DNA of 64,000 bases from Nonomuraea rhodomycinica (GTDB lineage Bacteria > Actinomycetota > Actinomycetes > Streptosporangiales > Streptosporangiaceae): positions 248,001 to 312,000 of the forward strand of contig NZ_JABWGO010000001.1 of assembly GCF_013363995.1 (NCBI RefSeq), written 5' to 3'. The stretch's first letter is position 1, and each line of letters starts with the position of its first letter. The translations under genes were made by a program, and so were the position numbers. Of this stretch, positions 1 through 64,000 are shown in pieces. Below the pieces are notes generated by a model. The model was not told the origin of the DNA, did not search any database, and saw only the letters and a list, made by a program, of their open reading frames with translations.

Positions 1-2
1 CC

Positions 3-893
3 GTGCTTGCGCTGCTGACCGCCGGGGCGGGGCTGCTCGTGGCGTTCGTCGCCCTGCAGGCGCGCTCGGCCGACCCGCTGCTGGACCTGTCGCTGATGAG
101 GAACCGCCGGTTCCTGGCGCTGTGCATGGTGCCGGTGGTGACCACCTTCGGCTTCGTGACGCTGCTGACCTACCTGCCCACCTATCTGGTGGGCGCGGGC
201 GGCATGTCCGCCCAGCGCGCCGGGACGGTGCTGCTGCTGATGACCGGACCGGTACTGCTGGCCCCGCCGCTGGCCGGGGGCCTGGTCAACCGAGGCGTGT
301 CGGCCCGCGTGCTCATCACGGCGTCGCTGGCGATGTTCGCCGCCGGCAACGCGTGGCTCACCGTGATCGGCCCGTCCACCCCCGTCGCCGTCATCGCCGG
401 GCCGCTGCTGCTGATCGGCCTGGGCGCCGGGGTGTCGTTCGGCGTCGGCGACGGGGCGGCCATGAGCCTGGTCGGGCCCGAGCGCGCCGGCATGGCCACC
501 GGGTTCCTCAACACGATGCGCATCGGGAGCGAGGCCATCGTCATCGCCGTGTTCGGCGCGGTCCTGGTCAGCCTGATCGGCGCCCGCGTCGGCTCGCCCG
601 CCCTGGCCGCCCAGGTGGGCGCGGGGGACCTGTCCGGCGGCGACCCCGCCGCGCTGGCCGCCGGGTTCACCCACGCCCTGCACGTCGCGCTGTACGGGAC
701 GGCCGCCGTGTGCGCGGCCGGGGCGGTGGCCATCGCCGTCGCGCTGGCCAAGCCGCGCGCGGACGTCGCCGCATCGCCGGCATCGGCAGCTTCGCCGGCA
801 TCGCCCCCGTCGCCCCCGTCGCCTGCGTCGCAGCGGTCGCAGCGGTCGCAGCGGTCGCACGAGGATTCCCCGCTGCCCACCGAGGTCGCTTGA
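3..893 (+). CDS. MFS efflux transporter, C-terminal part (5' end outside window)
   Basis: This is the C-terminal portion of a major facilitator superfamily drug/proton antiporter, probably of the 14-helix EmrB/QacA type. The visible 296 residues contain several hydrophobic helices, a loop rich in Gly and Arg around residues 95-105, and no recognisable soluble domain. The reading frame is already open at base 3, so the true start lies upstream. The last ~45 residues form a Ser/Pro/Gln-Arg tail built from 9-bp repeats (bases ~771-859, including three copies of cagcggtcg). That is unusual for the family and looks like repeat expansion of a cytoplasmic tail. The substrate cannot be inferred. Confidence 0.85.
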   Translation: MLALLTAGAGLLVAFVALQARSADPLLDLSLMRNRRFLALCMVPVVTTFGFVTLLTYLPTYLVGAGGMSAQRAGTVLLLMTGPVLLAPPLAGGLVNRGVSARVLITASLAMFAAGNAWLTVIGPSTPVAVIAGPLLLIGLGAGVSFGVGDGAAMSLVGPERAGMATGFLNTMRIGSEAIVIAVFGAVLVSLIGARVGSPALAAQVGAGDLSGGDPAALAAGFTHALHVALYGTAAVCAAGAVAIAVALAKPRADVAASPASAASPASPPSPPSPASQRSQRSQRSHEDSPLPTEVA

Positions 894-901
894 CCAGGCG
901 A

Positions 902-1870
902 TCAGCCCGCCGAGGCGGCCCGGCTTCCCGCCGTGAAGCGCGCGTGCGCGCCGGCGTCGCCCAGCCGGTCCAGGGCGGCCAGCCAGCTCGCCCCGCCCGC
1001 GCCGTCCCGCGCGGTGAGCACCTCGTGCCCGGCCAGCAGCGCCGTGACCGCCGTCCGCACCGGGCCGTCGGCGGCCAGCACGCCGCCCGCCAGCACGACC
1101 GGTCCCGGGCCGAGCACCCGGCCCGCCGTCGCCGCCAGCCGCCGGGCTGCCTCGCCGACGATCCGCGCCGCGCGGGCGTCCCCGGCCGCCGCGGCCTCGG
1201 CCACGAGCGGCGACGCGGCGGCCACCAGCGTCCGGTCGGCCTGCGCCAGCCGCACGACGCGGTCGGCGCGCCGCCGCGCCTCCCCCGTCACCCCGCTGGT
1301 CGCGTCGGCGCCGGAGGTCACGCCGAAGTGCGCGCAGACCAGCTCCACCAGCGGCCCGGACGACCGGCCGCGGTCCAGCTCGTGGACCGCGGCGCGCACC
1401 CCGGCCCGGCCGATCCAGAACCCGCCGCCCTCGTCGCCGAGCAGCCAGCCGAGTCCGTCGGCCACGGCGGTGACGGCGCGGCCGGAGAAGCGGGCGGCCG
1501 CCGCCCCGGTCCCGGCGAGCAGCAGCGTCCCGGAGGGCTCCGCGGTGCCGGCCGCGTAGGCGACGTCCACGTCACCCACCATCCGGGGCGGTGCGGCGAC
1601 GCCGCACGAGGCCCACACGCGCCGCAGCACCTCCGCGAAGCCGTCGTCCGCGCCCGCCACCCCCGCCACCGAGGCGGCCACCAGCGCCGGGTCCAGGCCG
1701 TCGAGCGCCCGGCGCAGGGCCTGCTCGATGGCCGCCCGGGCCGCAGCGGCGCCGTGCGCGGCCGGGTTGCCCGGGCCCGCGGTGCCGTACCCGAGCCTGG
1801 TCCCGTCCGCCGCGTGGACGGCGGCCCGGGTGGTGGTGCCGCCGGCGTCCACGCCGGCGAAGAGGGTCAC
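902..1870 (-). CDS. BadF/BadG-type sugar kinase (N-acetylglucosamine kinase-like)
   Basis: A 322-residue ASKHA-fold kinase likely to phosphorylate an amino sugar or related sugar in the cytoplasm. The N-terminal phosphate-1 loop has DAGGTTT at residues 8-14. A second Gly/Thr loop (AGTGAAAA), the segment DGLGWLLGDEGGG and a late AGGVL adenosine motif are typical of GlcNAc kinase relatives in the BadF/BadG/BcrA/BcrD family. The GTG start overlaps the stop of the upstream gene (GTGA). It is the last gene of the RpiR-controlled sugar operon, which suggests it traps the imported sugar or a hydrolysis product. The exact sugar is unknown. Confidence 0.85.
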   Translation of the reverse strand: MTLFAGVDAGGTTTRAAVHAADGTRLGYGTAGPGNPAAHGAAAARAAIEQALRRALDGLDPALVAASVAGVAGADDGFAEVLRRVWASCGVAAPPRMVGDVDVAYAAGTAEPSGTLLLAGTGAAAARFSGRAVTAVADGLGWLLGDEGGGFWIGRAGVRAAVHELDRGRSSGPLVELVCAHFGVTSGADATSGVTGEARRRADRVVRLAQADRTLVAAASPLVAEAAAAGDARAARIVGEAARRLAATAGRVLGPGPVVLAGGVLAADGPVRTAVTALLAGHEVLTARDGAGGASWLAALDRLGDAGAHARFTAGSRAASAG

Positions 1871-2895
1871 CGGACGAGCCGCGCCGCGCCGGGCGCGAGC
1901 GTGAAGGTCGTGCCGCAGGGCTCGTAGGCGCCCGTCGCCGGGTCGAAGGCGGCGCCGATCCCGTCGAGCGTGACCTCGGCCGGCTCGTCGTGGCGGGCGT
2001 TGCAGACGAACAGCCGGCGCTCGCCGTAACGGCCCACCAGGACGTCGCCGGTCCGCTCGACCGACGTCCAGCCGGACAGCTCGGCCGCGACCGGGCGCAG
2101 CCAGCGGGTGTTGAGGTCGCGCACCATGCCGTAGCGCTCGGTCGGCACGCCGGCCCCGTCGATGAGCGCGGACCGGAAGCCCTCGCCGCGGGCGGGGTCG
2201 GGCGTCCAGTAGGTGAAGTACTGGATGCCGGTGTAGCCGTAGGCCAGGGCGGTGTTGACCTGCCAGGCCAGCTCGGCGGCCGTCGGCTCGCGGTGCCCGT
2301 CGTAGGCGAGCGTCTGCACGTACATCCAGGCGGGCAGGCCGGCCCGGCGGGCGTGCTCGCGCACCGTCGCCAGGTCGGCGAGGTAGCCCTCGTCGAAGCC
2401 GTCGGCGAGGAACGGGTAGCGGTCGAAGGACAGCACGTCGGGACGGACGAGCCGGGTGAACTCCCCGACGTAGGCGTCGTAGGGGCCGTCCGTGGCGTGG
2501 CTGGGGAAGAGGTTGGCGTAGGCGAGGGCGCCGGCCGCGCGCACGGCGGCGACCCCGGCCGCCACCCTCGGGAACTGCCCGGCGTGCGGCTCGTCCATGA
2601 GGCTGAGGCCGCGGAAGGAGCGGAACGGGCGGTAGTCCTCCACGACCCGGCCGATCAGCGGCGCGGGGTCCACGTCCAGCTCGCGCATGACGACGTCCAC
2701 GCGCGGGTCCGAGGCGACGAGCACGCCGAGCCCCGCCTCCTCGGCGCAGGCCAGCGCGTGCCGCAGGATGACCCGGTCGTTGAGGTAGTTGCCGGTGATG
2801 ACCAGGTCGATGCCGGCGTCGGCGATCTCCCGGTAGCGGGCGGCCGTCGTCTCGTGGGGCGGCGGCGGCCAGAAGGCGGCGATCGTCAGGGTCAC
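1867..2895 (-). CDS. cytoplasmic TIM-barrel glycoside hydrolase-like protein
   Basis: A 342-residue protein without signal peptide, beginning at a GTG that overlaps the SIS gene stop. The first ~260 residues read as a TIM barrel (segments such as GIDLVITGNYL, GLSLMDEPHAG, DVLSFDRYPF and TGIQYFTYW). A short beta-rich C-terminal domain follows. The acidic residues of MDEPH and the aromatic-rich strand ends resemble family-2/42-like or DUF4434-like glycosidases, but I cannot assign a GH family. Its place between an importer and a sugar kinase suggests it cleaves an imported glycoside intracellularly. Catalytic residues are inferred, not proven. Confidence 0.6.
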   Translation of the reverse strand: MTLTIAAFWPPPPHETTAARYREIADAGIDLVITGNYLNDRVILRHALACAEEAGLGVLVASDPRVDVVMRELDVDPAPLIGRVVEDYRPFRSFRGLSLMDEPHAGQFPRVAAGVAAVRAAGALAYANLFPSHATDGPYDAYVGEFTRLVRPDVLSFDRYPFLADGFDEGYLADLATVREHARRAGLPAWMYVQTLAYDGHREPTAAELAWQVNTALAYGYTGIQYFTYWTPDPARGEGFRSALIDGAGVPTERYGMVRDLNTRWLRPVAAELSGWTSVERTGDVLVGRYGERRLFVCNARHDEPAEVTLDGIGAAFDPATGAYEPCGTTFTLAPGAARLVR

Positions 2896-3638
2896 AGCGC
2901 GCCGGTCCTGATCCGCCCGGCGTAGCGGGCCACGAGGGCGTCGTTGCGCTCGTCGGAGCCGGGGATGTTGGCCGACAGGTAGACGGGAGGGACCGTTCCA
3001 TCGGCCAGCAGCAGGCCGATCGCCTCGGCGACCATGAGCTGCACGGCCAGCGCCGAGGTGATCGAGGAGATGCCGCAGACGGCGCCGTGCTCGGTGGTCA
3101 GGACGGCGTCGCCGTACGGGGCGAGGTTGTCGATGACGATGTCCGCCAGCTCGAACAGCCGCTCCCCCGACGGATGGCGCGAGGTGATGGCGCCGGAGTG
3201 CTCCAGGGAGGTGATCGCGATCAGCGGCAGGCCGCGCTCCTTGACCAGCCGGGCCATCTCCACGGTGGAGCCGTTGCCGCCCGAGTTGGAGGCGATGACG
3301 AAGGCGTCGGACTTCTCGATCGTGTGCAGGGCCAGCACCTCGTGCGCGGTGCGCGGGTCGCGCTCGGCCAGCGGGTCGAACCCGGCGGGGTCGGCCGAGC
3401 CCAGCACCACCGGGTCGCGCAGGGTGAGCCGGTTGGTCGGGATCAGGCCGCCGGCCCGGCCCGCCACCTCCAGCGCCACCGCCTCGGAGTGCCCGGTCCC
3501 GTAGGCGTGGACGACGCCCCCGGCGCGCACGCTGTCGGCGATCAGCACCCCCGCCTGCCTGATGGCGGGCAGCTGGCCGGTCATCAGCCGGTCCAGGCGG
3601 GAGCGCGCCTCGTCGGCGAAGGCCATCACAAGATCCAT
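2892..3638 (-). CDS. SIS-domain phosphosugar-binding protein
   Basis: A 248-residue single SIS domain protein of the sugar isomerase/UPF0309 type, expected to bind or isomerise a phosphosugar in the cytoplasm. The signature loops YGTGHSE, SNSGGNGST and EHGAVCG are visible. I chose the ATG at 3638 because GGGGGA lies six to seven bases upstream. An ATG at 3653 or TTG at 3656, overlapping the permease stop, would add five or six residues. It sits between the second permease and the glycosidase-like gene, so it probably handles the phosphorylated product of this operon. Confidence 0.8.
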   Translation of the reverse strand: MDLVMAFADEARSRLDRLMTGQLPAIRQAGVLIADSVRAGGVVHAYGTGHSEAVALEVAGRAGGLIPTNRLTLRDPVVLGSADPAGFDPLAERDPRTAHEVLALHTIEKSDAFVIASNSGGNGSTVEMARLVKERGLPLIAITSLEHSGAITSRHPSGERLFELADIVIDNLAPYGDAVLTTEHGAVCGISSITSALAVQLMVAEAIGLLLADGTVPPVYLSANIPGSDERNDALVARYAGRIRTGAL

Positions 3639-3652
3639 GAATTGTTCCCCCA

Positions 3653-4456
3653 TCAACGGTTCATGCCGGCGGTCAGCCCGGCGACGATCTGGCGCGTGGC
3701 CAGGACGAAGAGCACGACCAGGGGGATCGTCGTCATCACCAGACCGGCGAAGAGCGTGCCCCAGTCGTTCTGGAACTGGCCGAAGAAGTGGGTGAGGCCG
3801 ACCGGCAGGGTCAGCTTGGTCTCGTCCCGCATCAGGACCAGGGGGTAGAAGAAGTCATTCCAGATCGGCACGAACTGGAACACCACCACGGTCGCCAGCG
3901 CGGGCCGCACCAGGGGCAGCATCACGTGCCAGAAGGTCGCGAACGGCCCGGCGCCGTCCAGGGCGGCGGCCTCGTCGAGCTCGTGCGGGAGCTGGCGGAA
4001 GAAGGCGGTCAGGACGAAGACGTTGAACGGGACCGACCCGGCCGCGTAGACCAGCACCAGCCCGGTCAGCGAGTCCACCAGCCCCATGCCCTCCAGCAGG
4101 TAGAACAGCGGCAGCACGCCCAGGTGGGCGGGCAGCGTCATGCCGGAGACGAAGTAGGCGGCGAACATGCCGCGCCCCCGGAACTCCCTGCGCCCGAGGG
4201 GGTAGGCGGCCAGCAGCGAGACCACGGCGCCCAGCAGCACGGCGCCGACCACGACGAGCGCCGAGTTGACGACGTAAGTGGAGAAGGACGCCTCCGTCCA
4301 CGCCTTGACGTAGTTGCCGAGCCCACTGGGCGGGCCGATCGGCCGGTCGAAGATCTCGCTGGTGGGCCGGAACGAGCTGAGCAGCATGACGAGCAGCGGC
4401 GTCATCGAGAAGGCGGCGTAGCCCCACAGCAGGACCTTGACGATCGACGCCCTCAC
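3653..4456 (-). CDS. carbohydrate ABC transporter permease (MalG-like)
   Basis: A 267-residue inner-membrane permease of the CUT1 carbohydrate uptake family with about six transmembrane helices. The EAA loop (DEAAALDGAG followed by LPLVRPAL) that contacts the ATPase is near residues 175-205. The GTG start overlaps the preceding permease stop by four bases, which indicates translational coupling. It forms the membrane channel together with the upstream permease. No ATP-binding subunit is encoded in the operon, as is common for actinobacterial CUT1 importers that share an MsiK-type ATPase. Confidence 0.92.
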   Translation of the reverse strand: MRASIVKVLLWGYAAFSMTPLLVMLLSSFRPTSEIFDRPIGPPSGLGNYVKAWTEASFSTYVVNSALVVVGAVLLGAVVSLLAAYPLGRREFRGRGMFAAYFVSGMTLPAHLGVLPLFYLLEGMGLVDSLTGLVLVYAAGSVPFNVFVLTAFFRQLPHELDEAAALDGAGPFATFWHVMLPLVRPALATVVVFQFVPIWNDFFYPLVLMRDETKLTLPVGLTHFFGQFQNDWGTLFAGLVMTTIPLVVLFVLATRQIVAGLTAGMNR

Positions 4457-5352
4457 GTCTTCCTCCTCAGGACCCGCTCCAGCAGCAGCGTCGAGCCGAA
4501 GATGAAGGTGAACATGAAGACCGCCAGCGCCGAGGAGGTGCCGAGCGCGTTGACGTCGCCGGAGGCGAAGGCCGTGCGGTAGAACAGCAGGCCCAGCACG
4601 TCGGTGGCGCCCGCCGGGGCGCCGTTGGAGCCGCCGAGCGCGTAGACCAGGGCGAAGGTGCCCATGCTGCCGATGAAGCTGAGGATCGTGACAGTGGCCA
4701 TGGCGGGCTTGAGCAGCGGCAGCGTGATGCGCCAGAGCACCTGCCAGGAGCCGGCGCCGTCGGTCCTGGCGGCCTCGGCGTACTCCTGGGGGATGCCGCC
4801 GAGCGCGGCGCTGAACAGCAGCATCGGGAAGCCCACCCACTGCCAGGTGGTGATGACGATGACGGTCGGCAGCGCGGTGTCCGGGTCGCCGAGCCACGGC
4901 ATCGCCAGGCCGAGCGGCTTGAGCAGCGCGTTGACCGGGCCGAAGGCGGGGCTGAGCAGCAGGGTCCACAGGTAGCCGATGACCAGCGGGTTGACCAGGT
5001 ACGGCAGGGCGAACATGGTCTGCAGCGCCCGCTTGCCGCGCCGTACGCGCGACAGGGCGAGCGCGAAGGCCAGGCCGAGCGTGTTCTGCACCAGCATGGT
5101 GCCCGCGAACAGCAGCGCGTTGTGCCCCAGCGCGGGCAGCAGCTGGTCGAGGAAGGCGCCCGACAGCAGGCCGGCGTAGTTGTCCAGCCCGGCGAAGCTG
5201 TCGCGCAGCGTGCCCTTCCAGGAGAAGAAGCTGTAGGTCAGGCCGGTGAACAGCGGGTAGACGACGAAGGCGGAGTAGAGGAGGAGGGCGGGGATCAGGA
5301 ACAGGTACGACGAGCCGTTCCCTCCCTGTCCCCGCCGCGCGCCTAGAGCCAT
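4453..5352 (-). CDS. carbohydrate ABC transporter permease (MalF-like)
   Basis: A 299-residue CUT1-family permease. It has an N-terminal helix (YLFLIPALLLYSAFVVYPL), further membrane helices and the EAA motif (EYAEAARTDGAG and LPLLKPAM) near residues 200-230. The ATG start lies inside the last codons of the binding-protein gene (10-bp overlap), and its stop overlaps the next permease start. It should pair with the downstream permease to import a sugar delivered by the lipoprotein encoded immediately upstream. Confidence 0.92.
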   Translation of the reverse strand: MALGARRGQGGNGSSYLFLIPALLLYSAFVVYPLFTGLTYSFFSWKGTLRDSFAGLDNYAGLLSGAFLDQLLPALGHNALLFAGTMLVQNTLGLAFALALSRVRRGKRALQTMFALPYLVNPLVIGYLWTLLLSPAFGPVNALLKPLGLAMPWLGDPDTALPTVIVITTWQWVGFPMLLFSAALGGIPQEYAEAARTDGAGSWQVLWRITLPLLKPAMATVTILSFIGSMGTFALVYALGGSNGAPAGATDVLGLLFYRTAFASGDVNALGTSSALAVFMFTFIFGSTLLLERVLRRKT

Positions 5353-6578
5353 GTGGACACGCTCTTGTCGAGCTGTTCGGCCGCCTGCTTCGCGGTGATG
5401 CGGCCGAGCAGCATCTCCTGCAGCGCCTTGGAGAAAACGGCGGCCGACGAGGGGTTGCCGTAGGCGAACTCGTTCATGAAGTAGGTCGCGCCGTGCTGGT
5501 CGAAGGTGGTGGCCACCTCGCCGAGGAGCGGGTCCTTGGGCGTGACGCCGGGCACGGCGGAGAAGATGCGCAGGGTGTCGGTGTAGAGCTGGCCGTAGTC
5601 CTTGGAGGCCAGCCAGGCGGCGAACTTCAGCGCCTCGGCCTTGTGCTTGGTCTTGACGTTGACGCCGTACGAGCCGTCGGTGAAGCCGGGCATGAGGCCC
5701 TGGCCCTCGGGCACGGGCGGCGTGAAGACGCCCAGCTCGACGTCCTTGGCGTTCTCGGTGAAGAAGTTCAGCTCCCACAGGCCGCCGGGGAACATGGCCG
5801 CCTTGCCGGAGGAGAACAGGATCTGCGCGTCGGTGTAGGAGACGCCGGCGGCGTTCTCGGGGAAGTACGGCTTGAGCTTGTTGAGCTGGTCGATGCCCTC
5901 GACGAAGCGCGGGTCGGTGAACTTCTTCTGCTTGGCCTTGACGGCGGCGATGAACTCGTCGCCGCCCCAGTGGGCGGTGCCGAAGATGCTCGCCACGATC
6001 GGCAGCATCCAGTCGTCCTTGCCGCCGAAGGCGAACGGGATGACCCCCTTGGCCTTGAGCTTCCCGGCGGAGGCGATCATCTCGTCGTAGGTCTTGGGCG
6101 GGGTGATGCCGTTGTCCGCGAAGATCTTCTTGTTGTAGATCACCTGCAGGGTCTGCACGGCGAACGGCACGCCGTACACCTTGCCGTCCTTGTCGCCCTT
6201 GGCGTAGCGCAGGACCTTCTCGTCGTAGCCGGCCAGGCCGGGCACGTCCTTGGTGTCGAGCGGCAGCAGCCGGCCGGCCTCGACGAGCGGCTGCAGGTTG
6301 GCGCCGGCGCGCAGCCACGCCAGGTCGGGGCCGTTGTCGCCGGCCAGGCCGGTGGACAGGATCGTGTCGTACTCGGTGGCGGTGGTGAAGGAGCGGGCGT
6401 CGACGTCGACGCCGGGGTTGGCCTTCTCGTACTCGGCGAACATCTTGTCGTAGTTGGCCTCGGGACCCCATCCCCAGACCGAGAGGGTGATCTTGCCCTG
6501 GTCGGCACGGGTGGTGGTCGAAGGGGCACAGGCGGTGACCGCCATCGCCAAGGCGACAGCGGCGGCGGCAAGGCGCAT
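5343..6578 (-). CDS. carbohydrate ABC transporter substrate-binding lipoprotein
   Basis: A 411-residue extracellular solute-binding protein (SBP family 1). It starts with a lipoprotein signal peptide whose lipobox ends V-T-A-Cys17, so it is tethered to the outer face of the membrane. The mature part has typical features of CUT1 binding proteins: VWGWGPEANYDKM near the N-terminus, NKKIFADNG, and a Lys-rich C-terminal lobe. It begins eight bases after the regulator stop and is the first structural gene of the importer. The ligand cannot be read from sequence; the kinase and SIS neighbours suggest an amino sugar or a glycoside of one. Confidence 0.92.
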   Translation of the reverse strand: MRLAAAAVALAMAVTACAPSTTTRADQGKITLSVWGWGPEANYDKMFAEYEKANPGVDVDARSFTTATEYDTILSTGLAGDNGPDLAWLRAGANLQPLVEAGRLLPLDTKDVPGLAGYDEKVLRYAKGDKDGKVYGVPFAVQTLQVIYNKKIFADNGITPPKTYDEMIASAGKLKAKGVIPFAFGGKDDWMLPIVASIFGTAHWGGDEFIAAVKAKQKKFTDPRFVEGIDQLNKLKPYFPENAAGVSYTDAQILFSSGKAAMFPGGLWELNFFTENAKDVELGVFTPPVPEGQGLMPGFTDGSYGVNVKTKHKAEALKFAAWLASKDYGQLYTDTLRIFSAVPGVTPKDPLLGEVATTFDQHGATYFMNEFAYGNPSSAAVFSKALQEMLLGRITAKQAAEQLDKSVSTWL

Positions 6579-6586
6579 GGGGGCTC

Positions 6587-7450
6587 CTAGCGTGGGGGCA
6601 GGCGGTGCTTGGCGACCGCGTCGGTGGCGGCCGTCAGGAGCTGGTTGCTGGTCTCGTGGGTGCGCTGGACGACCCCGATGTAGAGGCAGTCCAGGACGAG
6701 CATCTGGGTGTGGCGGGCGGCCACCCCGCCCGCGCGGAAGGGGGTGTCCTGCGCGGCGGTGGTGAGGACGATGTCGGCGGCCTCGGCCAGCGGGCTGCGG
6801 GGGAAGTTGGTGACGGCGATCGTGGTGGCGCCGCGTTCCCTGGCGATGGTCAGCGGCTCGACGACCTCGGCCGTGGTGCCCGAGTGGGAGATGCCGACCG
6901 CCACGTCCTGGTCGTCGCGCGCGTTGGCGCTGGAGACGGCGTTGTGCACGTCGGTCCACAGCGCGCACGGCCGGCCGACGGCGTGCAGGCGCAGGTGCAG
7001 GTCCATGGCCACGCCCGCGCTGCCGGCGACCGCGTAGAAGTCGATGAACCTGGCGCGGACCAGGGCGGAGACGGCCCGGTCCACCGCCTTGAGGTCGAGC
7101 TGGGCCGCCGTCTCCTCCATGGCGCGCAGGTCGCTGGCCAGCAGGCTGCGCAGCACCAGGCTCGCGGGGTCGTCCGGCGAGAAGGCGATCAGGTCCTGTT
7201 CTCGGGGGGCGGCGTCGTTGCGCCCGAGCTCGGCCGCCAGCGCCAGCCTGAGCTCGGGGTATCCGGCCAGGCCCAGCTCGCGGCAGAAGCGCGTGATGGT
7301 GGTGAGCGAGGTCCCGCACCGCTCCGCCAGCTCACCGATGGTCGAGGCGGCCACGACGGCGGGCTCCGCGAGGATCGTCTCGGCGATGCGCCGGTGGGCC
7401 GCGGTGAGGGTGGGCTCGACCCCCCGGATTCTGGCCAGGATCGGTGACAT
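6587..7450 (-). CDS. MurR/RpiR-family transcriptional regulator
   Basis: A 287-residue regulator with an N-terminal RpiR helix-turn-helix (STIGELAERCGTSLTTITRFCRELG, about residues 40-75) and a C-terminal SIS sugar-phosphate sensor domain (FYAVAGSAG and GISHSGTTAE). I chose the ATG at 7450, preceded by GGGAGGG; an upstream in-frame ATG at 7486 would place this Shine-Dalgarno inside the gene. As first gene of the operon it probably autoregulates and controls the importer and catabolic genes in response to a phosphosugar. A short AT-rich near-palindrome, GAAATTTTC at 7513-7521, is a weak operator candidate. Confidence 0.9.
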   Translation of the reverse strand: MSPILARIRGVEPTLTAAHRRIAETILAEPAVVAASTIGELAERCGTSLTTITRFCRELGLAGYPELRLALAAELGRNDAAPREQDLIAFSPDDPASLVLRSLLASDLRAMEETAAQLDLKAVDRAVSALVRARFIDFYAVAGSAGVAMDLHLRLHAVGRPCALWTDVHNAVSSANARDDQDVAVGISHSGTTAEVVEPLTIARERGATTIAVTNFPRSPLAEAADIVLTTAAQDTPFRAGGVAARHTQMLVLDCLYIGVVQRTHETSNQLLTAATDAVAKHRLPPR

Positions 7451-7562
7451 GGGAGGAACCCTCCCGCTTTCCGGAGGGTATGTCAATAGTTCACATTCGA
7501 CATGGGATGTTAGAAATTTTCCCCCTTGCGGGACTCGCTGGGACTATGTCACTTTCGACGCC

Positions 7563-9203
7563 ATGCGCAACCTCCTCATGGCGCTGGTGCTCGGCAGCAC
7601 CAGCCTGCTGCCCGCCCGCGCCGACGCGGTGGACATCCAGTTACTGGCCTTCAACGACTTCCACTCCGGCTTCCCGACCAGCTTCGCCACGACCCCGAAC
7701 GGCCCGGTCCCGGCGGGCGGCGCCGCGTACCTGTCGGCCCACATGGACCGGCTGCAGCGCGACAACCCCGACGGCACGCTGCGGCTGTCGGCCGGCGACA
7801 ACATCTCCTCCAGCACCATGAACGCCACGGCCCTGCACGACGAGCCGGGCATCCAGGCGCTGAACCTGATGCGCCTGGACGCCTCCAGCGTCGGCAACCA
7901 CGAGTTCGACGAGGGCCTGGCCGAGTTCCGCAGGATGGAGAAGGGCGGCTGCCACCCCATCGACGGCTGCGCGATCCCGAACTTCAAGGGGGCCAACTTC
8001 CCCTACCTGGGCGCCAACATCGTCGACACCACCACCGGCAAGCCCGCGCTGACGCCCTACATCGTCAAGGAGGTCAAGGGCGTCAAGGTCGGCATCATCG
8101 GCGTCGACTACAAGAACGCGCTCAAGGAGGCCCCCGGCCCCACCGCGCCGCTGGAGGGCCGCGACGAGGCCGAGGCGGTCAACACCTACGCGGCCGAGCT
8201 CAAGGCCAAGGGCGTGCGGACCATCGTGGTCCTCATCCACCAGGGCGGCGGGCAGACCGGCGGCGGCCTGCCCAACCAGTGCAACAACCTGGCCGGGCCG
8301 ATCAAGGACATCGTGCAGAGGTTCGACCCCGAGGTCGACGCCGTGATCTCCGGGCACACCCACAACCCGTACAACTGCCTGATCAACGGCATCCCGGTCA
8401 CGCAGACCTCGGCCCACACGCGCGAGCTCACCAGGATCGTGCTCACGGTCGACCGGGCGACCGGCAACCCGACCTCCGCCAAGGCCGAGAACATCACGGT
8501 CACCCACGACATCAAGCCGGACCCCCGGATCGAGGCCCTGCGCGCCAGGACGGACGCGCAGGGGCAGAAGCTGCTGGACCGGCCCGTCGGCCTGCTCAGC
8601 CGCGACCTCACCGCCCAGCGCAACGCCGCCGGTGAGTCCACCGTCGGCCACGCCCTGGCCGACGCCCGGCTCTTCGCGACCTCCGCCCCCGACAACGGCG
8701 GCGCCCAGATCGCGATCCAGCCGCCCTACGGCGGCGGCATCGGCGGCGACCTGATCGTCAACCCCACCGGCAACGAGATGTCGAACCTGGTGACGCACGG
8801 CAAGGCGCTGCGCGTGCAGCCCTTCTCCAACATGCTCGTCACCATGACGCTCACCGGCGCCCAGTTGGAGCGGCTGCTGGAGCAGCAGTGGTGCGGTCAG
8901 AGCACCGCCCGCGTGCTCGGCGTCTCCGAAGGGCTCACCTACACCTACGACAACGCCAAGCCCGCCTGCGACAAGATCGACCCGGCCACGATCAAGCTGA
9001 ACGGGACCGTCGTCGATCCGGCCGGACGCTACCGCCTGACCGCCAACTCCTTCATCGCGACCGGCGGCGACGGATTCTCCGTGCTGACCGAGGGCACCGA
9101 CCGGGTGGAGAAGGTCCGCGACATCGAGGCCTTCGAGTCCTACATCCGGGCCAGGAGCCCGCTGGCGGCCCCGGCCCTGGGCCGGGTCACCCGCGTGAAC
9201 TGA
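7563..9203 (+). CDS. secreted 5'-nucleotidase / metallophosphoesterase
   Basis: A 546-residue UshA-like enzyme that should hydrolyse nucleoside phosphates outside the cell. A signal peptide (about residues 1-22, ending ARADA) precedes the two-metal phosphoesterase domain with FNDFHSG, SAGDN, VGNHEFD, IHQGG and GHTHNPY. The C-terminal substrate-specificity domain contains GNEMSNLVTHG and FSNMLVTM. There is no sortase motif or membrane anchor, so it is probably released. Codon 27 is a TTA (bases 7641-7643), rare in such genomes and possibly bldA-dependent. The start lacks a clear Shine-Dalgarno. It is divergent from the RpiR gene. Confidence 0.92.
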   Translation: MRNLLMALVLGSTSLLPARADAVDIQLLAFNDFHSGFPTSFATTPNGPVPAGGAAYLSAHMDRLQRDNPDGTLRLSAGDNISSSTMNATALHDEPGIQALNLMRLDASSVGNHEFDEGLAEFRRMEKGGCHPIDGCAIPNFKGANFPYLGANIVDTTTGKPALTPYIVKEVKGVKVGIIGVDYKNALKEAPGPTAPLEGRDEAEAVNTYAAELKAKGVRTIVVLIHQGGGQTGGGLPNQCNNLAGPIKDIVQRFDPEVDAVISGHTHNPYNCLINGIPVTQTSAHTRELTRIVLTVDRATGNPTSAKAENITVTHDIKPDPRIEALRARTDAQGQKLLDRPVGLLSRDLTAQRNAAGESTVGHALADARLFATSAPDNGGAQIAIQPPYGGGIGGDLIVNPTGNEMSNLVTHGKALRVQPFSNMLVTMTLTGAQLERLLEQQWCGQSTARVLGVSEGLTYTYDNAKPACDKIDPATIKLNGTVVDPAGRYRLTANSFIATGGDGFSVLTEGTDRVEKVRDIEAFESYIRARSPLAAPALGRVTRVN

Positions 9204-9212
9204 CAGCCCGGC

Positions 9213-9611
9213 TCAGTCGTCGAGGCCCGATTCGGCGGCCAGCGGGACCTCGCCCGCGGTCTTGCTGTAGCCGAGGGCCTCGACGATGAGGCCGTCGCGG
9301 ACGCGCATGAGGTTCACGCCCTCGACCCAGCCGGCCGGGCCGTCGGCGAAGTAGTAGCGCCAGCGGATCGTCGCGCGCTCGCCCGCGACGATGACCTCCT
9401 GCGGCTCGAACCGCGTCGTGCGGTCCTCGACGAGCGCGCGCCACCACGCCAGGCAGGCCGCGCCTCCCTCGACGCGCTCGCCGGTAGGCGCCGGCTGGAC
9501 CGACTCCATCACGCAGTCCGCACCGATCAGGTCGGTGAGCGCGTCGGCGTCGCGTCCGGTGAAGGCGTGGTTGAAACGGTCGATGACCTCGGCGGTGGTG
9601 CGGATCGCCAT
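9213..9611 (-). CDS. SnoaL/NTF2-like small protein
   Basis: A 132-residue cone-fold protein of the NTF2-like/SnoaL superfamily, with the start pattern TTAEVIDRFNHAFTGRDADALTDLI and the conserved central strand IRWRYYFADG. Such proteins bind small hydrophobic ligands or act as isomerases, but the reaction cannot be predicted here. It is transcribed divergently from a TetR regulator across two repeated palindromes, so it is very likely that regulator's target. Its stop faces the nucleotidase stop nine bases away. Confidence 0.8.
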   Translation of the reverse strand: MAIRTTAEVIDRFNHAFTGRDADALTDLIGADCVMESVQPAPTGERVEGGAACLAWWRALVEDRTTRFEPQEVIVAGERATIRWRYYFADGPAGWVEGVNLMRVRDGLIVEALGYSKTAGEVPLAAESGLDD

Positions 9612-9627
9612 GACGGCTCCTTGGTGG

Positions 9628-9673
9628 ATAGATCGTTCGGTCTACTCAGACCATATAGAACGGTTGATCTACT
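9628..9673. promoter_or_regulatory. two TetR-type operators as 19-bp direct repeats
   Basis: Bases 9628-9646 (ATAGATCGTTCGGTCTACT) and 9655-9673 (ATAGAACGGTTGATCTACT) match at most positions and are 27 bp apart. Each is itself a palindrome of the form TAGAnCGnnCGnTCTA. They occupy the whole divergent promoter region between the NTF2-like gene and the TetR gene, as expected for autoregulation plus control of the neighbour. Confidence 0.7.
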
Positions 9674-9698
9674 CGTCAACCGGTGGCAAGCTGACGCC

Positions 9699-10280
9699 AT
9701 GACCACACGCACCGCGCCGGGACCCCGCGAACGCCTGCTGGACGCCGCCCGCCGGCTGACCTACGCCCAGGGCGTGGGCGTGGGCGTCGACGCGCTGCTG
9801 AAGAGCGCCAACGTGGCCCGGCGCTCGCTGTACGAGCACTTCGGCGGCAAGGACGGGCTGATCGTGGAGGTCCTGCGGCTCACCACCGCCGAGGACGAGG
9901 AGTGGTACCGGCGGACCATGCGGGACGCCGGCGACGACCCGCGCGCCCGGCTGCTGGCCGTCTTCGACGGGCTCGCCGAGGCCATCGACGCGCCGGACTT
10001 CCGCGGCTGCCGCTACCTCGCCGCCGACCTCGCCCTGGCCGACCCGGGTCATCCCGGGCACGCCGTGACCCGGGAGTACCGCGAGCGGGTCCACCGGCTC
10101 CTCGAGGACGAGCTGCGCCGGCTCGGCCACCCGCGGCCGGGGCACGCCGCCACCCAGCTCCTCCTGCTCGTGGACGGCGCCCTGGCGGCGGGAGCCACCC
10201 GGCCCGGCACGGACCCCGCGGCGTGCGCGCGCGAACTGGCCGAGCACGTCCTCGACGGCCCGCGACGGGACGCCGCCTGA
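9699..10280 (+). CDS. TetR-family regulator
   Basis: A 193-residue TetR regulator. The N-terminal DNA-binding domain includes VGVDALLKSANVARRSLYEHFGGKDGLI (about residues 29-56), followed by an all-helical ligand domain. The ATG at 9699 was chosen as the first start after the operator pair; upstream in-frame codons run through the promoter. It should repress the divergent NTF2-like gene and itself. A separate palindrome lies just downstream, ahead of the prolyl aminopeptidase gene, so that gene could also be under local TetR control. Confidence 0.9.
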   Translation: MTTRTAPGPRERLLDAARRLTYAQGVGVGVDALLKSANVARRSLYEHFGGKDGLIVEVLRLTTAEDEEWYRRTMRDAGDDPRARLLAVFDGLAEAIDAPDFRGCRYLAADLALADPGHPGHAVTREYRERVHRLLEDELRRLGHPRPGHAATQLLLLVDGALAAGATRPGTDPAACARELAEHVLDGPRRDAA

Positions 10281-10291
10281 CCCGCAAAATG

Positions 10292-10311
10292 TGACAGCGC
10301 TGTTGTATCTT
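10292..10311 (+). promoter_or_regulatory. candidate operator and -10 box of the aminopeptidase gene
   Basis: The 10-bp palindrome ACAGCGCTGT (10294-10303), within TGACAGCGCTGTTG, resembles TetR-family operators. It is followed directly by a -10-like TATCTT (10306-10311). The ATG is six bases further, so the transcript is probably leaderless and the operator would block the promoter. Confidence 0.5.
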
Positions 10312-10317
10312 GGTCGG

Positions 10318-11274
10318 ATGCTTCCACCGATCGAGCCGTACGACCACGGCCACCTCGACACCGGCGACGGCCACCTCGTCTACTGGGAGGTCTGCGGCAA
10401 CCCCGCGGGCAAGCCGGCGCTCGTCGTCCACGGCGGCCCTGGGTCGGGCTGCTCCACCAACGCGCGCCGCACGTTCGACCCGGAGCGCTACCGGACCATC
10501 CTGTTCGACCAGCGCAACTGCGGTCGCAGCCTGCCCCACGCGTCCGACCCGGCGGCCGACCTGAGCACCAACACCACCCGGCACCTCGTGGCCGACATGG
10601 AGCGGCTGCGCGAGCACCTGGGCGTCGATCGCTGGCTGCTCTACGGCGGCTCATGGGGGGCCACGCTCATGCTCGCCTACGCCGAGGCGCACCCCGAGCG
10701 GGTCTCGGAGATCGTCATGGTCGCCGCGACCATGACCCGCAGGTACGAGATCGACTGGCTGTACCGGGGCGTGGGCCGGTTCTTCCCCGAGGAGTGGCAG
10801 CGCTTCCGCGCGGGCGTGCCGGAGGACCAGCGCGACGGCGACCTGCCGGACCTGCTGGCCGCCTACCACCGGCTCGTGAGCGACCCCGACCCGAAGGTGC
10901 GCGCCAAGGCCGCCCAGGACTGGCTGGCCTGGGAGGACGCGGTCATCTCCCTGGAGCCGAACGGCAAGCGCAACGCCTACAGCGACCGTCCCTCCGAGGC
11001 CCAGGTGGCCTTCGTCCGGATCTGCTCGCACTACTTCTCCAACGGCGCGTGGCTGGAGGAGGGCGCCCTGCTGCGCGACGCCCACCGGCTGGCCGGCATC
11101 CCGGGCGTGATCGTCCACGGCCGGTTCGACCTGGGGGCGCCGCTGGAGAACGCCTGGGAGCTCGTCCAGGCGTGGCCGGACGCGCGGCTCGTCGTGGTGG
11201 ACGACTCCGGCCACACGGGCAGCGGGACGATGCGCGACGCGATCAAGTCCGCCATCGCGGGCTTCACGCCCTGA
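10318..11274 (+). CDS. pip: prolyl aminopeptidase
   Basis: A 318-residue alpha/beta hydrolase of peptidase family S33 that removes N-terminal proline from peptides in the cytoplasm. It has the oxyanion segment HGGPGSG (38-44), the Pip signature FDQRNCGRS, the nucleophile elbow GGSWGAT with Ser112, an acidic residue in GRFDLGAP and the catalytic His in DDSGHTGS near the C-terminus. The family length is about 310-320, so it is complete. The ATG at 10318 fits a leaderless start; the in-frame ATG-like codon at 10291 lies within the putative operator. Confidence 0.93.
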   Translation: MLPPIEPYDHGHLDTGDGHLVYWEVCGNPAGKPALVVHGGPGSGCSTNARRTFDPERYRTILFDQRNCGRSLPHASDPAADLSTNTTRHLVADMERLREHLGVDRWLLYGGSWGATLMLAYAEAHPERVSEIVMVAATMTRRYEIDWLYRGVGRFFPEEWQRFRAGVPEDQRDGDLPDLLAAYHRLVSDPDPKVRAKAAQDWLAWEDAVISLEPNGKRNAYSDRPSEAQVAFVRICSHYFSNGAWLEEGALLRDAHRLAGIPGVIVHGRFDLGAPLENAWELVQAWPDARLVVVDDSGHTGSGTMRDAIKSAIAGFTP

Positions 11275-11337
11275 CGCGGCGATCAGCCCTGGGCGGAACC
11301 CGTTGGCCGGGGCGCGGACCGCGTGCTCAATGGAGGC

Positions 11338-11994
11338 ATGAGGGCCGCCTATGACGAGATCGCCGACTGGTACGAGACCGAGTTCCTGCCCCGGAACGCG
11401 GACGACCCCCTGGGGCAGCGCCGGGTGCTGGCCGGCCTGCTCGGCCGCGGCGAGGGCATGTGCCTGGAGATCGGGTGCGGCACCGGCGTGCACGCCGCCG
11501 CCCTCCGCGACCTGGGCTGGACTCCGGTCGGCGTCGACCTGTCGGCCGGGATGCTGCGCCACGCCCGGCCACGCCTGCCGGTGGTGCGGGGCGACGCGGC
11601 GCGCTTGCCGTTCCGCGACGGGTCGCTGCCGGCGGTCGCGGCGCTGATGGTCCACACCGACATGCCGGCCTACCCGGCCGTGCTGCGGGAGGCGGCCAGG
11701 GTGCTGCGACCGGGCGGGGCGCTGGTGCACGTCGGGGTGCATCCGTGCTTCTGCGGCGGGTTCGCCGACCGCGCCGATCCGGAGGCGGTCGTGGTCAGGC
11801 CCGGCTACCTCGACGGCCACTGGACCAAGAAGTCGTGGACGGACCAGGGCATCCGCGACAAGGTGGGCGCGAGTCACTGGCCGCTGGCGGAGCTGCTGGG
11901 CGCGTTCCTGGAGGCGGGGCTGGCGCTGGAGGCGTTCGCCGAGGGCGACGGGCCCACGCCGGTGATCCTCGGCGTACGGGCCCGCCGCCCCTGA
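11338..11994 (+). CDS. class I SAM-dependent methyltransferase
   Basis: A 218-residue methyltransferase (Methyltransf_11-like). Motif I CLEIGCGTGVHAA near residues 40-52 binds S-adenosylmethionine, followed by GVDLSAGML, the acidic GDAARLPF and the post-motif VLRPGGALVHVGVHP. The acceptor is unknown. ATG 11338 begins the usual N-terminus (AAYDEIADWYE); the alternative GTG at 11323 would add five residues. GGAGG lies only one base before the ATG, which is unusually close, so the start is uncertain. It follows the aminopeptidase after 63 bases. Confidence 0.85.
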   Translation: MRAAYDEIADWYETEFLPRNADDPLGQRRVLAGLLGRGEGMCLEIGCGTGVHAAALRDLGWTPVGVDLSAGMLRHARPRLPVVRGDAARLPFRDGSLPAVAALMVHTDMPAYPAVLREAARVLRPGGALVHVGVHPCFCGGFADRADPEAVVVRPGYLDGHWTKKSWTDQGIRDKVGASHWPLAELLGAFLEAGLALEAFAEGDGPTPVILGVRARRP

Positions 11995-12017
11995 CCGGGC
12001 GGGCGCAGCGGACGCGG

Positions 12018-12060
12018 GGCCACGCGCGCGGGCCCGCCGCCCATGGCCCCGCGCGTGGCC
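12018..12060. terminator. bidirectional hairpin terminator
   Basis: Perfect 11-bp arms GGCCACGCGCG (12018-12028) and CGCGCGTGGCC (12050-12060) flank a 21-base loop, between the convergent methyltransferase and SRPBCC genes. No U-tract is present, as is usual in high-GC actinomycetes. Confidence 0.75.
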
Positions 12061-12079
12061 GGCGGGTGGTGGCGCGTGG

Positions 12080-12829
12080 TCAGTCCGCGAGGACCCGGCC
12101 GAGCCACGCCTGCCAGCCCGCCTCCTGCGCGGCGGTGTCGCCGCCGGTGAACAGGACGTGGGAGAGCACCATGACGCCGGGCAACCCCTGGATGAAGCGG
12201 TACAGCGCGCCGGAGGCGCGGACGCCGAGAGTCTGGGCGTTGGCGAAGTAGACGACGCCCTCGACGGGCGGCAGCCCGTCCGGCCGGAACGCCACGCGCC
12301 GCCCCACCACGTCACCGGAGTCACCGGACGCCGGCAGGCCCAGCTCGGCGTACACGGCGCGCCAGGCGTCCGGCCAGTGGCGGACGGGCGGCCCGAACGC
12401 GGTCACGGGCGTGGCGGGCCGGCCGCGGAAGTGGCCGAGGTACTCGACCAGCGTGGCGAAGAACATCGCCAGGCCGCTCCGCATGGCCTCGTACTCGTTC
12501 TCCCAGTCGTCGCCGGGCAGGAAGCCGCTCGTGACCATGCGCACGACCGTGCTGCCCCGGTCACGCCCCTCGATGAGGAACTCGTAGGCGACGAACCGCC
12601 CGTCCTCGCCCGCCGCGCCGGCGTGCGCGAAGCGGTGCGGCGGGTCGGACACCGTGACGGCGGATTCGGGCAGCAACCCGCCGAAGTCGGTGCGCACCGC
12701 CTTCTCCGTCACCTCGGTACGGCCCATGAACCACGAGTCGACGCCGGGGCCGGTGGCGATGGCCTCCCACACCTCCTCCGGTGTGACGCCGACCGTGGCC
12801 TCCTGGGGCAGCTCGAAGCGGTGACCCAT
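12080..12829 (-). CDS. SRPBCC/AHSA1-family protein
   Basis: A 249-residue START-like protein of the AHSA1 (activator of Hsp90 ATPase homolog 1) group. The N-terminal ~140 residues contain the family patterns VTPEEVWEAIATGPGVDSWF and RSGLAMFFATLVEYLGHF. The C-terminal ~100 residues repeat a similar fold (VGRRVAFRPDGLPPVEGVVYFANAQTLG). It starts one base after the ArsR stop, a standard ArsR-SRPBCC two-gene unit. The ligand or partner is unknown. Confidence 0.85.
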   Translation of the reverse strand: MGHRFELPQEATVGVTPEEVWEAIATGPGVDSWFMGRTEVTEKAVRTDFGGLLPESAVTVSDPPHRFAHAGAAGEDGRFVAYEFLIEGRDRGSTVVRMVTSGFLPGDDWENEYEAMRSGLAMFFATLVEYLGHFRGRPATPVTAFGPPVRHWPDAWRAVYAELGLPASGDSGDVVGRRVAFRPDGLPPVEGVVYFANAQTLGVRASGALYRFIQGLPGVMVLSHVLFTGGDTAAQEAGWQAWLGRVLAD

Positions 12830-12830
12830 G

Positions 12831-13442
12831 TCAGTTCTCCCCCTCGGACGCCTGCGCCCTGGACGGCTTGACGGACGGGTGGACGGCGACGACGATCCGG
12901 TGCTCGCGCCCGCCCTCGGCGCTCTCGTCGTGGTACCTGCCGACCAGGCCCGTCACGAACGACGTCAGCTCCTCGGCGAAGGCCGCCCGGTCGGCCGCGG
13001 AGGCGAAGCGCACCTCGCCGTCCATGCCGAACGTCGCCACCCGCTTGCGGGCCTGGACCGCGCCGGTGACCAGCTCCCCGAGGTCGCGGACCAGCCGGGC
13101 GGCCACCGCGAGCAGCCAGCCCGCCGACAGCCGGTCGGGCGACCTGGCGGGGTCGGGCTGCACGGCGGCCAGCGCCACGGGCGAGATGACGAACGAGGCC
13201 GCCGTGGCCCGCATCACCCGCTCGGTGACGTTGCCCTTCTTCCGCTCCTCGACGAGCTCGACCAGCCCGTGCTTCTCCAGCGTCCGCAGATGGTAGTTGA
13301 CCTTCTGCCTGGCCAGGCCCACCCGGGCCGCCAGCGTGGTGGCCGAGCCGGGCTCCACGAGCTCGGCCAGCAGCCTGGAGCGCATGGGGTCGAGGGAGGC
13401 CTCGGCCGCCGCGGGGTCTTCGATCACCGCCACATCTCGCAT
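12831..13442 (-). CDS. ArsR-family winged-helix regulator
   Basis: A 203-residue regulator with an N-terminal winged helix (SRLLAELVEPGSATTLAARVGLARQKVNYHLRTLEKHGLV, about residues 22-62). The long C-terminal part lacks metal-binding Cys pairs, so it is not a classical metal sensor. It is translationally adjacent to the SRPBCC gene, its likely partner, and begins 24 bases after the ECF42 sigma factor gene on the same strand, so read-through from that operon is possible. Confidence 0.85.
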   Translation of the reverse strand: MRDVAVIEDPAAAEASLDPMRSRLLAELVEPGSATTLAARVGLARQKVNYHLRTLEKHGLVELVEERKKGNVTERVMRATAASFVISPVALAAVQPDPARSPDRLSAGWLLAVAARLVRDLGELVTGAVQARKRVATFGMDGEVRFASAADRAAFAEELTSFVTGLVGRYHDESAEGGREHRIVVAVHPSVKPSRAQASEGEN

Positions 13443-13466
13443 GTCCGCACCATCCCACCGAAAAAA

Positions 13467-14764
<1,298 letters not shown>

Positions 14765-14768
<4 letters not shown>

Positions 14769-15118
14769 TCGGGGACCTCGTCGATGATCGGCCGCACCTC
14801 CATCGCGCAGAGCCGCGCGTCCGGCCAGCGGGCGGCGATCTCCGTGGCCCGCTCGACGTCGTCGCACTCGACGATCAGGTAACCCGCCAGGTACTCCTTG
14901 GCCTCGATGAACGGCCCGTCGGTGACGGCCGGGACGCCGTCGCGCACGCGAACCGTCCGCGAGGTCTCCGGTCCGGCCAGAGCCTGCCCGCCGGCCAGCT
15001 CGCCGCTCTCGCCCAGCTCCTTCATCAGCGCGTCGACCTCGGCCATCACCTCGTCGACGCTGCCGGCGACCGCCTCCCGCGACGCGGGGTTGCTGTAGAT
15101 CAGCAGCATGTACTTCAC
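14765..15118 (-). CDS. YCII-related (DGPF-family) protein
   Basis: A 117-residue ferredoxin-like alpha/beta protein starting KYMLLIYSNP and containing the diagnostic DGPFIEAKEYLAGY motif. DGPF proteins are the constant neighbours of ECF42 sigma factors, and their biochemical role is not settled. The GTG at 15118 is preceded by GGAGGAG at ideal spacing, so the start is secure. It is the first gene of the operon with the sigma factor, opposite an SDR gene across an inverted repeat. Confidence 0.9.
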
Positions 15119-15222
15119 GGAACTCCTCCTGCCCGGCGCGTGCCTGCCCCCATCCAAGCGGCCGGGGGCTCCGCCCGCGAACCCCGCCCCCCTCCGCTCC
15201 AGGCACGACGAAGGATCCGGCG

Positions 15223-15249
15223 ATAGCCGTCGGTTATGACGGCGGCTAT
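15223..15249. promoter_or_regulatory. 27-bp inverted repeat in divergent promoter region
   Basis: ATAGCCG (15223-15229) and CGGCTAT (15243-15249) form perfect 7-bp arms, with two further pairs inside, in the 204-bp region between the DGPF gene and the SDR gene. It is a candidate operator for a divergent promoter; no regulator is adjacent. Confidence 0.4.
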
Positions 15250-15322
15250 TGGACAGCCGCGTCGCGCCCCCGGAGGATGCGGAGCCGAGGACCGTGCCGC
15301 GTACCTTCGAAGGGGCAACGAC

Positions 15323-16087
15323 GTGAGCGATCTGACGGGCAGGACGGCTCTGGTGACGGGGGCTTCCCGAGGCATCGGAAAGTCGATCGCGCTGCGGCTG
15401 GCGGCCGACGGCGCCGAGGTGGCGGTCCACTACGGCACCGGTGAAGGCGCGGCGAACGAGACCGTGGCGGCGATCCGGCGGGCCGGCGGGCGGGCGTTCG
15501 CGGTGCGCGCCGAGTTCGGCGTGGACGGCGACGTGGAGGCGCTGTTCGCCGGCCTGGAGGAAGGGCTGGACGGGCGGCCGCTGGACATCCTCGTGAACAA
15601 CGCCGCGATCATCGACTACGGCGCCACCATCGACAAGGCCACCCCCGACGCCTTCGACCGGACCTTCGCGATCAATGTGCGGGCGCCGTTCTTCGTCATC
15701 CAGCGTGCGCTGCCGCTGATGCGGGACGGTGGCCGGATCGTCAACGTCTCCTCAGGTGTCACGTGGTTCGCCACCCCCGAGGTGGTGTACGCGATGACCA
15801 AGGGGGCGCTCAACGTGCTCGGCCGGTCGCTCGCCCAGACCCTCGGGGCGCGAGGCATCACGGTCAACACGGTGTCGCCGGGGATCACCGAGACCGACAT
15901 GAACGCGTGGCTGCGCGACACCGAGGCCGCCGAACAGGTCGCCGGCATGATCGCGCTCGGCCGCCACGGACAGCCCGCCGACGTCGGGGACGCCGTGGCG
16001 TTCTTCGCCTCGGACGACGCCCGCTGGACGACCGGCCAGGTCCTCGAGGTCAACGGGGGGCTCTTCCTGGGTCCGGCGCCGCGATAG
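15323..16087 (+). CDS. SDR-family oxidoreductase
   Basis: A 254-residue classical short-chain dehydrogenase/reductase. The Rossmann motif TGASRGIG is at residues 12-19, followed by NNAA and the catalytic Ser of VNVSSG with Tyr156-x3-Lys160 (YAMTK). The sequence AVHYGT after the second strand suggests NADP preference. The GTG at 15323 follows AGGGG at seven bases; the in-frame ATG 15236 lies in the inverted repeat region and was rejected. The substrate is unknown. It ends 93 bases before the deaminase gene. Confidence 0.9.
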   Translation: MSDLTGRTALVTGASRGIGKSIALRLAADGAEVAVHYGTGEGAANETVAAIRRAGGRAFAVRAEFGVDGDVEALFAGLEEGLDGRPLDILVNNAAIIDYGATIDKATPDAFDRTFAINVRAPFFVIQRALPLMRDGGRIVNVSSGVTWFATPEVVYAMTKGALNVLGRSLAQTLGARGITVNTVSPGITETDMNAWLRDTEAAEQVAGMIALGRHGQPADVGDAVAFFASDDARWTTGQVLEVNGGLFLGPAPR

Positions 16088-16166
16088 ACGTCCGCGGTTC
16101 CCGGTGCTCACGTCGCGCCGCCCACGCACAGTCCCGCCCGGCCGTGCCTGGCATGTGGGCCTTTCG

Positions 16167-16172
16167 TATAGT
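16167..16172 (+). promoter_or_regulatory. -10 box for a leaderless deaminase transcript
   Basis: TATAGT ends eight bases before the GTG start of the next gene, placing the transcription start at or next to the start codon. No Shine-Dalgarno is present, which supports a leaderless mRNA. The -35 is not recognisable. Confidence 0.5.
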
Positions 16173-16180
16173 TCACGCAC

Positions 16181-17179
16181 GTGAGTGAGCACGAGACCGG
16201 TCCTGCCCAGCCCTCCGACCTCCCGCCCGGGCCGCGCGACGTCGCCCGGCTGCCCAAGGCGCACCTGCACGTCCACCTGGAGAGCACCGTACGGCCCTCG
16301 ACCGTGCGGGAGCTGGGCGGCCCGCCCGAGCCGGAGGGGCCGTTCCGGAGCTTCGGCGAGTTCGCCGACCATCGGGCACGGGTACGGGAACGGCTGGTCA
16401 CGGCCGCGCACTTCCGGCGGGTGGCGCTGGAGTTCTGCGCGGACGAGGCGGCGCAGGGCACGCGCTACGCGGAGGTGACGTTCACGGCCGCCGCCCACGG
16501 TGAGCGGGTCGGGGCGCCGGAGATGCCGCTGGAGGCCGTGCTCGACGGGCTCGCCGAAGGTTCGGCGCGGTACGGGATCGAGTGCCGGGTGATCCTGGAC
16601 CACTCGCGGCGGCGATCCGTGGAGCGGCTGCGGCGGACCGTGGAGCTGGCGCGCCGCCACGACGGGGTGGTCGCGGTCGGGCTGGCGGGCGACGAGAGCC
16701 ACCCGCTCGCGCCGTTCGCGGAGGTGCTGGACGAGGCCAGGGACGCCGGGCTGCGGCTGGTCCACCACGCGGGCGAGACGGCGGGCCCGGACAGCGTCCG
16801 GGAGGCGCTGACGCTGGGGCACGCCGAGCGGATCGGCCACGGGATCCGCGTCCTGGAGGACGAAAAGCTGGTGGCCGAGCTGCGGGAGCGGCGGGTGCCG
16901 CTGGAGGTCTGCCCGACGTCCAACGTGCTGCTCGGGCTGGTGCCGTCGCTGTCCGAGCACCCGCTGCCGCGCCTGCGCGCGGCGGGGCTGGCCGTCACGG
17001 TCAACACCGACGGGGAGACGGCGTTGGCGGAGGAGTACGGACGGCTGCGGGAGGTGTTCGGGTTCGGGGACGAGGAGCTGGCCGGCCTCGCCCGGGCCTC
17101 GGTCGAGGCGTCGTTCGCGCCCGAGGAGGTCAAGGCGCGGCTGAGGGCCGGAGTGGACGCCTGGCTGACCGGAGGGTAG
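16181..17179 (+). CDS. adenosine deaminase-like amidohydrolase
   Basis: A 332-residue metal-dependent deaminase of the adenosine/AMP deaminase family. The zinc ligands are visible in LHVHLES (His30, His32), HHAGE, RIGHGI and VNTDG (Asp277); LAGDE and VCPTSN are also present. The Asp that normally follows the zinc-ligand Asp (NTDDP in adenosine deaminases, contacting purine N7) is Gly278 here, and the usual LDG after HVH is LES. Altered specificity is therefore likely: another purine or a modified nucleoside. The GTG start appears leaderless. Confidence 0.85.
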   Translation: MSEHETGPAQPSDLPPGPRDVARLPKAHLHVHLESTVRPSTVRELGGPPEPEGPFRSFGEFADHRARVRERLVTAAHFRRVALEFCADEAAQGTRYAEVTFTAAAHGERVGAPEMPLEAVLDGLAEGSARYGIECRVILDHSRRRSVERLRRTVELARRHDGVVAVGLAGDESHPLAPFAEVLDEARDAGLRLVHHAGETAGPDSVREALTLGHAERIGHGIRVLEDEKLVAELRERRVPLEVCPTSNVLLGLVPSLSEHPLPRLRAAGLAVTVNTDGETALAEEYGRLREVFGFGDEELAGLARASVEASFAPEEVKARLRAGVDAWLTGG

Positions 17180-17190
17180 GCGCCCGGGCC

Positions 17191-17340
17191 GGGGTCTGCG
17201 GCCCGTCAGGGGCTGGGGCCGGGGTGGGCGGCCCGCAAGGCGTGGGGGCCGGGGTGGGCGGCCCGCAAGGCGTGGGGGCCGGGGTGGGCGGCCCGCAAGG
17301 CGTGGGGGCCGGGGTGGGCGGCCCGTCAGGCGTGGGGGCC
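17191..17340. repeat. five tandem 30-bp repeats over a gene 3' end
   Basis: Five contiguous units of exactly 30 bp start at 17191, 17221, 17251, 17281 and 17311. Units 2-4 are identical; unit 5 differs by gtc for gca and unit 1 is more diverged. There are no spacers. Unit 5 carries the stop codon (17326-17328 on the minus strand) and the last codons of the AlkZ-like gene. The GGGCCGCCC cores could form hairpins that help terminate both convergent genes. Confidence 0.9.
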
Positions 17341-18459
17341 GGTGGTGACGGGGCCGACGGTCAGCTCCGGGCGGCCCTCCAGGATCTCGCCGACGCGCGC
17401 GACCTGGTCGTCCAGCTCGCGCGACCGGGCCGCCGTGAGCGGGCGCAACGGCTCGACCGTGACGTGCACGCGGCGACCGGAGCGCCGCTGGTGCCACACC
17501 CCGGCCACCTCGCCGTCCACCAGCAGCACGGCGTGGTTGCCCGCCTGTCCCCCGTTCAGCGCCCGTCCGGCCGCCGCACCCGGGTACAGCAGCTCGCGCG
17601 GCCGACCGGCCACCAGGTAGGCGTCGAAGTACGGCAGGAGCCGCACACCCCGGGGCGGCTCGCCGGGCGTCTCCGTGTCACCCGCCACGACCCAGGCCGG
17701 ACGCCCCGCGAAGCGCACCTCCTCCAGGTCCGCGGAGGCGAACAGCCGGGCCGCCCACGCCGCCGGCGCCCCCAGCCACTGCGCGAACTCCTGGGGCGTC
17801 GCGGGACCGTAGGCGAGCAGGTACCGCCTGAGCAGTTCGCCCGCTCCCCCCGCCGGGCCGGGCAGGGTCCCCGGGGGCGGGGCGGTGTAGGTGACCTTGC
17901 GCCCGCGGGCCGGGCCGTACACGAACGCGCCCCGGTGGGCGGCCACCGCCATCGCCTGCCGCCAGCGCGGCCACATGGTCTGGAACGCGGGCATCACCAG
18001 GTCGCCCGCCCACGGCCCCGTGGCGGCCACCACGGCCTCGCCCAGCTCGTCGACGGTCAGCTCGCGGCCCCGCACGGCGATGGCGACGGCCTGGATCACC
18101 GCCTGGGTCTGCTCGCCGGTCATCCGCACGTGCTCGGGGAACGACGGCCCCGCCAGGGGGAGCTCCGACAGGGCGCTGACCCACATCGGCAGGTCCGCGG
18201 CCGGGAGCAGGTGGACGGTGCCGCGCGGGCCGTGGGTCTTGACCAGTTCGCGCGTCCCCCACAGCGCCTCGCGGACCGTCGAGCGGGTCGCGCCGTCCAG
18301 CCGCAGCGCCACCGACAGCTCGGCGGCCGACATGACCTGGGCGTGCGCCCCGCACATGGCTCCCACCGTCGCGGCGGGGCCGCCCGCCTTCAGCGGCGTG
18401 GCCAGGCCCTGCCGCTCCAGCCTGCGCGCGCTGACCTCACGCCAGGAAAGTTCGATCAC
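17326..18459 (-). CDS. AlkZ-like winged-helix DNA glycosylase candidate (HTH_42)
   Basis: A 377-residue protein of the winged-helix HTH_42 family, which includes the DNA-crosslink glycosylases YcaQ and AlkZ. The N-terminus has RRLERQGL (residues 12-19). CGAHAQVMSAAELSVALR follows, where His39-Ala-Gln41 falls at the position of the catalytic Q/H-x-Q motif I recall for AlkZ-like enzymes. C-terminal motifs are LLPYFDAYLVAGRPR and GVWHQRRSGRRV. The GTG 18459 follows GAGGAGG at five bases, better than the ATG at 18486. It may repair alkylated bases and give genotoxin resistance. Its 3' end lies inside a repeat array. Confidence 0.8.
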   Translation of the reverse strand: MIELSWREVSARRLERQGLATPLKAGGPAATVGAMCGAHAQVMSAAELSVALRLDGATRSTVREALWGTRELVKTHGPRGTVHLLPAADLPMWVSALSELPLAGPSFPEHVRMTGEQTQAVIQAVAIAVRGRELTVDELGEAVVAATGPWAGDLVMPAFQTMWPRWRQAMAVAAHRGAFVYGPARGRKVTYTAPPPGTLPGPAGGAGELLRRYLLAYGPATPQEFAQWLGAPAAWAARLFASADLEEVRFAGRPAWVVAGDTETPGEPPRGVRLLPYFDAYLVAGRPRELLYPGAAAGRALNGGQAGNHAVLLVDGEVAGVWHQRRSGRRVHVTVEPLRPLTAARSRELDDQVARVGEILEGRPELTVGPVTTGPHA

Positions 18460-18543
18460 GACGTCCTCCTCAGTGGTTGCGACCACCGTAGGGAGGAATG
18501 CGGAAGGATCCCTTCCGCGATACGCCGGACCCGGGGCACGGAA

Positions 18544-18582
18544 CGGGCGCCGTCGGATCTCCTCGATCGGTGACGGCGCCCG
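18544..18582 (-). terminator. hairpin terminator of the sigma factor gene
   Basis: Perfect 11-bp arms CGGGCGCCGTC (18544-18554) and GACGGCGCCCG (18572-18582) with a 17-base loop lie 16 bases beyond the sigma factor stop on the minus strand. Confidence 0.8.
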
Positions 18583-18598
18583 GCCTGCCCGTGGCGGG

Positions 18599-19567
<969 letters not shown>

Positions 19568-19752
19568 GACAACTCCTCGCTACAGGCAGGTCACCACCGT
19601 CCACGCTACCCAACCGTGCCCGGTGCGCGGGCCGCCGCGGGGCCGAGCGGCCCCTGGTGCGGCGGGTGGCCGTCCTCCTGCATACCTTCCCCCGTGGACG
19701 CGCTTCGCACTCGACCCACATCCGCCACATCAGCGGACGATTGAGGACTGAC

Positions 19753-20967
19753 ATGGACGAGCATCACCTTTCCATGCGCTTTCCGCACGAAAAGGTCCGT
19801 GCCTCCTACCCCGCCCTGTCCGACGGCCACGCCTACCTCGACGGCGCGGCCGGCACCCAGGTCCCGCGGGCCGTCATCGACGCGATCGCGGACGCCTACC
19901 GCTCCGGCATCGGCAACGTCGGCGGCGCCTTCCCCGCCAGTCACCGGTCCGAGGCCATCGTGGACGGGTGCCGGGCCGCCGTGGCCGACCTGGTCGGGGG
20001 CCGGCCCGAGGGGGTCATCCTCGGCCCCAACATGACGACCCTGACGTACCGGATCGCCATGACCCTCGCCAAGGACTGGGGGCCGCGCGACGAGGTGGTG
20101 CTCTCGCGGCTCGACCACGACGCCAACGTCCGCCCGTGGACGCGGACCGGCGCGACGGTCCGCTGGGCGGAGGTGGACCCGGCGACCGGCGAGCTGCCGG
20201 TGGAGCAGTACCGGGAGCTCGTCGGCGAGCGCACGCGGCTCGTGGCGGTGACCGCGGCGAGCAACGTGCTGGGCACGCGCCCGGACGTGGCGGCGATCTG
20301 CGAGGTGGCCCACGCGGCGGGGGCGCTGACGTACGTGGACGGGGTGCACGCCACCGCCCACGGCCCCGCCGACATGCGGGCGCTGGGCGCCGACTTCTAC
20401 GCGACCAGCGCCTACAAGTGGTCCGGCCCGCACGTCGGCGCGGTGGTGGCCGACCCGGCGCTGCTGGAACGGCTGCGCCCGGACAAGCTCGCCTCGTCGC
20501 CGGACACGGTGCCGGAGCGGTTCGAACGGGGCACCGCGGCCTTCGCCGACCTGGCGGGGGTGACGGCCGCCGTCGACCATCTGGCCGCGATGGTGCCGGG
20601 CACGGGCTCGCGCCGCGAACGGCTGCTCGCCTCGATGGGCGCCGCGGAGGCGTACGAGCTGGAGCTGTTCGGGACGCTGCTGGCCGGGCTGGAGGCGATG
20701 CCGCACGTCACCCTGTACGGCAAGGCGGCCCGGCGGACGGCGACGGCGTACTTCACGGTGGCCGGCCGGACGCCGCGCCAGGTGGCCGAGCACCTGGCCG
20801 GGCGCGGGGTGAACGTGTGGAACGGCCACAACTACGCCTGGGAGCTGACGGGCGCGCTCGGCATCCGGGACGCGGGGAGCGCGGTGCGGGCGGGGCTGGT
20901 CCACTACAACGACCGCTCGGACGTGGACCGCCTCCTGGAGGGGGTCGCCGGCCTGCGCGCCGGCTGA
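19753..20967 (+). CDS. cysteine desulfurase-like class V aminotransferase
   Basis: A 404-residue fold-type I PLP enzyme of the CsdA/NifS-like group. The residues GAAGTQVP near the N-terminus, LDHDAN, DGVHATAH (PLP-binding Asp/His) and the Schiff-base lysine in ATSAYKWSG are visible. Such stand-alone actinobacterial proteins are annotated as cysteine desulfurase-like. There is no adjacent Fe-S assembly gene, so the role may be in secondary metabolism. The ATG 19753 follows GAGG at seven bases. Its last codons form part of a large palindrome shared with the convergent gene. Confidence 0.88.
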   Translation: MDEHHLSMRFPHEKVRASYPALSDGHAYLDGAAGTQVPRAVIDAIADAYRSGIGNVGGAFPASHRSEAIVDGCRAAVADLVGGRPEGVILGPNMTTLTYRIAMTLAKDWGPRDEVVLSRLDHDANVRPWTRTGATVRWAEVDPATGELPVEQYRELVGERTRLVAVTAASNVLGTRPDVAAICEVAHAAGALTYVDGVHATAHGPADMRALGADFYATSAYKWSGPHVGAVVADPALLERLRPDKLASSPDTVPERFERGTAAFADLAGVTAAVDHLAAMVPGTGSRRERLLASMGAAEAYELELFGTLLAGLEAMPHVTLYGKAARRTATAYFTVAGRTPRQVAEHLAGRGVNVWNGHNYAWELTGALGIRDAGSAVRAGLVHYNDRSDVDRLLEGVAGLRAG

Positions 20968-20997
20968 CGCCCGTACGACGGGCGGCGTCAGCCGGCG
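20958..20997. terminator. 40-bp inverted repeat over two convergent stop codons
   Basis: Perfect 14-bp arms (20958-20971 and 20984-20997) read CGCCGGCTGACGCC and its complement. Each arm encodes the final Ala-Gly-stop of one of the two convergent genes. The loop contains a second nested hairpin, GCCCGT-acg-ACGGGC (20969-20983). It should act as a bidirectional terminator. Confidence 0.85.
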
Positions 20998-21821
20998 GGG
21001 GCGAAGTCGGCGGCGTGCTCGCGGGCCCAGGTCTCGAAGTCGCGGCCGGGCCGGCCGGTCAGCCGCTCGACCGTGTCGGTGATCTCGACCGGGTTGCCGA
21101 CGGTGGAGCGCCAGTAGTCGAGCAGGGCGTCGGCGAAGCCGGCGTTCATGTACGCGGACATGTCCTCCTTCCACTGCTCGGGGCTGACCCTCCGGATCGC
21201 GATGGGCCGCCCGATGACGCCGGCCAGGACGTCGAGCTGCTCGGCGAAGGTGACCGACCGGGGTCCGGTCAGCGTGTGGGCCTCGCCGTGCTCTCCCGCC
21301 GAGGTGAGCACGGCGAGGGCCGCGGCGGCGACGTCGGCGGCGTGGATGGGGTCGTTGTGCGCGTCGGGGTACGGCAGGGCGACCGGCTCGCCGGCCTTGA
21401 TCGCCCAGGACCAGCCGAGCGCGTTGGAGGAGAACGAGCCGGGCCGCAGCAGCGTGGTCCGGACCGGGCCGGCGCACAAGGCCCGCTCGGCGTTCAGGTG
21501 CGAGGCGGCCAGGGGGTTGCCGGCGGCGTCGGGGTGGAGCACGGAGGCCGAGGACAGCAGCACGATGTGCTCGACCCCGGCCGCGGCGGCCTCCCGGGCG
21601 AAGGCGTCGGCGTGGGCGGCGTTGGCGTACAGGAAGACCGAGGTGACGCCCTTGAGCGCGGGCGCGAACGTGGCGGGGTCGTTCAGGTCGCACACGAGGC
21701 GGTCCGGCAGGCCGGGGGCGGGGGCGGCGGAGGCCTCCCGGACCTCGGCGCCGCGCTCGCGCAGCAGGGTGGTGAGGTGGCGGGCGACGGCGCCGCGCGC
21801 GCCGGTGACGAGAATGGTCAT
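20988..21821 (-). CDS. NmrA-like NAD(P)-binding oxidoreductase
   Basis: A 277-residue atypical SDR (NmrA/SDR_a5-like). The dinucleotide loop VTGARGAVARH is at residues 5-15, with LLSSASVL in place of the usual Tyr-Lys site, and the C-terminal half is similar to NAD(P)H:quinone-type reductases. The ATG 21821 follows AAGGA; the longer reading frame from 21866 crosses the operator and was rejected. It is divergent from a MarR regulator across a clear palindrome, so it is probably the MarR target, possibly for quinone or electrophile stress. Confidence 0.87.
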   Translation of the reverse strand: MTILVTGARGAVARHLTTLLRERGAEVREASAAPAPGLPDRLVCDLNDPATFAPALKGVTSVFLYANAAHADAFAREAAAAGVEHIVLLSSASVLHPDAAGNPLAASHLNAERALCAGPVRTTLLRPGSFSSNALGWSWAIKAGEPVALPYPDAHNDPIHAADVAAAALAVLTSAGEHGEAHTLTGPRSVTFAEQLDVLAGVIGRPIAIRRVSPEQWKEDMSAYMNAGFADALLDYWRSTVGNPVEITDTVERLTGRPGRDFETWAREHAADFAPAG

Positions 21822-21843
21822 GGTTCCTTCTGTAGATTGGTTC

Positions 21844-21864
21844 GTGACGCATATATTGCGTGAC
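21844..21864. promoter_or_regulatory. MarR operator palindrome
   Basis: ACGCA-TATAT-TGCGT (21847-21861), extended to a 21-bp imperfect dyad by flanking GTG/GAC, lies between the divergent NmrA-like and MarR genes. Confidence 0.7.
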
Positions 21865-21890
21865 ACACATGATTTGGGGTGGGAGTGGTC

Positions 21891-22355
21891 ATGTCAAATC
21901 GGCACGCGCTGCTGGAGCGGATCATCGCGGAGAGCCAGCGGCACTACGCCGCGTACGTGCTGTTCAACCAGGCCATGGCCGACCGGCTCGGGCTCCACCC
22001 CACCGACCTGCAGTGCGTGGCGCTGCTGAACCTGGAGCACGGGCCGGTCAGCACCGGCCACATCGCGCGGCTCACCGGCCTGACGCCCGGCTCGGCCTCC
22101 CGCCTGGTGGACCGGCTGGAGAAGGCGGGGCTGGCGGTGCGCGAGGCCGACCCGGAGGACCGCAGGCGGTCGCTGGTGTCGCTGGCGCCGGGCGTGAGCG
22201 AGCGGATCGGGCAGGCGTGGGACACGCCGGGCACGGCGTACGGGGAGGTGCTGCGCTCCTACACGGACGACGAGCTGGAGCTCATCGCCGACTACCTGCG
22301 GCGGGCCACCCAGGTGGGGCTCGACCAGGCCGAGCGCCTCACCAACGGAGGCTGA
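21891..22355 (+). CDS. MarR-family regulator
   Basis: A 154-residue winged-helix regulator with typical MarR architecture: dimerisation helices at both ends and a central DNA-binding segment (STGHIARLTGLTPGSASRLVDRLEKAGLAVREADPEDRR, about residues 52-92). The ATG 21891 follows GGGAG at seven bases; the GTG 21879 would lack this. It likely represses itself and the divergent NmrA-like gene. Confidence 0.9.
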   Translation: MSNRHALLERIIAESQRHYAAYVLFNQAMADRLGLHPTDLQCVALLNLEHGPVSTGHIARLTGLTPGSASRLVDRLEKAGLAVREADPEDRRRSLVSLAPGVSERIGQAWDTPGTAYGEVLRSYTDDELELIADYLRRATQVGLDQAERLTNGG

Positions 22356-22434
22356 CCCCGGCGACGGCGGGCGCTCCGCCGGTGGTGGCGCCGCCCACGG
22401 CGGGGGCTCGCGGCCTGACGCTAAGATCGGCCGC

Positions 22435-23412
22435 GTGAGCCTGCCCGCCCTGCCCGATCTCGGGGCGCCGCCGCCGCCCGTCGAGCCGGCCCTTGACCCG
22501 TACCACGTCTACCTCGACTCGCTCACCAGCCCCGAGTCCCGCCGCTCCATGCGCGGCTGCCTCGACCGGCTCGCCCGGCTGCTCACCGGCGACGAGAGCG
22601 CGACGGGCGCGGGCCAGCCGTGGCACCTGCTGCGCTACGAGCACACGGTCCGCATCCGTACGATGCTGACCGACCAGGGCTGGTCGGCGGCGTACGTCAA
22701 CAAGCACCTGGTCGCCCTGCGCCGGGTGCTGAAGGAGGCGTGGCGGCTCGGCCGGACCAGCGCGGAGGACTACGCCCGCGCCTCCGACCTCGCCCCGGTG
22801 CGCCAGAGCCGCCTGCCCACCGGCCACCACGTGCCGCCGGAGGTGGTGGGCGCGGCCCTGGCCGCCTGCGACGACTCGCCCGCCGGGGTGCGCGACGCGG
22901 CGCTCATCGCGGTGCTGTACTCGACGGGCTGCCGGCGCGCCGAGATCGGCGGGCTCACGCTGGCCGACTACGACCCGGGCGGCCGTTCGCTGCGGGTGCG
23001 CGGCAAGCGCGACAAGGAGCGCCTGGTGTACCTGACGGCCGACGCCATCGGCCTGGTGGAGCGGTGGCTCGCGCTGCGCGGCGGCGCGCCGGGGGCGCTG
23101 TTCAGCCCGATCAGCAAGGCGGGCCGCGTCCGCACGCGCGACGGCCGGCCGGCGGGGCTGACCGGCCAGGGCATCGCCGACATCCTGACCCGGCGCTTCG
23201 GCCAGGCGGGGGCGTCGCGGCGCACGGCGCACGACTTCCGGCGCACGTTCATCGGCGAGCTGCTGGACGCGGGCGTGGACCTCGCGACGGCGCAGGCGCT
23301 CGTGGGGCACTCGTCGCCGGCCACGACGGCCCGCTACGACCGCCGCCCGGAGCGCACCCGCCGCGAGGCCGTCGACCGCCTCCGCCTGCCGGCCCCGCGC
23401 CCGCTGTCCTGA
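22435..23412 (+). CDS. tyrosine recombinase (integrase family)
   Basis: A 325-residue site-specific tyrosine recombinase. An N-terminal SAM-like core-binding domain (about residues 20-115) precedes the catalytic domain. The catalytic set is complete: Arg167 (STGCRRAE), Lys in KRDKE, His266-x2-Arg269 (HDFRR), His292 (VGHSS) and Tyr301 (ARYDR). It looks like a XerC/D-like or integron-like stand-alone enzyme. No excisionase, tRNA gene or att-like repeat was found nearby, so there is no sign of an integrated element. TAAGAT (22422-22427) before the GTG suggests a leaderless transcript. Confidence 0.9.
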   Translation: MSLPALPDLGAPPPPVEPALDPYHVYLDSLTSPESRRSMRGCLDRLARLLTGDESATGAGQPWHLLRYEHTVRIRTMLTDQGWSAAYVNKHLVALRRVLKEAWRLGRTSAEDYARASDLAPVRQSRLPTGHHVPPEVVGAALAACDDSPAGVRDAALIAVLYSTGCRRAEIGGLTLADYDPGGRSLRVRGKRDKERLVYLTADAIGLVERWLALRGGAPGALFSPISKAGRVRTRDGRPAGLTGQGIADILTRRFGQAGASRRTAHDFRRTFIGELLDAGVDLATAQALVGHSSPATTARYDRRPERTRREAVDRLRLPAPRPLS

Positions 23413-23535
23413 GGGCGCCTCCAGTGGGCCGACCGGTCCCAGGACTACGGCGACGCCTATTCGGCGACCGGACCGGCTGCACGGTCGTCGCGAACGTCGG
23501 CGAGGACGACGGGAAGGGCACCCCCACGCTCTTCC

Positions 23536-24498
23536 TCACCATGGGTGAGCGGCGGCGGGCCGCCCGGGCTCGGGGGCGCGGCGGCGGTGGCCGCCGGGCG
23601 TGGTGCCGTACCACTGCCGGAACGCCAGGTGGAAGCCCACCACCGATCCGTAGCCGACGCGCCGCGCGATGGCGTCGTGCGGCAGCGCGGTCTCCTCCAG
23701 CAGCCGCGCCGCCTCCTGCATCCGGCGCGCCGTGAGGTGCCGCATCGGCGCCTCACCCACCAGCCGCCGGAACGTGGCGGCGAACGCCGAGCGCGACATG
23801 CCCGCCTCGGCGGCCAGCGTCTCGACCGTCCACGGCTCGCCGAACCTGGTCTGCACGGCCAGCAGCGCCGCCCCGACGGCCGGGTGCCGCAGCGCCCGCA
23901 GCACGGGCCGCCCGGCGGACGTCCCGCCGTCGCCGAGCGCGGCCCGCAGCGCCAGCACGAAGACCAGCTCGAACGCGCGCAGCGCCACCAGGGCCTGCCC
24001 CGGCTCGTCCTGGTCCCACTCCCCCGCGAGGCCGTCGAGGGTGCCGCCGAGCAGCGGCTGCCCGGCCAGCGTCGCCCGGTCGAGCACGAGCACGGCCGGC
24101 AGCGCGCGGTACAGCGGGGAGGCGGCCGCGGCGTCGTAGTGCAGGCCGCCGCACAACATGACGGTCTCGACGCCCGGCCCGTCGATCCGCACCGTACGGG
24201 TCGCGCCGGGCCGGCGCGCGGGCAGCACGCTCTCCAGCGGCACGGTGGCCCGGCCGGGCGTGTCGGCGAGCCGGTGGGCGCTGCCGTGCGGGAACACCGC
24301 CAGGTCACCGGTCCGCAGCCGCACCGGCTCGTGGCCCGGCAGCTCGACCGTGCACGCGCCCGCCTGCACGTAGTGGACGAGGGCGCAGCTCTCCCGCTCC
24401 CCCGCCACGCCCCACGGGGCCCGCGCCGACCAGCGGCTGTGGAAGACGCCGCGCAGCCGCAGCGGCGCGAGCAGCTCGCTCAGCAGATCACCGTCCAC
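23536..24498 (-). CDS. AraC-family regulator
   Basis: A 320-residue regulator with an N-terminal cupin_6/AraC_binding_2 domain (VHYVQAGACTVELPG and LAVFPHGSAHRLADTP). The C-terminal pair of helix-turn-helix motifs (TVETLAAEAGMSRSAFAATFRRLVG and DAIARRVGYGSVVGFHLAFRQWYG) covers about residues 220-300. Downstream of the second HTH is a Pro/Ala/His tail. The GTG 24498 follows AAGGA at seven bases. The regulator is divergent from an NmrA-like oxidoreductase and probably controls it. Confidence 0.9.
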   Translation of the reverse strand: MDGDLLSELLAPLRLRGVFHSRWSARAPWGVAGERESCALVHYVQAGACTVELPGHEPVRLRTGDLAVFPHGSAHRLADTPGRATVPLESVLPARRPGATRTVRIDGPGVETVMLCGGLHYDAAAASPLYRALPAVLVLDRATLAGQPLLGGTLDGLAGEWDQDEPGQALVALRAFELVFVLALRAALGDGGTSAGRPVLRALRHPAVGAALLAVQTRFGEPWTVETLAAEAGMSRSAFAATFRRLVGEAPMRHLTARRMQEAARLLEETALPHDAIARRVGYGSVVGFHLAFRQWYGTTPGGHRRRAPEPGRPAAAHPW

Positions 24499-24500
24499 GG

Positions 24501-24540
24501 ACGATCCTTAACCTCCACGGGATTCGCCTTTATGGATCGT
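24501..24540. promoter_or_regulatory. inverted half-sites in AraC-NmrA divergent promoter
   Basis: ACGATCC (24501-24507) and GGATCGT (24534-24540) are perfect inverted 7-mers with starts 33 bp apart, about three helical turns. This is suitable for an AraC dimer or for two sites facing divergent promoters. Confidence 0.5.
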
Positions 24541-24569
24541 ACCGGCGGCGTGGGTGGAGGCTGGGCGGC

Positions 24570-25391
24570 ATGAGGATTCTGGTCATCGGAGCGGGGGGCG
24601 CGCAGGGCGGCGCCGTGGCGCGGCGCCTGGCCGCCGAGGGGTACGCGGTGCGCGGGCTGTCGCGCACGGGCTCGGCGCCGGAGGGGGTGGAGCCGTTCGC
24701 GGCCGACCTGGGCGACGCGGCGCGGGTCGCGGCGGCGTTCGCCGGGGTGACGCACGTGTCGGTGACGTTGCCGCTGGTGTTCGAGGCGGAGCTGGTCGAG
24801 TCGTACGTCCGCAACATTCTGGACGCGGCGTCGGGGGCGCAGGTGCGGCGGCTGGTGCTCAACACCGGCAACCGGCTGCCCGGGCGGGACACGGGAGTGG
24901 CGGCGTTCGACACGCGCAGGGCGGCGGCCGCGGCGGCGCTGGCGTCCGGGGTGCCGTCGGTGGCGCTCAGCCCGCCGCTGTACCTGGAGAACCTGGCGGC
25001 GCCGGGGGTGCTGGAGGCGGGCGTGCTGCGTCATCCGCTGCCGGGTGACGTGCCGGTGTCCTGGCTGGGCCACGCCGACCTGGCCGCCGCCACATCGGCC
25101 GCCCTGCTGGGCGAGGACCGCGTCGGGACCACGGTCGCGCTCGGGGGACCGCCGGTCACGGGGGTGGAGCTGGCCGCCGCCCTCGGGGCGCGGTACGAGG
25201 AGCTGGACGTGGCGGCGTTCGAGGCGGGGCTGGCGGCGGCGCTGGGGGCGGGGGCCGCGGCCGGGGTCGCGGACACCTACCGCTGGATCGCCGCGCACGG
25301 CCGCGATCTGTACGCCGAGGGGGCGGGCGGCGCGATCCGGGTGACGTCGCCGCGAGAGTGGCTCGCCGCCCAGCCGTGGGCCGCCCGATGA
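24570..25391 (+). CDS. NmrA-like NAD(P)-binding protein
   Basis: A 273-residue atypical SDR with dinucleotide motif VIGAGGAQGGAVAR (residues 5-18) and no Tyr-x3-Lys catalytic pair. It resembles NmrA-type sensor/reductase proteins. A GGAGG lies ten bases before the ATG. Its stop overlaps the start of the next gene (ATGA), so the two are co-translated. With the divergent AraC regulator this forms a small stress-type module like the MarR-NmrA pair at 21-22 kb. Confidence 0.85.
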   Translation: MRILVIGAGGAQGGAVARRLAAEGYAVRGLSRTGSAPEGVEPFAADLGDAARVAAAFAGVTHVSVTLPLVFEAELVESYVRNILDAASGAQVRRLVLNTGNRLPGRDTGVAAFDTRRAAAAAALASGVPSVALSPPLYLENLAAPGVLEAGVLRHPLPGDVPVSWLGHADLAAATSAALLGEDRVGTTVALGGPPVTGVELAAALGARYEELDVAAFEAGLAAALGAGAAAGVADTYRWIAAHGRDLYAEGAGGAIRVTSPREWLAAQPWAAR

Positions 25392-25972
25392 CGCGGCACG
25401 GCACGGACGGCATCGACGCCCCGGCCGCGGCGCGGGCCGTGACGACGCAGGGGAACGCGGCCCTGGCCGAGACGGCACAGGCGGAGGCGGCCCTGGTCGA
25501 GACGGCACAGGCGGAGGCGGCCCTGGTCGAGACGGCGCGGGCGGACGCGGCCCTGGTCGAGACGGCGCGGGCGGGCACGGCGCTGGAGGGGCTGGTGCGG
25601 GCCGAGGTGGTGCGGCATCACGAGGTCATCGGGCGCTGGCTGGCGGGGACGGCGCCGCGTGAGGCGTTCGGGGAGTTCGCCGGCGCCCACGCCCCCGGTT
25701 TCGCCCTCGTGGCCCCGGACGGGCGGCTGCTGTCGCGGGCCGAGGTCCTGGCCGAGGTGGAGGCGGCGCACGGGCGCGTGCCGGGAGCCCGGATCGAGAT
25801 CCGCCACGTCACCGTGGTCGCCGCCGCCGGGTCCCTGGTGGTGGCCGCGTACGAGGAGTGGCAGCAGGGCCGGGGCCGGCGCTCGACGGTCGTGTTCGAA
25901 CGCGGCCCCGCCGACCGCCTGAGCTGGCTGCGCCTGCACGAGACCCTCCTGGGGCGGTCAGGCGCCGAGTAG
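25388..25972 (+). CDS. SnoaL-like/DUF4440-like protein with N-terminal repeats
   Basis: A 194-residue protein. Residues ~20-65 are four to five copies of a 10-residue helix-prone repeat (AALVETAQAE and variants). The C-terminal ~120 residues look like an NTF2/DUF4440-type cone fold (LVRAEVVRHHEVIGRWL and ARIEIRHVTVVAAAGSLVVAAYEEW). The ATG overlaps the previous stop. The repeat region has heptad-like alanines and could be a helical spacer. It ends in a 15-bp overlap with the convergent TetR gene. Function unknown. Confidence 0.75.
   Translation: MTRHGTDGIDAPAAARAVTTQGNAALAETAQAEAALVETAQAEAALVETARADAALVETARAGTALEGLVRAEVVRHHEVIGRWLAGTAPREAFGEFAGAHAPGFALVAPDGRLLSRAEVLAEVEAAHGRVPGARIEIRHVTVVAAAGSLVVAAYEEWQQGRGRRSTVVFERGPADRLSWLRLHETLLGRSGAE
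25441..25590 (+). repeat. five in-frame 30-bp repeats
   Basis: Units start at 25441, 25471, 25501, 25531 and 25561. The second and third are identical, and the outer units are diverged. Each encodes ten residues, so the frame is kept. The period and total length match the array at 17191-17340, although the sequences are unrelated. Confidence 0.9.
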
Positions 25973-26557
25973 CGCGAAGGCGTGCTCGGCCGCGCTCACC
26001 GCCTCCCGTTCGACCTCCTCGAGGGGACGTCCGGCGACCAGCGCCGCCCAGGAGCGGCGGGCGAGCACGCGCTGCGCGGAGAGCACCTGCCCGGCCAGCA
26101 GCTCGGCCGTCAGCCGGTCGGTGGTCTCGGCGAGCGCGTCGGCCAGCGCGGCCTCGTCCGCGGCCATGTACTGGAACACCCGCGCCGCCAGCCCGGGCGT
26201 GGAGAAGACGAGCCGGTAGTACGCCACCACCTGCGGATGGTCGTTCAGCCCGGTCGTCGGCTCGTGGCGGGCCAGGCCCTCCAGGAAGTGGCGGCGGAGC
26301 GCCCCGAGCGGGCTCTCGCCCGGCGCCCGCTCGCGCACCACGCGGGCGGCCTCGCCCTGGTGGTCGGCGATGCGATGCAGGACGAGGTCCTCCTTGGTCG
26401 GGAAGTACTTGAACAGCGTGGGCTTGGAGACCCGCGCCGCGGCCGCCACCTCGGCGACCGGCACCTCGTCGAAGCCCCGCTCCATGAAGAGCGAGATGGC
26501 CGCCTCGGAGATCGCCTCGTGGATCCGCTGCCGGTGCTGCTGCCTGAGTCCTGTCAT
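25958..26557 (-). CDS. TetR-family regulator (next to helR-like gene)
   Basis: A 199-residue TetR regulator. The HTH is VPVAEVAAAARVSKPTLFKYFPTKEDLV (about residues 32-60), with a helical ligand domain after it. It is transcribed divergently from the HelR-like gene, and two matching palindromes fill the gap, so it very probably represses both. The ligand would be the natural inducer of the helicase, plausibly a rifamycin-like molecule or a stress metabolite. Its stop overlaps the convergent repeat-protein gene. Confidence 0.9.
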   Translation of the reverse strand: MTGLRQQHRQRIHEAISEAAISLFMERGFDEVPVAEVAAAARVSKPTLFKYFPTKEDLVLHRIADHQGEAARVVRERAPGESPLGALRRHFLEGLARHEPTTGLNDHPQVVAYYRLVFSTPGLAARVFQYMAADEAALADALAETTDRLTAELLAGQVLSAQRVLARRSWAALVAGRPLEEVEREAVSAAEHAFALLGA

Positions 26558-26580
26558 GCGTCCACTCTAGCAAGAAAGTG

Positions 26581-26610
26581 TTAACCTGGTTAAAGTCTTA
26601 ACCGAGTTAA
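26581..26610. promoter_or_regulatory. two TTAACC-type operators
   Basis: TTAACCTGGTTAA (26581-26593, perfect arms around one base) and TTAACCGAGTTAA (26598-26610) are 17 bp apart, between the divergent TetR and HelR-like genes. No rifamycin-associated element was seen here. Confidence 0.75.
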
Positions 26611-26631
26611 TGCTTTGCGGGAGGGATGTTC

Positions 26632-28701
26632 ATGGACGGACAGGAGCTGGGCGGCCTGACCGAGGAGCTGCGTCACGTCGAGCGGTGCCGCGCCGGGCTG
26701 AACCGCATGCTCGACGCCGCGCGCCACAACGTGATCGTCGGCGAGACCGTCGCCGGCGACCGCTACAGCGCCGAACGCCTCGGCCGCCACCTCAAGAGCC
26801 TGGCCAAGGAGTTGAGCGAGGAGCCGGAGGGCCCGCCGTTCTTCGGCCGCCTCACCTTCGGCCCCGCCGGGAGCGCCGCCGCCTCCGCCGAGCACGCGGG
26901 GCGCACCTACTACATCGGCCGGCGGCACATCCCCGGCGAGCACGGCGGGGCGCCCGTCGTCATCGACTGGCGGGCGCCCGTGGCCCGCTCCTTCTACCGG
27001 GCGGGCGCGCGCGACCCCCAGGGCGTGGCGGTGCGCCGCCGGTTCGGCTGGGCGGGCACCACGCTGACGTCGTACGAGGACGAGCGGCTGGGACGCGGCG
27101 AGGAGCGGCGCAGCCGCCTGCTCGCGGCCGAGATCGAGCGGCCCCGCGTCGGCCCGATGCGCGACATCGTCGCCACGATCCAGCCCGAGCAGGACGACCT
27201 CGTCCGCGCCGGCCTGGACGACTCGATCGCCGTCCAGGGGGCGCCCGGCACCGGCAAGACCGCCGTGGGCCTGCACCGGGCGGCGTACCTGCTGTACGCG
27301 CACCGGCAGCGGCTCCAGCGCGGCGGCGTCCTCGTGCTCGGCCCCAACCGGGCCTTCCTCGGCTACATCGCGGCCGTCCTGCCCGCGCTCGGCGAGGTGG
27401 ACGTCGAGCAGACGACCCTGGACGGGCTCATCGCCTCGGTGCCGGTCCGGGCGGAGGACGGCGAGCGGGCGGCGGCCGTCAAGCACGACGCCCGGATGGC
27501 CGGGGTGCTGCGCCGGGCCCTGTACGGGCGGATCGCCAAGCCGGCCGAGCCGGTCACCGTGGCCGAGGGGTCGTACCGGTGGCGGGTGGACGAGGACGAG
27601 CTGCGCCGGATCGTGGACGACACGCGGCGCGACGCCCTGCCGTACGGGATCGGGCGGGAGCGGGTGCGGGCCCGGGTGGTGGCGCTGATGCGGCGCCAGG
27701 CCGAGGCGCGCGGCCACAGCACGAACGCCGCCTGGGAGCGCCGCACCGGCCGCGCCCTCGGGCCGTGGCTGGACGGGATCTGGCCGGCGGTACGGGCCGA
27801 GCAGGTGGTGCACGAGGTGCTGTCCGGCCGATGGACCGCCGCCGGGGGGAAGAGCGTGCTGAGCGACGCCGAGTGGGCGGACGTCGTCTGGGAGCGGCCC
27901 GCGCGCACGTACAAGAGCGTGAAGTGGTCGGCGGCCGACCTGGTGCTGATCGACGAGGTCGCCGGGATGCTGGAGCGCCCGCGCGGCTACGGCCACGTCA
28001 TCGTGGACGAGGCGCAGGACCTGTCGCCCATGCAGTGCAGGGCCGTGGCGCGGCGGGCCGAGCACGGCTCCCTCACCGTGCTCGGCGACCTGGCGCAGGG
28101 CACCACGCCGTGGGCGGCCCGGTCGTGGCCGGAGCTGATGGCGGCCCTGGGCCGGCCGGAGGCCCGGGTGGTGGAGCTGACGACCGGCTACCGGGTGCCG
28201 GCGGCCGTGGTGGAGCTGGCCAACCGGCTGCTGTCCGCCCTGGACGCCGGGGTGCCGGCGACCCGCTCGTACCGTTCGGACGGGCTGCTGCGCGTCACCC
28301 GGGTGCCGGGCGTCGAGCAGGGGGTGGTGGCCGCGGCGCGCGGGGCGCTGGAGCTGGAGGGGTCGGTCGGCGTGATCGCCGCCGACGCGGACGCCGAGAG
28401 GCTGAAGGCCGCGCTGTGGGACGCGGGCCTCGACGTGGGCGGGCGGCTGAGCGTGGTGCCGGTGACGCTGGTCAAGGGACTGGAGTACGACCACGTGGTG
28501 CTGGCCGAGCCGGCCGCGATCGCCGAGGCGGAGGAGCGGGGGCTCAACCGGCTGTACGTGGCGCTGACGCGCGCGGTCTCCCGGCTGGACGTCGTCCACG
28601 CCCGGCCCCTGCCGCCGGAGCTGGAGGGGCCCGGCGAGGGCTCCTCGGGGGCCCCCGAGGAGGGCGCGTGTGAAAGTTTCTCGACCGCCGGCTCAGCGTG
28701 A
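26632..28701 (+). CDS. helR: HelR/HelD-like RNA polymerase-associated helicase
   Basis: A 689-residue superfamily I helicase-like ATPase. The N-terminal coiled-coil arm covers residues ~1-60, Walker A GAPGTGKT is at 203-210 and Walker B VDEAQD at 458-463. Helicase motifs include GDLAQGTTPWA, TTGYRVP, TLVKGLEYDHVVL and LNRLYVALTRAVSRL. HelD proteins recycle stalled RNA polymerase; the actinobacterial HelR branch displaces rifamycins and gives resistance. The second ATG (26632) has GGGAGGG at six bases, whereas the first (26626) abuts it. Distinguishing HelR from general HelD needs phylogeny. Confidence 0.82.
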   Translation: MDGQELGGLTEELRHVERCRAGLNRMLDAARHNVIVGETVAGDRYSAERLGRHLKSLAKELSEEPEGPPFFGRLTFGPAGSAAASAEHAGRTYYIGRRHIPGEHGGAPVVIDWRAPVARSFYRAGARDPQGVAVRRRFGWAGTTLTSYEDERLGRGEERRSRLLAAEIERPRVGPMRDIVATIQPEQDDLVRAGLDDSIAVQGAPGTGKTAVGLHRAAYLLYAHRQRLQRGGVLVLGPNRAFLGYIAAVLPALGEVDVEQTTLDGLIASVPVRAEDGERAAAVKHDARMAGVLRRALYGRIAKPAEPVTVAEGSYRWRVDEDELRRIVDDTRRDALPYGIGRERVRARVVALMRRQAEARGHSTNAAWERRTGRALGPWLDGIWPAVRAEQVVHEVLSGRWTAAGGKSVLSDAEWADVVWERPARTYKSVKWSAADLVLIDEVAGMLERPRGYGHVIVDEAQDLSPMQCRAVARRAEHGSLTVLGDLAQGTTPWAARSWPELMAALGRPEARVVELTTGYRVPAAVVELANRLLSALDAGVPATRSYRSDGLLRVTRVPGVEQGVVAAARGALELEGSVGVIAADADAERLKAALWDAGLDVGGRLSVVPVTLVKGLEYDHVVLAEPAAIAEAEERGLNRLYVALTRAVSRLDVVHARPLPPELEGPGEGSSGAPEEGACESFSTAGSA

Positions 28702-28763
28702 CCCGCCCTGGCCAGCTCCTATGCCCGGCGTGACAGGTGTCGGCCCATCGCTGCCTTTGACCC

Positions 28764-28802
28764 TAGGAAAGCGCTTTCCTACGGTGTCGGTAACCGCTTT
28801 CC
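28764..28802. promoter_or_regulatory. LacI-type operator upstream of pectate lyase
   Basis: TAGGAAAGCGCTTTCCTA (28764-28781) is a perfect 18-bp palindrome with the central CG typical of LacI-family sites. A half-site CGCTTTCC follows at 28795-28802, 36 bases before the lyase start. No LacI gene is in this window, so the regulator acts from elsewhere. Confidence 0.7.
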
Positions 28803-28837
28803 CGTGACCGCGAAGGTCATCCCAGAGGAGCACAGCG

Positions 28838-29908
28838 ATGGGCACACGAGGACGCACTGCCGGCACCACCACGGGCAGCCGCACCACGGGCAGCCTGACC
28901 ACGGGCACCCCGACCACGGGCACCCTGATCGGCGGCCTGGCCGTCGCGGCGGCCGCCGCCACCGCGCTCGCCACCGCACTCGCCACCGCGCTCGCCGCGC
29001 CCGCCTCCGCCGTGCAGCGGGCGGACGAGCCGCCGGCCGCCGCGCCGGCGGCCGAGACCTCCCCCGTCGGCTGGGCCAGCCAGGGCGGCGGCACCACCGG
29101 CGGCGGCGGCACGTCCCCGACGACCGTGAACTCCGCCTCCGCGCTCAAGACCGCCCTGTCGTCCGGCTCGGCCGCCGTGATCCGGGTCTCCGGCACGATC
29201 TCCTGCTCCGGCATGCTCAAGGTGACGTCGAACAAGACCGTCATCGGCAACTCCGGGGCGACGATCGCCGGCTGCGGGTTCAACGTCGCCAGCGCCTCCA
29301 ACGTGATCATCCGCAACCTCTCGTTCCGCGACTGGGACGACGACGGCATCAACGTGCAGTACTCGACCCGGGTGTGGATCGACCACAACTCCTTCAGCAA
29401 CGGCTACGACGGGGCGGTGGACATCAAGCGCGCCAGCGACTACGTCACCGTCTCCTGGAACAAGTTCTCCAGCCACGACAAGACCATGCTGCTCGGCCAC
29501 AGCGACGACAACGGCTCCGAGGACCGCGGGCACCTTCGGGTGACGTACCACCACAACTGGTTCAACGGCACCAACCAGCGGCACCCGCGCGTGCGCTTCG
29601 GCAACCCCGTGCACGTCTACAACAACTACTACGCCGGCATCGGCAGCTACGGCGTGGCGTCCACGAAGGAGGCGGGCGTGCTCGTCGAGGGCAACTCCTT
29701 CGAGAACACCAAGGACCCCTACCACCGCGGCGAGGGCAGCTCGCCCGCCGGCAACCTGGTGGCCCGCAACAACCAGTTCGTCAACTCCGGCACCGGCGAC
29801 GCGGGCGGCAGCGTCGCCGGGATCCCGTACTCCTACCCGCTCGACGCGGCCTCCAGCGTCAAGTCCATCGTGACCGGCGGGGCGGGGGCCGGCCGCATCA
29901 GCATCTGA
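28838..29908 (+). CDS. secreted pectate lyase, family PL1
   Basis: A 356-residue extracellular polysaccharide lyase that cleaves polygalacturonate by beta-elimination. The parallel beta-helix domain starts near residue 80. It contains VWIDHNSFSN, DGAVDIKRASDYVTVSWNKF (calcium-binding Asp residues) and the catalytic loop RHPRVRFG. The signal region is odd: before the hydrophobic core GGLAVAAAAATALATALATALAAPASA, about 24 residues are Thr/Gly repeats. GAGGAG precedes the ATG at suitable spacing. The upstream LacI-type palindrome suggests induction by plant sugars. Confidence 0.93.
   Translation: MGTRGRTAGTTTGSRTTGSLTTGTPTTGTLIGGLAVAAAAATALATALATALAAPASAVQRADEPPAAAPAAETSPVGWASQGGGTTGGGGTSPTTVNSASALKTALSSGSAAVIRVSGTISCSGMLKVTSNKTVIGNSGATIAGCGFNVASASNVIIRNLSFRDWDDDGINVQYSTRVWIDHNSFSNGYDGAVDIKRASDYVTVSWNKFSSHDKTMLLGHSDDNGSEDRGHLRVTYHHNWFNGTNQRHPRVRFGNPVHVYNNYYAGIGSYGVASTKEAGVLVEGNSFENTKDPYHRGEGSSPAGNLVARNNQFVNSGTGDAGGSVAGIPYSYPLDAASSVKSIVTGGAGAGRISI
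28868..28927 (+). repeat. four 15-bp repeats in the signal-peptide region
   Basis: Four in-frame units begin accacgggca, each encoding TTG plus two variable residues. They lengthen the n-region of the pectate lyase signal peptide. Confidence 0.85.
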
Positions 29909-30248
29909 CCGGCCTGGACCGGCACGCGACACCGGCGGGCGGCCTTCCTCGACGGGAGACCGCCCGCGAAGCGCCCCTAGGCGCTCCCTCGCCGCAGAGC
30001 CGTCTCCGGGGCCCCGCGGGCCTCCCGGCGGCGCCCGCCCGCGCGGGCAGCGCCCCGAGGTGCGGCCGGGCCACAGCCGACGCCGGACCCGCCGGAGCGG
30101 GAGGCCGCCCGGCGGACCGGGGCCCGGCCGCCACGACGGGAGACCGCAGGCGACCGGGCCCGAGCGGGAGCCCACCCGGCAGGTCCGCCGGAGCGGCGCT
30201 CAGCAGGGGGAACCAGCCGTCGCGGGGCAGAGGAGGGCGGGCCTGTCG
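29909..30248. other. 340-bp gap with a terminator hairpin
   Basis: Between the convergent pectate lyase and ABC permease genes. GCGGGCGG (29935-29942) and CCGCCCGC (29960-29967) form an 8-bp stem with a 17-base loop, a likely terminator for the lyase. The remaining sequence is extremely GC-rich; I see no gene in it. Confidence 0.6.
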
Positions 30249-31549
30249 TCAGGTGGTGGCCAGGGCGACCGTCGGGGACAGGCGGGCGGCGCGCATGGCC
30301 GGGTAGATCCCGGCGATCGTGCCGATGACCAGGGTCGCCCCCACCGCCCCGCCGATCGCCCACGGCGGCACCACCGGCGGCCAGCCGCGCGCCACCGCGT
30401 ACCCGGCGCTGGCCACCGTCCCCAGCGCCGCCCCCGCGACCCCGCCGAGCGCCGACAGCAGCAGCGACTCGGTCAGGAACTGCACCCGCACCTGCCCGCG
30501 CGTGGCGCCCAGCGAGCGGCGCAGCCCGATCTCCTTGCGTCGCTCCAGCACCGAGATGACCATGGTGTTGGCCACCCCGACGCCGCCGACCAGCAGCGCG
30601 ACGGCGCCGAGACCGAGCAGCAGGTTCGTGAACGCGCCCGCGGCGGCGGCGCGCGCGGCCAGCGCGTCGGAGGGCCTGCTCACCTCGACCTCGCCCGGGT
30701 TCTCCGGGTTGACCGTGCGGGCCAGCACGTCGCGGACCGCCTCGACGGACTCCTCGGCGGACCGCTCGTAGATCGTCGTGGGATGCCCGCCGAAGCCGAG
30801 CAGGCTCTCCGCGGCCGGGAACCCCACGAGGGCCGACCGGTCGATCTCGGGCGCCAGCGGCATCGTCCGCAGGATCCCGACGACCGTGAACCACCGCCCG
30901 CCCATCCAGACCCGCACCCCGGTGCGGGTGATGCCGAGCCGCGTGGCCGCCTCGGAGCCGAGGACGACGGCGGGCCGGCGCTCGGTGGCGGCGTTCAGCC
31001 AGGCGCCCTCGGCGACCCGGCCCTCCAGGGTGGCCAGCAGCTCGGTGGTGGCGGCCTGCACGGCGATGCCGCCGGTCACGGCCTCCGGGATGCGGTCGGT
31101 ACGGCGCACCGTGGTCTTGACCGTGCCCGTGGCCGAGGCCGTGCGCACGGGACCGATGCGCTTGACCATGTCGAGCGCCGTGAGCGGCAGCTCCGCCTCC
31201 TCGCCGAACATGGTGCGGCCCGGCGCGACGGTGAGCAGGTTGGTGCCCAGCCGGTCGAGCTGGCGCATGAGCTGCTCGCGCGACGACGACGAGATGCCGA
31301 TGACCGCGATCATCGTGGCGATGCCGATGGCGATGCCCAGGGCCGACAGGAAGACCCGGGCGGGACGGGCCCGCAGCCCGGCGGCTCCCACCCGCAGCAC
31401 GTCGGCCGGGCCGAGCCGGGCCGGGCGGGGCCCGCGCGGCGTGCGCCCCTTCATGCCCGCGTCCCCTGGCGGCGCGCCCCGGCTCATGCCCGCGTCCCCT
31501 GGCGGCGCGCCCCGGCTCATGTCCGCGTCCTCTGGCCGTGTGCGCCGGC

Positions 31550-31553
<4 letters not shown>
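30249..31553 (-). CDS. MacB/FtsX-type ABC permease
   Basis: A 434-residue permease with four transmembrane helices: one near residue 60 ([25 protein letters not shown]) and three at the C-terminus. A ~200-residue extracytoplasmic MacB_PCD-like domain lies between. The segment [19 protein letters not shown] is the FtsX signature. The ATG overlaps the ATPase stop (ATGA). Residues 1-33 are three 11-residue repeats ([11 protein letters not shown] type), absent from normal family members, so an alternative start at the third or fourth Met is possible. It forms a tripartite exporter with the ATPase and adaptor. Confidence 0.9.
31453..31551 (-). repeat. three 33-bp repeats each carrying an ATG
   Basis: Units 31453-31485 and 31486-31518 are identical; 31519-31551 is diverged. 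In frame they encode [11 protein letters not shown]. Each unit places an ATG in the permease frame, so there are several possible starts at the ATPase-permease junction. Confidence 0.9.
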
Positions 31554-32451
<898 letters not shown>

Positions 32452-32455
<4 letters not shown>

Positions 32456-33510
32456 GTGGACGGCACCCCGACCTTCATGCCCTCGGCCAGTCCCGCGCCC
32501 TCGACCTCGACCCGGCCGCCGCCGAACGCGCCCGTCCTGACCCCGACGACCCGGGTCGCGCCGCCCTCGACCACCTCGACGCCGAAGCCGCCCTCGCGCA
32601 GCGCCAGCAGCGCCTCGATCGGCACGGACAGCACCCCCTCGCGCCGCTCGCTCTCCATCTCCACCTCGACCGGCGCCTGGTCGAGCCGGGTCTTCGGCGC
32701 CTTGGCCAAGGTGATGTCGACGTCCACGGTGACGCTCTGGTCCTGGCCCTGGCCGCTGGTCTCGGCGACCGTGCCGACCGAGGTGATCCGGCCGGAGACG
32801 CGCTCGCCGCCGGGCAGCTCCACGGTCACCTTCGCGCCCTTGCGGGCCAGCGCCTGGTCGTCGGCGTCGAGGTCCACGTGGACCACCCGCCGCACGCCGC
32901 TGACCGTCATGGCCCGGCGTCCCGGGGCGAGCCGGTCGCCGACCTCCACGGCCGCGTCGGTGACGCGCACCAGCGAGGGCAGGAACACCACCTGCGAGGC
33001 GTCCACCCGCCCCGTCTCGGGCAGCCCCCGGTCCTCCTGCCACTCCTTGACCGCGAGGTGGGTGGCGTAGCTGTAATGCTCGTCCACGGTGAGGTAGTCG
33101 CCGTAGCCGAGGGCCTTGAGGTTGCGTTCGAGCTGCTCGACGTCCGGGCCGTCGTCGATGCCCTGGCGCAGCTCCCGGTACAGCGGCAGCTTGCCGTACA
33201 TGAGGACGACCGGCCTGCGGTCGGCCGACAGCAGCTTGTGGCCGCGGCGCACCACGGAGCCCTCGGCGGCCACCCACGTCACCGTGCCGGACGCGCCGGT
33301 GGTGACCTGCCGCTCGCCGGAGTAGGTGAGCGCGCCGGTGACGGTCTTGGTGTCGACGAGGTCCTGCCGGGTGATCTCGGCCGTGGCGGGGACGGCCCTC
33401 GGCGCCGGGTTCGCCGCGCCGGCGCCGCCGTCGCCGAGCACGGCCACCGCCGTCCACGCGGCGGCCACCGCGAGCGCGCCCGCCCCGGCGAGCACGAGCC
33501 CCTTCCTCAT
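32452..33510 (-). CDS. membrane-fusion/periplasmic adaptor protein (HlyD-like)
   Basis: A 352-residue adaptor with one N-terminal membrane helix ([22 protein letters not shown]) and a lipoyl/barrel-sandwich half-motif ([24 protein letters not shown]). A peptidoglycan-binding-like insert ([17 protein letters not shown] and [15 protein letters not shown]) follows, with C-terminal beta-barrel domains ([19 protein letters not shown]). PG-binding inserts are typical of adaptors in Gram-positive MacB-like exporters. The ATG overlaps the lipoprotein stop, and the stop overlaps the ATPase start. Confidence 0.88.
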
Positions 33511-34028
33511 CGGGGCCCACCGCCGGGCTCGAACTCCTTGCACGCCTGCTGCGCGGCCTCGACCTTGTCCTCGGGCGTCCCGGGCCGCACGTTGATCTCG
33601 ATCCGGCCGTCGGTCGACGGGTCCTTCATGTCCATGCCGTGCTCGCGCATGCACTGGGCGAACTTCAGCGCCTGGTCGCGCGCCTTGGGGTCCATCTTGC
33701 CCTGCAGCTTGCCGACCGCGTTCTCCATGAAGTGCCCGCACGCCTTCTGGGCCTCCTGCATCTTCGCCTCGTCGCCCTTCCTGGACTTGATGCGGATGCC
33801 GCCGCCGGGCTCGGGGTCGTCCATCTCGATGCCGTGCTCGCGCATGCACTGGGCGAACTTGAGCTGCGCGCTCCTGGGGTCCAGGGAGGCCGTGGCGGCG
33901 GCGGAGGCGCCGGGGCTCGCCGTGGCGCCGCCCGCGCTGGCCACGCCGTCCGAGGCCGGCGCCTTGGCGGCACAGGCGCTCAGGGCCGCCGCCGCGCAGA
34001 CGGCCGCCAGCAGGGGTCGTACGTTCAT
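33507..34028 (-). CDS. small lipoprotein with duplicated FAQCMREHG domain
   Basis: A 173-residue lipoprotein with lipobox L-S-A-Cys19 followed by a low-complexity Ala/Ser linker. Two copies of a ~45-residue unit follow ([17 protein letters not shown] and [17 protein letters not shown]), each with one Cys before REHG and a later CGHF or CKEF Cys. Such proteins accompany actinobacterial MacB-like exporters; their function is unknown, and the paired cysteines may form disulfides. It is the first gene of the efflux cassette and is divergent from the two-component system. Confidence 0.85.
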
Positions 34029-34105
34029 CGTCGTCTCCTTCGGGGACGCCGCCGGTCGTTCGCCGCGGCGCGACGCTCACTCCAGCGGGGCCGGTGCTAA
34101 ACGGC

Positions 34106-34168
34106 GATAAGCCGCGCACACCGCGCACGCCACGCACCCCGCGCACGCCGAACGCCCCGGCGCTTATC
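34106..34168. promoter_or_regulatory. inverted GATAAGC / GCTTATC sites in divergent promoter region
   Basis: CGGCGATAAGC ends at 34112 and its near-complement GCTTATCCGCCG begins at 34162; GC-rich CGCGCAC repeats lie between. The pair frames the promoter region between the efflux cassette and the response regulator gene and may bind that regulator. Confidence 0.45.
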
Positions 34169-34223
34169 CGCCGCTAACACCCGATCCGCCACTGTCGTTG
34201 CGGAACGGAAAGGGGGCCCGGGG

Positions 34224-34877
34224 ATGCGGGTGCTCGTCGTGGAGGACGAAGAGGAGCTGGCCGACGCCATCGCGCGCGGGCTGCGGCTGCACGCCATCGC
34301 GGTGGACGTCGCCTACGACGGTCAGGAGGCGCTGGAGCTGGCCGCGTACGTCCCGTACGACGTGGTGGTGCTGGACCGCGACCTGCCCGAGGTGCACGGC
34401 GACCAGGTGTGCCGGGAGCTGACGGGCGGGGCCGCGGCGGGCCGGGTGCTCATGCTGACGGCGGCCGGTCGGGTGCGCGACCGGGTGGACGGGCTGACCC
34501 TCGGCGCGGACGACTACCTGGTCAAGCCGTTCACGTTCGCCGAGCTGGTGGCGCGGATCCGGACCTTGTCGCGGCGCTCCCGGCGGGGCGGTCCGGCGCC
34601 GCTGGAGCGGGCCGGGCTGCTGCTGGACCCGGGCCGGCGCACGGTCACGCGCGACGGGCGGCCGGTCGCGCTCAACCGCAAGGAGTTCGACGTGCTGCAC
34701 GCGCTGCTGCGTGCCGAGGGGCGGCTGGTCACCTCGGCGGAGCTGCGCAGGAGCGCGTGGGACGAGTACGCCGACGCGGCCAGCGGGGTGCTGCGGGTGA
34801 CGCTCACCTCCCTGCGCCGCAAGCTCGGCGCTCCCCCGCTGATCGAGAACGTCCCGGGCCGGGGGTACCGGCTGTGA
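34224..34877 (+). CDS. OmpR-family response regulator
   Basis: A 217-residue two-domain regulator. The receiver domain has the acidic pair Glu7/Asp8, phosphoacceptor Asp51, Thr in LMLTAAG and Lys in LVKPF. The C-terminal winged helix (RKEFDVLHALLRAEGRLVTSAELRRSAW to LRRKLGAPPLIENVPGRGYRL) binds DNA. Its stop overlaps the kinase start (GTGA). Placed divergently from a MacB-type exporter, it probably activates that cassette on envelope or antibiotic stress. Confidence 0.93.
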   Translation: MRVLVVEDEEELADAIARGLRLHAIAVDVAYDGQEALELAAYVPYDVVVLDRDLPEVHGDQVCRELTGGAAAGRVLMLTAAGRVRDRVDGLTLGADDYLVKPFTFAELVARIRTLSRRSRRGGPAPLERAGLLLDPGRRTVTRDGRPVALNRKEFDVLHALLRAEGRLVTSAELRRSAWDEYADAASGVLRVTLTSLRRKLGAPPLIENVPGRGYRL

Positions 34878-36136
34878 CGGCGCCCACGGCGCCCACGACG
34901 CGCCGGACCGCTCGGCTCGGGGGCCGGCTCGGGGGCTCGTGGCGGTCGTGGCGCGGCTCACCCGGCCGGGTGCGGCCGTGGCACCGGCTCGGCCTGCGCG
35001 TGCGGCTGACGCTCCTGTACGGCGGGCTGTTCTTCGTGGCCGGGTCGCTGCTGCTGTGGTCCACGTACCTGCTGACCGCGCGGGCGCTCAGCCAGCAGTT
35101 CTCCGTCGGCTTCACGAAGATCATCACCAACAAGCCGGTCGCGCTCGTCCAGCCGCCGCCCGACGACGTGCTGTTCCAGAAGACGACCGCGGACGTGCAG
35201 CAGCGGGCCGCGACCGTCCTGGCGGACATGCTGCGCTCCTCGGCGCTCATCATGGTGCTGCTCGGCGTCCTCGCCGTCGTGCTCGGCTACCTGGTCGCCG
35301 ACCGGGCGCTGCGCCCGCTGGACCGGGTGACCGAGACGGCGCGCCGGCTGTCCGAGAGCAACCTGCACGAGCGGATCGCGCTGGAGGGGCCGCCCGACGA
35401 GGTCAAGCGGCTGGCCGACACCTTCGACGCGATGCTCGACCGGCTGCACCAGGTGTTCGAGGGGCAGCGGCGCTTCATCGCCAACGCCTCGCACGAGCTG
35501 CGCACCCCACTGGCGATCAACCGCACCGTGCTGGAGGTGTCGCTGGAGGAGCCGGCCGCCTCGGAGGACCTCAAGGCGCTGGCCCGCGCGCTGCTCGGCA
35601 CCAACGCCCGCTACGAGCGGCTCATCGAGGGCCTGCTCCTGCTCGCCCAGTCCGAGCAGGAGCTGGCCGTGCGCAAGACCGTGGACGTGGCGCAGGTGGC
35701 GCGCACCGTGCTGGACCAGCTCGACCTGGCCGGGCGCAAGCGGCCCCTCGCCGTCCACGCGGACCTGCGCCCGGCCCTCGCGGCGGGCGACCCGCTGCTC
35801 ATGGAGCGCTGCCTGTTCAACCTGGTGGAGAACGCGGCCAAGTACAACGTGCGCGGCGGCGAGGTGTGGGTGCGGGTGCGCGAGGAGGACGGCCAGGCGG
35901 TGGCCACGGTGGCCAACAGCGGGCCGGCGGTCCCGCCGTACGAGGTGGAGGACCTGTTCGAGCCGTTCCGGCGGCTGCAGGGCGACCGCGTGCGCTCGGC
36001 GCGGGGGGCGGGACTGGGGCTGTCCATCGTGCGGGCCATCTGCGACGCGCACGGCGGCTCCGTCACCGCCGAGGCCCGGCCCGAGGGCGGCCTGAGCGTC
36101 ACCGTGCGGCTGCCGGGAGCCGTCCCGACAGCGTGA
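34874..36136 (+). CDS. sensor histidine kinase
   Basis: A 420-residue membrane kinase with two transmembrane helices (about residues 48-70 and 120-145) flanking a small ~50-residue extracellular sensor loop. A HAMP linker, HisKA with phospho-acceptor His207 (NASHELRTPL) and HATPase_c with N-box FNLVENAAKYN and G-box RGAGLGLSIV follow. The short sensor loop resembles kinases that sense the membrane or cell-wall antibiotics. It is coupled to the response regulator. Confidence 0.93.
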   Translation: MTAPTAPTTRRTARLGGRLGGSWRSWRGSPGRVRPWHRLGLRVRLTLLYGGLFFVAGSLLLWSTYLLTARALSQQFSVGFTKIITNKPVALVQPPPDDVLFQKTTADVQQRAATVLADMLRSSALIMVLLGVLAVVLGYLVADRALRPLDRVTETARRLSESNLHERIALEGPPDEVKRLADTFDAMLDRLHQVFEGQRRFIANASHELRTPLAINRTVLEVSLEEPAASEDLKALARALLGTNARYERLIEGLLLLAQSEQELAVRKTVDVAQVARTVLDQLDLAGRKRPLAVHADLRPALAAGDPLLMERCLFNLVENAAKYNVRGGEVWVRVREEDGQAVATVANSGPAVPPYEVEDLFEPFRRLQGDRVRSARGAGLGLSIVRAICDAHGGSVTAEARPEGGLSVTVRLPGAVPTA

Positions 36137-36161
36137 TCCTGGGGCGTGGGATCCTGGGCCG

Positions 36162-36761
36162 GTGCTTCCCTCCATCGGCGAGCTGCGCGAGCTGGTCGCC
36201 TCCCGCCTGGCCGCCTTCCCCCGCCGCGAGGCGCCACCCGCGCCCGGTGTCCGCCGCGCCGCCGTCACCGTATGCGTGCTGGAGGACGACGCGGGCGCCC
36301 CGTACACCGTCCTGATCAGGCGCTCACCGCACGGCCGCAACGCCGGCCAGTGGGCGCTGCCCGGCGGGCGGCTGGAGGACGGCGAGCGGCCGGTCGAGGC
36401 GGCGCTGCGGGAGCTGGCCGAGGAGACCGCGGTCCGCGGCGTGGAGGTGGCGGGGCTGCTGGACGACTACGTCACCGACTCCGGGTTCGCGATCACACCG
36501 GTCGTGGCGTTCGGCGGCCGGCAGCGGCCCGTGGCCGACGCCCGCGAGGTGGCCTCCGTGCACGCCGTGCCGCTGGAGCGCTTCCTGGCCCCCGGGGTGC
36601 CGCGCTGGACCGCCGCCGGGCTGCTGCAGATGCCGCTGGGCCCCTCGATCGTGGTCCACGCGCCGACCGGGGCGATTTTGTGGCAGTTCGCCGAAGTGGC
36701 CCTGCGCGGCCGTGACCTGCGGGTCTTCGACGTCGCACAGCCGGAGTGGACCAGGACGTGA
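36162..36761 (+). CDS. Nudix hydrolase (CoA pyrophosphatase-like)
   Basis: A 199-residue Nudix enzyme. The box GGRLEDGERPVEAALRELAEET fits Gx5Ex7REUxEE, with Thr where Gly is usual near its end. The N-terminal LIRRSPHGRNAGQWALPGG resembles the NuCoA group that hydrolyses CoA and derivatives, but the full NuCoA signature is not certain. The GTG start lacks a strong Shine-Dalgarno. It lies 25 bases after the histidine kinase and could be co-transcribed. Confidence 0.85.
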   Translation: MLPSIGELRELVASRLAAFPRREAPPAPGVRRAAVTVCVLEDDAGAPYTVLIRRSPHGRNAGQWALPGGRLEDGERPVEAALRELAEETAVRGVEVAGLLDDYVTDSGFAITPVVAFGGRQRPVADAREVASVHAVPLERFLAPGVPRWTAAGLLQMPLGPSIVVHAPTGAILWQFAEVALRGRDLRVFDVAQPEWTRT

Positions 36762-37011
36762 CCGAATCTTTGGGTCCGATGGAATACGCGTCACCGGATG
36801 TCCGTTAGAGTCGAGTGGCCGATGTGGTCTGTGTCCCCCGGGCCGCAAATTACCGCCTTCACGGAATACCGTTCGGCTGGAGCCGTGTTGTGCACCTCGC
36901 CGAGGAGGCGACCGCCACATCGGCCTCAATGCTTTTCCAGGCGTCCCGGCTCCGGCCGGGGCGCCTGCTCTATGGTGGGGTGGCCGACCGACGATCCGCC
37001 AGGAGAGCCCA

Positions 37012-37857
37012 TTGCTGTACCAAGTGGTCAAGTTCGCCGCCACACCGCTCGCCCACGTGATGTGCCGCCCGCACATCTCCGGCGCGGTGCACGTGCCCAG
37101 GACGGGGCCCGCGATCCTGGCCGCCAACCACCTGTCCGTGCTCGACTCGTTCCTGCTGCCGGCGCTGCTGCCGAGGCCGGTGACGTTTGTCGCCAAGAAC
37201 GAGTACTTCTCCGGCAATCCGGTCGCGGGCTGGTTCATGCGCCTGGGCAACAGCCTGCCCATCGACCGTGAGAGCGCCCACGCCGCGCAGGCCATGCTGG
37301 ACGCGGCGACCGAGGTGCTGGAGCGCGGCGACCTGTTCGGCATCCACCCCGAGGGCACCCGCTCACCCGACGGCCGCCTCTACCGCGGCAAGATCGGCGT
37401 GGCGTGGCTGGCCCTGCGCACGGGCGCGCCGGTGCTGCCCGTCGCGCTCAGCGGCACCGAGAAGGTGCTCCCGGTCGGCGCCAAGGTGCCGCGCCCGGCC
37501 CGGATCGGCATCAAGATCGGGGCGCCGATGACGTTCGAGGGCAGCCACGCCAACGCCCGCGACCGCCGGCGGGTCACCGACGAGATCATGGCCGCCATCC
37601 AGCGGCTCTCGGGCCAGGAGTACGTGCCGGCGTACGCCGCCAGCGTCAAGGCCGCCTCCAACGGCGACACGCCGGCGTCCGACGGCGGCACGTCCGCGTC
37701 GAACGGGTCCGCGGCGAACGGCTCCGGGGCGAACGGCTCCGCGCCGAACGGGGCGAGGGCGGACGGGTCCCGGGCGAACGGCTCAGCGGCCGGAGGGGCC
37801 GGCGAGGCCACGTCCAAGATCGCCGCTTCGGACGCGGGGGACGGCGCGCGCGGCTAA
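37012..37857 (+). CDS. plsC: 1-acyl-sn-glycerol-3-phosphate acyltransferase
   Basis: A 281-residue PlsC-type enzyme that acylates lysophosphatidate in phospholipid synthesis at the membrane. The catalytic motif NHLSVLD has His40 and Asp45, and the substrate-binding motif is EGTRSPDG. The start is a TTG (37012) with AGGAG six bases upstream; no nearby ATG or GTG fits the family N-terminus. The last ~60 residues are a low-complexity Asn-Gly-Ser/Ala repeat tail (SNGS, ANGS, PNGA) not needed for catalysis, with repetitive DNA. Confidence 0.9.
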   Translation: MLYQVVKFAATPLAHVMCRPHISGAVHVPRTGPAILAANHLSVLDSFLLPALLPRPVTFVAKNEYFSGNPVAGWFMRLGNSLPIDRESAHAAQAMLDAATEVLERGDLFGIHPEGTRSPDGRLYRGKIGVAWLALRTGAPVLPVALSGTEKVLPVGAKVPRPARIGIKIGAPMTFEGSHANARDRRRVTDEIMAAIQRLSGQEYVPAYAASVKAASNGDTPASDGGTSASNGSAANGSGANGSAPNGARADGSRANGSAAGGAGEATSKIAASDAGDGARG

Positions 37858-37902
37858 GCTCGGGGACCGAGCAAGCGCTGCCGAGGACCAGGGGGCTGAC
37901 CA

Positions 37903-39504
37903 GTGGCGCGTGGCCGCACCATCGCGATCGTATCCGGCATCACCGTGCTGGCAGTGGGCGCCGCAGGGGGCGGCGCCTGGTATCTGCTGCACACGCGGGG
38001 CACGCCCGCCGAGACCGCCCGGCGGTACGCCGCGGCCTGGCAGGCGGGCGACACGGCCGCCATGCGGGCCGAGCTGGCCACCCAGCAGCCGCTGACCGCC
38101 TACGACCAGATGCGCACCGCCCTGGCCGTCGAGTCCACGCAGATCAAGCTGGGCCCGCTCACCGAGTCCGACGACCGGGCCCGCGTGCCGTACACCGCGA
38201 CCCTGAAGCTGAAGAACATCGGCGAGTGGACCTACCAGGGCCGCATCGACCTCAAGGTCGCCGACCGCGCCTGGAAGGTCGACTGGACCCCGGCCACCCT
38301 CCACCCGTCGCTCGCCTCCGGCGCGACATTCAAGATCAAGACGAGCTGGCCGGACCGCGCGAAGATCACCGATGCCGACGGCGGCCGCATCGACGACGGC
38401 AAGGCCGGCGGCTCGGTGCAGCAGCTCGTCGGCTACCTCGACAAGGCCACCAAGAAGGACGTCGCCAAGCTCGGCAGCGCCTACCAGGTCGGCCAGGCGG
38501 TCGGCCGGGGCGGGCTGCAGGAGACGTTCCAGAAGCGGCTCGCGGGCACCCCGACCACCGAGATCCAGGTCGGCGGCAAGACCCTGCACACCATCGAGGG
38601 CACCGACGGCGAGGACGTGAAGACCAGCCTCGACCCGCGCGCCCAGGCCGCCGCCGTCGCCGCGGTCAAGGACGTCGACAAGCCCACCTCCATGGTCGCC
38701 ATCAAGGCGAGCACGGGCGAGATCCTGGCCGTGGTCAACAACGTGGGCGGCTTCAACCGGGCCCTCGACGGCCGCTACCCGCCCGGCTCCACGTTCAAGG
38801 CGGTCACGGCGATCGGGCTGCTGGCCGAGGGCGTCGCGCCCGGCGACTCCGTCACCTGCCCCAAGTACGCGACCGTGGGCGGGCTGAAGATCCGCAATTC
38901 CGAGGAGGAGGAGTTCGGGTCGCTGTCGTTCCTCGACTCCTTCGCCCACTCCTGCAACACCACGTTCGCGCCGATGGCCGAGCGCCGCCTCGGCGCCGAC
39001 AAGCTGCTTGAGACGGCCGAGTCGGTCGGCTTCAACCAGCCGCTCAACATCGGCGTGCCCGCCACCAAGGCCAGCATGCCGCGCGCCCAGTCCGACGCCG
39101 AGCTGGCCGCCGAGGCGTTCGGGCAGGCCAGGATCACGGCGAGCCCGCTGTCGATCGCGTCGGTGGCCGCCGCCATCGCCGACGGCACCTGGCGTCCGCC
39201 GACCCTCGTGCCGGGGCTGCCGCAGAAGGCCCAGGAGCACCCGCTGCCCGACGGGGTCAAGGACGCGATGCACTCCCTGACCTCCGCCGTGGTCACCAAG
39301 GGCACGGCCAAGGGCTCCGGCCTGCCGGCCGGCACGCACGGCAAGACGGGCACCGCCGAGTACGGCACCGGCGACAAGCTGAAGACGCACGCCTGGTTCA
39401 TGGGGTTCAAGGGCGACGTGGCGTTCGCGGTGGTGGTGGAGGGCGGCGGCACGGGCGGCAAGGTCGCCGCGCCGATCGCCGCCGCCTTCCTGCGCGGCCT
39501 CTGA
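37903..39504 (+). CDS. class B penicillin-binding protein with MecA_N domain
   Basis: A 533-residue transpeptidase with one N-terminal membrane anchor and a MecA-type NTF2-like domain (about residues 33-150). A dimerisation segment and the penicillin-binding domain follow, with Ser296-x2-Lys299 (STFK), Ser350-Cys-Asn352 and Lys481-Thr-Gly483. It should cross-link peptidoglycan outside the membrane. The MecA_N domain is typical of low-affinity PBPs in Gram-positives, so intrinsic beta-lactam tolerance is possible. The GTG follows GGGGG at seven bases. Confidence 0.93.
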   Translation: MARGRTIAIVSGITVLAVGAAGGGAWYLLHTRGTPAETARRYAAAWQAGDTAAMRAELATQQPLTAYDQMRTALAVESTQIKLGPLTESDDRARVPYTATLKLKNIGEWTYQGRIDLKVADRAWKVDWTPATLHPSLASGATFKIKTSWPDRAKITDADGGRIDDGKAGGSVQQLVGYLDKATKKDVAKLGSAYQVGQAVGRGGLQETFQKRLAGTPTTEIQVGGKTLHTIEGTDGEDVKTSLDPRAQAAAVAAVKDVDKPTSMVAIKASTGEILAVVNNVGGFNRALDGRYPPGSTFKAVTAIGLLAEGVAPGDSVTCPKYATVGGLKIRNSEEEEFGSLSFLDSFAHSCNTTFAPMAERRLGADKLLETAESVGFNQPLNIGVPATKASMPRAQSDAELAAEAFGQARITASPLSIASVAAAIADGTWRPPTLVPGLPQKAQEHPLPDGVKDAMHSLTSAVVTKGTAKGSGLPAGTHGKTGTAEYGTGDKLKTHAWFMGFKGDVAFAVVVEGGGTGGKVAAPIAAAFLRGL

Positions 39505-39509
39505 CCCTC

Positions 39510-39625
39510 CCGCGCGCACGGCCTCCAGCGGGCACGGCCTCCCGCGCGCAGGGTCCCCCGCACGCAACGTTCCCCCGCACGCAACGTCCCCCGCACACAG
39601 GGTCTCCCGCACACAGGGTCTCCCG
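39510..39625 (+). repeat. degenerate 16-18-bp tandem repeats after the PBP gene
   Basis: About seven units of the form cgcacgcaacgtcccc or cgcacacagggtctcc follow the PBP stop. The first units resemble the coding sequence of the last codons (gcgcggcctc), suggesting growth from the gene end. They run into the terminator palindrome. Confidence 0.75.
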
Positions 39626-39664
39626 CGCTCACCGGCCGCGGGGCTTTCGCGCGGCCGGTGAGCG
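39626..39664. terminator. bidirectional terminator with 15-bp perfect stem
   Basis: CGCTCACCGGCCGCG (39626-39640) and its exact complement (39650-39664) flank a 9-base loop GGGCTTTCG between the convergent PBP and hydrolase genes. Confidence 0.9.
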
Positions 39665-39669
39665 GAGGC

Positions 39670-40533
39670 TCAGGTCAGGAAGCGCTCGATCTCGCGGGCC
39701 ACCAGCTCAGGCTTGCCTCTGTTGGCGGCGTTGCCGGTGGCCTCGTGGCCGACGCCCCGGAGCACCACCCGCCGCGCGTGCGGGAGCGCGCCCTCCAGGG
39801 CGGTGAGCGCGCGCTTCAGGTACGCCGGGCTCCTGGTGCCGCCGAGCAGCAGCACCTCGGCCCGCAGCTCCCGCAGGCGGGGCACGAGGTCCGCCGTCTC
39901 GGCCACCAGCAGCCCGTCGTGGCGGATCGTCGGGGCCAGCTCGCGATAGCCGGGCTCCTCGCCGTCCCCGTCCCGCTCCTGGCGGGCGATGAACGCGGTG
40001 GTGAGCCGTTCGAGCAGCCGCCGGGGCATCAGCCGGGAGCCGGGCGGCCCGAGGCGGGCGGCGAGCATGCCGGTGACGAGCGCGGCCTCGATCCGCCCTT
40101 CGGCGATCTCCCGGTCGAAGCGCGCGATCCAGCCGGTGTCGCCGGCCCCGTCGAGGCCCAGCGGCGGCTCGAACGCGACGACCCGCCGCACGTCGGGCCG
40201 GGCCAGCGCGGTGAGCAGCGCGACGATCGCGCCGGCGCTGACGCCGACGACGTCGCGGGCCCCGGTGGCGTCGAGCAGCGCGCAGACGTCCTCGACGTCC
40301 CTGCGCGCGCTGTGGCCCGGACGCCGCGGGCCGCTCGCCCCTCGCCCGCGCCGGTCGGGCACGTGGACGGTGTGCGTGCCGGCCAGCGCGCGGGCCAGCT
40401 CGATGTTGCTGGGCCCGCTCTGCATCATGCCGTGCAGCAGCACGACGGCGGGCCCGGAGCCGAGGGTGCGGTAGGCGATGGCGGTGCCGTCGGCCGAGGT
40501 CACGTGCTCGACGGCGGCCTTCACGTTGCTCAT
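39670..40533 (-). CDS. alpha/beta hydrolase
   Basis: A 287-residue alpha/beta hydrolase with oxyanion segment LLHGMMQSGP, nucleophile elbow GVSAGAIVAL (Ser near residue 100), an acidic site after the sixth strand and the catalytic His in RGVGHEATG. The family is broad (esterases, haloperoxidase-like), so the substrate is open. GGGGA lies upstream of the ATG. It is on the same strand as, and 203 bases downstream of, the PadR gene, and is a plausible target of it. Confidence 0.87.
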   Translation of the reverse strand: MSNVKAAVEHVTSADGTAIAYRTLGSGPAVVLLHGMMQSGPSNIELARALAGTHTVHVPDRRGRGASGPRRPGHSARRDVEDVCALLDATGARDVVGVSAGAIVALLTALARPDVRRVVAFEPPLGLDGAGDTGWIARFDREIAEGRIEAALVTGMLAARLGPPGSRLMPRRLLERLTTAFIARQERDGDGEEPGYRELAPTIRHDGLLVAETADLVPRLRELRAEVLLLGGTRSPAYLKRALTALEGALPHARRVVLRGVGHEATGNAANRGKPELVAREIERFLT

Positions 40534-40707
40534 GGTCGTTCCCCATCCGTGGTGTGGACGTGCCGGAAGTCCACGCGGGGGAGGCCCGGATATGCTTGCG
40601 AGTGCCATCTCGTGGCCGGGATCCGCCCCGCGCGGGTTTCGCTTCGAGGTTTTCCGAGGGCTCCGGCGGCGGTGTTCCCGCACCTTCGCCGGGGCCTTCA
40701 CGCGTGT

Positions 40708-40747
40708 TCGGGTCAGTCCGTGATGCTTCGCTCGGGTCAGTCCGTGA
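40708..40747. repeat. 16-bp direct repeat, one copy over the PadR stop
   Basis: TCGGGTCAGTCCGTGA occurs at 40708-40723 and 40732-40747. The second copy contains the PadR stop codon and its last codons; the other is duplicated 24 bp downstream of it in the gene's direction. Confidence 0.85.
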
Positions 40748-41384
40748 CGCGCCCCCTTTCGGAGAGTCCGGCCACGTCCGCGGGCATCCGGCCCGCCCCG
40801 TGGAAGGCGCGCCACTCCTCCAGCCGGGGGAACGTGCCGCCGGCCAGCTCGTCGAGGAGTGACCGGGTCCACGCCGCCTCGGCCTCGCGCATCGCCAGCG
40901 CGTACTCCGACTCCAGGACGAACAGCCGGGGCAGCTCCCCGGTGTCGCGCTCCAGTGCCTCGCGCTGGGCGGCGGTGAGCCGTTCCAGCGCGTCGAGCCG
41001 CCGCCGCAGGAGTTCGGTCACCTCTTCGGGCGGCAGTCCGGCCATGACCGACAGTCCCGCCTCGAACCTGCGCGGCGTCTCCTCGGGGTCGGACAGTAGC
41101 TCGCGCGTCCAGTCGGCCAGCTCGGCGCGGCCCTCGGCGGTGATCTCGTAGACGGTGCGCTCGGGGCGCCCGCCCTGCCGGTCGCTGCCGACCGCTCCGA
41201 TCAGGCCGTGCCGGGCCAGGTTGTGGACGACCGTGTAGAGGGACCCCCATTTGATCGCCATGTCCTGGTCCTTGCCACGGGCCCGCAGGACGGAGGCCAT
41301 CTCGTAGGCGTGCATCGGGCGCTGGGCCACGACGGAGAGCACGGCGAGCGCCAGCAGGCTGCCCACCTTCCGCCGCTTCGCCAT
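40737..41384 (-). CDS. PadR-family regulator
   Basis: A 215-residue PadR regulator. The N-terminal winged helix contains LAVLSVVAQRPMHAYEMASVLRARG and WGSLYTVVHNLARHGLIGAV (about residues 12-65). A C-terminal helical dimerisation domain covers about residues 100-190. Two adjacent palindromes lie 15 bases before its ATG, strongly suggesting autorepression. Downstream on the same strand is an alpha/beta hydrolase, and divergently an SDR with its own MerR-type promoter. Confidence 0.92.
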   Translation of the reverse strand: MAKRRKVGSLLALAVLSVVAQRPMHAYEMASVLRARGKDQDMAIKWGSLYTVVHNLARHGLIGAVGSDRQGGRPERTVYEITAEGRAELADWTRELLSDPEETPRRFEAGLSVMAGLPPEEVTELLRRRLDALERLTAAQREALERDTGELPRLFVLESEYALAMREAEAAWTRSLLDELAGGTFPRLEEWRAFHGAGRMPADVAGLSERGRVTD

Positions 41385-41398
41385 CCTCGGCCCCTCTC

Positions 41399-41426
41399 AC
41401 TCGTCAACGAATACTCGTCTACGAGT
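41399..41426. promoter_or_regulatory. tandem PadR operators
   Basis: ACTCGTCAACGAAT (41399-41412) and ACTCGTCTACGAGT (41413-41426) are two abutting 14-bp palindromes (ACTCGT-N2-ACGAGT) directly upstream of the PadR gene. Confidence 0.8.
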
Positions 41427-41504
41427 GTACGGCCGCGAGTGCCTTCTGCACAGCCCTGGAGGGCCGGGAAATCGGCGGTCTTCGTCCCGGGCGGTCGCGG
41501 GGGT

Positions 41505-41535
41505 TTGCGTTCGAGCGCGCTCGAAGCCCTAGCGT
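41505..41535 (+). promoter_or_regulatory. MerR-type promoter with 19-bp spacer
   Basis: -35 TTGCGT (41505-41510) and -10 TAGCGT (41530-41535) are separated by 19 bp. The perfect palindrome TTCGAGCGCGCTCGAA (41510-41525) is in the spacer, the hallmark of MerR-activated promoters. The ATG follows the -10 by seven bases, so the transcript is probably leaderless. Confidence 0.75.
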
Positions 41536-41542
41536 CGCCGCC

Positions 41543-42403
41543 ATGACGACACAGACCTGGATCATCACCGGCGCGTCCCGCGGCTTCGGGCGCGCCCTGG
41601 CGGAGTCGGCGCTCGCGGCCGGCGACAACGTGGTGGCGGCGGTGCGCCGGCCCGAGAGCATGACCGACCTGGCGGCCACGTACCCCGGCACCTTCATGGT
41701 CGCCCCCTACGACGTCCGGGACGTCACCGCGGCCCCGGACCTCGTGCGCGACACCCTCGACCGCTTCGGCAGGCTGGACGTGCTGGTCAACAACGCGGGC
41801 CGGGCCGTGGTCGGAGCGGTCGAGGAGGTCGGCGACGCGCAGTTGCGCGAGCTGATGGATCTGCACCTGTTCGGCCCGGCCGCGCTCGTCCGCGCGGCGC
41901 TGCCCGGCATGCGTGCCCGCGGCGCCGGGACGATCGTGCAGATGAGCAGCCAGGGCGGGCGGATGTCGTTCCCCGGCGTGTCGACGTACTCCGCGTCGAA
42001 GTTCGCCCTGGAAGGCTGGTCGGAGTCCCTGGCCGGGGAGGTCGCGCCGTTCGGGATCCGTGTGATGATCGTCGAGCCGAGCCGGTTCCGGACCGGCTTC
42101 AACGCGGCCGACGTGCTGGAGTTCACCGAGGCGTCCGAGACCTACCGCGACCTGCTCGCGGCCGTCCGCGCGGACATGGCCGGGGCCGACGGCCTCCAGG
42201 AAGGGGACCCGGTTCGGGCGGCGGAGATCATCGTGTCCCTCGCGCACGGCGAGGAGGTGCCGCTGCGGCTGCCGCTCGGGCGCGAGGCGGTCGAGCGGAT
42301 CTCGGGGGTGTACCGGCGCGGCCTGGAGGAGGTCGAGCGGTGGGCCCCGATCGCCCGCGGCGCGGACTTCGCCGACGCCCCGGCGTCGGTCCGGCCCGTC
42401 TAG
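41543..42403 (+). CDS. SDR-family oxidoreductase (MerR-controlled)
   Basis: A 286-residue short-chain dehydrogenase with TGASRGFG (residues 9-16), NNAG, the catalytic Ser in QMSSQGG and Tyr149-x3-Lys153 (YSASK). The C-terminal extension is typical of the long actinobacterial SDRs found beside MerR regulators. It is the first gene of a two-gene unit with MerR ten bases downstream, under a promoter with MerR architecture. Substrate unknown; an aldehyde or ketone stress compound is plausible. Confidence 0.92.
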   Translation: MTTQTWIITGASRGFGRALAESALAAGDNVVAAVRRPESMTDLAATYPGTFMVAPYDVRDVTAAPDLVRDTLDRFGRLDVLVNNAGRAVVGAVEEVGDAQLRELMDLHLFGPAALVRAALPGMRARGAGTIVQMSSQGGRMSFPGVSTYSASKFALEGWSESLAGEVAPFGIRVMIVEPSRFRTGFNAADVLEFTEASETYRDLLAAVRADMAGADGLQEGDPVRAAEIIVSLAHGEEVPLRLPLGREAVERISGVYRRGLEEVERWAPIARGADFADAPASVRPV

Positions 42404-42413
42404 GCTGGCCGTC

Positions 42414-42893
42414 ATGGCCACCGACGACCTGATGACCAGGGCGCTCGATGCGCTCGGGGACGACGCGCCGCTGTCGGTCGAGGCGATCCACTCCCTCACC
42501 GACGCGGCCCACGTGCCCGAGCCGATGACGATCGCCGAAGTCGCCGACCTGCTGGACATCTCGCCGCACACGCTGCGCTACTACGAGCGGGCCGGGCTGG
42601 TCGAGGTGGCCCGCGACGGCTACGGCCACCGCGTCTACGACGCCGCGGCGGTGCGGCGCCTGGTGTTCCTCACCCGGATGCGGCTGTCCGGCATGCCGAT
42701 GCGCGACCTGCAGCACTACGTCGCGCTCGTCGACGCCGGGACGGAGACGGTGCCCGAGCGGCTCGACATGCTGCTCGAACATCGTGACACCATCCGCCGC
42801 CGCATCCGCGAGCTGACCCTTTCCCTCGCGGCGACCGAGTACAAGATCGCCACGTACGGCGGCTCGACCGGGCCCGACGTCCAGGACCTCTAG
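42414..42893 (+). CDS. MerR-family regulator
   Basis: A 159-residue MerR regulator. The winged helix MTIAEVADLLDISPHTLRYYERAGLVEVARDGYGHRVYD (about residues 38-77) is followed by a dimerising coiled coil with an AATEYKIATY end. There are no metal-binding cysteines, so it senses something other than thiol-reactive metals. A 37-residue N-terminal extension precedes the HTH. It lies directly behind the SDR gene, which it presumably activates from the 19-bp-spacer promoter. Confidence 0.92.
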   Translation: MATDDLMTRALDALGDDAPLSVEAIHSLTDAAHVPEPMTIAEVADLLDISPHTLRYYERAGLVEVARDGYGHRVYDAAAVRRLVFLTRMRLSGMPMRDLQHYVALVDAGTETVPERLDMLLEHRDTIRRRIRELTLSLAATEYKIATYGGSTGPDVQDL

Positions 42894-43220
42894 ACCGTCC
42901 CCCCGACCGGACCGTCCGCCCGATCGGACCATCCGCCCGACCGGACCGTCCCCCCGATCGGACCGTTCGCGCAGACCGGATCGTCCGCCCGAATGGGATC
43001 GTCCCCCTGATGGGATCATCCGCCCGACTGGGCTGTGCGCCCCGGCGCCGACCACGCGCGCGACTGCCGCACGAGCGGCCGCGGCGGTCGGCGCCATCGG
43101 GGCCCCACCCCGTCTTTCGCCCTTCTACGGACGCCTACGGACGCCGCACCCGATCACCAAACAAAGCCTCAAAAATCCACCCAAGACGGCTACACAGCTG
43201 CCGAGCCGGGAATTGCGGGA
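42894..43220. repeat. 327-bp gap with about eight ~17-bp tandem repeats
   Basis: From 42894 to about 43040 there are roughly eight degenerate copies of CCGACCGGACCGTCCGC, alternating CCGATCGGACC and CCGACCGGACC, beginning right at the MerR stop. The rest (43041-43220) is non-repetitive, with a more AT-rich part near 43140-43170. I see no gene here. The array lies between the convergent MerR and DUF3040 genes. Confidence 0.8.
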
Positions 43221-43484
43221 TCAGAGGGACGTGACGCCTCCGTGCTGGAGCACCATGACCAGCAGGGTGGCCACCAGCGTGGCGATGAGCACCCAGCTGA
43301 TCAGGATGATCACCGTGGAGCGGCGCGGCCTCCGCCCGAAGGGCCCCTGGCCGGCGGCCTTCGCCTCGTTGCGGCGGACTCGCTCGTTGAACGACTCCAG
43401 TCGCGCCACGAGACGGGGATCGTCATCGACGAGGTGCCGCTCGATCTGTGCCAGCAATCGCTCCTCGTCCTGCGACCAGGCCAT
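43221..43484 (-). CDS. DUF3040 small membrane protein
   Basis: An 87-residue protein of the actinobacterial DUF3040 family. The N-terminal cytoplasmic helix pattern AWSQDEERLLAQIERHLVDDDPRLVARL is diagnostic. A single transmembrane segment (STVIILISWVLIATLVATLLVMVL, about residues 55-78) follows. The ATG at 43484 has GGAGGTG at seven bases; the longer frame to 43529 was rejected. The role is unknown; some members are controlled by sporulation or envelope sigma factors. Confidence 0.9.
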   Translation of the reverse strand: MAWSQDEERLLAQIERHLVDDDPRLVARLESFNERVRRNEAKAAGQGPFGRRPRRSTVIILISWVLIATLVATLLVMVLQHGGVTSL

Positions 43485-43582
43485 GGATGCACCTCCGGAA
43501 CGCAAGCTCTGTGCGGGTGTTCTGCCCAACCCTGAAGATCATTAGCCCCCGCCCTGTCAGGTAATTGCCGCCTCTTTTCCGT

Positions 43583-43612
43583 TTGCGATCACGCTCGAAC
43601 CTCTGTTCTAAT
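43583..43612 (+). promoter_or_regulatory. SOS (LexA) box over a leaderless promoter
   Basis: TCGAACCTCTGTTCTA (43595-43610) matches the actinobacterial SOS box TCGAAC-N4-GTTCGA with one mismatch. It overlaps a -10 TCTAAT (43607-43612); a -35 TTGCGA is at 43583-43588 (18-bp spacer). The ATG is seven bases after the -10. Confidence 0.75.
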
Positions 43613-43619
43613 CAGTGGC

Positions 43620-44663
43620 ATGCGCTGGGACAACCTCCGCCTGACGGAGACGAATGCGGATGATCCGGTCGTGCCGCTGTTCGCCCGCGGCGCTGCCACG
43701 CGCACCTTCGACACCCCCGAGTTCCGGGGCATGACGTTCTACGAGATCCACGCCCGTTCGATCATCAACCGGGTCCCCGCCGCCAGCCGCGTCCCGTTCG
43801 AGTACACGATCAATCCCTATCGGGGCTGCGGCCACCGCTGCGTCTACTGCTTCGCCCGCAACACGCACCGCTATCTCGACCTCGACGCGGGAGCCGACTT
43901 CGACTCCAGGATCGTGGTGAAGGTCAACGCCGCCGAGCTGGCCCGCAGGGAGCTGGCCGCCCCGGGCTGGCGGGGGCGGCACGTCGCCATGGGCACCAAC
44001 GTCGACTGCTACCAGCGCGCCGAGGGCCGGTATCAGCTCATGCCGGGCATCCTGCGCGCGTTGCGCGACGCCGCCAATCCGTTCTCGATCCTCACCAAGG
44101 GCACCCTGATCCTGCGCGACCTCGACCTGCTCACCGAGGCGGCCGAGGTCACCGACGTCGGGGCCAATATGTCGGTCGCCTTCCTCGACGCCGACGTCTG
44201 GCGCCAGGTCGAGCCGGGCACCCCCGACCCGCGGCGGCGCCTGGAGGTGTGCGCCACGCTCAACGAGCGCGGCGTCGGCTGCGGCGTGCTGATGGCGCCG
44301 ATCCTGCCGTATCTCACCGACTCCCCCGCCGAGCTGGAGCGCACGGTCAAGGCGATCGCCGAGGCCGGCGCGACGCACATCGCGCCGATCGTGCTCCACC
44401 TGCGGCCGGGGGCGCGCGAGTGGTGGCTGGCGTGGCTCTCCCGCGAGCACCCGCGTCTCGTGCCGCGCTACCTGGAGCTGTACGGCAGGGGCTCCTACGC
44501 GCCGCGCGAGTACCAGCGGCGGATCATCGAGCAGGTCAGGGGCCTGGCCGAGCGCTACAGGGTGGGCGCCGCCGACGCGAGGCGAAGGCGCCGCATCGGC
44601 CCGCCCCCTCCCCCGGCGCCGCCCGCCGCCGGCCCCGCGCCGGAGCAGCTCACCCTGCTCTGA
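43620..44663 (+). CDS. Rv2578c-family radical SAM protein (SplB-like)
   Basis: A 347-residue radical SAM enzyme with the iron-sulfur motif Cys70-x3-Cys74-x2-Cys77 (CGHRCVYC). It resembles spore photoproduct lyase and the mycobacterial protein Rv2578c. The family start MRWDNLRL is intact and the C-terminus is Pro/Ala-rich. An SOS box overlaps its promoter, as reported for the mycobacterial homolog, so a DNA-damage role is likely; the substrate lesion is unknown. The transcript appears leaderless. Confidence 0.92.
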   Translation: MRWDNLRLTETNADDPVVPLFARGAATRTFDTPEFRGMTFYEIHARSIINRVPAASRVPFEYTINPYRGCGHRCVYCFARNTHRYLDLDAGADFDSRIVVKVNAAELARRELAAPGWRGRHVAMGTNVDCYQRAEGRYQLMPGILRALRDAANPFSILTKGTLILRDLDLLTEAAEVTDVGANMSVAFLDADVWRQVEPGTPDPRRRLEVCATLNERGVGCGVLMAPILPYLTDSPAELERTVKAIAEAGATHIAPIVLHLRPGAREWWLAWLSREHPRLVPRYLELYGRGSYAPREYQRRIIEQVRGLAERYRVGAADARRRRRIGPPPPPAPPAAGPAPEQLTLL

Positions 44664-44790
44664 CGGGCCTGAGGCCGGTGAGACCGATGCCATGAGGACT
44701 CACTGATGATGCTATGTCGTGTTTCGGGGCCGAATGGGTATTAAGCGGCTTAGTGTGCCATTCGGGCACCATAGCCACACGGGGGAAACC

Positions 44791-44910
44791 ATGGCAGACA
44801 CGAAGAAGAAACCGGCCACCAAGTCCGGCAAGTCCAAGAAGGAAGCGATCAAGACCAGCAGGCAGGTCAAGGACGCGAAGAAGGACACCCGCAAGCCGGA
44901 CGAGGTCTAG
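44791..44910 (+). CDS. 39-residue lysine-rich protein
   Basis: A very small basic protein beginning MADTKKKPATKSGKSKK, with about one third Lys or Arg and no hydrophobic core. GGGGGA precedes the ATG at suitable spacing. A perfect 9-bp-stem hairpin begins 14 bases after the stop. Codons are the GC-ending types of real genes here (AAG, GTC, ACC). It resembles the disordered tails of histone-like proteins and could bind nucleic acid, but I do not recognise a family. Confidence 0.65.
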   Translation: MADTKKKPATKSGKSKKEAIKTSRQVKDAKKDTRKPDEV

Positions 44911-44923
44911 CCGGTGACCTGAA

Positions 44924-44952
44924 GGGCAGCCGCGGCCACGTCCCGGCTGCCC
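44924..44952 (+). terminator. hairpin terminator of the 39-residue gene
   Basis: GGGCAGCCG (44924-44932) and CGGCTGCCC (44944-44952) form a perfect 9-bp stem with an 11-base loop immediately after the small gene. Confidence 0.75.
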
Positions 44953-45306
44953 ACCCCCGCCCCCGCACCAGACAGCCGCTCCGCAGCCGTGCCAGGTCAC
45001 CCCCGAGCCCGCCTCGCCGGCACCCGGCCGCACCACATCGACCTCGCCGGTCGCGCCCGCCGCTCCGGACGCGGGGACACGCAGGGGCCGTGCGCGCCGT
45101 CCCGGGAGACCTCGCCCAGGTTGGTTTCGGCTCGATCACCGATGCAACCTTAAGACCATTTGCGGCGTCTAATGATCATAGGTGGGGATAGTGCCACGGG
45201 GATGAATGGTGCACTCCGCCGAAGCGAGACAATAAGCCGGTGGTGAGAGCGGCTCGCCACCGGCCATGTGTGTTGTGACACTCTCAAGTCAAGGGGGACC
45301 CCTCTG
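44953..45306. other. 354-bp gap; promoter region and 5' UTR hairpin of the GT4 gene
   Basis: 44953-45140 is GC-rich with no recognisable gene. 45140-45200 is more AT-rich (ggtctaatgatcatagg type) and probably holds the promoter of the following glycosyltransferase. A 27-base hairpin, CCGGTGGTGAG-agcgg-CTCGCCACCGG with one U-G pair (45237-45263), would lie in the leader about 44 bases before the start and could regulate expression. Confidence 0.5.
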
Positions 45307-46857
45307 GTGCGCGCACTGGCACGCAAGGGCAAGTCGGCGATGGTGAGGCTGTACAAGGGCTACAACCGGCGCAAGGCGCGCAAGGCGCCGCCCCCCTCCA
45401 TTCGTCAGGTGCGGATCCTCCTGCTCCACGCGTACGGCATGGGCGGCACGATCAGGACCGTGTTCAACCTTGCCAGCTACCTGGCGCGCGAGCACGACGT
45501 GGAGATCGTCAGCATCCTGAAGGAAGCCGAGGAGCCGTTCTTCCCCATCGACCCGAGGGTCAGGTTCCGGTTCCTGGACGACCGGCTGAACCCCAGCCCC
45601 GACCCGATGCGGGCGATGCTGTCGAAGATGCCGAGCCGGTTGATCCCCAAGGAGGAGACCGCCTACCACCGGTTCAACCTCTGGACCGACCTCCAGCTGG
45701 CCCGCTACATCCGCTCCCTCGACACCGGCGTCCTCATGGCCACCCGGCCCGGGCTGAACCTGGCGATGGCCCAGCTCGCGCTGCCGAGCGTCATCACGAT
45801 CGGCCAGGAGCACGTGGCCCTGCGCACCCAGGTCGAGCCGATGCAGGAGCTCATCAAGTGGCGTTACCGCCGCTTCGACGCGCTCACCACGCTGACCAAG
45901 GCCGACCTGCGCGACTACCGCAACACGCTGCCGAAGAAGCCCAAGCGCCTGGTGCGGATCCCCAACGCCGTGCCGCCCATGGGAGGCGGCACGGCCGACC
46001 TGAACGCCAAGGTGGTCGTGGCCGTCGGCCGCATGACCCGACTCAAGGGCTTCCACCGGCTGATCACCGCGTGGGAGACGGTCGCGCAGGCGCACCCGGA
46101 CTGGCAGCTGCGCATCTACGGCGCCGGGCCGCAGGAGGACAACCTGCGCGCCCAGATCACCGAGGCCGGCCTGGAGGGCAAGGTCGTGCTGCCCGGCCCG
46201 ACGACGGACGTGGGCGCTGACCTGGAGAAGGCCTCGATCTTCGTGCTGAGCTCGCGGCACGAGGGTTTCCCGATGACGATCCTGGAGGCCATGGCCAAGG
46301 GGCTGGCGATCGTCAGCTTCAACAGCCCGCACGGGCCCAAGGAGATGATCACCGACGAGGTGGACGGGCTGCTCGTCAAGCCCCGTACCAACGCCAACCT
46401 CGCCACGGCGATCATGCGGGTGATCGAGGACGAGGACCTGCGCCGCCGTCTCGCCGCCGGGGCGCTGGAGACGGCGCGCACGTACGACGTCGACGCCGTC
46501 GGCGCGCAGTGGGACGCGCTGCTGGAGGAGCTGTTGGCCCGCCGCAACGGCACGTACGTCAAGCCCGAGCCCCCGGCCCCCGCCGCCCCGCAGGACACGT
46601 CCGGACCCCGGGACGCCTCCCGGGACGACGCCGACGCCACCGACGGCAGCGAGGACGCCGACGACGCCCAGGACGAGAACGACGAGGCCGAGGACGCCGA
46701 CGACCCCCGCGACTCCGAGGACGCCCGCGCGTGGGAGGACGGGTCCGGCGGCGAGGAGCGCGTCCGCGGGCTCGACCGGCCGGGCGACGTGCCGGGCCGG
46801 GGCGCCTTCGAGCTGCGCCGCCAGACCGTGAACGGGGCCGCCGCCCCGCCCGCGTAG
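45307..46857 (+). CDS. GT4-family glycosyltransferase with acidic tail
   Basis: A 516-residue retaining glycosyltransferase. A basic N-terminus (RALARKGKSAMVRLYKGYNRRKARK) could attach to membrane. The GT-B domain contains AYGMGGTIRTVFNLASYLA, VAVGRMTRLKGFHRLI and the GT4 donor motif SSRHEGFPMTILEAMAKG near residues 315-335. After residue ~420 comes a ~95-residue Asp/Glu/Pro-rich disordered tail, unusual for GT4 enzymes. The GTG follows GGGGGA at eight bases. It may glycosylate a teichoic-acid-like or surface polymer; the acceptor is unknown. Confidence 0.88.
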   Translation: MRALARKGKSAMVRLYKGYNRRKARKAPPPSIRQVRILLLHAYGMGGTIRTVFNLASYLAREHDVEIVSILKEAEEPFFPIDPRVRFRFLDDRLNPSPDPMRAMLSKMPSRLIPKEETAYHRFNLWTDLQLARYIRSLDTGVLMATRPGLNLAMAQLALPSVITIGQEHVALRTQVEPMQELIKWRYRRFDALTTLTKADLRDYRNTLPKKPKRLVRIPNAVPPMGGGTADLNAKVVVAVGRMTRLKGFHRLITAWETVAQAHPDWQLRIYGAGPQEDNLRAQITEAGLEGKVVLPGPTTDVGADLEKASIFVLSSRHEGFPMTILEAMAKGLAIVSFNSPHGPKEMITDEVDGLLVKPRTNANLATAIMRVIEDEDLRRRLAAGALETARTYDVDAVGAQWDALLEELLARRNGTYVKPEPPAPAAPQDTSGPRDASRDDADATDGSEDADDAQDENDEAEDADDPRDSEDARAWEDGSGGEERVRGLDRPGDVPGRGAFELRRQTVNGAAAPPA

Positions 46858-46941
46858 CCCGGCCGCGACCTGGCGAGCGCCCGCGGGAGATCCCCGAGAG
46901 ATCCCGGGCGGGCAGCCGCCGGCGGGTCGGCGCAGAGCGGG

Positions 46942-46974
46942 AAGACCCCGGCAGGATGAGACTGCCGGGGTCTT
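46942..46974 (+). terminator. hairpin terminator with 12-bp perfect stem
   Basis: AAGACCCCGGCA (46942-46953) and TGCCGGGGTCTT (46963-46974) flank a 9-base loop, 84 bases after the glycosyltransferase stop. Confidence 0.9.
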
Positions 46975-47284
46975 GTCGTACCGGCCGGCCGTTCGACCGC
47001 CTGTCCGGCCGTCGACGGGCGGGTCCGGCTGACGACCGGTGTGTCCGGCTGACGGCGGACGGGAAATCGGTCTCGTCGAGGACGAGGACCGACTCCCCCG
47101 ACAGCCGCAGCGTCCACGACGGCGTCGCGGGTCCGGTACTCGTCGTCCAGCCGGCGGGCGCGCGGGGCCGGGGTGGCCGGTCCGAGCCCGAGCCGGGTCA
47201 GCGGCACCTCCACGTTCGGTAGCCGACAGCCGCACGAAGCGCGTTCATTTGACCGAAGGATCAATTCAATATAGTTATGGCTCC
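46975..47284. other. 310-bp gap upstream of TetR; no gene seen
   Basis: The sequence gtccggctgacg occurs twice near 47023-47055. Just before the TetR gene, TTGACCGAAGGATCAA (about 47247-47262) is an imperfect dyad followed by AT-rich sequence, a possible operator and promoter. I cannot support a gene or remnant here. Confidence 0.5.
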
Positions 47285-47887
47285 ATGGAAAGTGAGGCGA
47301 GGCGCCCCTACCGCTTGGGGGCCCGCGCCGCGGCCATGGAGGCCACGCGTACGCGCGTGGTGCAGGCGGCGGCCACGCTGTGGATGCGGGAGTGGTACGA
47401 CGACGTCACCCTGCAGCACGTCGCCGACGAGGCGGGCGTGTCGGTGCAGACGATCGTCAATCACTTCGGCGGCAAGGACGGCCTGGCCGACGCCGTCGCC
47501 GACCGGCTGGCGGCGGACGCGGCGCTCACCCGTCAGGCGCCGACCGGCGACGTGGCGGCGATCGTGGCCGCGCTCTTCGCCGACTACGAGCGGCACGGCG
47601 ACGCCAACGTGCTCTGGACCGCGCAGATGGACCGCGTCCCGGCCATCGCCCGCGCCGCCGCCCACGCGCGCGGCCTGCACCGGGCGTGGCTGGAGCAGGT
47701 CTTCGCCGACCGCCTCCCCGCCGCCGGCCCCGCCCGCGAGCACGCGCTGAACCTGCACCACGCCGCCACGGACGTCTACCTGTGGAAGCTGTGGCGGCGC
47801 GACCTCGGCCTGTCGCGCGAGGACGCCGAACGCGCCATGCGGGACCTGTTGACCTCGATCGACCCACGGGAGAGACCCGATGCCTGA
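47285..47887 (+). CDS. TetR-family regulator
   Basis: A 200-residue TetR regulator with HTH VTLQHVADEAGVSVQTIVNHFGGKDGLAD (about residues 40-68). The ATG 47285 is the first start after the AT-rich promoter; the upstream open frame was rejected. It overlaps the following glycosyltransferase gene by eight bases, so both are co-translated and the regulator probably controls its own operon in response to a macrolide-like compound. Confidence 0.9.
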   Translation: MESEARRPYRLGARAAAMEATRTRVVQAAATLWMREWYDDVTLQHVADEAGVSVQTIVNHFGGKDGLADAVADRLAADAALTRQAPTGDVAAIVAALFADYERHGDANVLWTAQMDRVPAIARAAAHARGLHRAWLEQVFADRLPAAGPAREHALNLHHAATDVYLWKLWRRDLGLSREDAERAMRDLLTSIDPRERPDA

Positions 47888-49151
47888 GAGCTTCCTGTTC
47901 GCCACCTGGGCCGGCGGCGGAGCCGTGCCGCCCGTGCTGTCGATCGCCCGCGCGCTGCGCGAGCGCGGCCACGACGTCCGGGTGCTGGCCGACACGTCAC
48001 TGCACGAGGAGGTCGCCGCCGTCGGCGCCGAGCCGATCGCCTGGACCACGGCGCCCCAGGGCGACGCCGGCGACCCGGCCAAGGACGTCATCAAGGACTT
48101 CGAGACCCGCACCCCGCTGGGCGCGTTCGCGCGGCTGCGGGATCGCATCGTCTGCGGTCCCGCGGCCGACTACGCCCGGGACACCCTGGCCGAGTTGCGC
48201 GCCCGCCCGGCCGACGTGCTGGTCGCCGAGCACATGCTGCTCGGCGCGCTCACCGCCGGCGAGGCCGCCGGTATCCCCGTGGCCTCGCTGGTGACGACGC
48301 TGTACCCGTTCCCCACTCCGGGGGCGCCGCCGCCCGGCCCCGGTTTCGCCCCGGCCACGGGGGCGCCGGGGCGCCTGCGTGACCGGGCGGTGACCGCGCT
48401 GATGCTCAAACCGTGGGAGAAGGGACTGCCGGCGCTCAACGCCGCCCGCGTCGCGAGCGGCCTGCCGGCTGTGGACTCGGTCGTCGGCGCGTTCGACCGC
48501 GTCGACCGGCTGCTCGTGCTGTCGCCGCGCGCCCTCGACTACCCCGGCAGGCGCTTCCCCGACCACGTGCGGCACGTCGGCCCACGCCTCGACGACCCGG
48601 CCTGGGCCGCGGAGCTGGAACTGCCCGCGGGCGACGCGCCGCTGGTCCTGGTCGGCCTCAGCTCGTCCTTCATGAAGCAGCACCCGCTGCTGGAGCGCAT
48701 CGCCGAGGCCCTGGGCACACTGCCGGTGCGCGGGCTGCTGACCACCGGCCCGGCCGTGGACCCGGCGACGGTCCGCGCCCCCGGCAACGTCCTGGTGACC
48801 GCCGCGGCGCCGCACAGCGCCGCGCTGCGCCACGCCGCGGTGACCGTCACGCACGCCGGCCACGGGACGGCGGTCAAGTCCCTGGCCGCCGGCGTCCCCC
48901 TGGTCTGCGTGCCGCTCGGGCGCGACCAGGTCGAGGTGGCCCGGCACGTCGAAGTCGCCGGCGCCGGGATCACCGTGAGGAAGACCGCCTCGGCCGGTGT
49001 GATCGCCCAGGCGGTCGCCCGGGTCCTGCGCGAGCCGTCCTACCGGCGCGAGGCGCGGCGACTGGCGGCGGAGATCGCCGCCGAGACGGCCACCGACCGG
49101 GCGGTCGCCGAACTGGAGGCCCTCGCCGTGCGAGCGACCGTCAGGGACTAG
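47880..49151 (+). CDS. GT1 glycosyltransferase (macrolide-inactivating type)
   Basis: A 423-residue GT-B glycosyltransferase of the MGT/UGT family. The N-terminal acceptor domain starts LFATWAGGGAVPPVLSIARALRERGHDV. The C-terminal nucleotide-sugar motif is THAGHGTAVKSLAAGVPLVCVPLGRDQVEVA near residues 325-355. Enzymes of this type attach sugars to macrolides, flavonoids or polyketides and can detoxify antibiotics. Coupling to a TetR gene favours an inducible resistance function over biosynthesis; no polyketide genes are nearby. Confidence 0.88.
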   Translation: MPESFLFATWAGGGAVPPVLSIARALRERGHDVRVLADTSLHEEVAAVGAEPIAWTTAPQGDAGDPAKDVIKDFETRTPLGAFARLRDRIVCGPAADYARDTLAELRARPADVLVAEHMLLGALTAGEAAGIPVASLVTTLYPFPTPGAPPPGPGFAPATGAPGRLRDRAVTALMLKPWEKGLPALNAARVASGLPAVDSVVGAFDRVDRLLVLSPRALDYPGRRFPDHVRHVGPRLDDPAWAAELELPAGDAPLVLVGLSSSFMKQHPLLERIAEALGTLPVRGLLTTGPAVDPATVRAPGNVLVTAAAPHSAALRHAAVTVTHAGHGTAVKSLAAGVPLVCVPLGRDQVEVARHVEVAGAGITVRKTASAGVIAQAVARVLREPSYRREARRLAAEIAAETATDRAVAELEALAVRATVRD

Positions 49152-49244
49152 GAGTTTCGCCGGCGTACGTGTCGATGTCGGCCATGCCGGGAATCTCTCT
49201 AGAGATCTGTGCCCAACACCCCGTCACCCCCATCGGAGGCGTGC

Positions 49245-49979
49245 TTGAGCACAAAGGACACGGTCGCCCTCATCGCGGGAGGCGTCCTCGTCGTCTCCCT
49301 GTTCGGCACGGCGAAGGGCACCCACGCCACCCGCACCGCCGCCGTCGGCACCGCCGCCAGCCCGCTGGCCAACACCGGCGGCACCCGCCCCGGTCTGGCC
49401 CCGATCACCTCCGGCGCCGACCGGGCCGCCGCCCGCAAGCTCATCTCCCGGCTGCGCGTCAAGGGCCGGGGCCCCGCCACGGGGTACGCGCGCAGCCGGT
49501 ACGGCGGCAACTGGGCCGACACCGCCCCCGGCGTCCCGTACGCGGGCAACGGCTGCCGCACCCGTGACGACCTGCTCGCCCGCGACGGCCAGGACGTCCG
49601 GTACCGCAAGGGGTCGCGGTGCGTGGTGGTCGCCATGCGCCTGACCGACCCGTACACCGGCAAGGCCATCGCGTGGCGCAAGTCCGACGCCGACGAGGTG
49701 CAGGTGGACCACGTCGTCCCGCTGGCCTACGCCTGGCGGATGGCCGCCGCCCGCTGGCCGATGTCCGAACGCCTGAACTTCGCCAACGACCCGCTCAACC
49801 TCCTGCCCGTGGACGGCGCGGCGAACGAGCAGAAGGACGCCTCCGGCCCGGCGAGCTGGCTGCCGCCCCGCCGCCGCATCCGCTGCGCCTACGTGACGCG
49901 TTTCGCCCAGGTCGCCGTGAAGTACGACGTGCCGGTCACCCCTGCCGACAAGCGGGCCATGCTCGCCCAGTGCCGGTGA
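49245..49979 (+). CDS. membrane-anchored or secreted HNH (DUF1524) nuclease
   Basis: A 244-residue protein with an N-terminal hydrophobic segment (TVALIAGGVLVVSLFGTAKG, residues 4-23) that acts as signal peptide or anchor. A C-terminal HNH/GmrSD_C-type nuclease domain follows: VQVDHVVPLAYAWR with Asp155-His156, and FANDPLNLLPVDGAANEQKDASGPASWLPP. Conserved cysteines (GNGC, SRC and IRC) suggest an extracellular domain. The start is a TTG with GGAGG five bases upstream; the GTG 49209 lacks a Shine-Dalgarno. It probably degrades DNA outside the cell. Confidence 0.85.
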   Translation: MSTKDTVALIAGGVLVVSLFGTAKGTHATRTAAVGTAASPLANTGGTRPGLAPITSGADRAAARKLISRLRVKGRGPATGYARSRYGGNWADTAPGVPYAGNGCRTRDDLLARDGQDVRYRKGSRCVVVAMRLTDPYTGKAIAWRKSDADEVQVDHVVPLAYAWRMAAARWPMSERLNFANDPLNLLPVDGAANEQKDASGPASWLPPRRRIRCAYVTRFAQVAVKYDVPVTPADKRAMLAQCR

Positions 49980-49989
49980 CCGTCCGGCG

Positions 49990-50844
49990 TCACCTGACGT
50001 CCTCGCGGTCGTCCTCCCACGCGAAGCCGTGGCCGAACGTCTCCTCGGCCAGCACCCGCTGGCCGGCGGCGTTCGGGTGGAAGAAGTCCCACTTGCTGAT
50101 GTGGTCGAGCGTGAACCGGTACCGGAAGATCGCTCCTCCGTCCGTGCGGCAGGAGTCGCCGAGCGCGGCGCACGCCTCGGCCGCCTGCTCGTTGTAGGCC
50201 ATCACCCGCGCGCGCACCCGCGCGCGCCGGGCCACGTCGGCCCGCTTGACCGACGAGGGACGCGCCAGCATGGACTGGCAGATGTGCCCGGCCGTCCAGA
50301 ACGTCCGGGCGAGCGCGTGGCTCCGGCCGACCTGCCACAGCCGCCGCAGGTCCGGGATGCTGGCCAGGAACACCCGCACGCCGGGCACCCCGTCGCGCAG
50401 CGCCGCCAGGGCCGCGTCCATGCGCTGCCGGTAGAGCGCCACCGGCGTCATCTCGCGCTCGGTCCCCACGCACGCGTCCTGCGCGCCGATGAGGATCGTC
50501 ACGTAGCCCGGCTTCAGCTCGACGGCCTGGCGCACCTGGCTCATGAGGCCGGCGCTGGTGGACCCGGGCACGGCGAGGTTGCGGTTGTGGCCCTGGATGT
50601 CGTCGTCCAGGCGCAGCAGCCGCAGGTAGTGGCTGGCGACCTCCGCGTTGTCGCCGGCGGACCACGAGCGGGAGGTGCACGAGACGTACCAGCCGCAGGC
50701 GTTGAACCCGCTGGAGATGGAGTCGCCGAGCGCCACCATCGAGGTGGGCACGGGGACGCCGGTGGCCGCCGTCGCGGGGCCGGCGCCGCAGACGACCCCG
50801 GAGCCGGACAGGAGGAGCGCGGCGGCCAGGAGGCGAGGGATCAT
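49990..50844 (-). CDS. secreted SGNH/GDSL hydrolase
   Basis: A 284-residue esterase/lipase-like enzyme. The signal peptide (about residues 1-27, ending PATAA) is followed by block I VALGDSISSG with nucleophile Ser42, the block III-like IGAQDACVG and the catalytic pair in WDFFHPNAAG near the C-terminus. Paired cysteines (CGW and CTS, CVG, CRT) suggest disulfides in the secreted protein. The ATG 50844 follows a G-run; a TTG at 50853 is possible. It ends ten bases from the convergent nuclease gene. Substrate unknown. Confidence 0.88.
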   Translation of the reverse strand: MIPRLLAAALLLSGSGVVCGAGPATAATGVPVPTSMVALGDSISSGFNACGWYVSCTSRSWSAGDNAEVASHYLRLLRLDDDIQGHNRNLAVPGSTSAGLMSQVRQAVELKPGYVTILIGAQDACVGTEREMTPVALYRQRMDAALAALRDGVPGVRVFLASIPDLRRLWQVGRSHALARTFWTAGHICQSMLARPSSVKRADVARRARVRARVMAYNEQAAEACAALGDSCRTDGGAIFRYRFTLDHISKWDFFHPNAAGQRVLAEETFGHGFAWEDDREDVR

Positions 50845-51072
50845 GGCCCCCAAGGTAGGGATCCGATCTTGGACCCACTATGACCGGCGGGGGAGGTGGG
50901 CCATTTCACAACCGACTTCATATCGCGGCTTGACAGTCCCCGCCGGGGAGCGGCAGGTGGCGGCGATACCGTTAACAACGCCGCACGTCGGCAAATATGC
51001 AGGTTTTTCTTGGATCCTTGACCGTTACCACCCATTCCAGGGGGTCACAGTCGAACGTGTTCAGTTCCCGCA

Positions 51073-51078
51073 TAGAGT
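51073..51078 (+). promoter_or_regulatory. -10 box of a leaderless isochorismate synthase transcript
   Basis: TAGAGT, within CATAGAGT, ends seven bases before the GTG. GAACGTGTTC (about 51053-51062), a 10-bp palindrome, overlaps the -35 region and may be an operator. Confidence 0.5.
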
Positions 51079-51085
51079 GTCTTGA

Positions 51086-52315
51086 GTGAGTGTCGCGCTC
51101 GGAACCACCCGCCCGCTACCGGTTCGCACCACCCCCGTGGGCGACCCCGGTGACCTGCTGGCTTCCCTGCCGAAGACCGCGCCGTTCGCGTGGATCCGGC
51201 ACGGCGAGGGGCTCGTCGGCTGGGGGGAGGCCGCTCGCGTGGAGGTGCCGCCGGGCCCGCGCCGCTTCGCGTGGGCCCGCCAGTGGCTGGCCGAGGTGCT
51301 CGGCGACGCCCACATCGACGACGCCGTCAAGACGCCCGGCTCCGGACCGGTCGCCTTCGGCACGTTCACCTTCGACGAGAACGCGCCCGGCTCCACGCTG
51401 ATCGTCCCCCGCACGATCCTGGCCCGCCGCGACGGCCGCGCCTGGCTCACCACCGTGGGCGAGCCGCGCCTGCAGCCGTTCGCCCCGATCCGCACGCCGG
51501 GCCGCATCCGCTACAGCGACGGCAGCCTCACCGCGCCCGAGTGGGAGCACATCGTCGCCCGCGCCTCGCGCCGCATCCGCGCCGGCGAGCTGGAGAAGGT
51601 CGTGCTCGCCCGCGACCTGCTCGCCACCGCCGACCGGCCCATCGACATCCGGCTCCTGCTGGCCCGCCTCAGCCGCCGCTACCCCGAGTGCTACACCTTC
51701 TCCGTCGCGGGGCTCGTGGGCGCCACCCCCGAGCTGCTGGTCCGCCGTACCGGCGAGCACATCGAGTCGCTCGTGCTGGCCGGCACGACGCCGCGCGGCA
51801 CCGGCGCCGCCGACGACGTCGCCCGGGGCGCGGCGCTGTTCGCCTCCGAGAAGGACCGCCACGAGCACGAGTGCGCGATCGCGTCGGTCCGGCAGACGCT
51901 CGCGCCGCTGTGCTCCTCGCTGCACACCCCCGACGAGCCCGAGCTGCTGGTGCTGCCGAACGTCCAGCACCTGGCCAGCCACGTCACCGGCCGGCTGGCC
52001 GACGGGGCGTCCGTGCTGGACGTCGTGGCCGCCATGCACCCGACCGCCGCCGTCGGCGGCACGCCGACCGGCACGGCGATCGAGGTGATCCGCGAGCTGG
52101 AGGGCATGGACCGCGCCGGGTACGCCGGCCCGGTCGGCTGGATCGACGCCCACGGCGACGGCGAGTGGGGCATCGCGCTGCGCTCGGCGGTCGTGGAGGG
52201 GCGCCGCGCCCGGCTGTTCGCGGGAGGCGGCATCATGGGCAACTCCGACCCGGCGTCGGAGCTGGCCGAGGCCCAGGCCAAGTTCCGCGTGATGCAGTAC
52301 GCCCTGGAGGGGTGA
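51086..52315 (+). CDS. isochorismate synthase
   Basis: A 409-residue chorismate-binding enzyme (MenF/DhbC/EntC type) converting chorismate to isochorismate. The C-terminal domain has AGELEKVVLARD, SLVLAGTTPRG, ASEKDRHEHE, LASHVTGRL, HPTAAVGGTPT and the terminal GIALRSAVVEG and GGGIMGNSDPASE. No other menaquinone or siderophore gene is adjacent. In actinobacteria such a stand-alone copy usually serves menaquinone or salicylate-type chemistry, so the pathway is open. The GTG start is probably leaderless. Confidence 0.93.
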   Translation: MSVALGTTRPLPVRTTPVGDPGDLLASLPKTAPFAWIRHGEGLVGWGEAARVEVPPGPRRFAWARQWLAEVLGDAHIDDAVKTPGSGPVAFGTFTFDENAPGSTLIVPRTILARRDGRAWLTTVGEPRLQPFAPIRTPGRIRYSDGSLTAPEWEHIVARASRRIRAGELEKVVLARDLLATADRPIDIRLLLARLSRRYPECYTFSVAGLVGATPELLVRRTGEHIESLVLAGTTPRGTGAADDVARGAALFASEKDRHEHECAIASVRQTLAPLCSSLHTPDEPELLVLPNVQHLASHVTGRLADGASVLDVVAAMHPTAAVGGTPTGTAIEVIRELEGMDRAGYAGPVGWIDAHGDGEWGIALRSAVVEGRRARLFAGGGIMGNSDPASELAEAQAKFRVMQYALEG

Positions 52316-52341
52316 GCGCCGCGCCACGCCTGGGGGGCGAT

Positions 52342-52399
52342 CCCCACGGCGCTCAGGATGACGGGACCTGCCCCACGCCGCTCAGGACGACGGGACGTG
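52342..52399. repeat. two 29-bp tandem repeats over the YigZ stop
   Basis: 52342-52370 and 52371-52399 share 26 of 29 bases. The second copy encodes the last codons and stop of the YigZ gene (stop 52382-52384); the first lies just beyond it. Confidence 0.88.
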
Positions 52400-53005
52400 G
52401 ATGCCCTCGCCGGCCTCCACGCGGGCCCGCCCGGCCGTGAGCGTCGCCAGCCACGCCGTGAACGCGGGCACCTCGTCCTCCCCCACCGCCACCGCGAACT
52501 CCACGGCCGCCCCGTAGGCCACGTCGCGCACGGCGTACCGCGACGCGCGCAGGCCGTTCTCGACCCGTCCCGCCTGGTCGTGCGCCACCGAGACGCGCAC
52601 CAGCCGGGCCGGCACCATGCGCACCGCCTCGGCCCGGTCGAGGGTCTCGGTCACCGCTGACCCGTAGGCCCGCACCAGCCCGCCCGCTCCGAGCAGGACG
52701 CCGCCGAAGTAGCGCGTCACCACGGCCACCACGTCGCTGAACCCCCGGCCGACCAGGGCCTGCACCATGGGGGTGCCTGCGGTGCCGCCGGGCTCGCCGT
52801 CGTCGTCGCCCTTCTGCACGCGCTGCCCGATCACGTACGCGGTGCAGTTGTGCGTGGCGGCCGCGTGGAGCCGGCGCCGTTCGGCGATGAACTCCTGCGC
52901 CTCCTCGACCCCGCCCACCGGCGCCACCGCGCAGACGAACCGGGAGCGCCGCGCCTCCGTCTCGTGCTCGATGGCGGTCTTGAGGGTGAGGTACGAAGAG
53001 GACAC
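52382..53005 (-). CDS. YigZ/IMPACT-family protein
   Basis: A 207-residue UPF0029/IMPACT-like protein. The conserved N-terminal half contains HNCTAYVIG, DDDGEPGGTAGTPMVQAL and YFGGVLLGAGGLVRAYGSA (residues ~50-120), and a smaller C-terminal alpha/beta domain follows. YigZ relatives bind nucleic acid or ribosome-associated factors, but their exact function is not established. The start is GTG. It is convergent with the isochorismate synthase gene and its stop is in a duplicated segment. Confidence 0.92.
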   Translation of the reverse strand: MSSSYLTLKTAIEHETEARRSRFVCAVAPVGGVEEAQEFIAERRRLHAAATHNCTAYVIGQRVQKGDDDGEPGGTAGTPMVQALVGRGFSDVVAVVTRYFGGVLLGAGGLVRAYGSAVTETLDRAEAVRMVPARLVRVSVAHDQAGRVENGLRASRYAVRDVAYGAAVEFAVAVGEDEVPAFTAWLATLTAGRARVEAGEGIHVPSS

Positions 53006-53068
53006 CCCACCAAGCTACCGCCTTTACAAAGTAGATCAACGATCGGGCCGGTTTGCGCGGTTCGAACC

Positions 53069-53091
53069 GTATGCTGTACGGTACAGCGTAC
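53069..53091. promoter_or_regulatory. 23-bp operator palindrome
   Basis: GTATGCTGTACGGTACAGCGTAC is palindromic around a central G with a single mismatched pair. It lies 21 bases before the epoxide hydrolase start. CTGTACGGTACAG cores are typical of TetR operators; the TetR gene downstream is the obvious candidate. Confidence 0.65.
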
Positions 53092-53111
53092 CGAAACGAT
53101 GGAGGCATGGC

Positions 53112-54230
53112 TTGACCGCGAACGACATCCGCACCTTCCGCTTCGAGCCCGACCGCGGCGCCCTCGACGACCTGCGCGAACGGCTCGACCGGGTGCGCTG
53201 GCCGGACGAGGTCCCCGGCGTCGGCTGGGAGTACGGCGTCCCGCTCGCCCGCATGAAGGACCTGGTCGCCCGCTGGCGCACCGGCTACGACTGGGACGGC
53301 GCGCTGGCCGAGCTGAACGCCCACGACCAGTACGTCACGCGGATCGACGGCCAGGACATCCACTTCCTGCACGTGCGCTCCCCCCGCGAGGACGCGCTGC
53401 CGCTGCTCATCACGCACGGCTGGCCCAGCTCCCCGGTCGAGTACCTCGACGTGATCGAGCCGCTCGCCCGCGACTTCCACCTGGTCATCCCGTCGCTGCC
53501 CGGGTACGGCCTGTCCGGCCCGACCACCGAGACGGGATGGGGCTCGACCCGGATCGCCAAGGCGTGGCTGGAGCTGATGACGCGCCTGGGCCACGAGCGG
53601 TTCGGCGTGCAGGGCGGCGACTGGGGCACGTGGATCTCCCGCGAGGTCGGCGTGCTCGCCCCCGAGCGGGTGGCGGGCATGCACGGCAACGGCATCATCT
53701 GTTTCCCCATCGGCGTCCCGGGCGAGCTGGACGGGCTGAGCGAGGTGGAGCAGGAGCGCATGGCCTTCCGCGAGCGCTACCTGACCGGCCAGTACGGCTA
53801 CAAGCTCATCCAGTCGGCCCGCCCGCAGACGTTCGCCTACGGCATGGCCGACTCCCCGGTGGCGCTGCTGGCCTGGTTCGCGAGCGTCTACCACGAGTGG
53901 AGCGACGAGCCGGTCCCCGACGACCGGCTGCTCACCACCGTCATGCTCTACTGGCTGACCAACACGGCCGGCTCGGCGGCCCGCTCGTTCGTCGAGACCC
54001 CCGACACCGAGCAGGACACCAGCGTGGAGTGGGAGCTCAAGCCGGCGACGGTGCCCACGTCGGTCTCGGTGTTCCCGAAGGACATCCTGCGGCCGATCCG
54101 CCGCTTCGCCGAGCGCGACAACACCATCGTCGGCTGGGTCGAGCACGAGCGCGGCGGCACGTTCGCCGCCCTGGAGCAGCCCGCGGCGTACGTGGAGGAC
54201 GTGCGCGCCTTCTTCGCCACGCTCCGGTGA
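53112..54230 (+). CDS. epoxide hydrolase
   Basis: A 372-residue epoxide hydrolase. The N-terminal EHN domain (FRFEPDRGALDDLRERLDRVRWPDE) precedes the alpha/beta core with HGWPSSP, the nucleophile Asp170 in GGDWGTWI, and a C-terminal catalytic His in the VEHERGGTF region. It opens epoxides to diols, probably for detoxification. The start is a TTG with GGAGG six bases upstream; an out-of-frame ATG overlaps the Shine-Dalgarno. It is followed by a TetR gene 84 bases downstream. Confidence 0.9.
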   Translation: MTANDIRTFRFEPDRGALDDLRERLDRVRWPDEVPGVGWEYGVPLARMKDLVARWRTGYDWDGALAELNAHDQYVTRIDGQDIHFLHVRSPREDALPLLITHGWPSSPVEYLDVIEPLARDFHLVIPSLPGYGLSGPTTETGWGSTRIAKAWLELMTRLGHERFGVQGGDWGTWISREVGVLAPERVAGMHGNGIICFPIGVPGELDGLSEVEQERMAFRERYLTGQYGYKLIQSARPQTFAYGMADSPVALLAWFASVYHEWSDEPVPDDRLLTTVMLYWLTNTAGSAARSFVETPDTEQDTSVEWELKPATVPTSVSVFPKDILRPIRRFAERDNTIVGWVEHERGGTFAALEQPAAYVEDVRAFFATLR

Positions 54231-54314
54231 GCGGGCGGGAAACCCCGATCAGGACACAGTCCGCCCCCTGAGGGGCCTTACAGTCGGGGCGGGCGCGCGC
54301 TTACTCTAATGGTC

Positions 54315-54893
54315 ATGTCCGTGACCCCGTTGCGGGGCGGTCCCGCACGCGAGGCCGAGCTGCTCGGCGCGGTCCTCCAGGTGTTACGCGAGAGCGGGTA
54401 CGACCGGCTGAGCGTGGACACCGTCGCGGCCCGGGCCAGGGCGAGCCGGCAGACCGTCTACCGGCGGTGGCGGACGAAGGCGGACCTGGTGGTGGCGGCG
54501 TTCGTCAGCGCCGCCTCACCGCTGCCCGAGGCGCCCGACACCGGAAGCCTGCGCGGCGACCTGCTGTGGCTCATGGAGTTCCTCGTCGCCGAGCTGGAAC
54601 CGCTCGGCGACGTGCTCGCCGGCCTGGTGGGCGAGATCCGGCACAACAGGGAGCTGGCCGCGGCCGTCGACCGGCACTACGTGACGGGCCGCAGGCGGCT
54701 CATGCTGGAGGTGTTCCAGCGGGCCTGGGACCGGGGCGAGCTGGCGGCGGCCGCCGACACCGAGCTGCTGTGGCAGCTCGGGCCGGCGGCCCTGCTCTTC
54801 CGGGGGCTGATCAGCGGCGAGCCGGTGGACGGCGACCTGGCCCGCCGCCTGGTCGACCACGTCCTGCTGCCCCTCGCCCTGGCCCGCCGATGA
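54315..54893 (+). CDS. TetR-family regulator
   Basis: A 192-residue TetR regulator with HTH LSVDTVAARARASRQTVYRRWRTKADLV (about residues 32-60). The ATG 54315 was preferred because the -10-like TACTCT (54302-54307) leaves almost no leader; the ATG 54309 adds two residues. A TTA codon at 54384-54386 (residue 24) is rare in this genome. It lies directly behind the epoxide hydrolase and may bind the palindrome at 53069. Confidence 0.88.
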   Translation: MSVTPLRGGPAREAELLGAVLQVLRESGYDRLSVDTVAARARASRQTVYRRWRTKADLVVAAFVSAASPLPEAPDTGSLRGDLLWLMEFLVAELEPLGDVLAGLVGEIRHNRELAAAVDRHYVTGRRRLMLEVFQRAWDRGELAAAADTELLWQLGPAALLFRGLISGEPVDGDLARRLVDHVLLPLALARR

Positions 54894-54905
54894 CTCCCGG
54901 CGGGG

Positions 54906-55657
<752 letters not shown>

Positions 55658-55661
<4 letters not shown>

Positions 55662-56698
55662 TGCTTCACCTCCTCGGCGTACCGCCGGACCAGGCGGTTG
55701 GCGAGCGTGGCCAGCAGCAGCATCGCGCCGAGGAAGAACTTGAACCAGTCGGCGTCCCAGCCGAGGAACACGATGCCCTTGTCGGCCATCCCGAAGATCA
55801 CCGCGCCGACGGAGGCGCCGATCGCCGAGCCGTACCCGCCGGTCAGCAGGCAGCCGCCGATCACCGCGGCGATGATGTAGATGAACTCCTGCCCGATGCC
55901 GATGTTGGCCTGCACGGAGGTGTAGCGCAGGGCGAGGATCGAGCCGACCAGCCAGGCCGCGAACGCGGTGGTCATGAACAGCGCGATCTTCGTGCGCGCG
56001 GCGGGCACGCCCACGGCCCGCGCCGCCTGCTCGTTGCCGCCCACCGCGAAGATCCAGTTGCCCGGGCGCGAACGCATGAGCACCCAGGTCGCGACGGCCG
56101 TGACGAGCAGCCACCACAGGATCGCCACCCGGAACGGCGTGCCGCCGATCTCGACGGTGCCGGCCAGCAGCGCGCGGGCGTCCTCGTAGCCGGCCGCCCG
56201 GCGCAGGCCGCTGACCTGCACGGTGCCGGTGAGCGCCTTGGTGACGCCGAGGTTGACGCCCTGGAGCATGAGGAACGTGCCGAGCGTGACGATGAAGCTG
56301 GGCAGGCGGGTCCGGGTCACGATCAGTCCGTTGGCCAGGCCGATCGCCAGGGCCACGACCAGGCCCACGAGCATCGCCGTCCACACGTCGAGGCCGTACC
56401 GGGTGGCGAGCGTGACGAGGATCAGCCCGGTCGTCCCGGTGAGGACGCCGGCCGACAGGTCGAACTCGCCGCCGATCATCAGCAGCGCGATGGCGACGGC
56501 CATGATGCCGAGCGTGGCCGCCGGGTCGAGCCAGTTGGCGACGCCCTGCGGCGAGCGGAACACCGGCGACTGCGCCGCGAAGAACGCGAACACCGCCACC
56601 AGCCCCACGACCGCGCCCAGCTCGGGGCGGATCAGCAGCCGCCGCACCAGGCCGGCGCGGGCGACCCGCTCGTCCGCCCGGCCGGCCGCCGCCGTCAC
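55658..56698 (-). CDS. CUT2-type sugar ABC permease (RbsC-like)
   Basis: A 346-residue permease of the branched-chain/ribose family with about 8-10 transmembrane helices. The conserved segments [46 protein letters not shown] and [28 protein letters not shown] are typical of RbsC/XylH. The GTG start follows the binding-protein gene by 19 bases. One permease, one ATPase and one binding lipoprotein make a complete importer. Confidence 0.93.
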
Positions 56699-56717
56699 GA
56701 CGGACCTCCGGCAGGGG

Positions 56718-57701
56718 TCATCGGGTGCCCGCCTCGGCCAGCTTGGCGACCTGCTCGGCGTTGTCCTTGGTGACGAAGCCGGGTCCGGTGTTGACCGGCA
56801 GCCCGCCGCCCACGGTGTTGAGGTTCTTCTTGTACAGGGTGAGGAACGTGATGGGCAGCCAGCCCTGGAGGTACTGCTGCTGGTCCACCGCGAACAGGAT
56901 CTCGCCGTCCTTGATGGCCGTCACGACGTCGCCCGACAGGTCGAACGTGGCGAGCTTGGCCTGGGAGCCGGAGTCCTTGACGGCGTCGCGCGCGGCGACC
57001 GCGACGGCCGGGTTGAGCGCGAGAACGCCGTTGACCTGCTTGTCGGACTGGAGCTTCGCGGCGACCTTGGAGGTGACGTCGGCGAGGTTGGCCACGTCCA
57101 CCTGGAGCCGCTCGACCGTGCCGCCGAGGCCCTGCTCGGCGCCCTTGCAGCGCTGGTCGAGCCCCACGTTGCCGGCCTCGTGGACGACGCACAGGAGCTT
57201 GGTGACGCCCGCGGCCCTGAGCTGCTCGCCGGCGCCGCGCCCGGCCACGTCCTCCGACTGGCCGACGTGGGTGATCGCGCCGAACGCCTTGGAGGAGCCG
57301 GCGCCCGAGTTGATCGTCACCACGGGGATCTTCGCGGCGACGGCTCGGCCGACGGCCTCCTTCAGCGCGTCGGGGTTGGCCATGGACACGACGAGGCCGT
57401 CCACCTTCTGCGCGACGGCCTGGTCGATGAGCTGCGACTGCTTGCCGGGGTCGCCGTCGCCCTGGTAGGTGACGGTGACGCCGTACTGCTTGCCCGCCGC
57501 CTCGGCGCCGTTCTTCACCACGTCCCAGAAGGCGTCGCCCGCCGAGGCGTGGGTGATGACGGCGAACGTGCCGCCGCTCGCCGCGGGCGGGGCGGAGCCG
57601 GAGGCCGGGGCGCTCTGCGCGCCGGCTCCTCCGGACGAGGAGGAGCAGGCGCCCAGCGTCAGTGCGCAGAGCAGGGCCAGCACGACAGGGGCTCGTCTCA
57701 C
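56718..57701 (-). CDS. sugar-binding lipoprotein (RbsB-like)
   Basis: A 327-residue periplasmic-binding-protein-like lipoprotein (peripla_BP_4). Its lipobox ends L-G-A-Cys19, and a Ser/Gly/Ala linker precedes the two-lobed sugar domain (FAVITHASAGDAFWDVVKNGAEAA, DGLVVSMANPDALKEAV, GVLALNPAVAVAARDAV). The GTG is preceded by GGAGGTG. It is the first gene of the importer and is divergent from a TetR gene. The ligand is likely a pentose, hexose or polyol, undetermined. Confidence 0.92.
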   Translation of the reverse strand: MRRAPVVLALLCALTLGACSSSSGGAGAQSAPASGSAPPAASGGTFAVITHASAGDAFWDVVKNGAEAAGKQYGVTVTYQGDGDPGKQSQLIDQAVAQKVDGLVVSMANPDALKEAVGRAVAAKIPVVTINSGAGSSKAFGAITHVGQSEDVAGRGAGEQLRAAGVTKLLCVVHEAGNVGLDQRCKGAEQGLGGTVERLQVDVANLADVTSKVAAKLQSDKQVNGVLALNPAVAVAARDAVKDSGSQAKLATFDLSGDVVTAIKDGEILFAVDQQQYLQGWLPITFLTLYKKNLNTVGGGLPVNTGPGFVTKDNAEQVAKLAEAGTR

Positions 57702-57790
57702 GGGACACCTCCATGACCATCAGGCTCGCCCCGGTTGTACATCAATATCAACTTGTCGTATAGACATACGGACCAATGCGATCAACGCTT

Positions 57791-57818
57791 GGAACGGAAA
57801 ACTTCGTTCCGCTATAGT
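57791..57818 (+). promoter_or_regulatory. TetR operator and leaderless promoter
   Basis: GGAACG (57791-57796) and CGTTCC (57805-57810) are inverted arms, followed by -10 TATAGT (57813-57818). The ATG is six bases later, so the mRNA is probably leaderless. A second dyad, CGTAT-agac-ATACG, lies about 35 bp upstream toward the importer genes. Confidence 0.6.
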
Positions 57819-57824
57819 GGCGCT

Positions 57825-58457
57825 ATGACGACCTCACCCATGAGCGGGCGCAAGGCCCAGGCCGCACGCAACGACGAGCTGATCCTGAAGGCGGCGCGGG
57901 CGGTCTTCACCGCGGACCCGGGCGCGCCGATCGCCGCGGTGGCCGAACGGGCCGGCGTCGGGATCAGCGCACTCTACCGCCGCTACGCCAGCAAGGAGGA
58001 CCTGCTGCGCAAGCTGTGCCTCGACGGGCTGGAGCTCTACATCGCGGTGTCGGAGAAGGCCCTGGACGACCAGGGCGACCCGTGGGAGGCGTTCGCCGGC
58101 TACATGCGCGGCATCGTGGACGCCGACAGCAGCTCGCTGACCATCAAGCTGGCCGGCACCTTCCAGCCCACGCCGGAGCTGGGCGCGGCGGCGGCCCGGG
58201 CCTCCGAGCTGGCCACCCGGATCCACGCGCGGGCCGTGGCGGCGGGGGTGCTGCGGCCGGACGTGACGACGGCGGACATCGCGCTGCTGTTCGAGCAGAT
58301 GGCGTCGGTCAAGCTGGGCGACGAGGAGCGTACGGGGCAGCTCCGGCACCGCTACCTGGCGCTGCTGCTGGACGCCCTGCGCCGCCCCGCCTCCCACGCC
58401 GCCCTGCCGGGCCCGGCCCCGGAGGACGCCGAACTCTCCGCCCGCTGGGTGCCCTGA
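57825..58457 (+). CDS. TetR-family regulator
   Basis: A 210-residue TetR regulator with HTH APIAAVAERAGVGISALYRRYASKEDLL (about residues 33-62) and a C-terminal domain ending in a Pro/Ala-rich tail. It is divergent from the CUT2-type sugar importer and probably represses it. TetR control is less usual for sugar importers than LacI or GntR, so the transported molecule may not be a simple sugar. Confidence 0.9.
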   Translation: MTTSPMSGRKAQAARNDELILKAARAVFTADPGAPIAAVAERAGVGISALYRRYASKEDLLRKLCLDGLELYIAVSEKALDDQGDPWEAFAGYMRGIVDADSSSLTIKLAGTFQPTPELGAAAARASELATRIHARAVAAGVLRPDVTTADIALLFEQMASVKLGDEERTGQLRHRYLALLLDALRRPASHAALPGPAPEDAELSARWVP

Positions 58458-58680
58458 CCGCTCCCCGCCCGCCGGATCCACACCTCCCGCGAGACACCGC
58501 CGCCCCGAGCCCTTCGCGCCGTCCCCGCTCCCGCCCCGTCCGCGTTCGCGCCTGAGGCGCCTTCCGCCGCCCTCCTGCTTCCCTCCCCCGAGAGGTGCGC
58601 ACCCGCCGAGAGGGTGAGGCACGTCAGGCGGCGAGGCATCGCGACGAGGTGAGGGGAGGCGGCCCGCGCAAAGGGTGCGG

Positions 58681-58760
58681 CGGGTCAGGCGGGTGGCGGG
58701 TCAGGCGGGTGGCGGGTCAGGCGGGTGGCGGGTCAGGCGGGTGGCGGGTCAGGCGGGTGG
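58681..58760. repeat. five perfect 16-bp tandem repeats over a stop codon
   Basis: CGGGTCAGGCGGGTGG is repeated five times without change (starts at 58681, 58697, 58713, 58729 and 58745). The last copy contains the stop codon (58749-58751) and final codons of the CitE-like gene; the other four extend downstream of it. Confidence 0.95.
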
Positions 58761-59621
58761 CCGGGCGAGGTGGCGGGCCAGGGCCAGGGTGCGGCGGGCG
58801 CGGGCCACGATCGGGGCGTCCACGAAGCGGCCGTCCGGCAGCGCCACCGCCCCCAGCCCCTCGCGCTCCGCCCGCTCGGCCGCCTCGGCGATCTCCGCGG
58901 CCCGGGCCGTCTCCTCCTCGGTGGGCGTGAAGGCCCGCCGGATCACCGGGATCTGGCGCGGGTGGATGGCCGCCCGGCCGAACATCCCGATCGCCCGCCC
59001 CGCGGCGCACGAGGCCAGCAGCCCCTCCTCGTCCCGTACGTTCGGATGGACCGACATGGGCACGGGCGGCAGGCCCGCCGCGGCGGCGGCCAGCACGACC
59101 TGGAGGCGGAGCTGGTTGAGCGCGGCCACGTCCGTGATCGACAGTTCGGCGGACAGGTCCTGCTCGCCCAGCGCCACACCGGCCACGCGCGGGTGGGCGG
59201 CGACGGCCGGGGCCGCCAGGATCCCCGCGGCCGACTCCAGCACCGCGTACGCGGGCACGGGGCAGCCGGCCAGCGCGTCCAGGACCGCGGCCGACTCGAC
59301 CTTGGGCAGCCGGAGGCCGTCGAGCCCGGGCAGCCCGGCGAGCGCCGCCACGTCGTCGCGGCCCCGCGGCGTGGTCAGGTCGTTGACCCGCACGTGCACC
59401 GCCACGTCCGCCGCCACGTCCGCAGGGTCGGACGCGCGCTCGCGCAGGTAGGCGGCGACGTTGGCGCGGGCCTCGTCCTTGCGGGCGGGCGCGACCGCGT
59501 CCTCCAGGTCGATGATCACCACGTCCGCCCCCGACGCGACGGCCTTGGCGAACCGCTCGGGCCGGTCCCCCGGCACGTACAGCCACGAGACGGCGGGCAC
59601 CCCGGACGCCGGGGACGTCAT
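58749..59621 (-). CDS. HpcH/HpaI aldolase or CitE-like lyase
   Basis: A 290-residue TIM-barrel lyase of the CitE/malyl-CoA lyase family. It starts SWLYVPGDRPERFAKA and has IDLEDAVAPARKDEAR, RVNDLTTPRGRDDVAAL, LPKVESA and a metal-binding LGEQDLSAEL where the family has the conserved acidic pair, and MSVHPNVRDEEGL. It would cleave or form a short acyl-CoA such as (methyl)malyl- or citramalyl-CoA. The ATG overlaps the CoA-transferase stop, so the two act together. The 3' end lies in a repeat array. Confidence 0.88.
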   Translation of the reverse strand: MTSPASGVPAVSWLYVPGDRPERFAKAVASGADVVIIDLEDAVAPARKDEARANVAAYLRERASDPADVAADVAVHVRVNDLTTPRGRDDVAALAGLPGLDGLRLPKVESAAVLDALAGCPVPAYAVLESAAGILAAPAVAAHPRVAGVALGEQDLSAELSITDVAALNQLRLQVVLAAAAAGLPPVPMSVHPNVRDEEGLLASCAAGRAIGMFGRAAIHPRQIPVIRRAFTPTEEETARAAEIAEAAERAEREGLGAVALPDGRFVDAPIVARARRTLALARHLARPPA

Positions 59622-60805
59622 GCGATCACGCCCCGCTCGCGCAGCGCGGCGATGTCCTCGCCGCCGTAGGCCAGCTCCCCCAGCACCTCGTCCGTGTCGT
59701 GCCCGAGCGGCCGGCCCGGCCAGCGCACCTCGCCGGGCGTGTCCGACAGCCGGAACAGCACGTTCTGCATCGTCACCGAGCCCAGCTCCTCGTCCGGCAG
59801 CTCGACGAACGTGCCCAGGGCCGCGTACTGCGGGTCGCGGGCGATGTCGCGGACGTCGTAGATGGGGGCGACCGCCGCCTCCGCCTCCTCGAAGCGGGCG
59901 ATGACCTCGTCGGCGTCGCGGGCGGCGATCCAGGTGGCGACGGCCTCGTCCAGCTCGTCCACGTGCGCGACCCGGCCCGCCCCGCTGGAGAACCACGGCT
60001 GCGCCACCAGGTCGGGCCGGCCGACGAGTGTGACGACGCGCTCGGCGACCGCCTGCGCGCTGGTGGAGACGGCCAGCCAGCGGCCGTCGCGGGTGCGGTA
60101 GGTGTTGCGGGGCGCGTTGCTGCTGGAGCGGTTGCCGGTGCGGCGCGGCACGGCCCCGAGCGCCTTGTACGCGCTCATCTGCGGGCCGAGCAGGCCGAGG
60201 ATCGGCTCGATGATCGCCATGTCGACGACCTGCCCGCGTCCGGTCCGCTCGCGCGCGTGCAGCGCCACCATGATCGCGTACGACATCGCAAGGCCCGCGA
60301 TGCCGTCGGCCAGCGCGAGCGGCGGCAGCGTGGGCGGGCCCTCCGGCTCGCCGGTCATCGCCGCGAAGCCGCTCATCGCCTCGGCCAGGGTGCCGAACCC
60401 AGGGCGGCGGGCCATCGGGCCGCTCTGCCCGAATCCGGTCATGCGGGCGACGATCAGCCGGGGGTTGAGCTCCAGCAGGTCCTTGGGGTCGAGGTTCCAG
60501 CGTTCCAGCGTGCCGGGACGGAAGTTCTCGATGAGCACGTCGGAACGGGCGGCGAGGCGGCGCAGGATCTCCTGCCCCTCCGGGTGCGACAGGTCGATCG
60601 CGGCGGCGCGCTTGTTGCGCGACAGGGACTTCCACCACAGGCCGACGCCGTCCACCGCGGCGCCGTGCCCGCGCGACGGGTCGCCGCGCCGGGGGTGCTC
60701 GATCTTGATCACGTCGGCGCCGAAGTCGCCCAGCATCATCGCGGCGGAGGGGCCGGCGAACAGCGTGGCGGCGTCGATGACCCGCAGGTCGGCGAGGCTC
60801 GTCAT
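59618..60805 (-). CDS. CaiB/BaiF family (class III) CoA-transferase
   Basis: A 395-residue class III CoA-transferase that moves CoA between carboxylic acids. It has the family start VIDAATLFAGPSAAMMLGDFGADVIKIE, NKRAAAIDL, and the catalytic Asp167 in ALADGIAGLA. The C-terminus GRPLGHDTDEVL is typical. Coupled to a CitE-like lyase, it probably activates a dicarboxylic or branched acid that the lyase then splits. It is divergent from a GntR regulator across a strong palindrome. Confidence 0.93.
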   Translation of the reverse strand: MTSLADLRVIDAATLFAGPSAAMMLGDFGADVIKIEHPRRGDPSRGHGAAVDGVGLWWKSLSRNKRAAAIDLSHPEGQEILRRLAARSDVLIENFRPGTLERWNLDPKDLLELNPRLIVARMTGFGQSGPMARRPGFGTLAEAMSGFAAMTGEPEGPPTLPPLALADGIAGLAMSYAIMVALHARERTGRGQVVDMAIIEPILGLLGPQMSAYKALGAVPRRTGNRSSSNAPRNTYRTRDGRWLAVSTSAQAVAERVVTLVGRPDLVAQPWFSSGAGRVAHVDELDEAVATWIAARDADEVIARFEEAEAAVAPIYDVRDIARDPQYAALGTFVELPDEELGSVTMQNVLFRLSDTPGEVRWPGRPLGHDTDEVLGELAYGGEDIAALRERGVIA

Positions 60806-60806
60806 G

Positions 60807-60823
60807 TCTTATAACGTATAAGA
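60807..60823. promoter_or_regulatory. GntR/FCD operator
   Basis: TCTTATAACGTATAAGA has perfect 7-bp arms (TCTTATA/TATAAGA) around ACG, resembling the TTATAC/GTATAA operators of FadR/FCD-type GntR regulators. It begins two bases upstream of the CoA-transferase ATG, toward the GntR gene, and would cover that promoter. Confidence 0.8.
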
Positions 60824-60870
60824 AATACGTTCACGGTCAACCGGTGGCCCTCGTGCGAGAGACTGGACCC

Positions 60871-61548
60871 ATGCCCAGCTCCGATCCGCGCCCCTCCGTG
60901 ACCCCGCCCATGAGCAAGGCGGACTACGTCTACGGCGTGCTGGCCGAGGAGATCCGCTCCGCCCGCATCCCCGGCGGCACCGCGCTGCGCGCGGCGGCGA
61001 TCGCGCGCCGCCTCGGGGTGTCGGTCACGCCGGTCCGCGAGGCGCTGCGCCGGCTCGAGAAGGACCGGCTGATCAGCTACGAGGCCCATCACGGCGCCAC
61101 GGTGGTGGACCTCGGCGACGACGCGCTGGAGGAGTTCTACGGCCTGCGCGCGGTGGTCGAGGGCCTGGGGGCCCGGCTGGCCGCCGACCGGATCACGCCG
61201 GAGGAGCTCGACTGGCTGCGCGAGCTGCACGCCGCGATGGCCCGCGACGCGGCCGGCGGGCGGCTCGACCGGCTCGGCGAGCAGAGCCGGCACTTCCACC
61301 TGCGCATCGCCGACATCGGCGGCCCCGCATTCCTGGGGCAGCACGCCCGCGCCGTGCACGACAGCTTCCCGGTGCCCGCCACGGCCTCGCTGTGGCTCGA
61401 CCCCGGCCAGGTGCCGCACCAGTTGGAGGCGCACGAAGGCATCCTGGACGCGCTGGAGCGCGGCGACGGGGCCGCCGCCGAGCAGCTCATGATCGAGCAC
61501 GTGCGGCGGGCGGGCGACCACCGCCGCGACCACCCTCCGACCGGCTGA
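60871..61548 (+). CDS. GntR-family regulator, FCD type
   Basis: A 225-residue regulator. The N-terminal winged helix is GTALRAAAIARRLGVSVTPVREALRRLEKDRLISYEAHHGATV (about residues 35-78). A C-terminal FCD ligand domain follows with the metal-binding His set in SRHFHLRIAD and HEGILDALERGD. The ATG 60871 was preferred to the GTG 60844; both lack a strong Shine-Dalgarno. It should repress the divergent CaiB-CitE operon until a carboxylic acid or acyl-CoA ligand binds. Confidence 0.9.
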   Translation: MPSSDPRPSVTPPMSKADYVYGVLAEEIRSARIPGGTALRAAAIARRLGVSVTPVREALRRLEKDRLISYEAHHGATVVDLGDDALEEFYGLRAVVEGLGARLAADRITPEELDWLRELHAAMARDAAGGRLDRLGEQSRHFHLRIADIGGPAFLGQHARAVHDSFPVPATASLWLDPGQVPHQLEAHEGILDALERGDGAAAEQLMIEHVRRAGDHRRDHPPTG

Positions 61549-61593
61549 CCCGCCTCCTTCTGAGCCGCCGCGTCCGCCCGGGCCGGCGGCCGG

Positions 61594-62433
61594 TCAGGCG
61601 GTGAGCTCGGCGCGGATCCCGGCCAGCACGTCCGGGGTCCGCGCGGCGTCGTGGGCCGAGCGCGACAGCCGCGCGAACGCCTCGTGGTGCGCCCGCACCG
61701 TCTCGGGGTCGTCCACCACGGTCGAGCCGTGCAGCAGGTGCAGCACCAGCACGCCCGGCCGGTCCCGCCCGGCGAAGCCCAGCAGCGTGAACGGCGGCCC
61801 GTGGTAGAGGTGGCCGGTCTCGGTGCACGGGCGCGCCACCTGGACGGCGACCCCGGGCCGCCCCGCCGCCGCCGCGATCGCGTCGACCTGCCCGACCCGG
61901 TCCGCCGGGCACGCCAGCGGCGGGTCGAGCAGCGCCCTGCGGTCCACGACCGCCCGCACGCGCGGGCCGCCGTCGCGGTCGAGCAGCTCCTGCCGGCGCA
62001 GGATCGTCCCGGCCCCGGCCTTGACCTGCTGGGGCGTCATGCCCGGGTGACCGCAGGCGCGGACCGTCGCCTCGGCGTAGGCCGGCGTCTGCAGCAGGGC
62101 GGGCACGAACATGGGCGCGTACGCGTCGACCTCGGCCGCCTCGTCCTCCAGCGCCAGGAACCGCGACAGCCACAGCGGGATCTCCGGCGCGTCGAACCAG
62201 CCGGGCCGCCGCTCGCCGCGCAGCAGCGCCAGCACGTGCCGGCGCTGGGCGGCGTCGTGCACGCCGTACAGCTCCAGCAGGGTGTCGGTGGTGGACTCGC
62301 GCGGCGCGACGTGCCCGTGCTCGATGCGGTAGACCGTGGAGGTGTTCAGCCCGGCGGCGTCGGCGGCCGTCCTCATGGACAGCCGGCGGGCGCGCCGCAG
62401 CGCGGCCAGCCGCGCCGCGACGATCGTATGCAT
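61594..62433 (-). CDS. XRE-family regulator with DUF5753 domain
   Basis: A 279-residue protein with an N-terminal Cro/C1 helix-turn-helix (LAALRRARRLSMRTAADAAGLNTSTVYRIEHGHVAP, about residues 9-45) and the actinomycete-specific DUF5753 sensor domain (FLALEDEAAEVDAYAPMFVPALLQTPAYAEA to the C-terminus). Relatives (WhiJ/BldB-type systems) normally pair with a small DUF397 protein; here no DUF397 gene is adjacent and the divergent gene encodes a different, unknown protein. Confidence 0.92.
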   Translation of the reverse strand: MHTIVAARLAALRRARRLSMRTAADAAGLNTSTVYRIEHGHVAPRESTTDTLLELYGVHDAAQRRHVLALLRGERRPGWFDAPEIPLWLSRFLALEDEAAEVDAYAPMFVPALLQTPAYAEATVRACGHPGMTPQQVKAGAGTILRRQELLDRDGGPRVRAVVDRRALLDPPLACPADRVGQVDAIAAAAGRPGVAVQVARPCTETGHLYHGPPFTLLGFAGRDRPGVLVLHLLHGSTVVDDPETVRAHHEAFARLSRSAHDAARTPDVLAGIRAELTA

Positions 62434-62464
62434 ACGTCGAATCCCCCACGCCGGCGAGCAGGAA

Positions 62465-62492
62465 CCAGGTCAGGACCTGGTGTGTTGCAACA
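62465..62492. promoter_or_regulatory. two palindromes between XRE and unknown gene
   Basis: CCAGGTC-ag-GACCTGG (62465-62480) and TGTTGCAACA (62483-62492) lie in the 105-bp divergent gap. Either could bind the XRE protein. The 12-bp palindrome CGTATGCATACG also covers the XRE start codon (62425-62436). Confidence 0.55.
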
Positions 62493-62538
62493 TACCCACG
62501 CGTGATGCACGATGGCCACCACTTGATCCAGACCAGTC

Positions 62539-63312
62539 ATGCATACGCCGACCGGGAAGGTCCCCCACGCCGTGGCCTACACGTGGATGCTGCGTCCCGA
62601 CTACCGGACTCCCCCGGCGCCCGCGGGCGGGGCCGTCCCCGCGGGCCCGTGGCGCCACGCCGACAACGGGCAGGTGATGAACGGCGTCTACGAGCGTTTC
62701 CTGCCCGGCCGGCGGATCGAGGTGGTGGCGATCTGGTACGGCTACGTGCTGAGCCGCTGCGCCGGCCCGCGCATGCCCCGCTTCTCCAGCCCCCTCGTCT
62801 CGGCCTGGAACCCGGTGCTGGCCCAGGGCTTGACGGCCGGGCCGAAGGCGCCGTCGCCGTACCGGGACGCGCATTGGTGCGACCGGTGGACCGCCGAGGC
62901 GCTGCTGTACGGGCGCAAGCCCTTCGGGGTGTTCACGCTGCCGGTGGAGGAGGCGATGCGCTGGTTCACCGGCAGCGGCGGCACGGCCCTGGTCTACCGG
63001 GCGCGGAACACCGGCGAAGGGCTGGTGCGGGTGGTGGCGGGGCTGTCGGAGCCGTACGGGCGGCTGTTCGACGTGGACGCGCTGATCGCGGACTACCGGC
63101 GGGCGCTGCCGGGCGACCTCGGCGAGCAGGAGGCGGAGGCGCTCGCCGCGCACCGGGCGTCCTCCCCCGCCCTCGGCTACGTGCTGCGCGACGACGCGGA
63201 GGACGCCTTCCGGCGGGCGCCGCTGTCGGTGCGCGGGCTCACGCTGGGCTATCCGCCGCACGAGACGGCGGCGCGCGTCCTCGCCGGGACGGGTGCCAGG
63301 ATAGGGGTGTGA
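62539..63312 (+). CDS. protein of unknown function, paired with XRE-DUF5753
   Basis: A 257-residue protein I do not recognise. It starts with the same nine bases as the divergent XRE gene (ATGCATACG, MHT). The middle has Trp/Tyr-rich segments (RRIEVVAIWYGYVLSRC, YRDAHWCDRWTAEALLYG, MRWFTGSGGTALVYRARN). A charged C-terminal half contains DVDALIADYRRALPGDLGEQEAEAL. There is no signal peptide or membrane helix. Its stop overlaps the start of the HAD gene, so they are co-translated. It may be the effector of the XRE regulator. Confidence 0.7.
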   Translation: MHTPTGKVPHAVAYTWMLRPDYRTPPAPAGGAVPAGPWRHADNGQVMNGVYERFLPGRRIEVVAIWYGYVLSRCAGPRMPRFSSPLVSAWNPVLAQGLTAGPKAPSPYRDAHWCDRWTAEALLYGRKPFGVFTLPVEEAMRWFTGSGGTALVYRARNTGEGLVRVVAGLSEPYGRLFDVDALIADYRRALPGDLGEQEAEALAAHRASSPALGYVLRDDAEDAFRRAPLSVRGLTLGYPPHETAARVLAGTGARIGV

Positions 63313-64000
63313 TCCGCGGCGTCCTGCTCGACCTCGACGGCACCCTGCTCGACCACCGCTCGGCGGCCGACGCGGCCGTCATCGGCTGGGTGTCCGAGCA
63401 CGCGCCCGGCCATCCGCGGATGGCGGAGGTCGCCGCGCTGTGGCAGGCGCTGGAGGAGCCGCACCTGCGGGCCTGGCACGCGGGCGAGTGCTCGCTGGAG
63501 GAGCAGCGCCGGCGGCGGATCCGGGCGCTGTGCGTGGAGCTGGCCGTCACGGTGCCGGACGACCTGGACGCGGCGTTCGGCGCGTACGCCGTCCGCTACC
63601 GGCGCAGCTGGAGCGCCTACCCGGACGCGGCGGAGGCGGTGGCGGCGCTGGAGGGGTTCCGGCTGGGAGTGCTGACGAACGGGTCGCAGCGCGTGCAGGA
63701 GGCGAAGGTCCGGGCGATCGGCCTCGGCGGCCGGGTCGGGCCGGTGCTGACGGGCGAGGTGCTGGACGGGCACTACAAGCCGGCTCCGGGCTCCTACACG
63801 GCCGCGGCGCGGGCGCTCGGGCTGGCCCCCGGCGAGGTGCTGCTGGTGGGCGACGACGTGGTCAACGACGTGACGGCGCCGGCGGCGGCCGGGATGCGCT
63901 CGGTCTGGCTCGACCGCCTCGGGACGCGGCCGCCGCCCGCCGGGTTCCCGCGCATCACGTCGCTGGCCGAGCTGCCGGCCCTGGCCCGCGCCGCGCGGGG
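63309..64000 (+). CDS. HAD-superfamily hydrolase, 3' end outside window
   Basis: The first 230 residues of a HAD phosphatase starting at a GTG that overlaps the previous stop (GTGA). Motif I LLDLDGTL is at residues 6-13, with a helical C1 cap, motif II LTNGS, motif III Lys in YKPAPGSY and motif IV VGDDVVNDV. It resembles subfamily IA phosphatases of small metabolites (phosphoglycolate phosphatase-like). The reading frame is open at base 64000. Co-translation with the unknown gene suggests a linked function. Confidence 0.9.
   Translation, partial: MIRGVLLDLDGTLLDHRSAADAAVIGWVSEHAPGHPRMAEVAALWQALEEPHLRAWHAGECSLEEQRRRRIRALCVELAVTVPDDLDAAFGAYAVRYRRSWSAYPDAAEAVAALEGFRLGVLTNGSQRVQEAKVRAIGLGGRVGPVLTGEVLDGHYKPAPGSYTAAARALGLAPGEVLLVGDDVVNDVTAPAAAGMRSVWLDRLGTRPPPAGFPRITSLAELPALARAAR

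Follow-up and report, generated by a model that had tools for sequence, protein, structure and literature searches.

A divergent gene pair for a loop-less short HelD protein and an AcrT-like TetR regulator with paired putative operators in Nonomuraea rhodomycinica

As many as five HelD paralogues occur in some actinomycetes, for reasons described as unclear in the available text of Larsen et al. (2021, PMC8655204). According to the same text, SVEN_6029 alone of the five helD genes of Streptomyces venezuelae is induced by rifampicin, SCO4195 and SCO4316 are short HelDs of about 680 aa, and the size differences among HelDs are located in the arms, the PCh-loop being an arm insert. In S. coelicolor, all four helD genes are expressed through ordinary growth (PMC8655204). 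Class II HelD is defined by a primary-channel loop in the available part of PMC11464796. The main text of PMC8655204 has no occurrence of TetR, and no statement that short HelDs lack the loop was found in its available part.

A separate body of work concerns the TetR-family regulator AcrT. In the accessible portion of PMC8546615, which deals with antibiotic biosynthesis and acyl-CoAs, AcrT responds to acyl-CoAs, has two binding sites beside acrT, gives two shifted bands on acrT-SACE_3981 intergenic DNA and has the printed motif nttGaTc; AcrT_Sc (SCO4194) is reported to activate, rather than repress, actI-ORF1. The words HelD, helicase, RNA polymerase and SCO4195 each have no occurrence in the main text of that paper, and literature searches found no publication that connects the regulation of antibiotics by AcrT with transcription rescue by HelD. 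SAV_4017 (AcrT_Sa) and SAV_4018 (quinone oxidoreductase) have been reported with SoxR sites. In the SLCG_2919/SLCG_2920 pair of S. lincolnensis, as far as the available description goes, a TetR represses an adjacent "ATP/GTP-binding protein" tied to lincomycin resistance, a candidate parallel by description to the locus reported here.

The locus lies in a 64-kb stretch of DNA from the soil actinomycete Nonomuraea rhodomycinica, referred to as the window, and comprises helD and tetR in divergent orientation with two 13-bp putative operators, O1 and O2, in between (Table 1). This arrangement agrees with the initial annotation, and both open reading frames lie where it had placed them. With at most one mismatch, TTAACCNNGTTAA matches the window at O1 and O2 only, and none of 100 shuffles of the window gave any such match. 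The tetR promoter is putative; it was placed by sequence inspection, variants of it exist in relatives, its -35 element sits within O1, and a strict sigma-70 scan found no tetR promoter at the locus. A local antibiotic cluster was considered and rejected, the neighbours being poorly kept among ten named relatives (NmrA-like 4/10, DUF4440-like 4/10, MacB-type permease 2/10, pectate lyase 1/10).

Table 1. Features of the helD-tetR locus (window positions)
Feature	Position	Strand	Remarks
tetR, AcrT-like TetR/AcrR-family regulator	25958..26557	-	199 aa
Putative tetR promoter	26564..26593	-	-35 TTAACC (26588-26593), -10 TAGAGT (26564-26569), spacer 18
Composite operator GTTAACCTGGTTAA-AGTC-TTAACCGAGTTAAT	26580..26611	.	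putative; roughly one dyad, four TTAA half-sites
Operator O1 TTAACCTGGTTAA	26581..26593	.	putative; perfect 13-bp palindrome
Operator O2 TTAACCGAGTTAA	26598..26610	.	putative; imperfect palindrome; 17 bp from O1, centre to centre
GGAGGG	26620..26625	+	likely ribosome-binding site, better spaced to ATG 26632 than to the start at 26626
HelD-family gene	26626-28701	+	691 aa; 689 aa if ATG 26632 is the start
Walker A GAPGTGKT	27238..27261	+	all but A invariant in the 25-row alignment A2
PCh-loop position	27967..27987	+	about 63 extra residues in HelR and the two long HelDs of the genome; none here
Walker B/motif II DEAQD	28006..28020	+	in A2, four of the five residues (D, A, Q, D) invariant, E almost invariant

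The helD product is assigned to the HelD RNA polymerase recycling family by its similarity to HelDs of solved structure and by its superfamily-1 motor motifs. Its best HelD/HelR-type match in Pfam/NCBIfam has a value of 1.4e-94, and it misses the curated cut-offs of all four NCBIfam HelD/HelR models by far, with scores against the HelR models of 258.6 bits (cut-off 750) and 317.7 bits (cut-off 1100). The predicted structure (pLDDT 81.4) has the class II HelD of M. smegmatis (PDB 6YXU, 8Q3I) as its best PDB match (Foldseek 8e-41, TM 0.60; at sequence level, phmmer 1.5e-72), with which it shares the fold, domain order, ATPase motifs and DWRAP motif; however, about 63-67 residues of the M. smegmatis PCh-loop (449-515, including E484/D485) have no counterpart. 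The anchors flanking the loop are 45 residues apart, where HelR and the long HelDs have 107-108, and by this length and the M. smegmatis alignment the protein lacks the loop that defines class II. The same loop is missing from all 73 short HelDs examined. In a quick tree without bootstrap, in which 2 of the 15 rows assigned to group B (L105, L108) adjoin group A, the protein groups with other short HelDs in a clade distinct from HelR and the long HelDs. No functional test of this clade was found in the literature. An anti-phage helicase identity was rejected, since matches were limited to weak UvrD-like GajB ones (best, 52.4 bits).

The initial annotation had proposed a HelR-like RNA polymerase protection function, and had named phylogeny against characterised HelR and HelD as a check. 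Neither the clade nor the sequence bears the proposal out. HelR (S. venezuelae SVEN_6029, M. abscessus MAB_3189c; NF041254/NF041258) belongs to the same HelD superfamily but differs from this HelD in its PCh-loop, its RAE, its model scores and its clade, and membership in HelR was therefore rejected. Because the loop is missing, the short HelD is probably unable to displace rifampicin in the manner of HelR, and a motor without a rifampicin-protection loop probably answers a different stress. A separate HelR that passes the cut-off is encoded elsewhere in the genome, where it follows an Rgt-like gene associated with an RAE-like palindrome. This site has 17 of the 18 defined bases of what we take to be the RAE consensus. 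The annotation had seen no RAE at helD-tetR, which holds on the same assumed consensus: no RAE-like 19-mer was found near the pair, the best matches being 11/18 at the locus and 14/18 in the window. Rifamycin defence in this genome is probably handled by the separate HelR.

The regulator has a Pfam TetR_N match (1.1e-15) and a helix-turn-helix with an all-helical ligand domain typical of the TetR/AcrR family; its AlphaFold model (pLDDT 93.7) has FasR and FadR, both acyl-CoA regulators, among its PDB matches (ranks 13 and 14, TM 0.5-0.6). Its Streptomyces orthologue is probably AcrT (SCO4194/SAV4017), with SACE_3980 a further candidate orthologue, as judged by context, namely the number adjacency of SCO4194 and SCO4195 and the SoxR sites; by the same adjacency SCO4195 (680 aa) is probably the orthologue of this HelD. 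The Streptomyces loci L097, L327 and L332 have a SoxR-box-like dyad upstream of the tetR homologue, and in one genome (L097/L164) the gene divergent from tetR resembles quinone oxidoreductases below the cut-off (159 versus 296.8 bits). The acyl-CoAs are the sole published ligands found, in the accessible part of PMC8546615, for the probable orthologue. The paired operators here are reminiscent of the two sites beside acrT, but TTAACC-N-GGTTAA is unlike the motif printed there.

The TetR-HelD link is real. Of the 118 TetR homologues collected (68 matches of one search and 50 non-f1 matches of another, its 12 matches in family f1 having already been counted), 77 have a HelD gene beside them; some of the loci end at contig ends, so that an apparent lack may hide a neighbour. 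Gene order varies: the pairs are divergent in f1, tetR precedes helD in f20 and f19, and helD precedes tetR once. In the best 80 named HelD-A loci, drawn from at least 588 confirmed stretches, the TetR is present in 41, and the other 39, mostly from Micromonosporaceae, have none, a locus counting as TetR-less when tblastn over flanks of up to 4 kb gave nothing at E<=1e-15. The motor is therefore able to exist without the TetR. Such a TetR was found near none of 11 group-B HelD loci, of which one is truncated at a contig end. The sister HelD-B of this genome adjoins an XPB repair helicase gene.

Among 54 genomes of the genus, the raw table lists both genes in 44, HelD only in 1, TetR only in 3 and neither in 6 (Fisher p 2e-5 with phylogeny ignored; 7e-6 in a hand-sorted alternative table). 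In the raw table G006 and G032 count as having both genes, yet their TetR (56-58%) is located away from HelD; the TetR of G035 is cut by a contig end (L024), the HelD of G594 is in pieces (L203), and in G020 the sole TetR, at 55%, adjoins a monooxygenase (L338). One of the six genomes with neither gene (G019) is 63% complete. As the pair is missing from 6 of the 54, it is not essential. TetR homologues occur in 47 of the 54 at E<=1e-50.

The composite operator was found in all 40 genus loci scored, with an exact core in 39 and a different first base in L036; L037 and L045, which have no adjacent TetR, were left out of this count. Upstream of HelD-A genes it was detected at empirical p<=0.01 in 17 of 41 loci with TetR versus 0 of 39 without; 16 HelD-linked TetR loci of f19 were left out of operator scoring on the TetR tree. 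In the whole 9.6-Mb genome the operator-pair pattern has a single match. Across the 54 genomes the operator is present at this locus in 36 and is nearly confined to it: off-locus matches number 11 versus 8 for a reversed control pattern, and a genome-wide regulon in the genus was rejected on this comparison. Conservation of the gene pair, together with an operator of its own, lends indirect support to the earlier suggestion of a dedicated TetR circuit differing from the RAE route. The circuit appears conserved in Nonomuraea and its relatives and in Streptomyces, and presumably extends to genomes that we identify as Frankia-like.

FAD monooxygenases adjoin 24 of the 118 TetR homologues, and the monooxygenase-linked TetRs interleave with the HelD-linked ones on the TetR tree, where the label changes several times. 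Seven of the 24 were included in the family-library scan (L119, L122, L123, L127, L128, L143 and L151); they resemble rifampin monooxygenase (239-408 bits versus a cut-off of 800), and four fit best, above its cut-off, the unnamed subfamily PRK06184. In L119 the polyketide oxygenase score nearly equals the rifampin-monooxygenase-type score. Weak monooxygenase matches were obtained in L145 (142 bits) and L154 (110 bits). Glycosyltransferase genes occur at three monooxygenase loci, Mgt-like in L122 and L123 and Rgt-like in L151, where an RAE-like site (15/18) lies just upstream of that Rgt-like gene. At one locus (L143) a HelD-family gene accompanies the monooxygenase and the TetR; it is convergent in the gene list, against an automated label of divergent. 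These neighbours point to an antibiotic sensor, and would favour an antibiotic signal, with a rifamycin-like look in one locus (L151).

On balance, we favour a self-contained inducible transcription-rescue module in which the TetR controls the short HelD. By position, conservation and analogy with other TetRs, a dimer on the paired operator would repress both tetR and helD; the TetR would be freed by a small molecule, most probably an antibiotic or a polyketide resembling one, and helD would then be expressed. Powered by ATP, the short HelD would work its secondary-channel and clamp-opening arms to strip stalled RNA polymerase from nucleic acid, as its homology to solved HelDs suggests. One HelD clade is set apart here by a missing functional loop and, in many lineages, by a putative sensor of its own; this makes the paralogue question testable by finding what releases the TetR, and joins the work on AcrT to that on HelD. 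Several observations were counted against it: helD expression in ordinary growth in S. coelicolor, the TetR-less HelD-A loci, the below-cut-off resemblance of the monooxygenases to rifampin monooxygenase and, from the accessible AcrT text, the acyl-CoA ligands, the activator role of AcrT_Sc and the unlike motif.

An alternative is a TetR that is an AcrT-type acyl-CoA sensor, tying polyketide precursor supply to expression and keeping helD repressed until antibiotic production, at the onset of which the motor would sustain transcription in the cell's own secondary metabolism. The SCO4194-SCO4195 adjacency, the SoxR sites and SoxR-box-like dyads, the quinone-oxidoreductase-like neighbour, the two shifted bands and the FasR and FadR matches are consistent with it. 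We consider it rather unlikely because the motif differs in the available AcrT text, the TetRs beside rifampin-monooxygenase-like, Mgt-like and Rgt-like genes suit drug sensing better, and the operator in the genus is essentially at helD alone, with none at precursor genes. A rifamycin sensor that replaces the RAE, with the HelD ejecting rifamycin from RNA polymerase as HelR does, would fit the shared superfamily and the homologous TetRs beside rifampin-monooxygenase-like enzymes, including L151. It is nevertheless highly improbable in view of the HelR scores, the loop-less short HelDs, the tree position, the HelR already present with its RAE-like site and, as the available text has it, the induction by rifampicin of SVEN_6029 alone (PMC8655204).

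An ordinary genome-maintenance HelD, held at a constant low level by an autoregulating TetR without a drug ligand, is quite unlikely. The expression of the four S. coelicolor helD genes in ordinary growth (PMC8655204) and the XPB-linked, TetR-less group B agree with it, but the same TetR subfamily lies beside detoxifying-type genes, the monooxygenase label switches several times on the tree, and both genes are missing from some genomes of the genus.

The rescue module may be one case of a wider pattern. We tentatively raise the possibility, which we regard as doubtful, that AcrT-like TetRs are widespread actinomycete sensors of one class of transcription-stalling antibiotic with two exchangeable, RAE-independent responses: a loop-less HelD evicting stalled RNA polymerase, or a drug-destroying monooxygenase, sometimes with a glycosyltransferase. 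Candidate classes would then be ansamycins, quinone-type or other aromatic polyketides, and macrolide-type RNA polymerase inhibitors, and transcription would have a second protection circuit independent of the RAE.

Both genes and both palindromes described in the initial annotation were borne out at their positions in the window sequence. The divergent tetR and helD genes are separated by 68 bp, and O1 and O2, together with flanking bases, approximate a single dyad with four TTAA half-sites (26580–26611). Shuffling the window 100 times yielded no O1/O2-type site, and the pattern of the pair occurs once in the 9.6-Mb genome.

Coordinates of the module, its operators, and the HelR gene encoded elsewhere in the genome
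Feature	Location	Description
tetR	window 25958–26557, −	divergent from helD
helD	window 26626–28701, +	HelD family
O1 TTAACCTGGTTAA	window 26581–26593	perfect 13-bp palindrome
O2 TTAACCGAGTTAA	window 26598–26610	imperfect palindrome; centre 17 bp beyond centre of O1
HelR	contig C33 (locus L042) 2586–4703	1305.9 bits to HelR model (cut-off 750)

The paired operator precedes helD in all 40 same-genus loci scripted, with an exact core in 39 and a difference at the first base in one (L036); two other genus loci, L037 and L045, lack an adjacent TetR gene, stand outside this count, and retain only operator-like sequence. Among 54 genomes of the genus, 44 have both genes, one has HelD alone, three have TetR alone, and six have neither. 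The core pattern was matched in 38 of these genomes and lies at the helD/tetR locus in 36, as decided by coordinates relative to the HelD and TetR gene positions; off-locus matches numbered 11, versus 8 for a reversed control pattern. A Nonomuraea dietziae locus (L265) encodes a short HelD of the window protein's clade, group A, without an adjacent TetR, yet has operator-like sequence upstream of position 4001, ahead of the gene.

TetR homologues were collected from the 200 genomes searched in the source's own family (68 hits in 65 genomes, E ≤ 1e-40) and, outside that family, from 394 genomes of the class (50 hits, E ≤ 1e-45). Of these, 44 of the 68 and 33 of the 50 have a HelD gene no more than 2.5 kb away. 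Within the family, HelD is divergent from TetR in 43 of the 44 and convergent in one (L143); outside it, 32 of the 33 pairs run tetR→helD and one runs helD→tetR. FAD monooxygenase genes adjoin 16 of the 68 and 8 of the 50 homologues, two of these matches being weak. ABC or MFS genes are the sole marked neighbours of 7 of the 118 hits, and no reference gene was found near 11. Monooxygenase-linked and HelD-linked regulators are intermingled in the TetR tree, in which the monooxygenase label requires five changes (5–7 in bootstrap trees).

When 80 named group A loci, the best among at least 588, were compared, TetR was present at 41 (in Nonomuraea, Microtetraspora, Microbispora, Kribbella, Actinomadura, Streptomyces, and others) and absent from 39, mostly from Micromonosporaceae; in this set the operator score 5′ of helD reached an empirical p ≤ 0.01 at 17 of the 41 loci with TetR versus none of the 39 without. 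No TetR gene was found within 1.5 kb at any of 11 loci of the sister clade of short HelDs, group B (one, L106, is cut by the contig end). Dyad scores of at least 10 upstream of tetR (shuffle rate ≤1%) were found at 36 of 39 group A loci of the source's family, all four of its further HelD loci, and 7 of the 24 monooxygenase loci, and at none of the 6 ABC/MFS or 12 other loci. In one outside family (f20) such a score was found at 0 of 17 loci, and operator-like sequence lies directly upstream of helD in most of the loci displayed; the 16 loci of another (f19) were left out of this scoring.

The HelR/HelD-like label given initially stands as regards the HelD family, by profile matches, and falls as regards HelR, the rifampicin-displacing relative, by scores, a missing loop, and tree position. 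All HelD and HelR profiles matched the window protein far under their cut-offs: 258.6 and 317.7 bits for the HelR models (cut-offs 750 and 1100), 291.8 for MsHelD (1051), and 154.4 for BsHelD (419). The alignment to Mycobacterium smegmatis HelD breaks into two stretches, the first running to query 451/chain 448, the second from query 449/chain 516 onwards, and the segment absent from the window protein contains Glu484/Asp485, the loop tip reported to be required for rifampicin resistance (PMC10719064). In a 76-row alignment, 41–47 residues separate the anchors in all 73 short HelDs, versus 107–108 in HelR and the genome's two long paralogues. A tree of the same rows, built by a quick method without bootstrap, unites all short HelDs but the long-branched L143 protein (72 rows, SH-aLRT 100), with the window protein inside group A (39 rows, SH-aLRT 100) and HelR and the two long HelDs on the opposite side. 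The predicted structure (pLDDT 81.4) is nearest to M. smegmatis HelD (TM 0.60), and the N. montanisoli HelD is 94% identical in sequence. At L039 4041–8410, the gene next to a group B short HelD encodes an XPB DNA repair helicase (873.6 bits, cut-off 610). The other short HelD gene of Streptomyces coelicolor, SCO4316, is tabled as novobiocin-raised (value 2.37; PMC6637917).

The HelR gene on C33 lies downstream of a co-directional Rgt-like glycosyltransferase gene (548.7 bits, cut-off 800), just before which a 19-mer (L042 6230–6248) resembles the rifamycin-associated element (RAE), matching 17 of the 18 defined bases of the consensus behind all RAE counts here. This stretch (L042 2577–6248) is probably the genome's rifamycin response, and because the genome has its own HelR with these two features, the rifamycin circuit is probably separate from the window module.

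Seven of the 24 TetR-adjacent monooxygenases (L119, L122, L123, L127, L128, L143, and L151) were run against family libraries, and none could be accepted as a rifampin monooxygenase member because they scored 239–408 bits against a cut-off of 800. The best fit is the unnamed subfamily PRK06184, above its cut-off, for L119, L127, L128, and L143, PRK08244 for L122 and L123, and the rifampin monooxygenase model for L151. The best solved relative of the L119 protein is 5KOW, a putative rifampin monooxygenase (1.2e-55), followed by a polyketide oxygenase (3.1e-54). In L122 and L123 the TetR homologue is flanked by a rifampin-monooxygenase-like gene and an Mgt-like macrolide glycosyltransferase gene (512–520 bits, cut-off 700; the broader MGT model's own cut-off is exceeded). 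In L151 (1498–5093) the TetR homologue and a rifampin-monooxygenase-like gene are divergent, and next comes a glycosyltransferase gene that matches Rgt alone among NCBIfam models at E ≤ 1e-30 (393.2 bits, cut-off 800); an RAE-like site (15/18) lies just upstream of the latter (2766–2784), and the TetR and RAE circuits may meet here. No clear RAE is seen at the remaining 23 monooxygenase loci, which match 12–14 of the 18 defined bases, or at 13 scanned HelD loci, which match 12–13. Locus L143 (2884–6703) combines a monooxygenase, a TetR, and a distant HelD-family protein of 604 residues that lacks an insert the size of the primary-channel loop and forms a long branch beside HelR.

These enzyme matches are resemblances, not assignments. 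The neighbouring monooxygenases and glycosyltransferases suggest antibiotic sensing by this TetR family, possibly of a rifamycin-like compound in one branch, and so favour an antibiotic signal as the ligand. The sole published study found favours acyl-CoAs, the ligands reported for the TetR SCO4194, named AcrT_Sc (PMC8546615). According to that study, AcrT_Sc activates actI-ORF1, and AcrT (SACE_3980) forms two complexes on acrT-SACE_3981 intergenic DNA; neither HelD nor SCO4195 occurs in its main text. Gene context makes the window TetR a probable AcrT orthologue. In the proposed mechanism, the TetR would repress both tetR and helD, a small molecule would release it, and the short HelD motor would recycle RNA polymerase.

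Larsen et al. (PMC8655204) list SCO4195 as a 680-residue HelD and report SVEN_6029 as the sole rifampicin-induced member of five S. venezuelae helD genes. For SAV_4017, the S. avermitilis counterpart of AcrT_Sc, a SoxR site has been reported, as has a putative one for the quinone oxidoreductase SAV_4018 (PMC4146615). A similar setting occurs in Streptomyces tetR-helD pairs with a SoxR-box-like dyad upstream of tetR (L097 698–722, L327 3236, L332 3248); in the genome of L097 and L164, the gene divergent from tetR is quinone-oxidoreductase-like (159 bits, cut-off 296.8). Searches of open-licence papers turned up none connecting a HelD gene to a TetR regulator; the nearest is a remark that counts TetR/AcrR genes among those located behind the rifampicin-sensing dual-promoter arrangement (PMC12802891).

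Elsewhere in the window, a 30-bp tandem repeat of 5.5 copies (25422–25586) lies within a DUF4440-like open reading frame (25358–25972), and a XerC-like tyrosine recombinase gene (22435–23412) lies ~2.5 kb from the module. Downstream of the module is a MacB-type ABC permease gene (30249–31649), retained nearby in two of ten named relatives.
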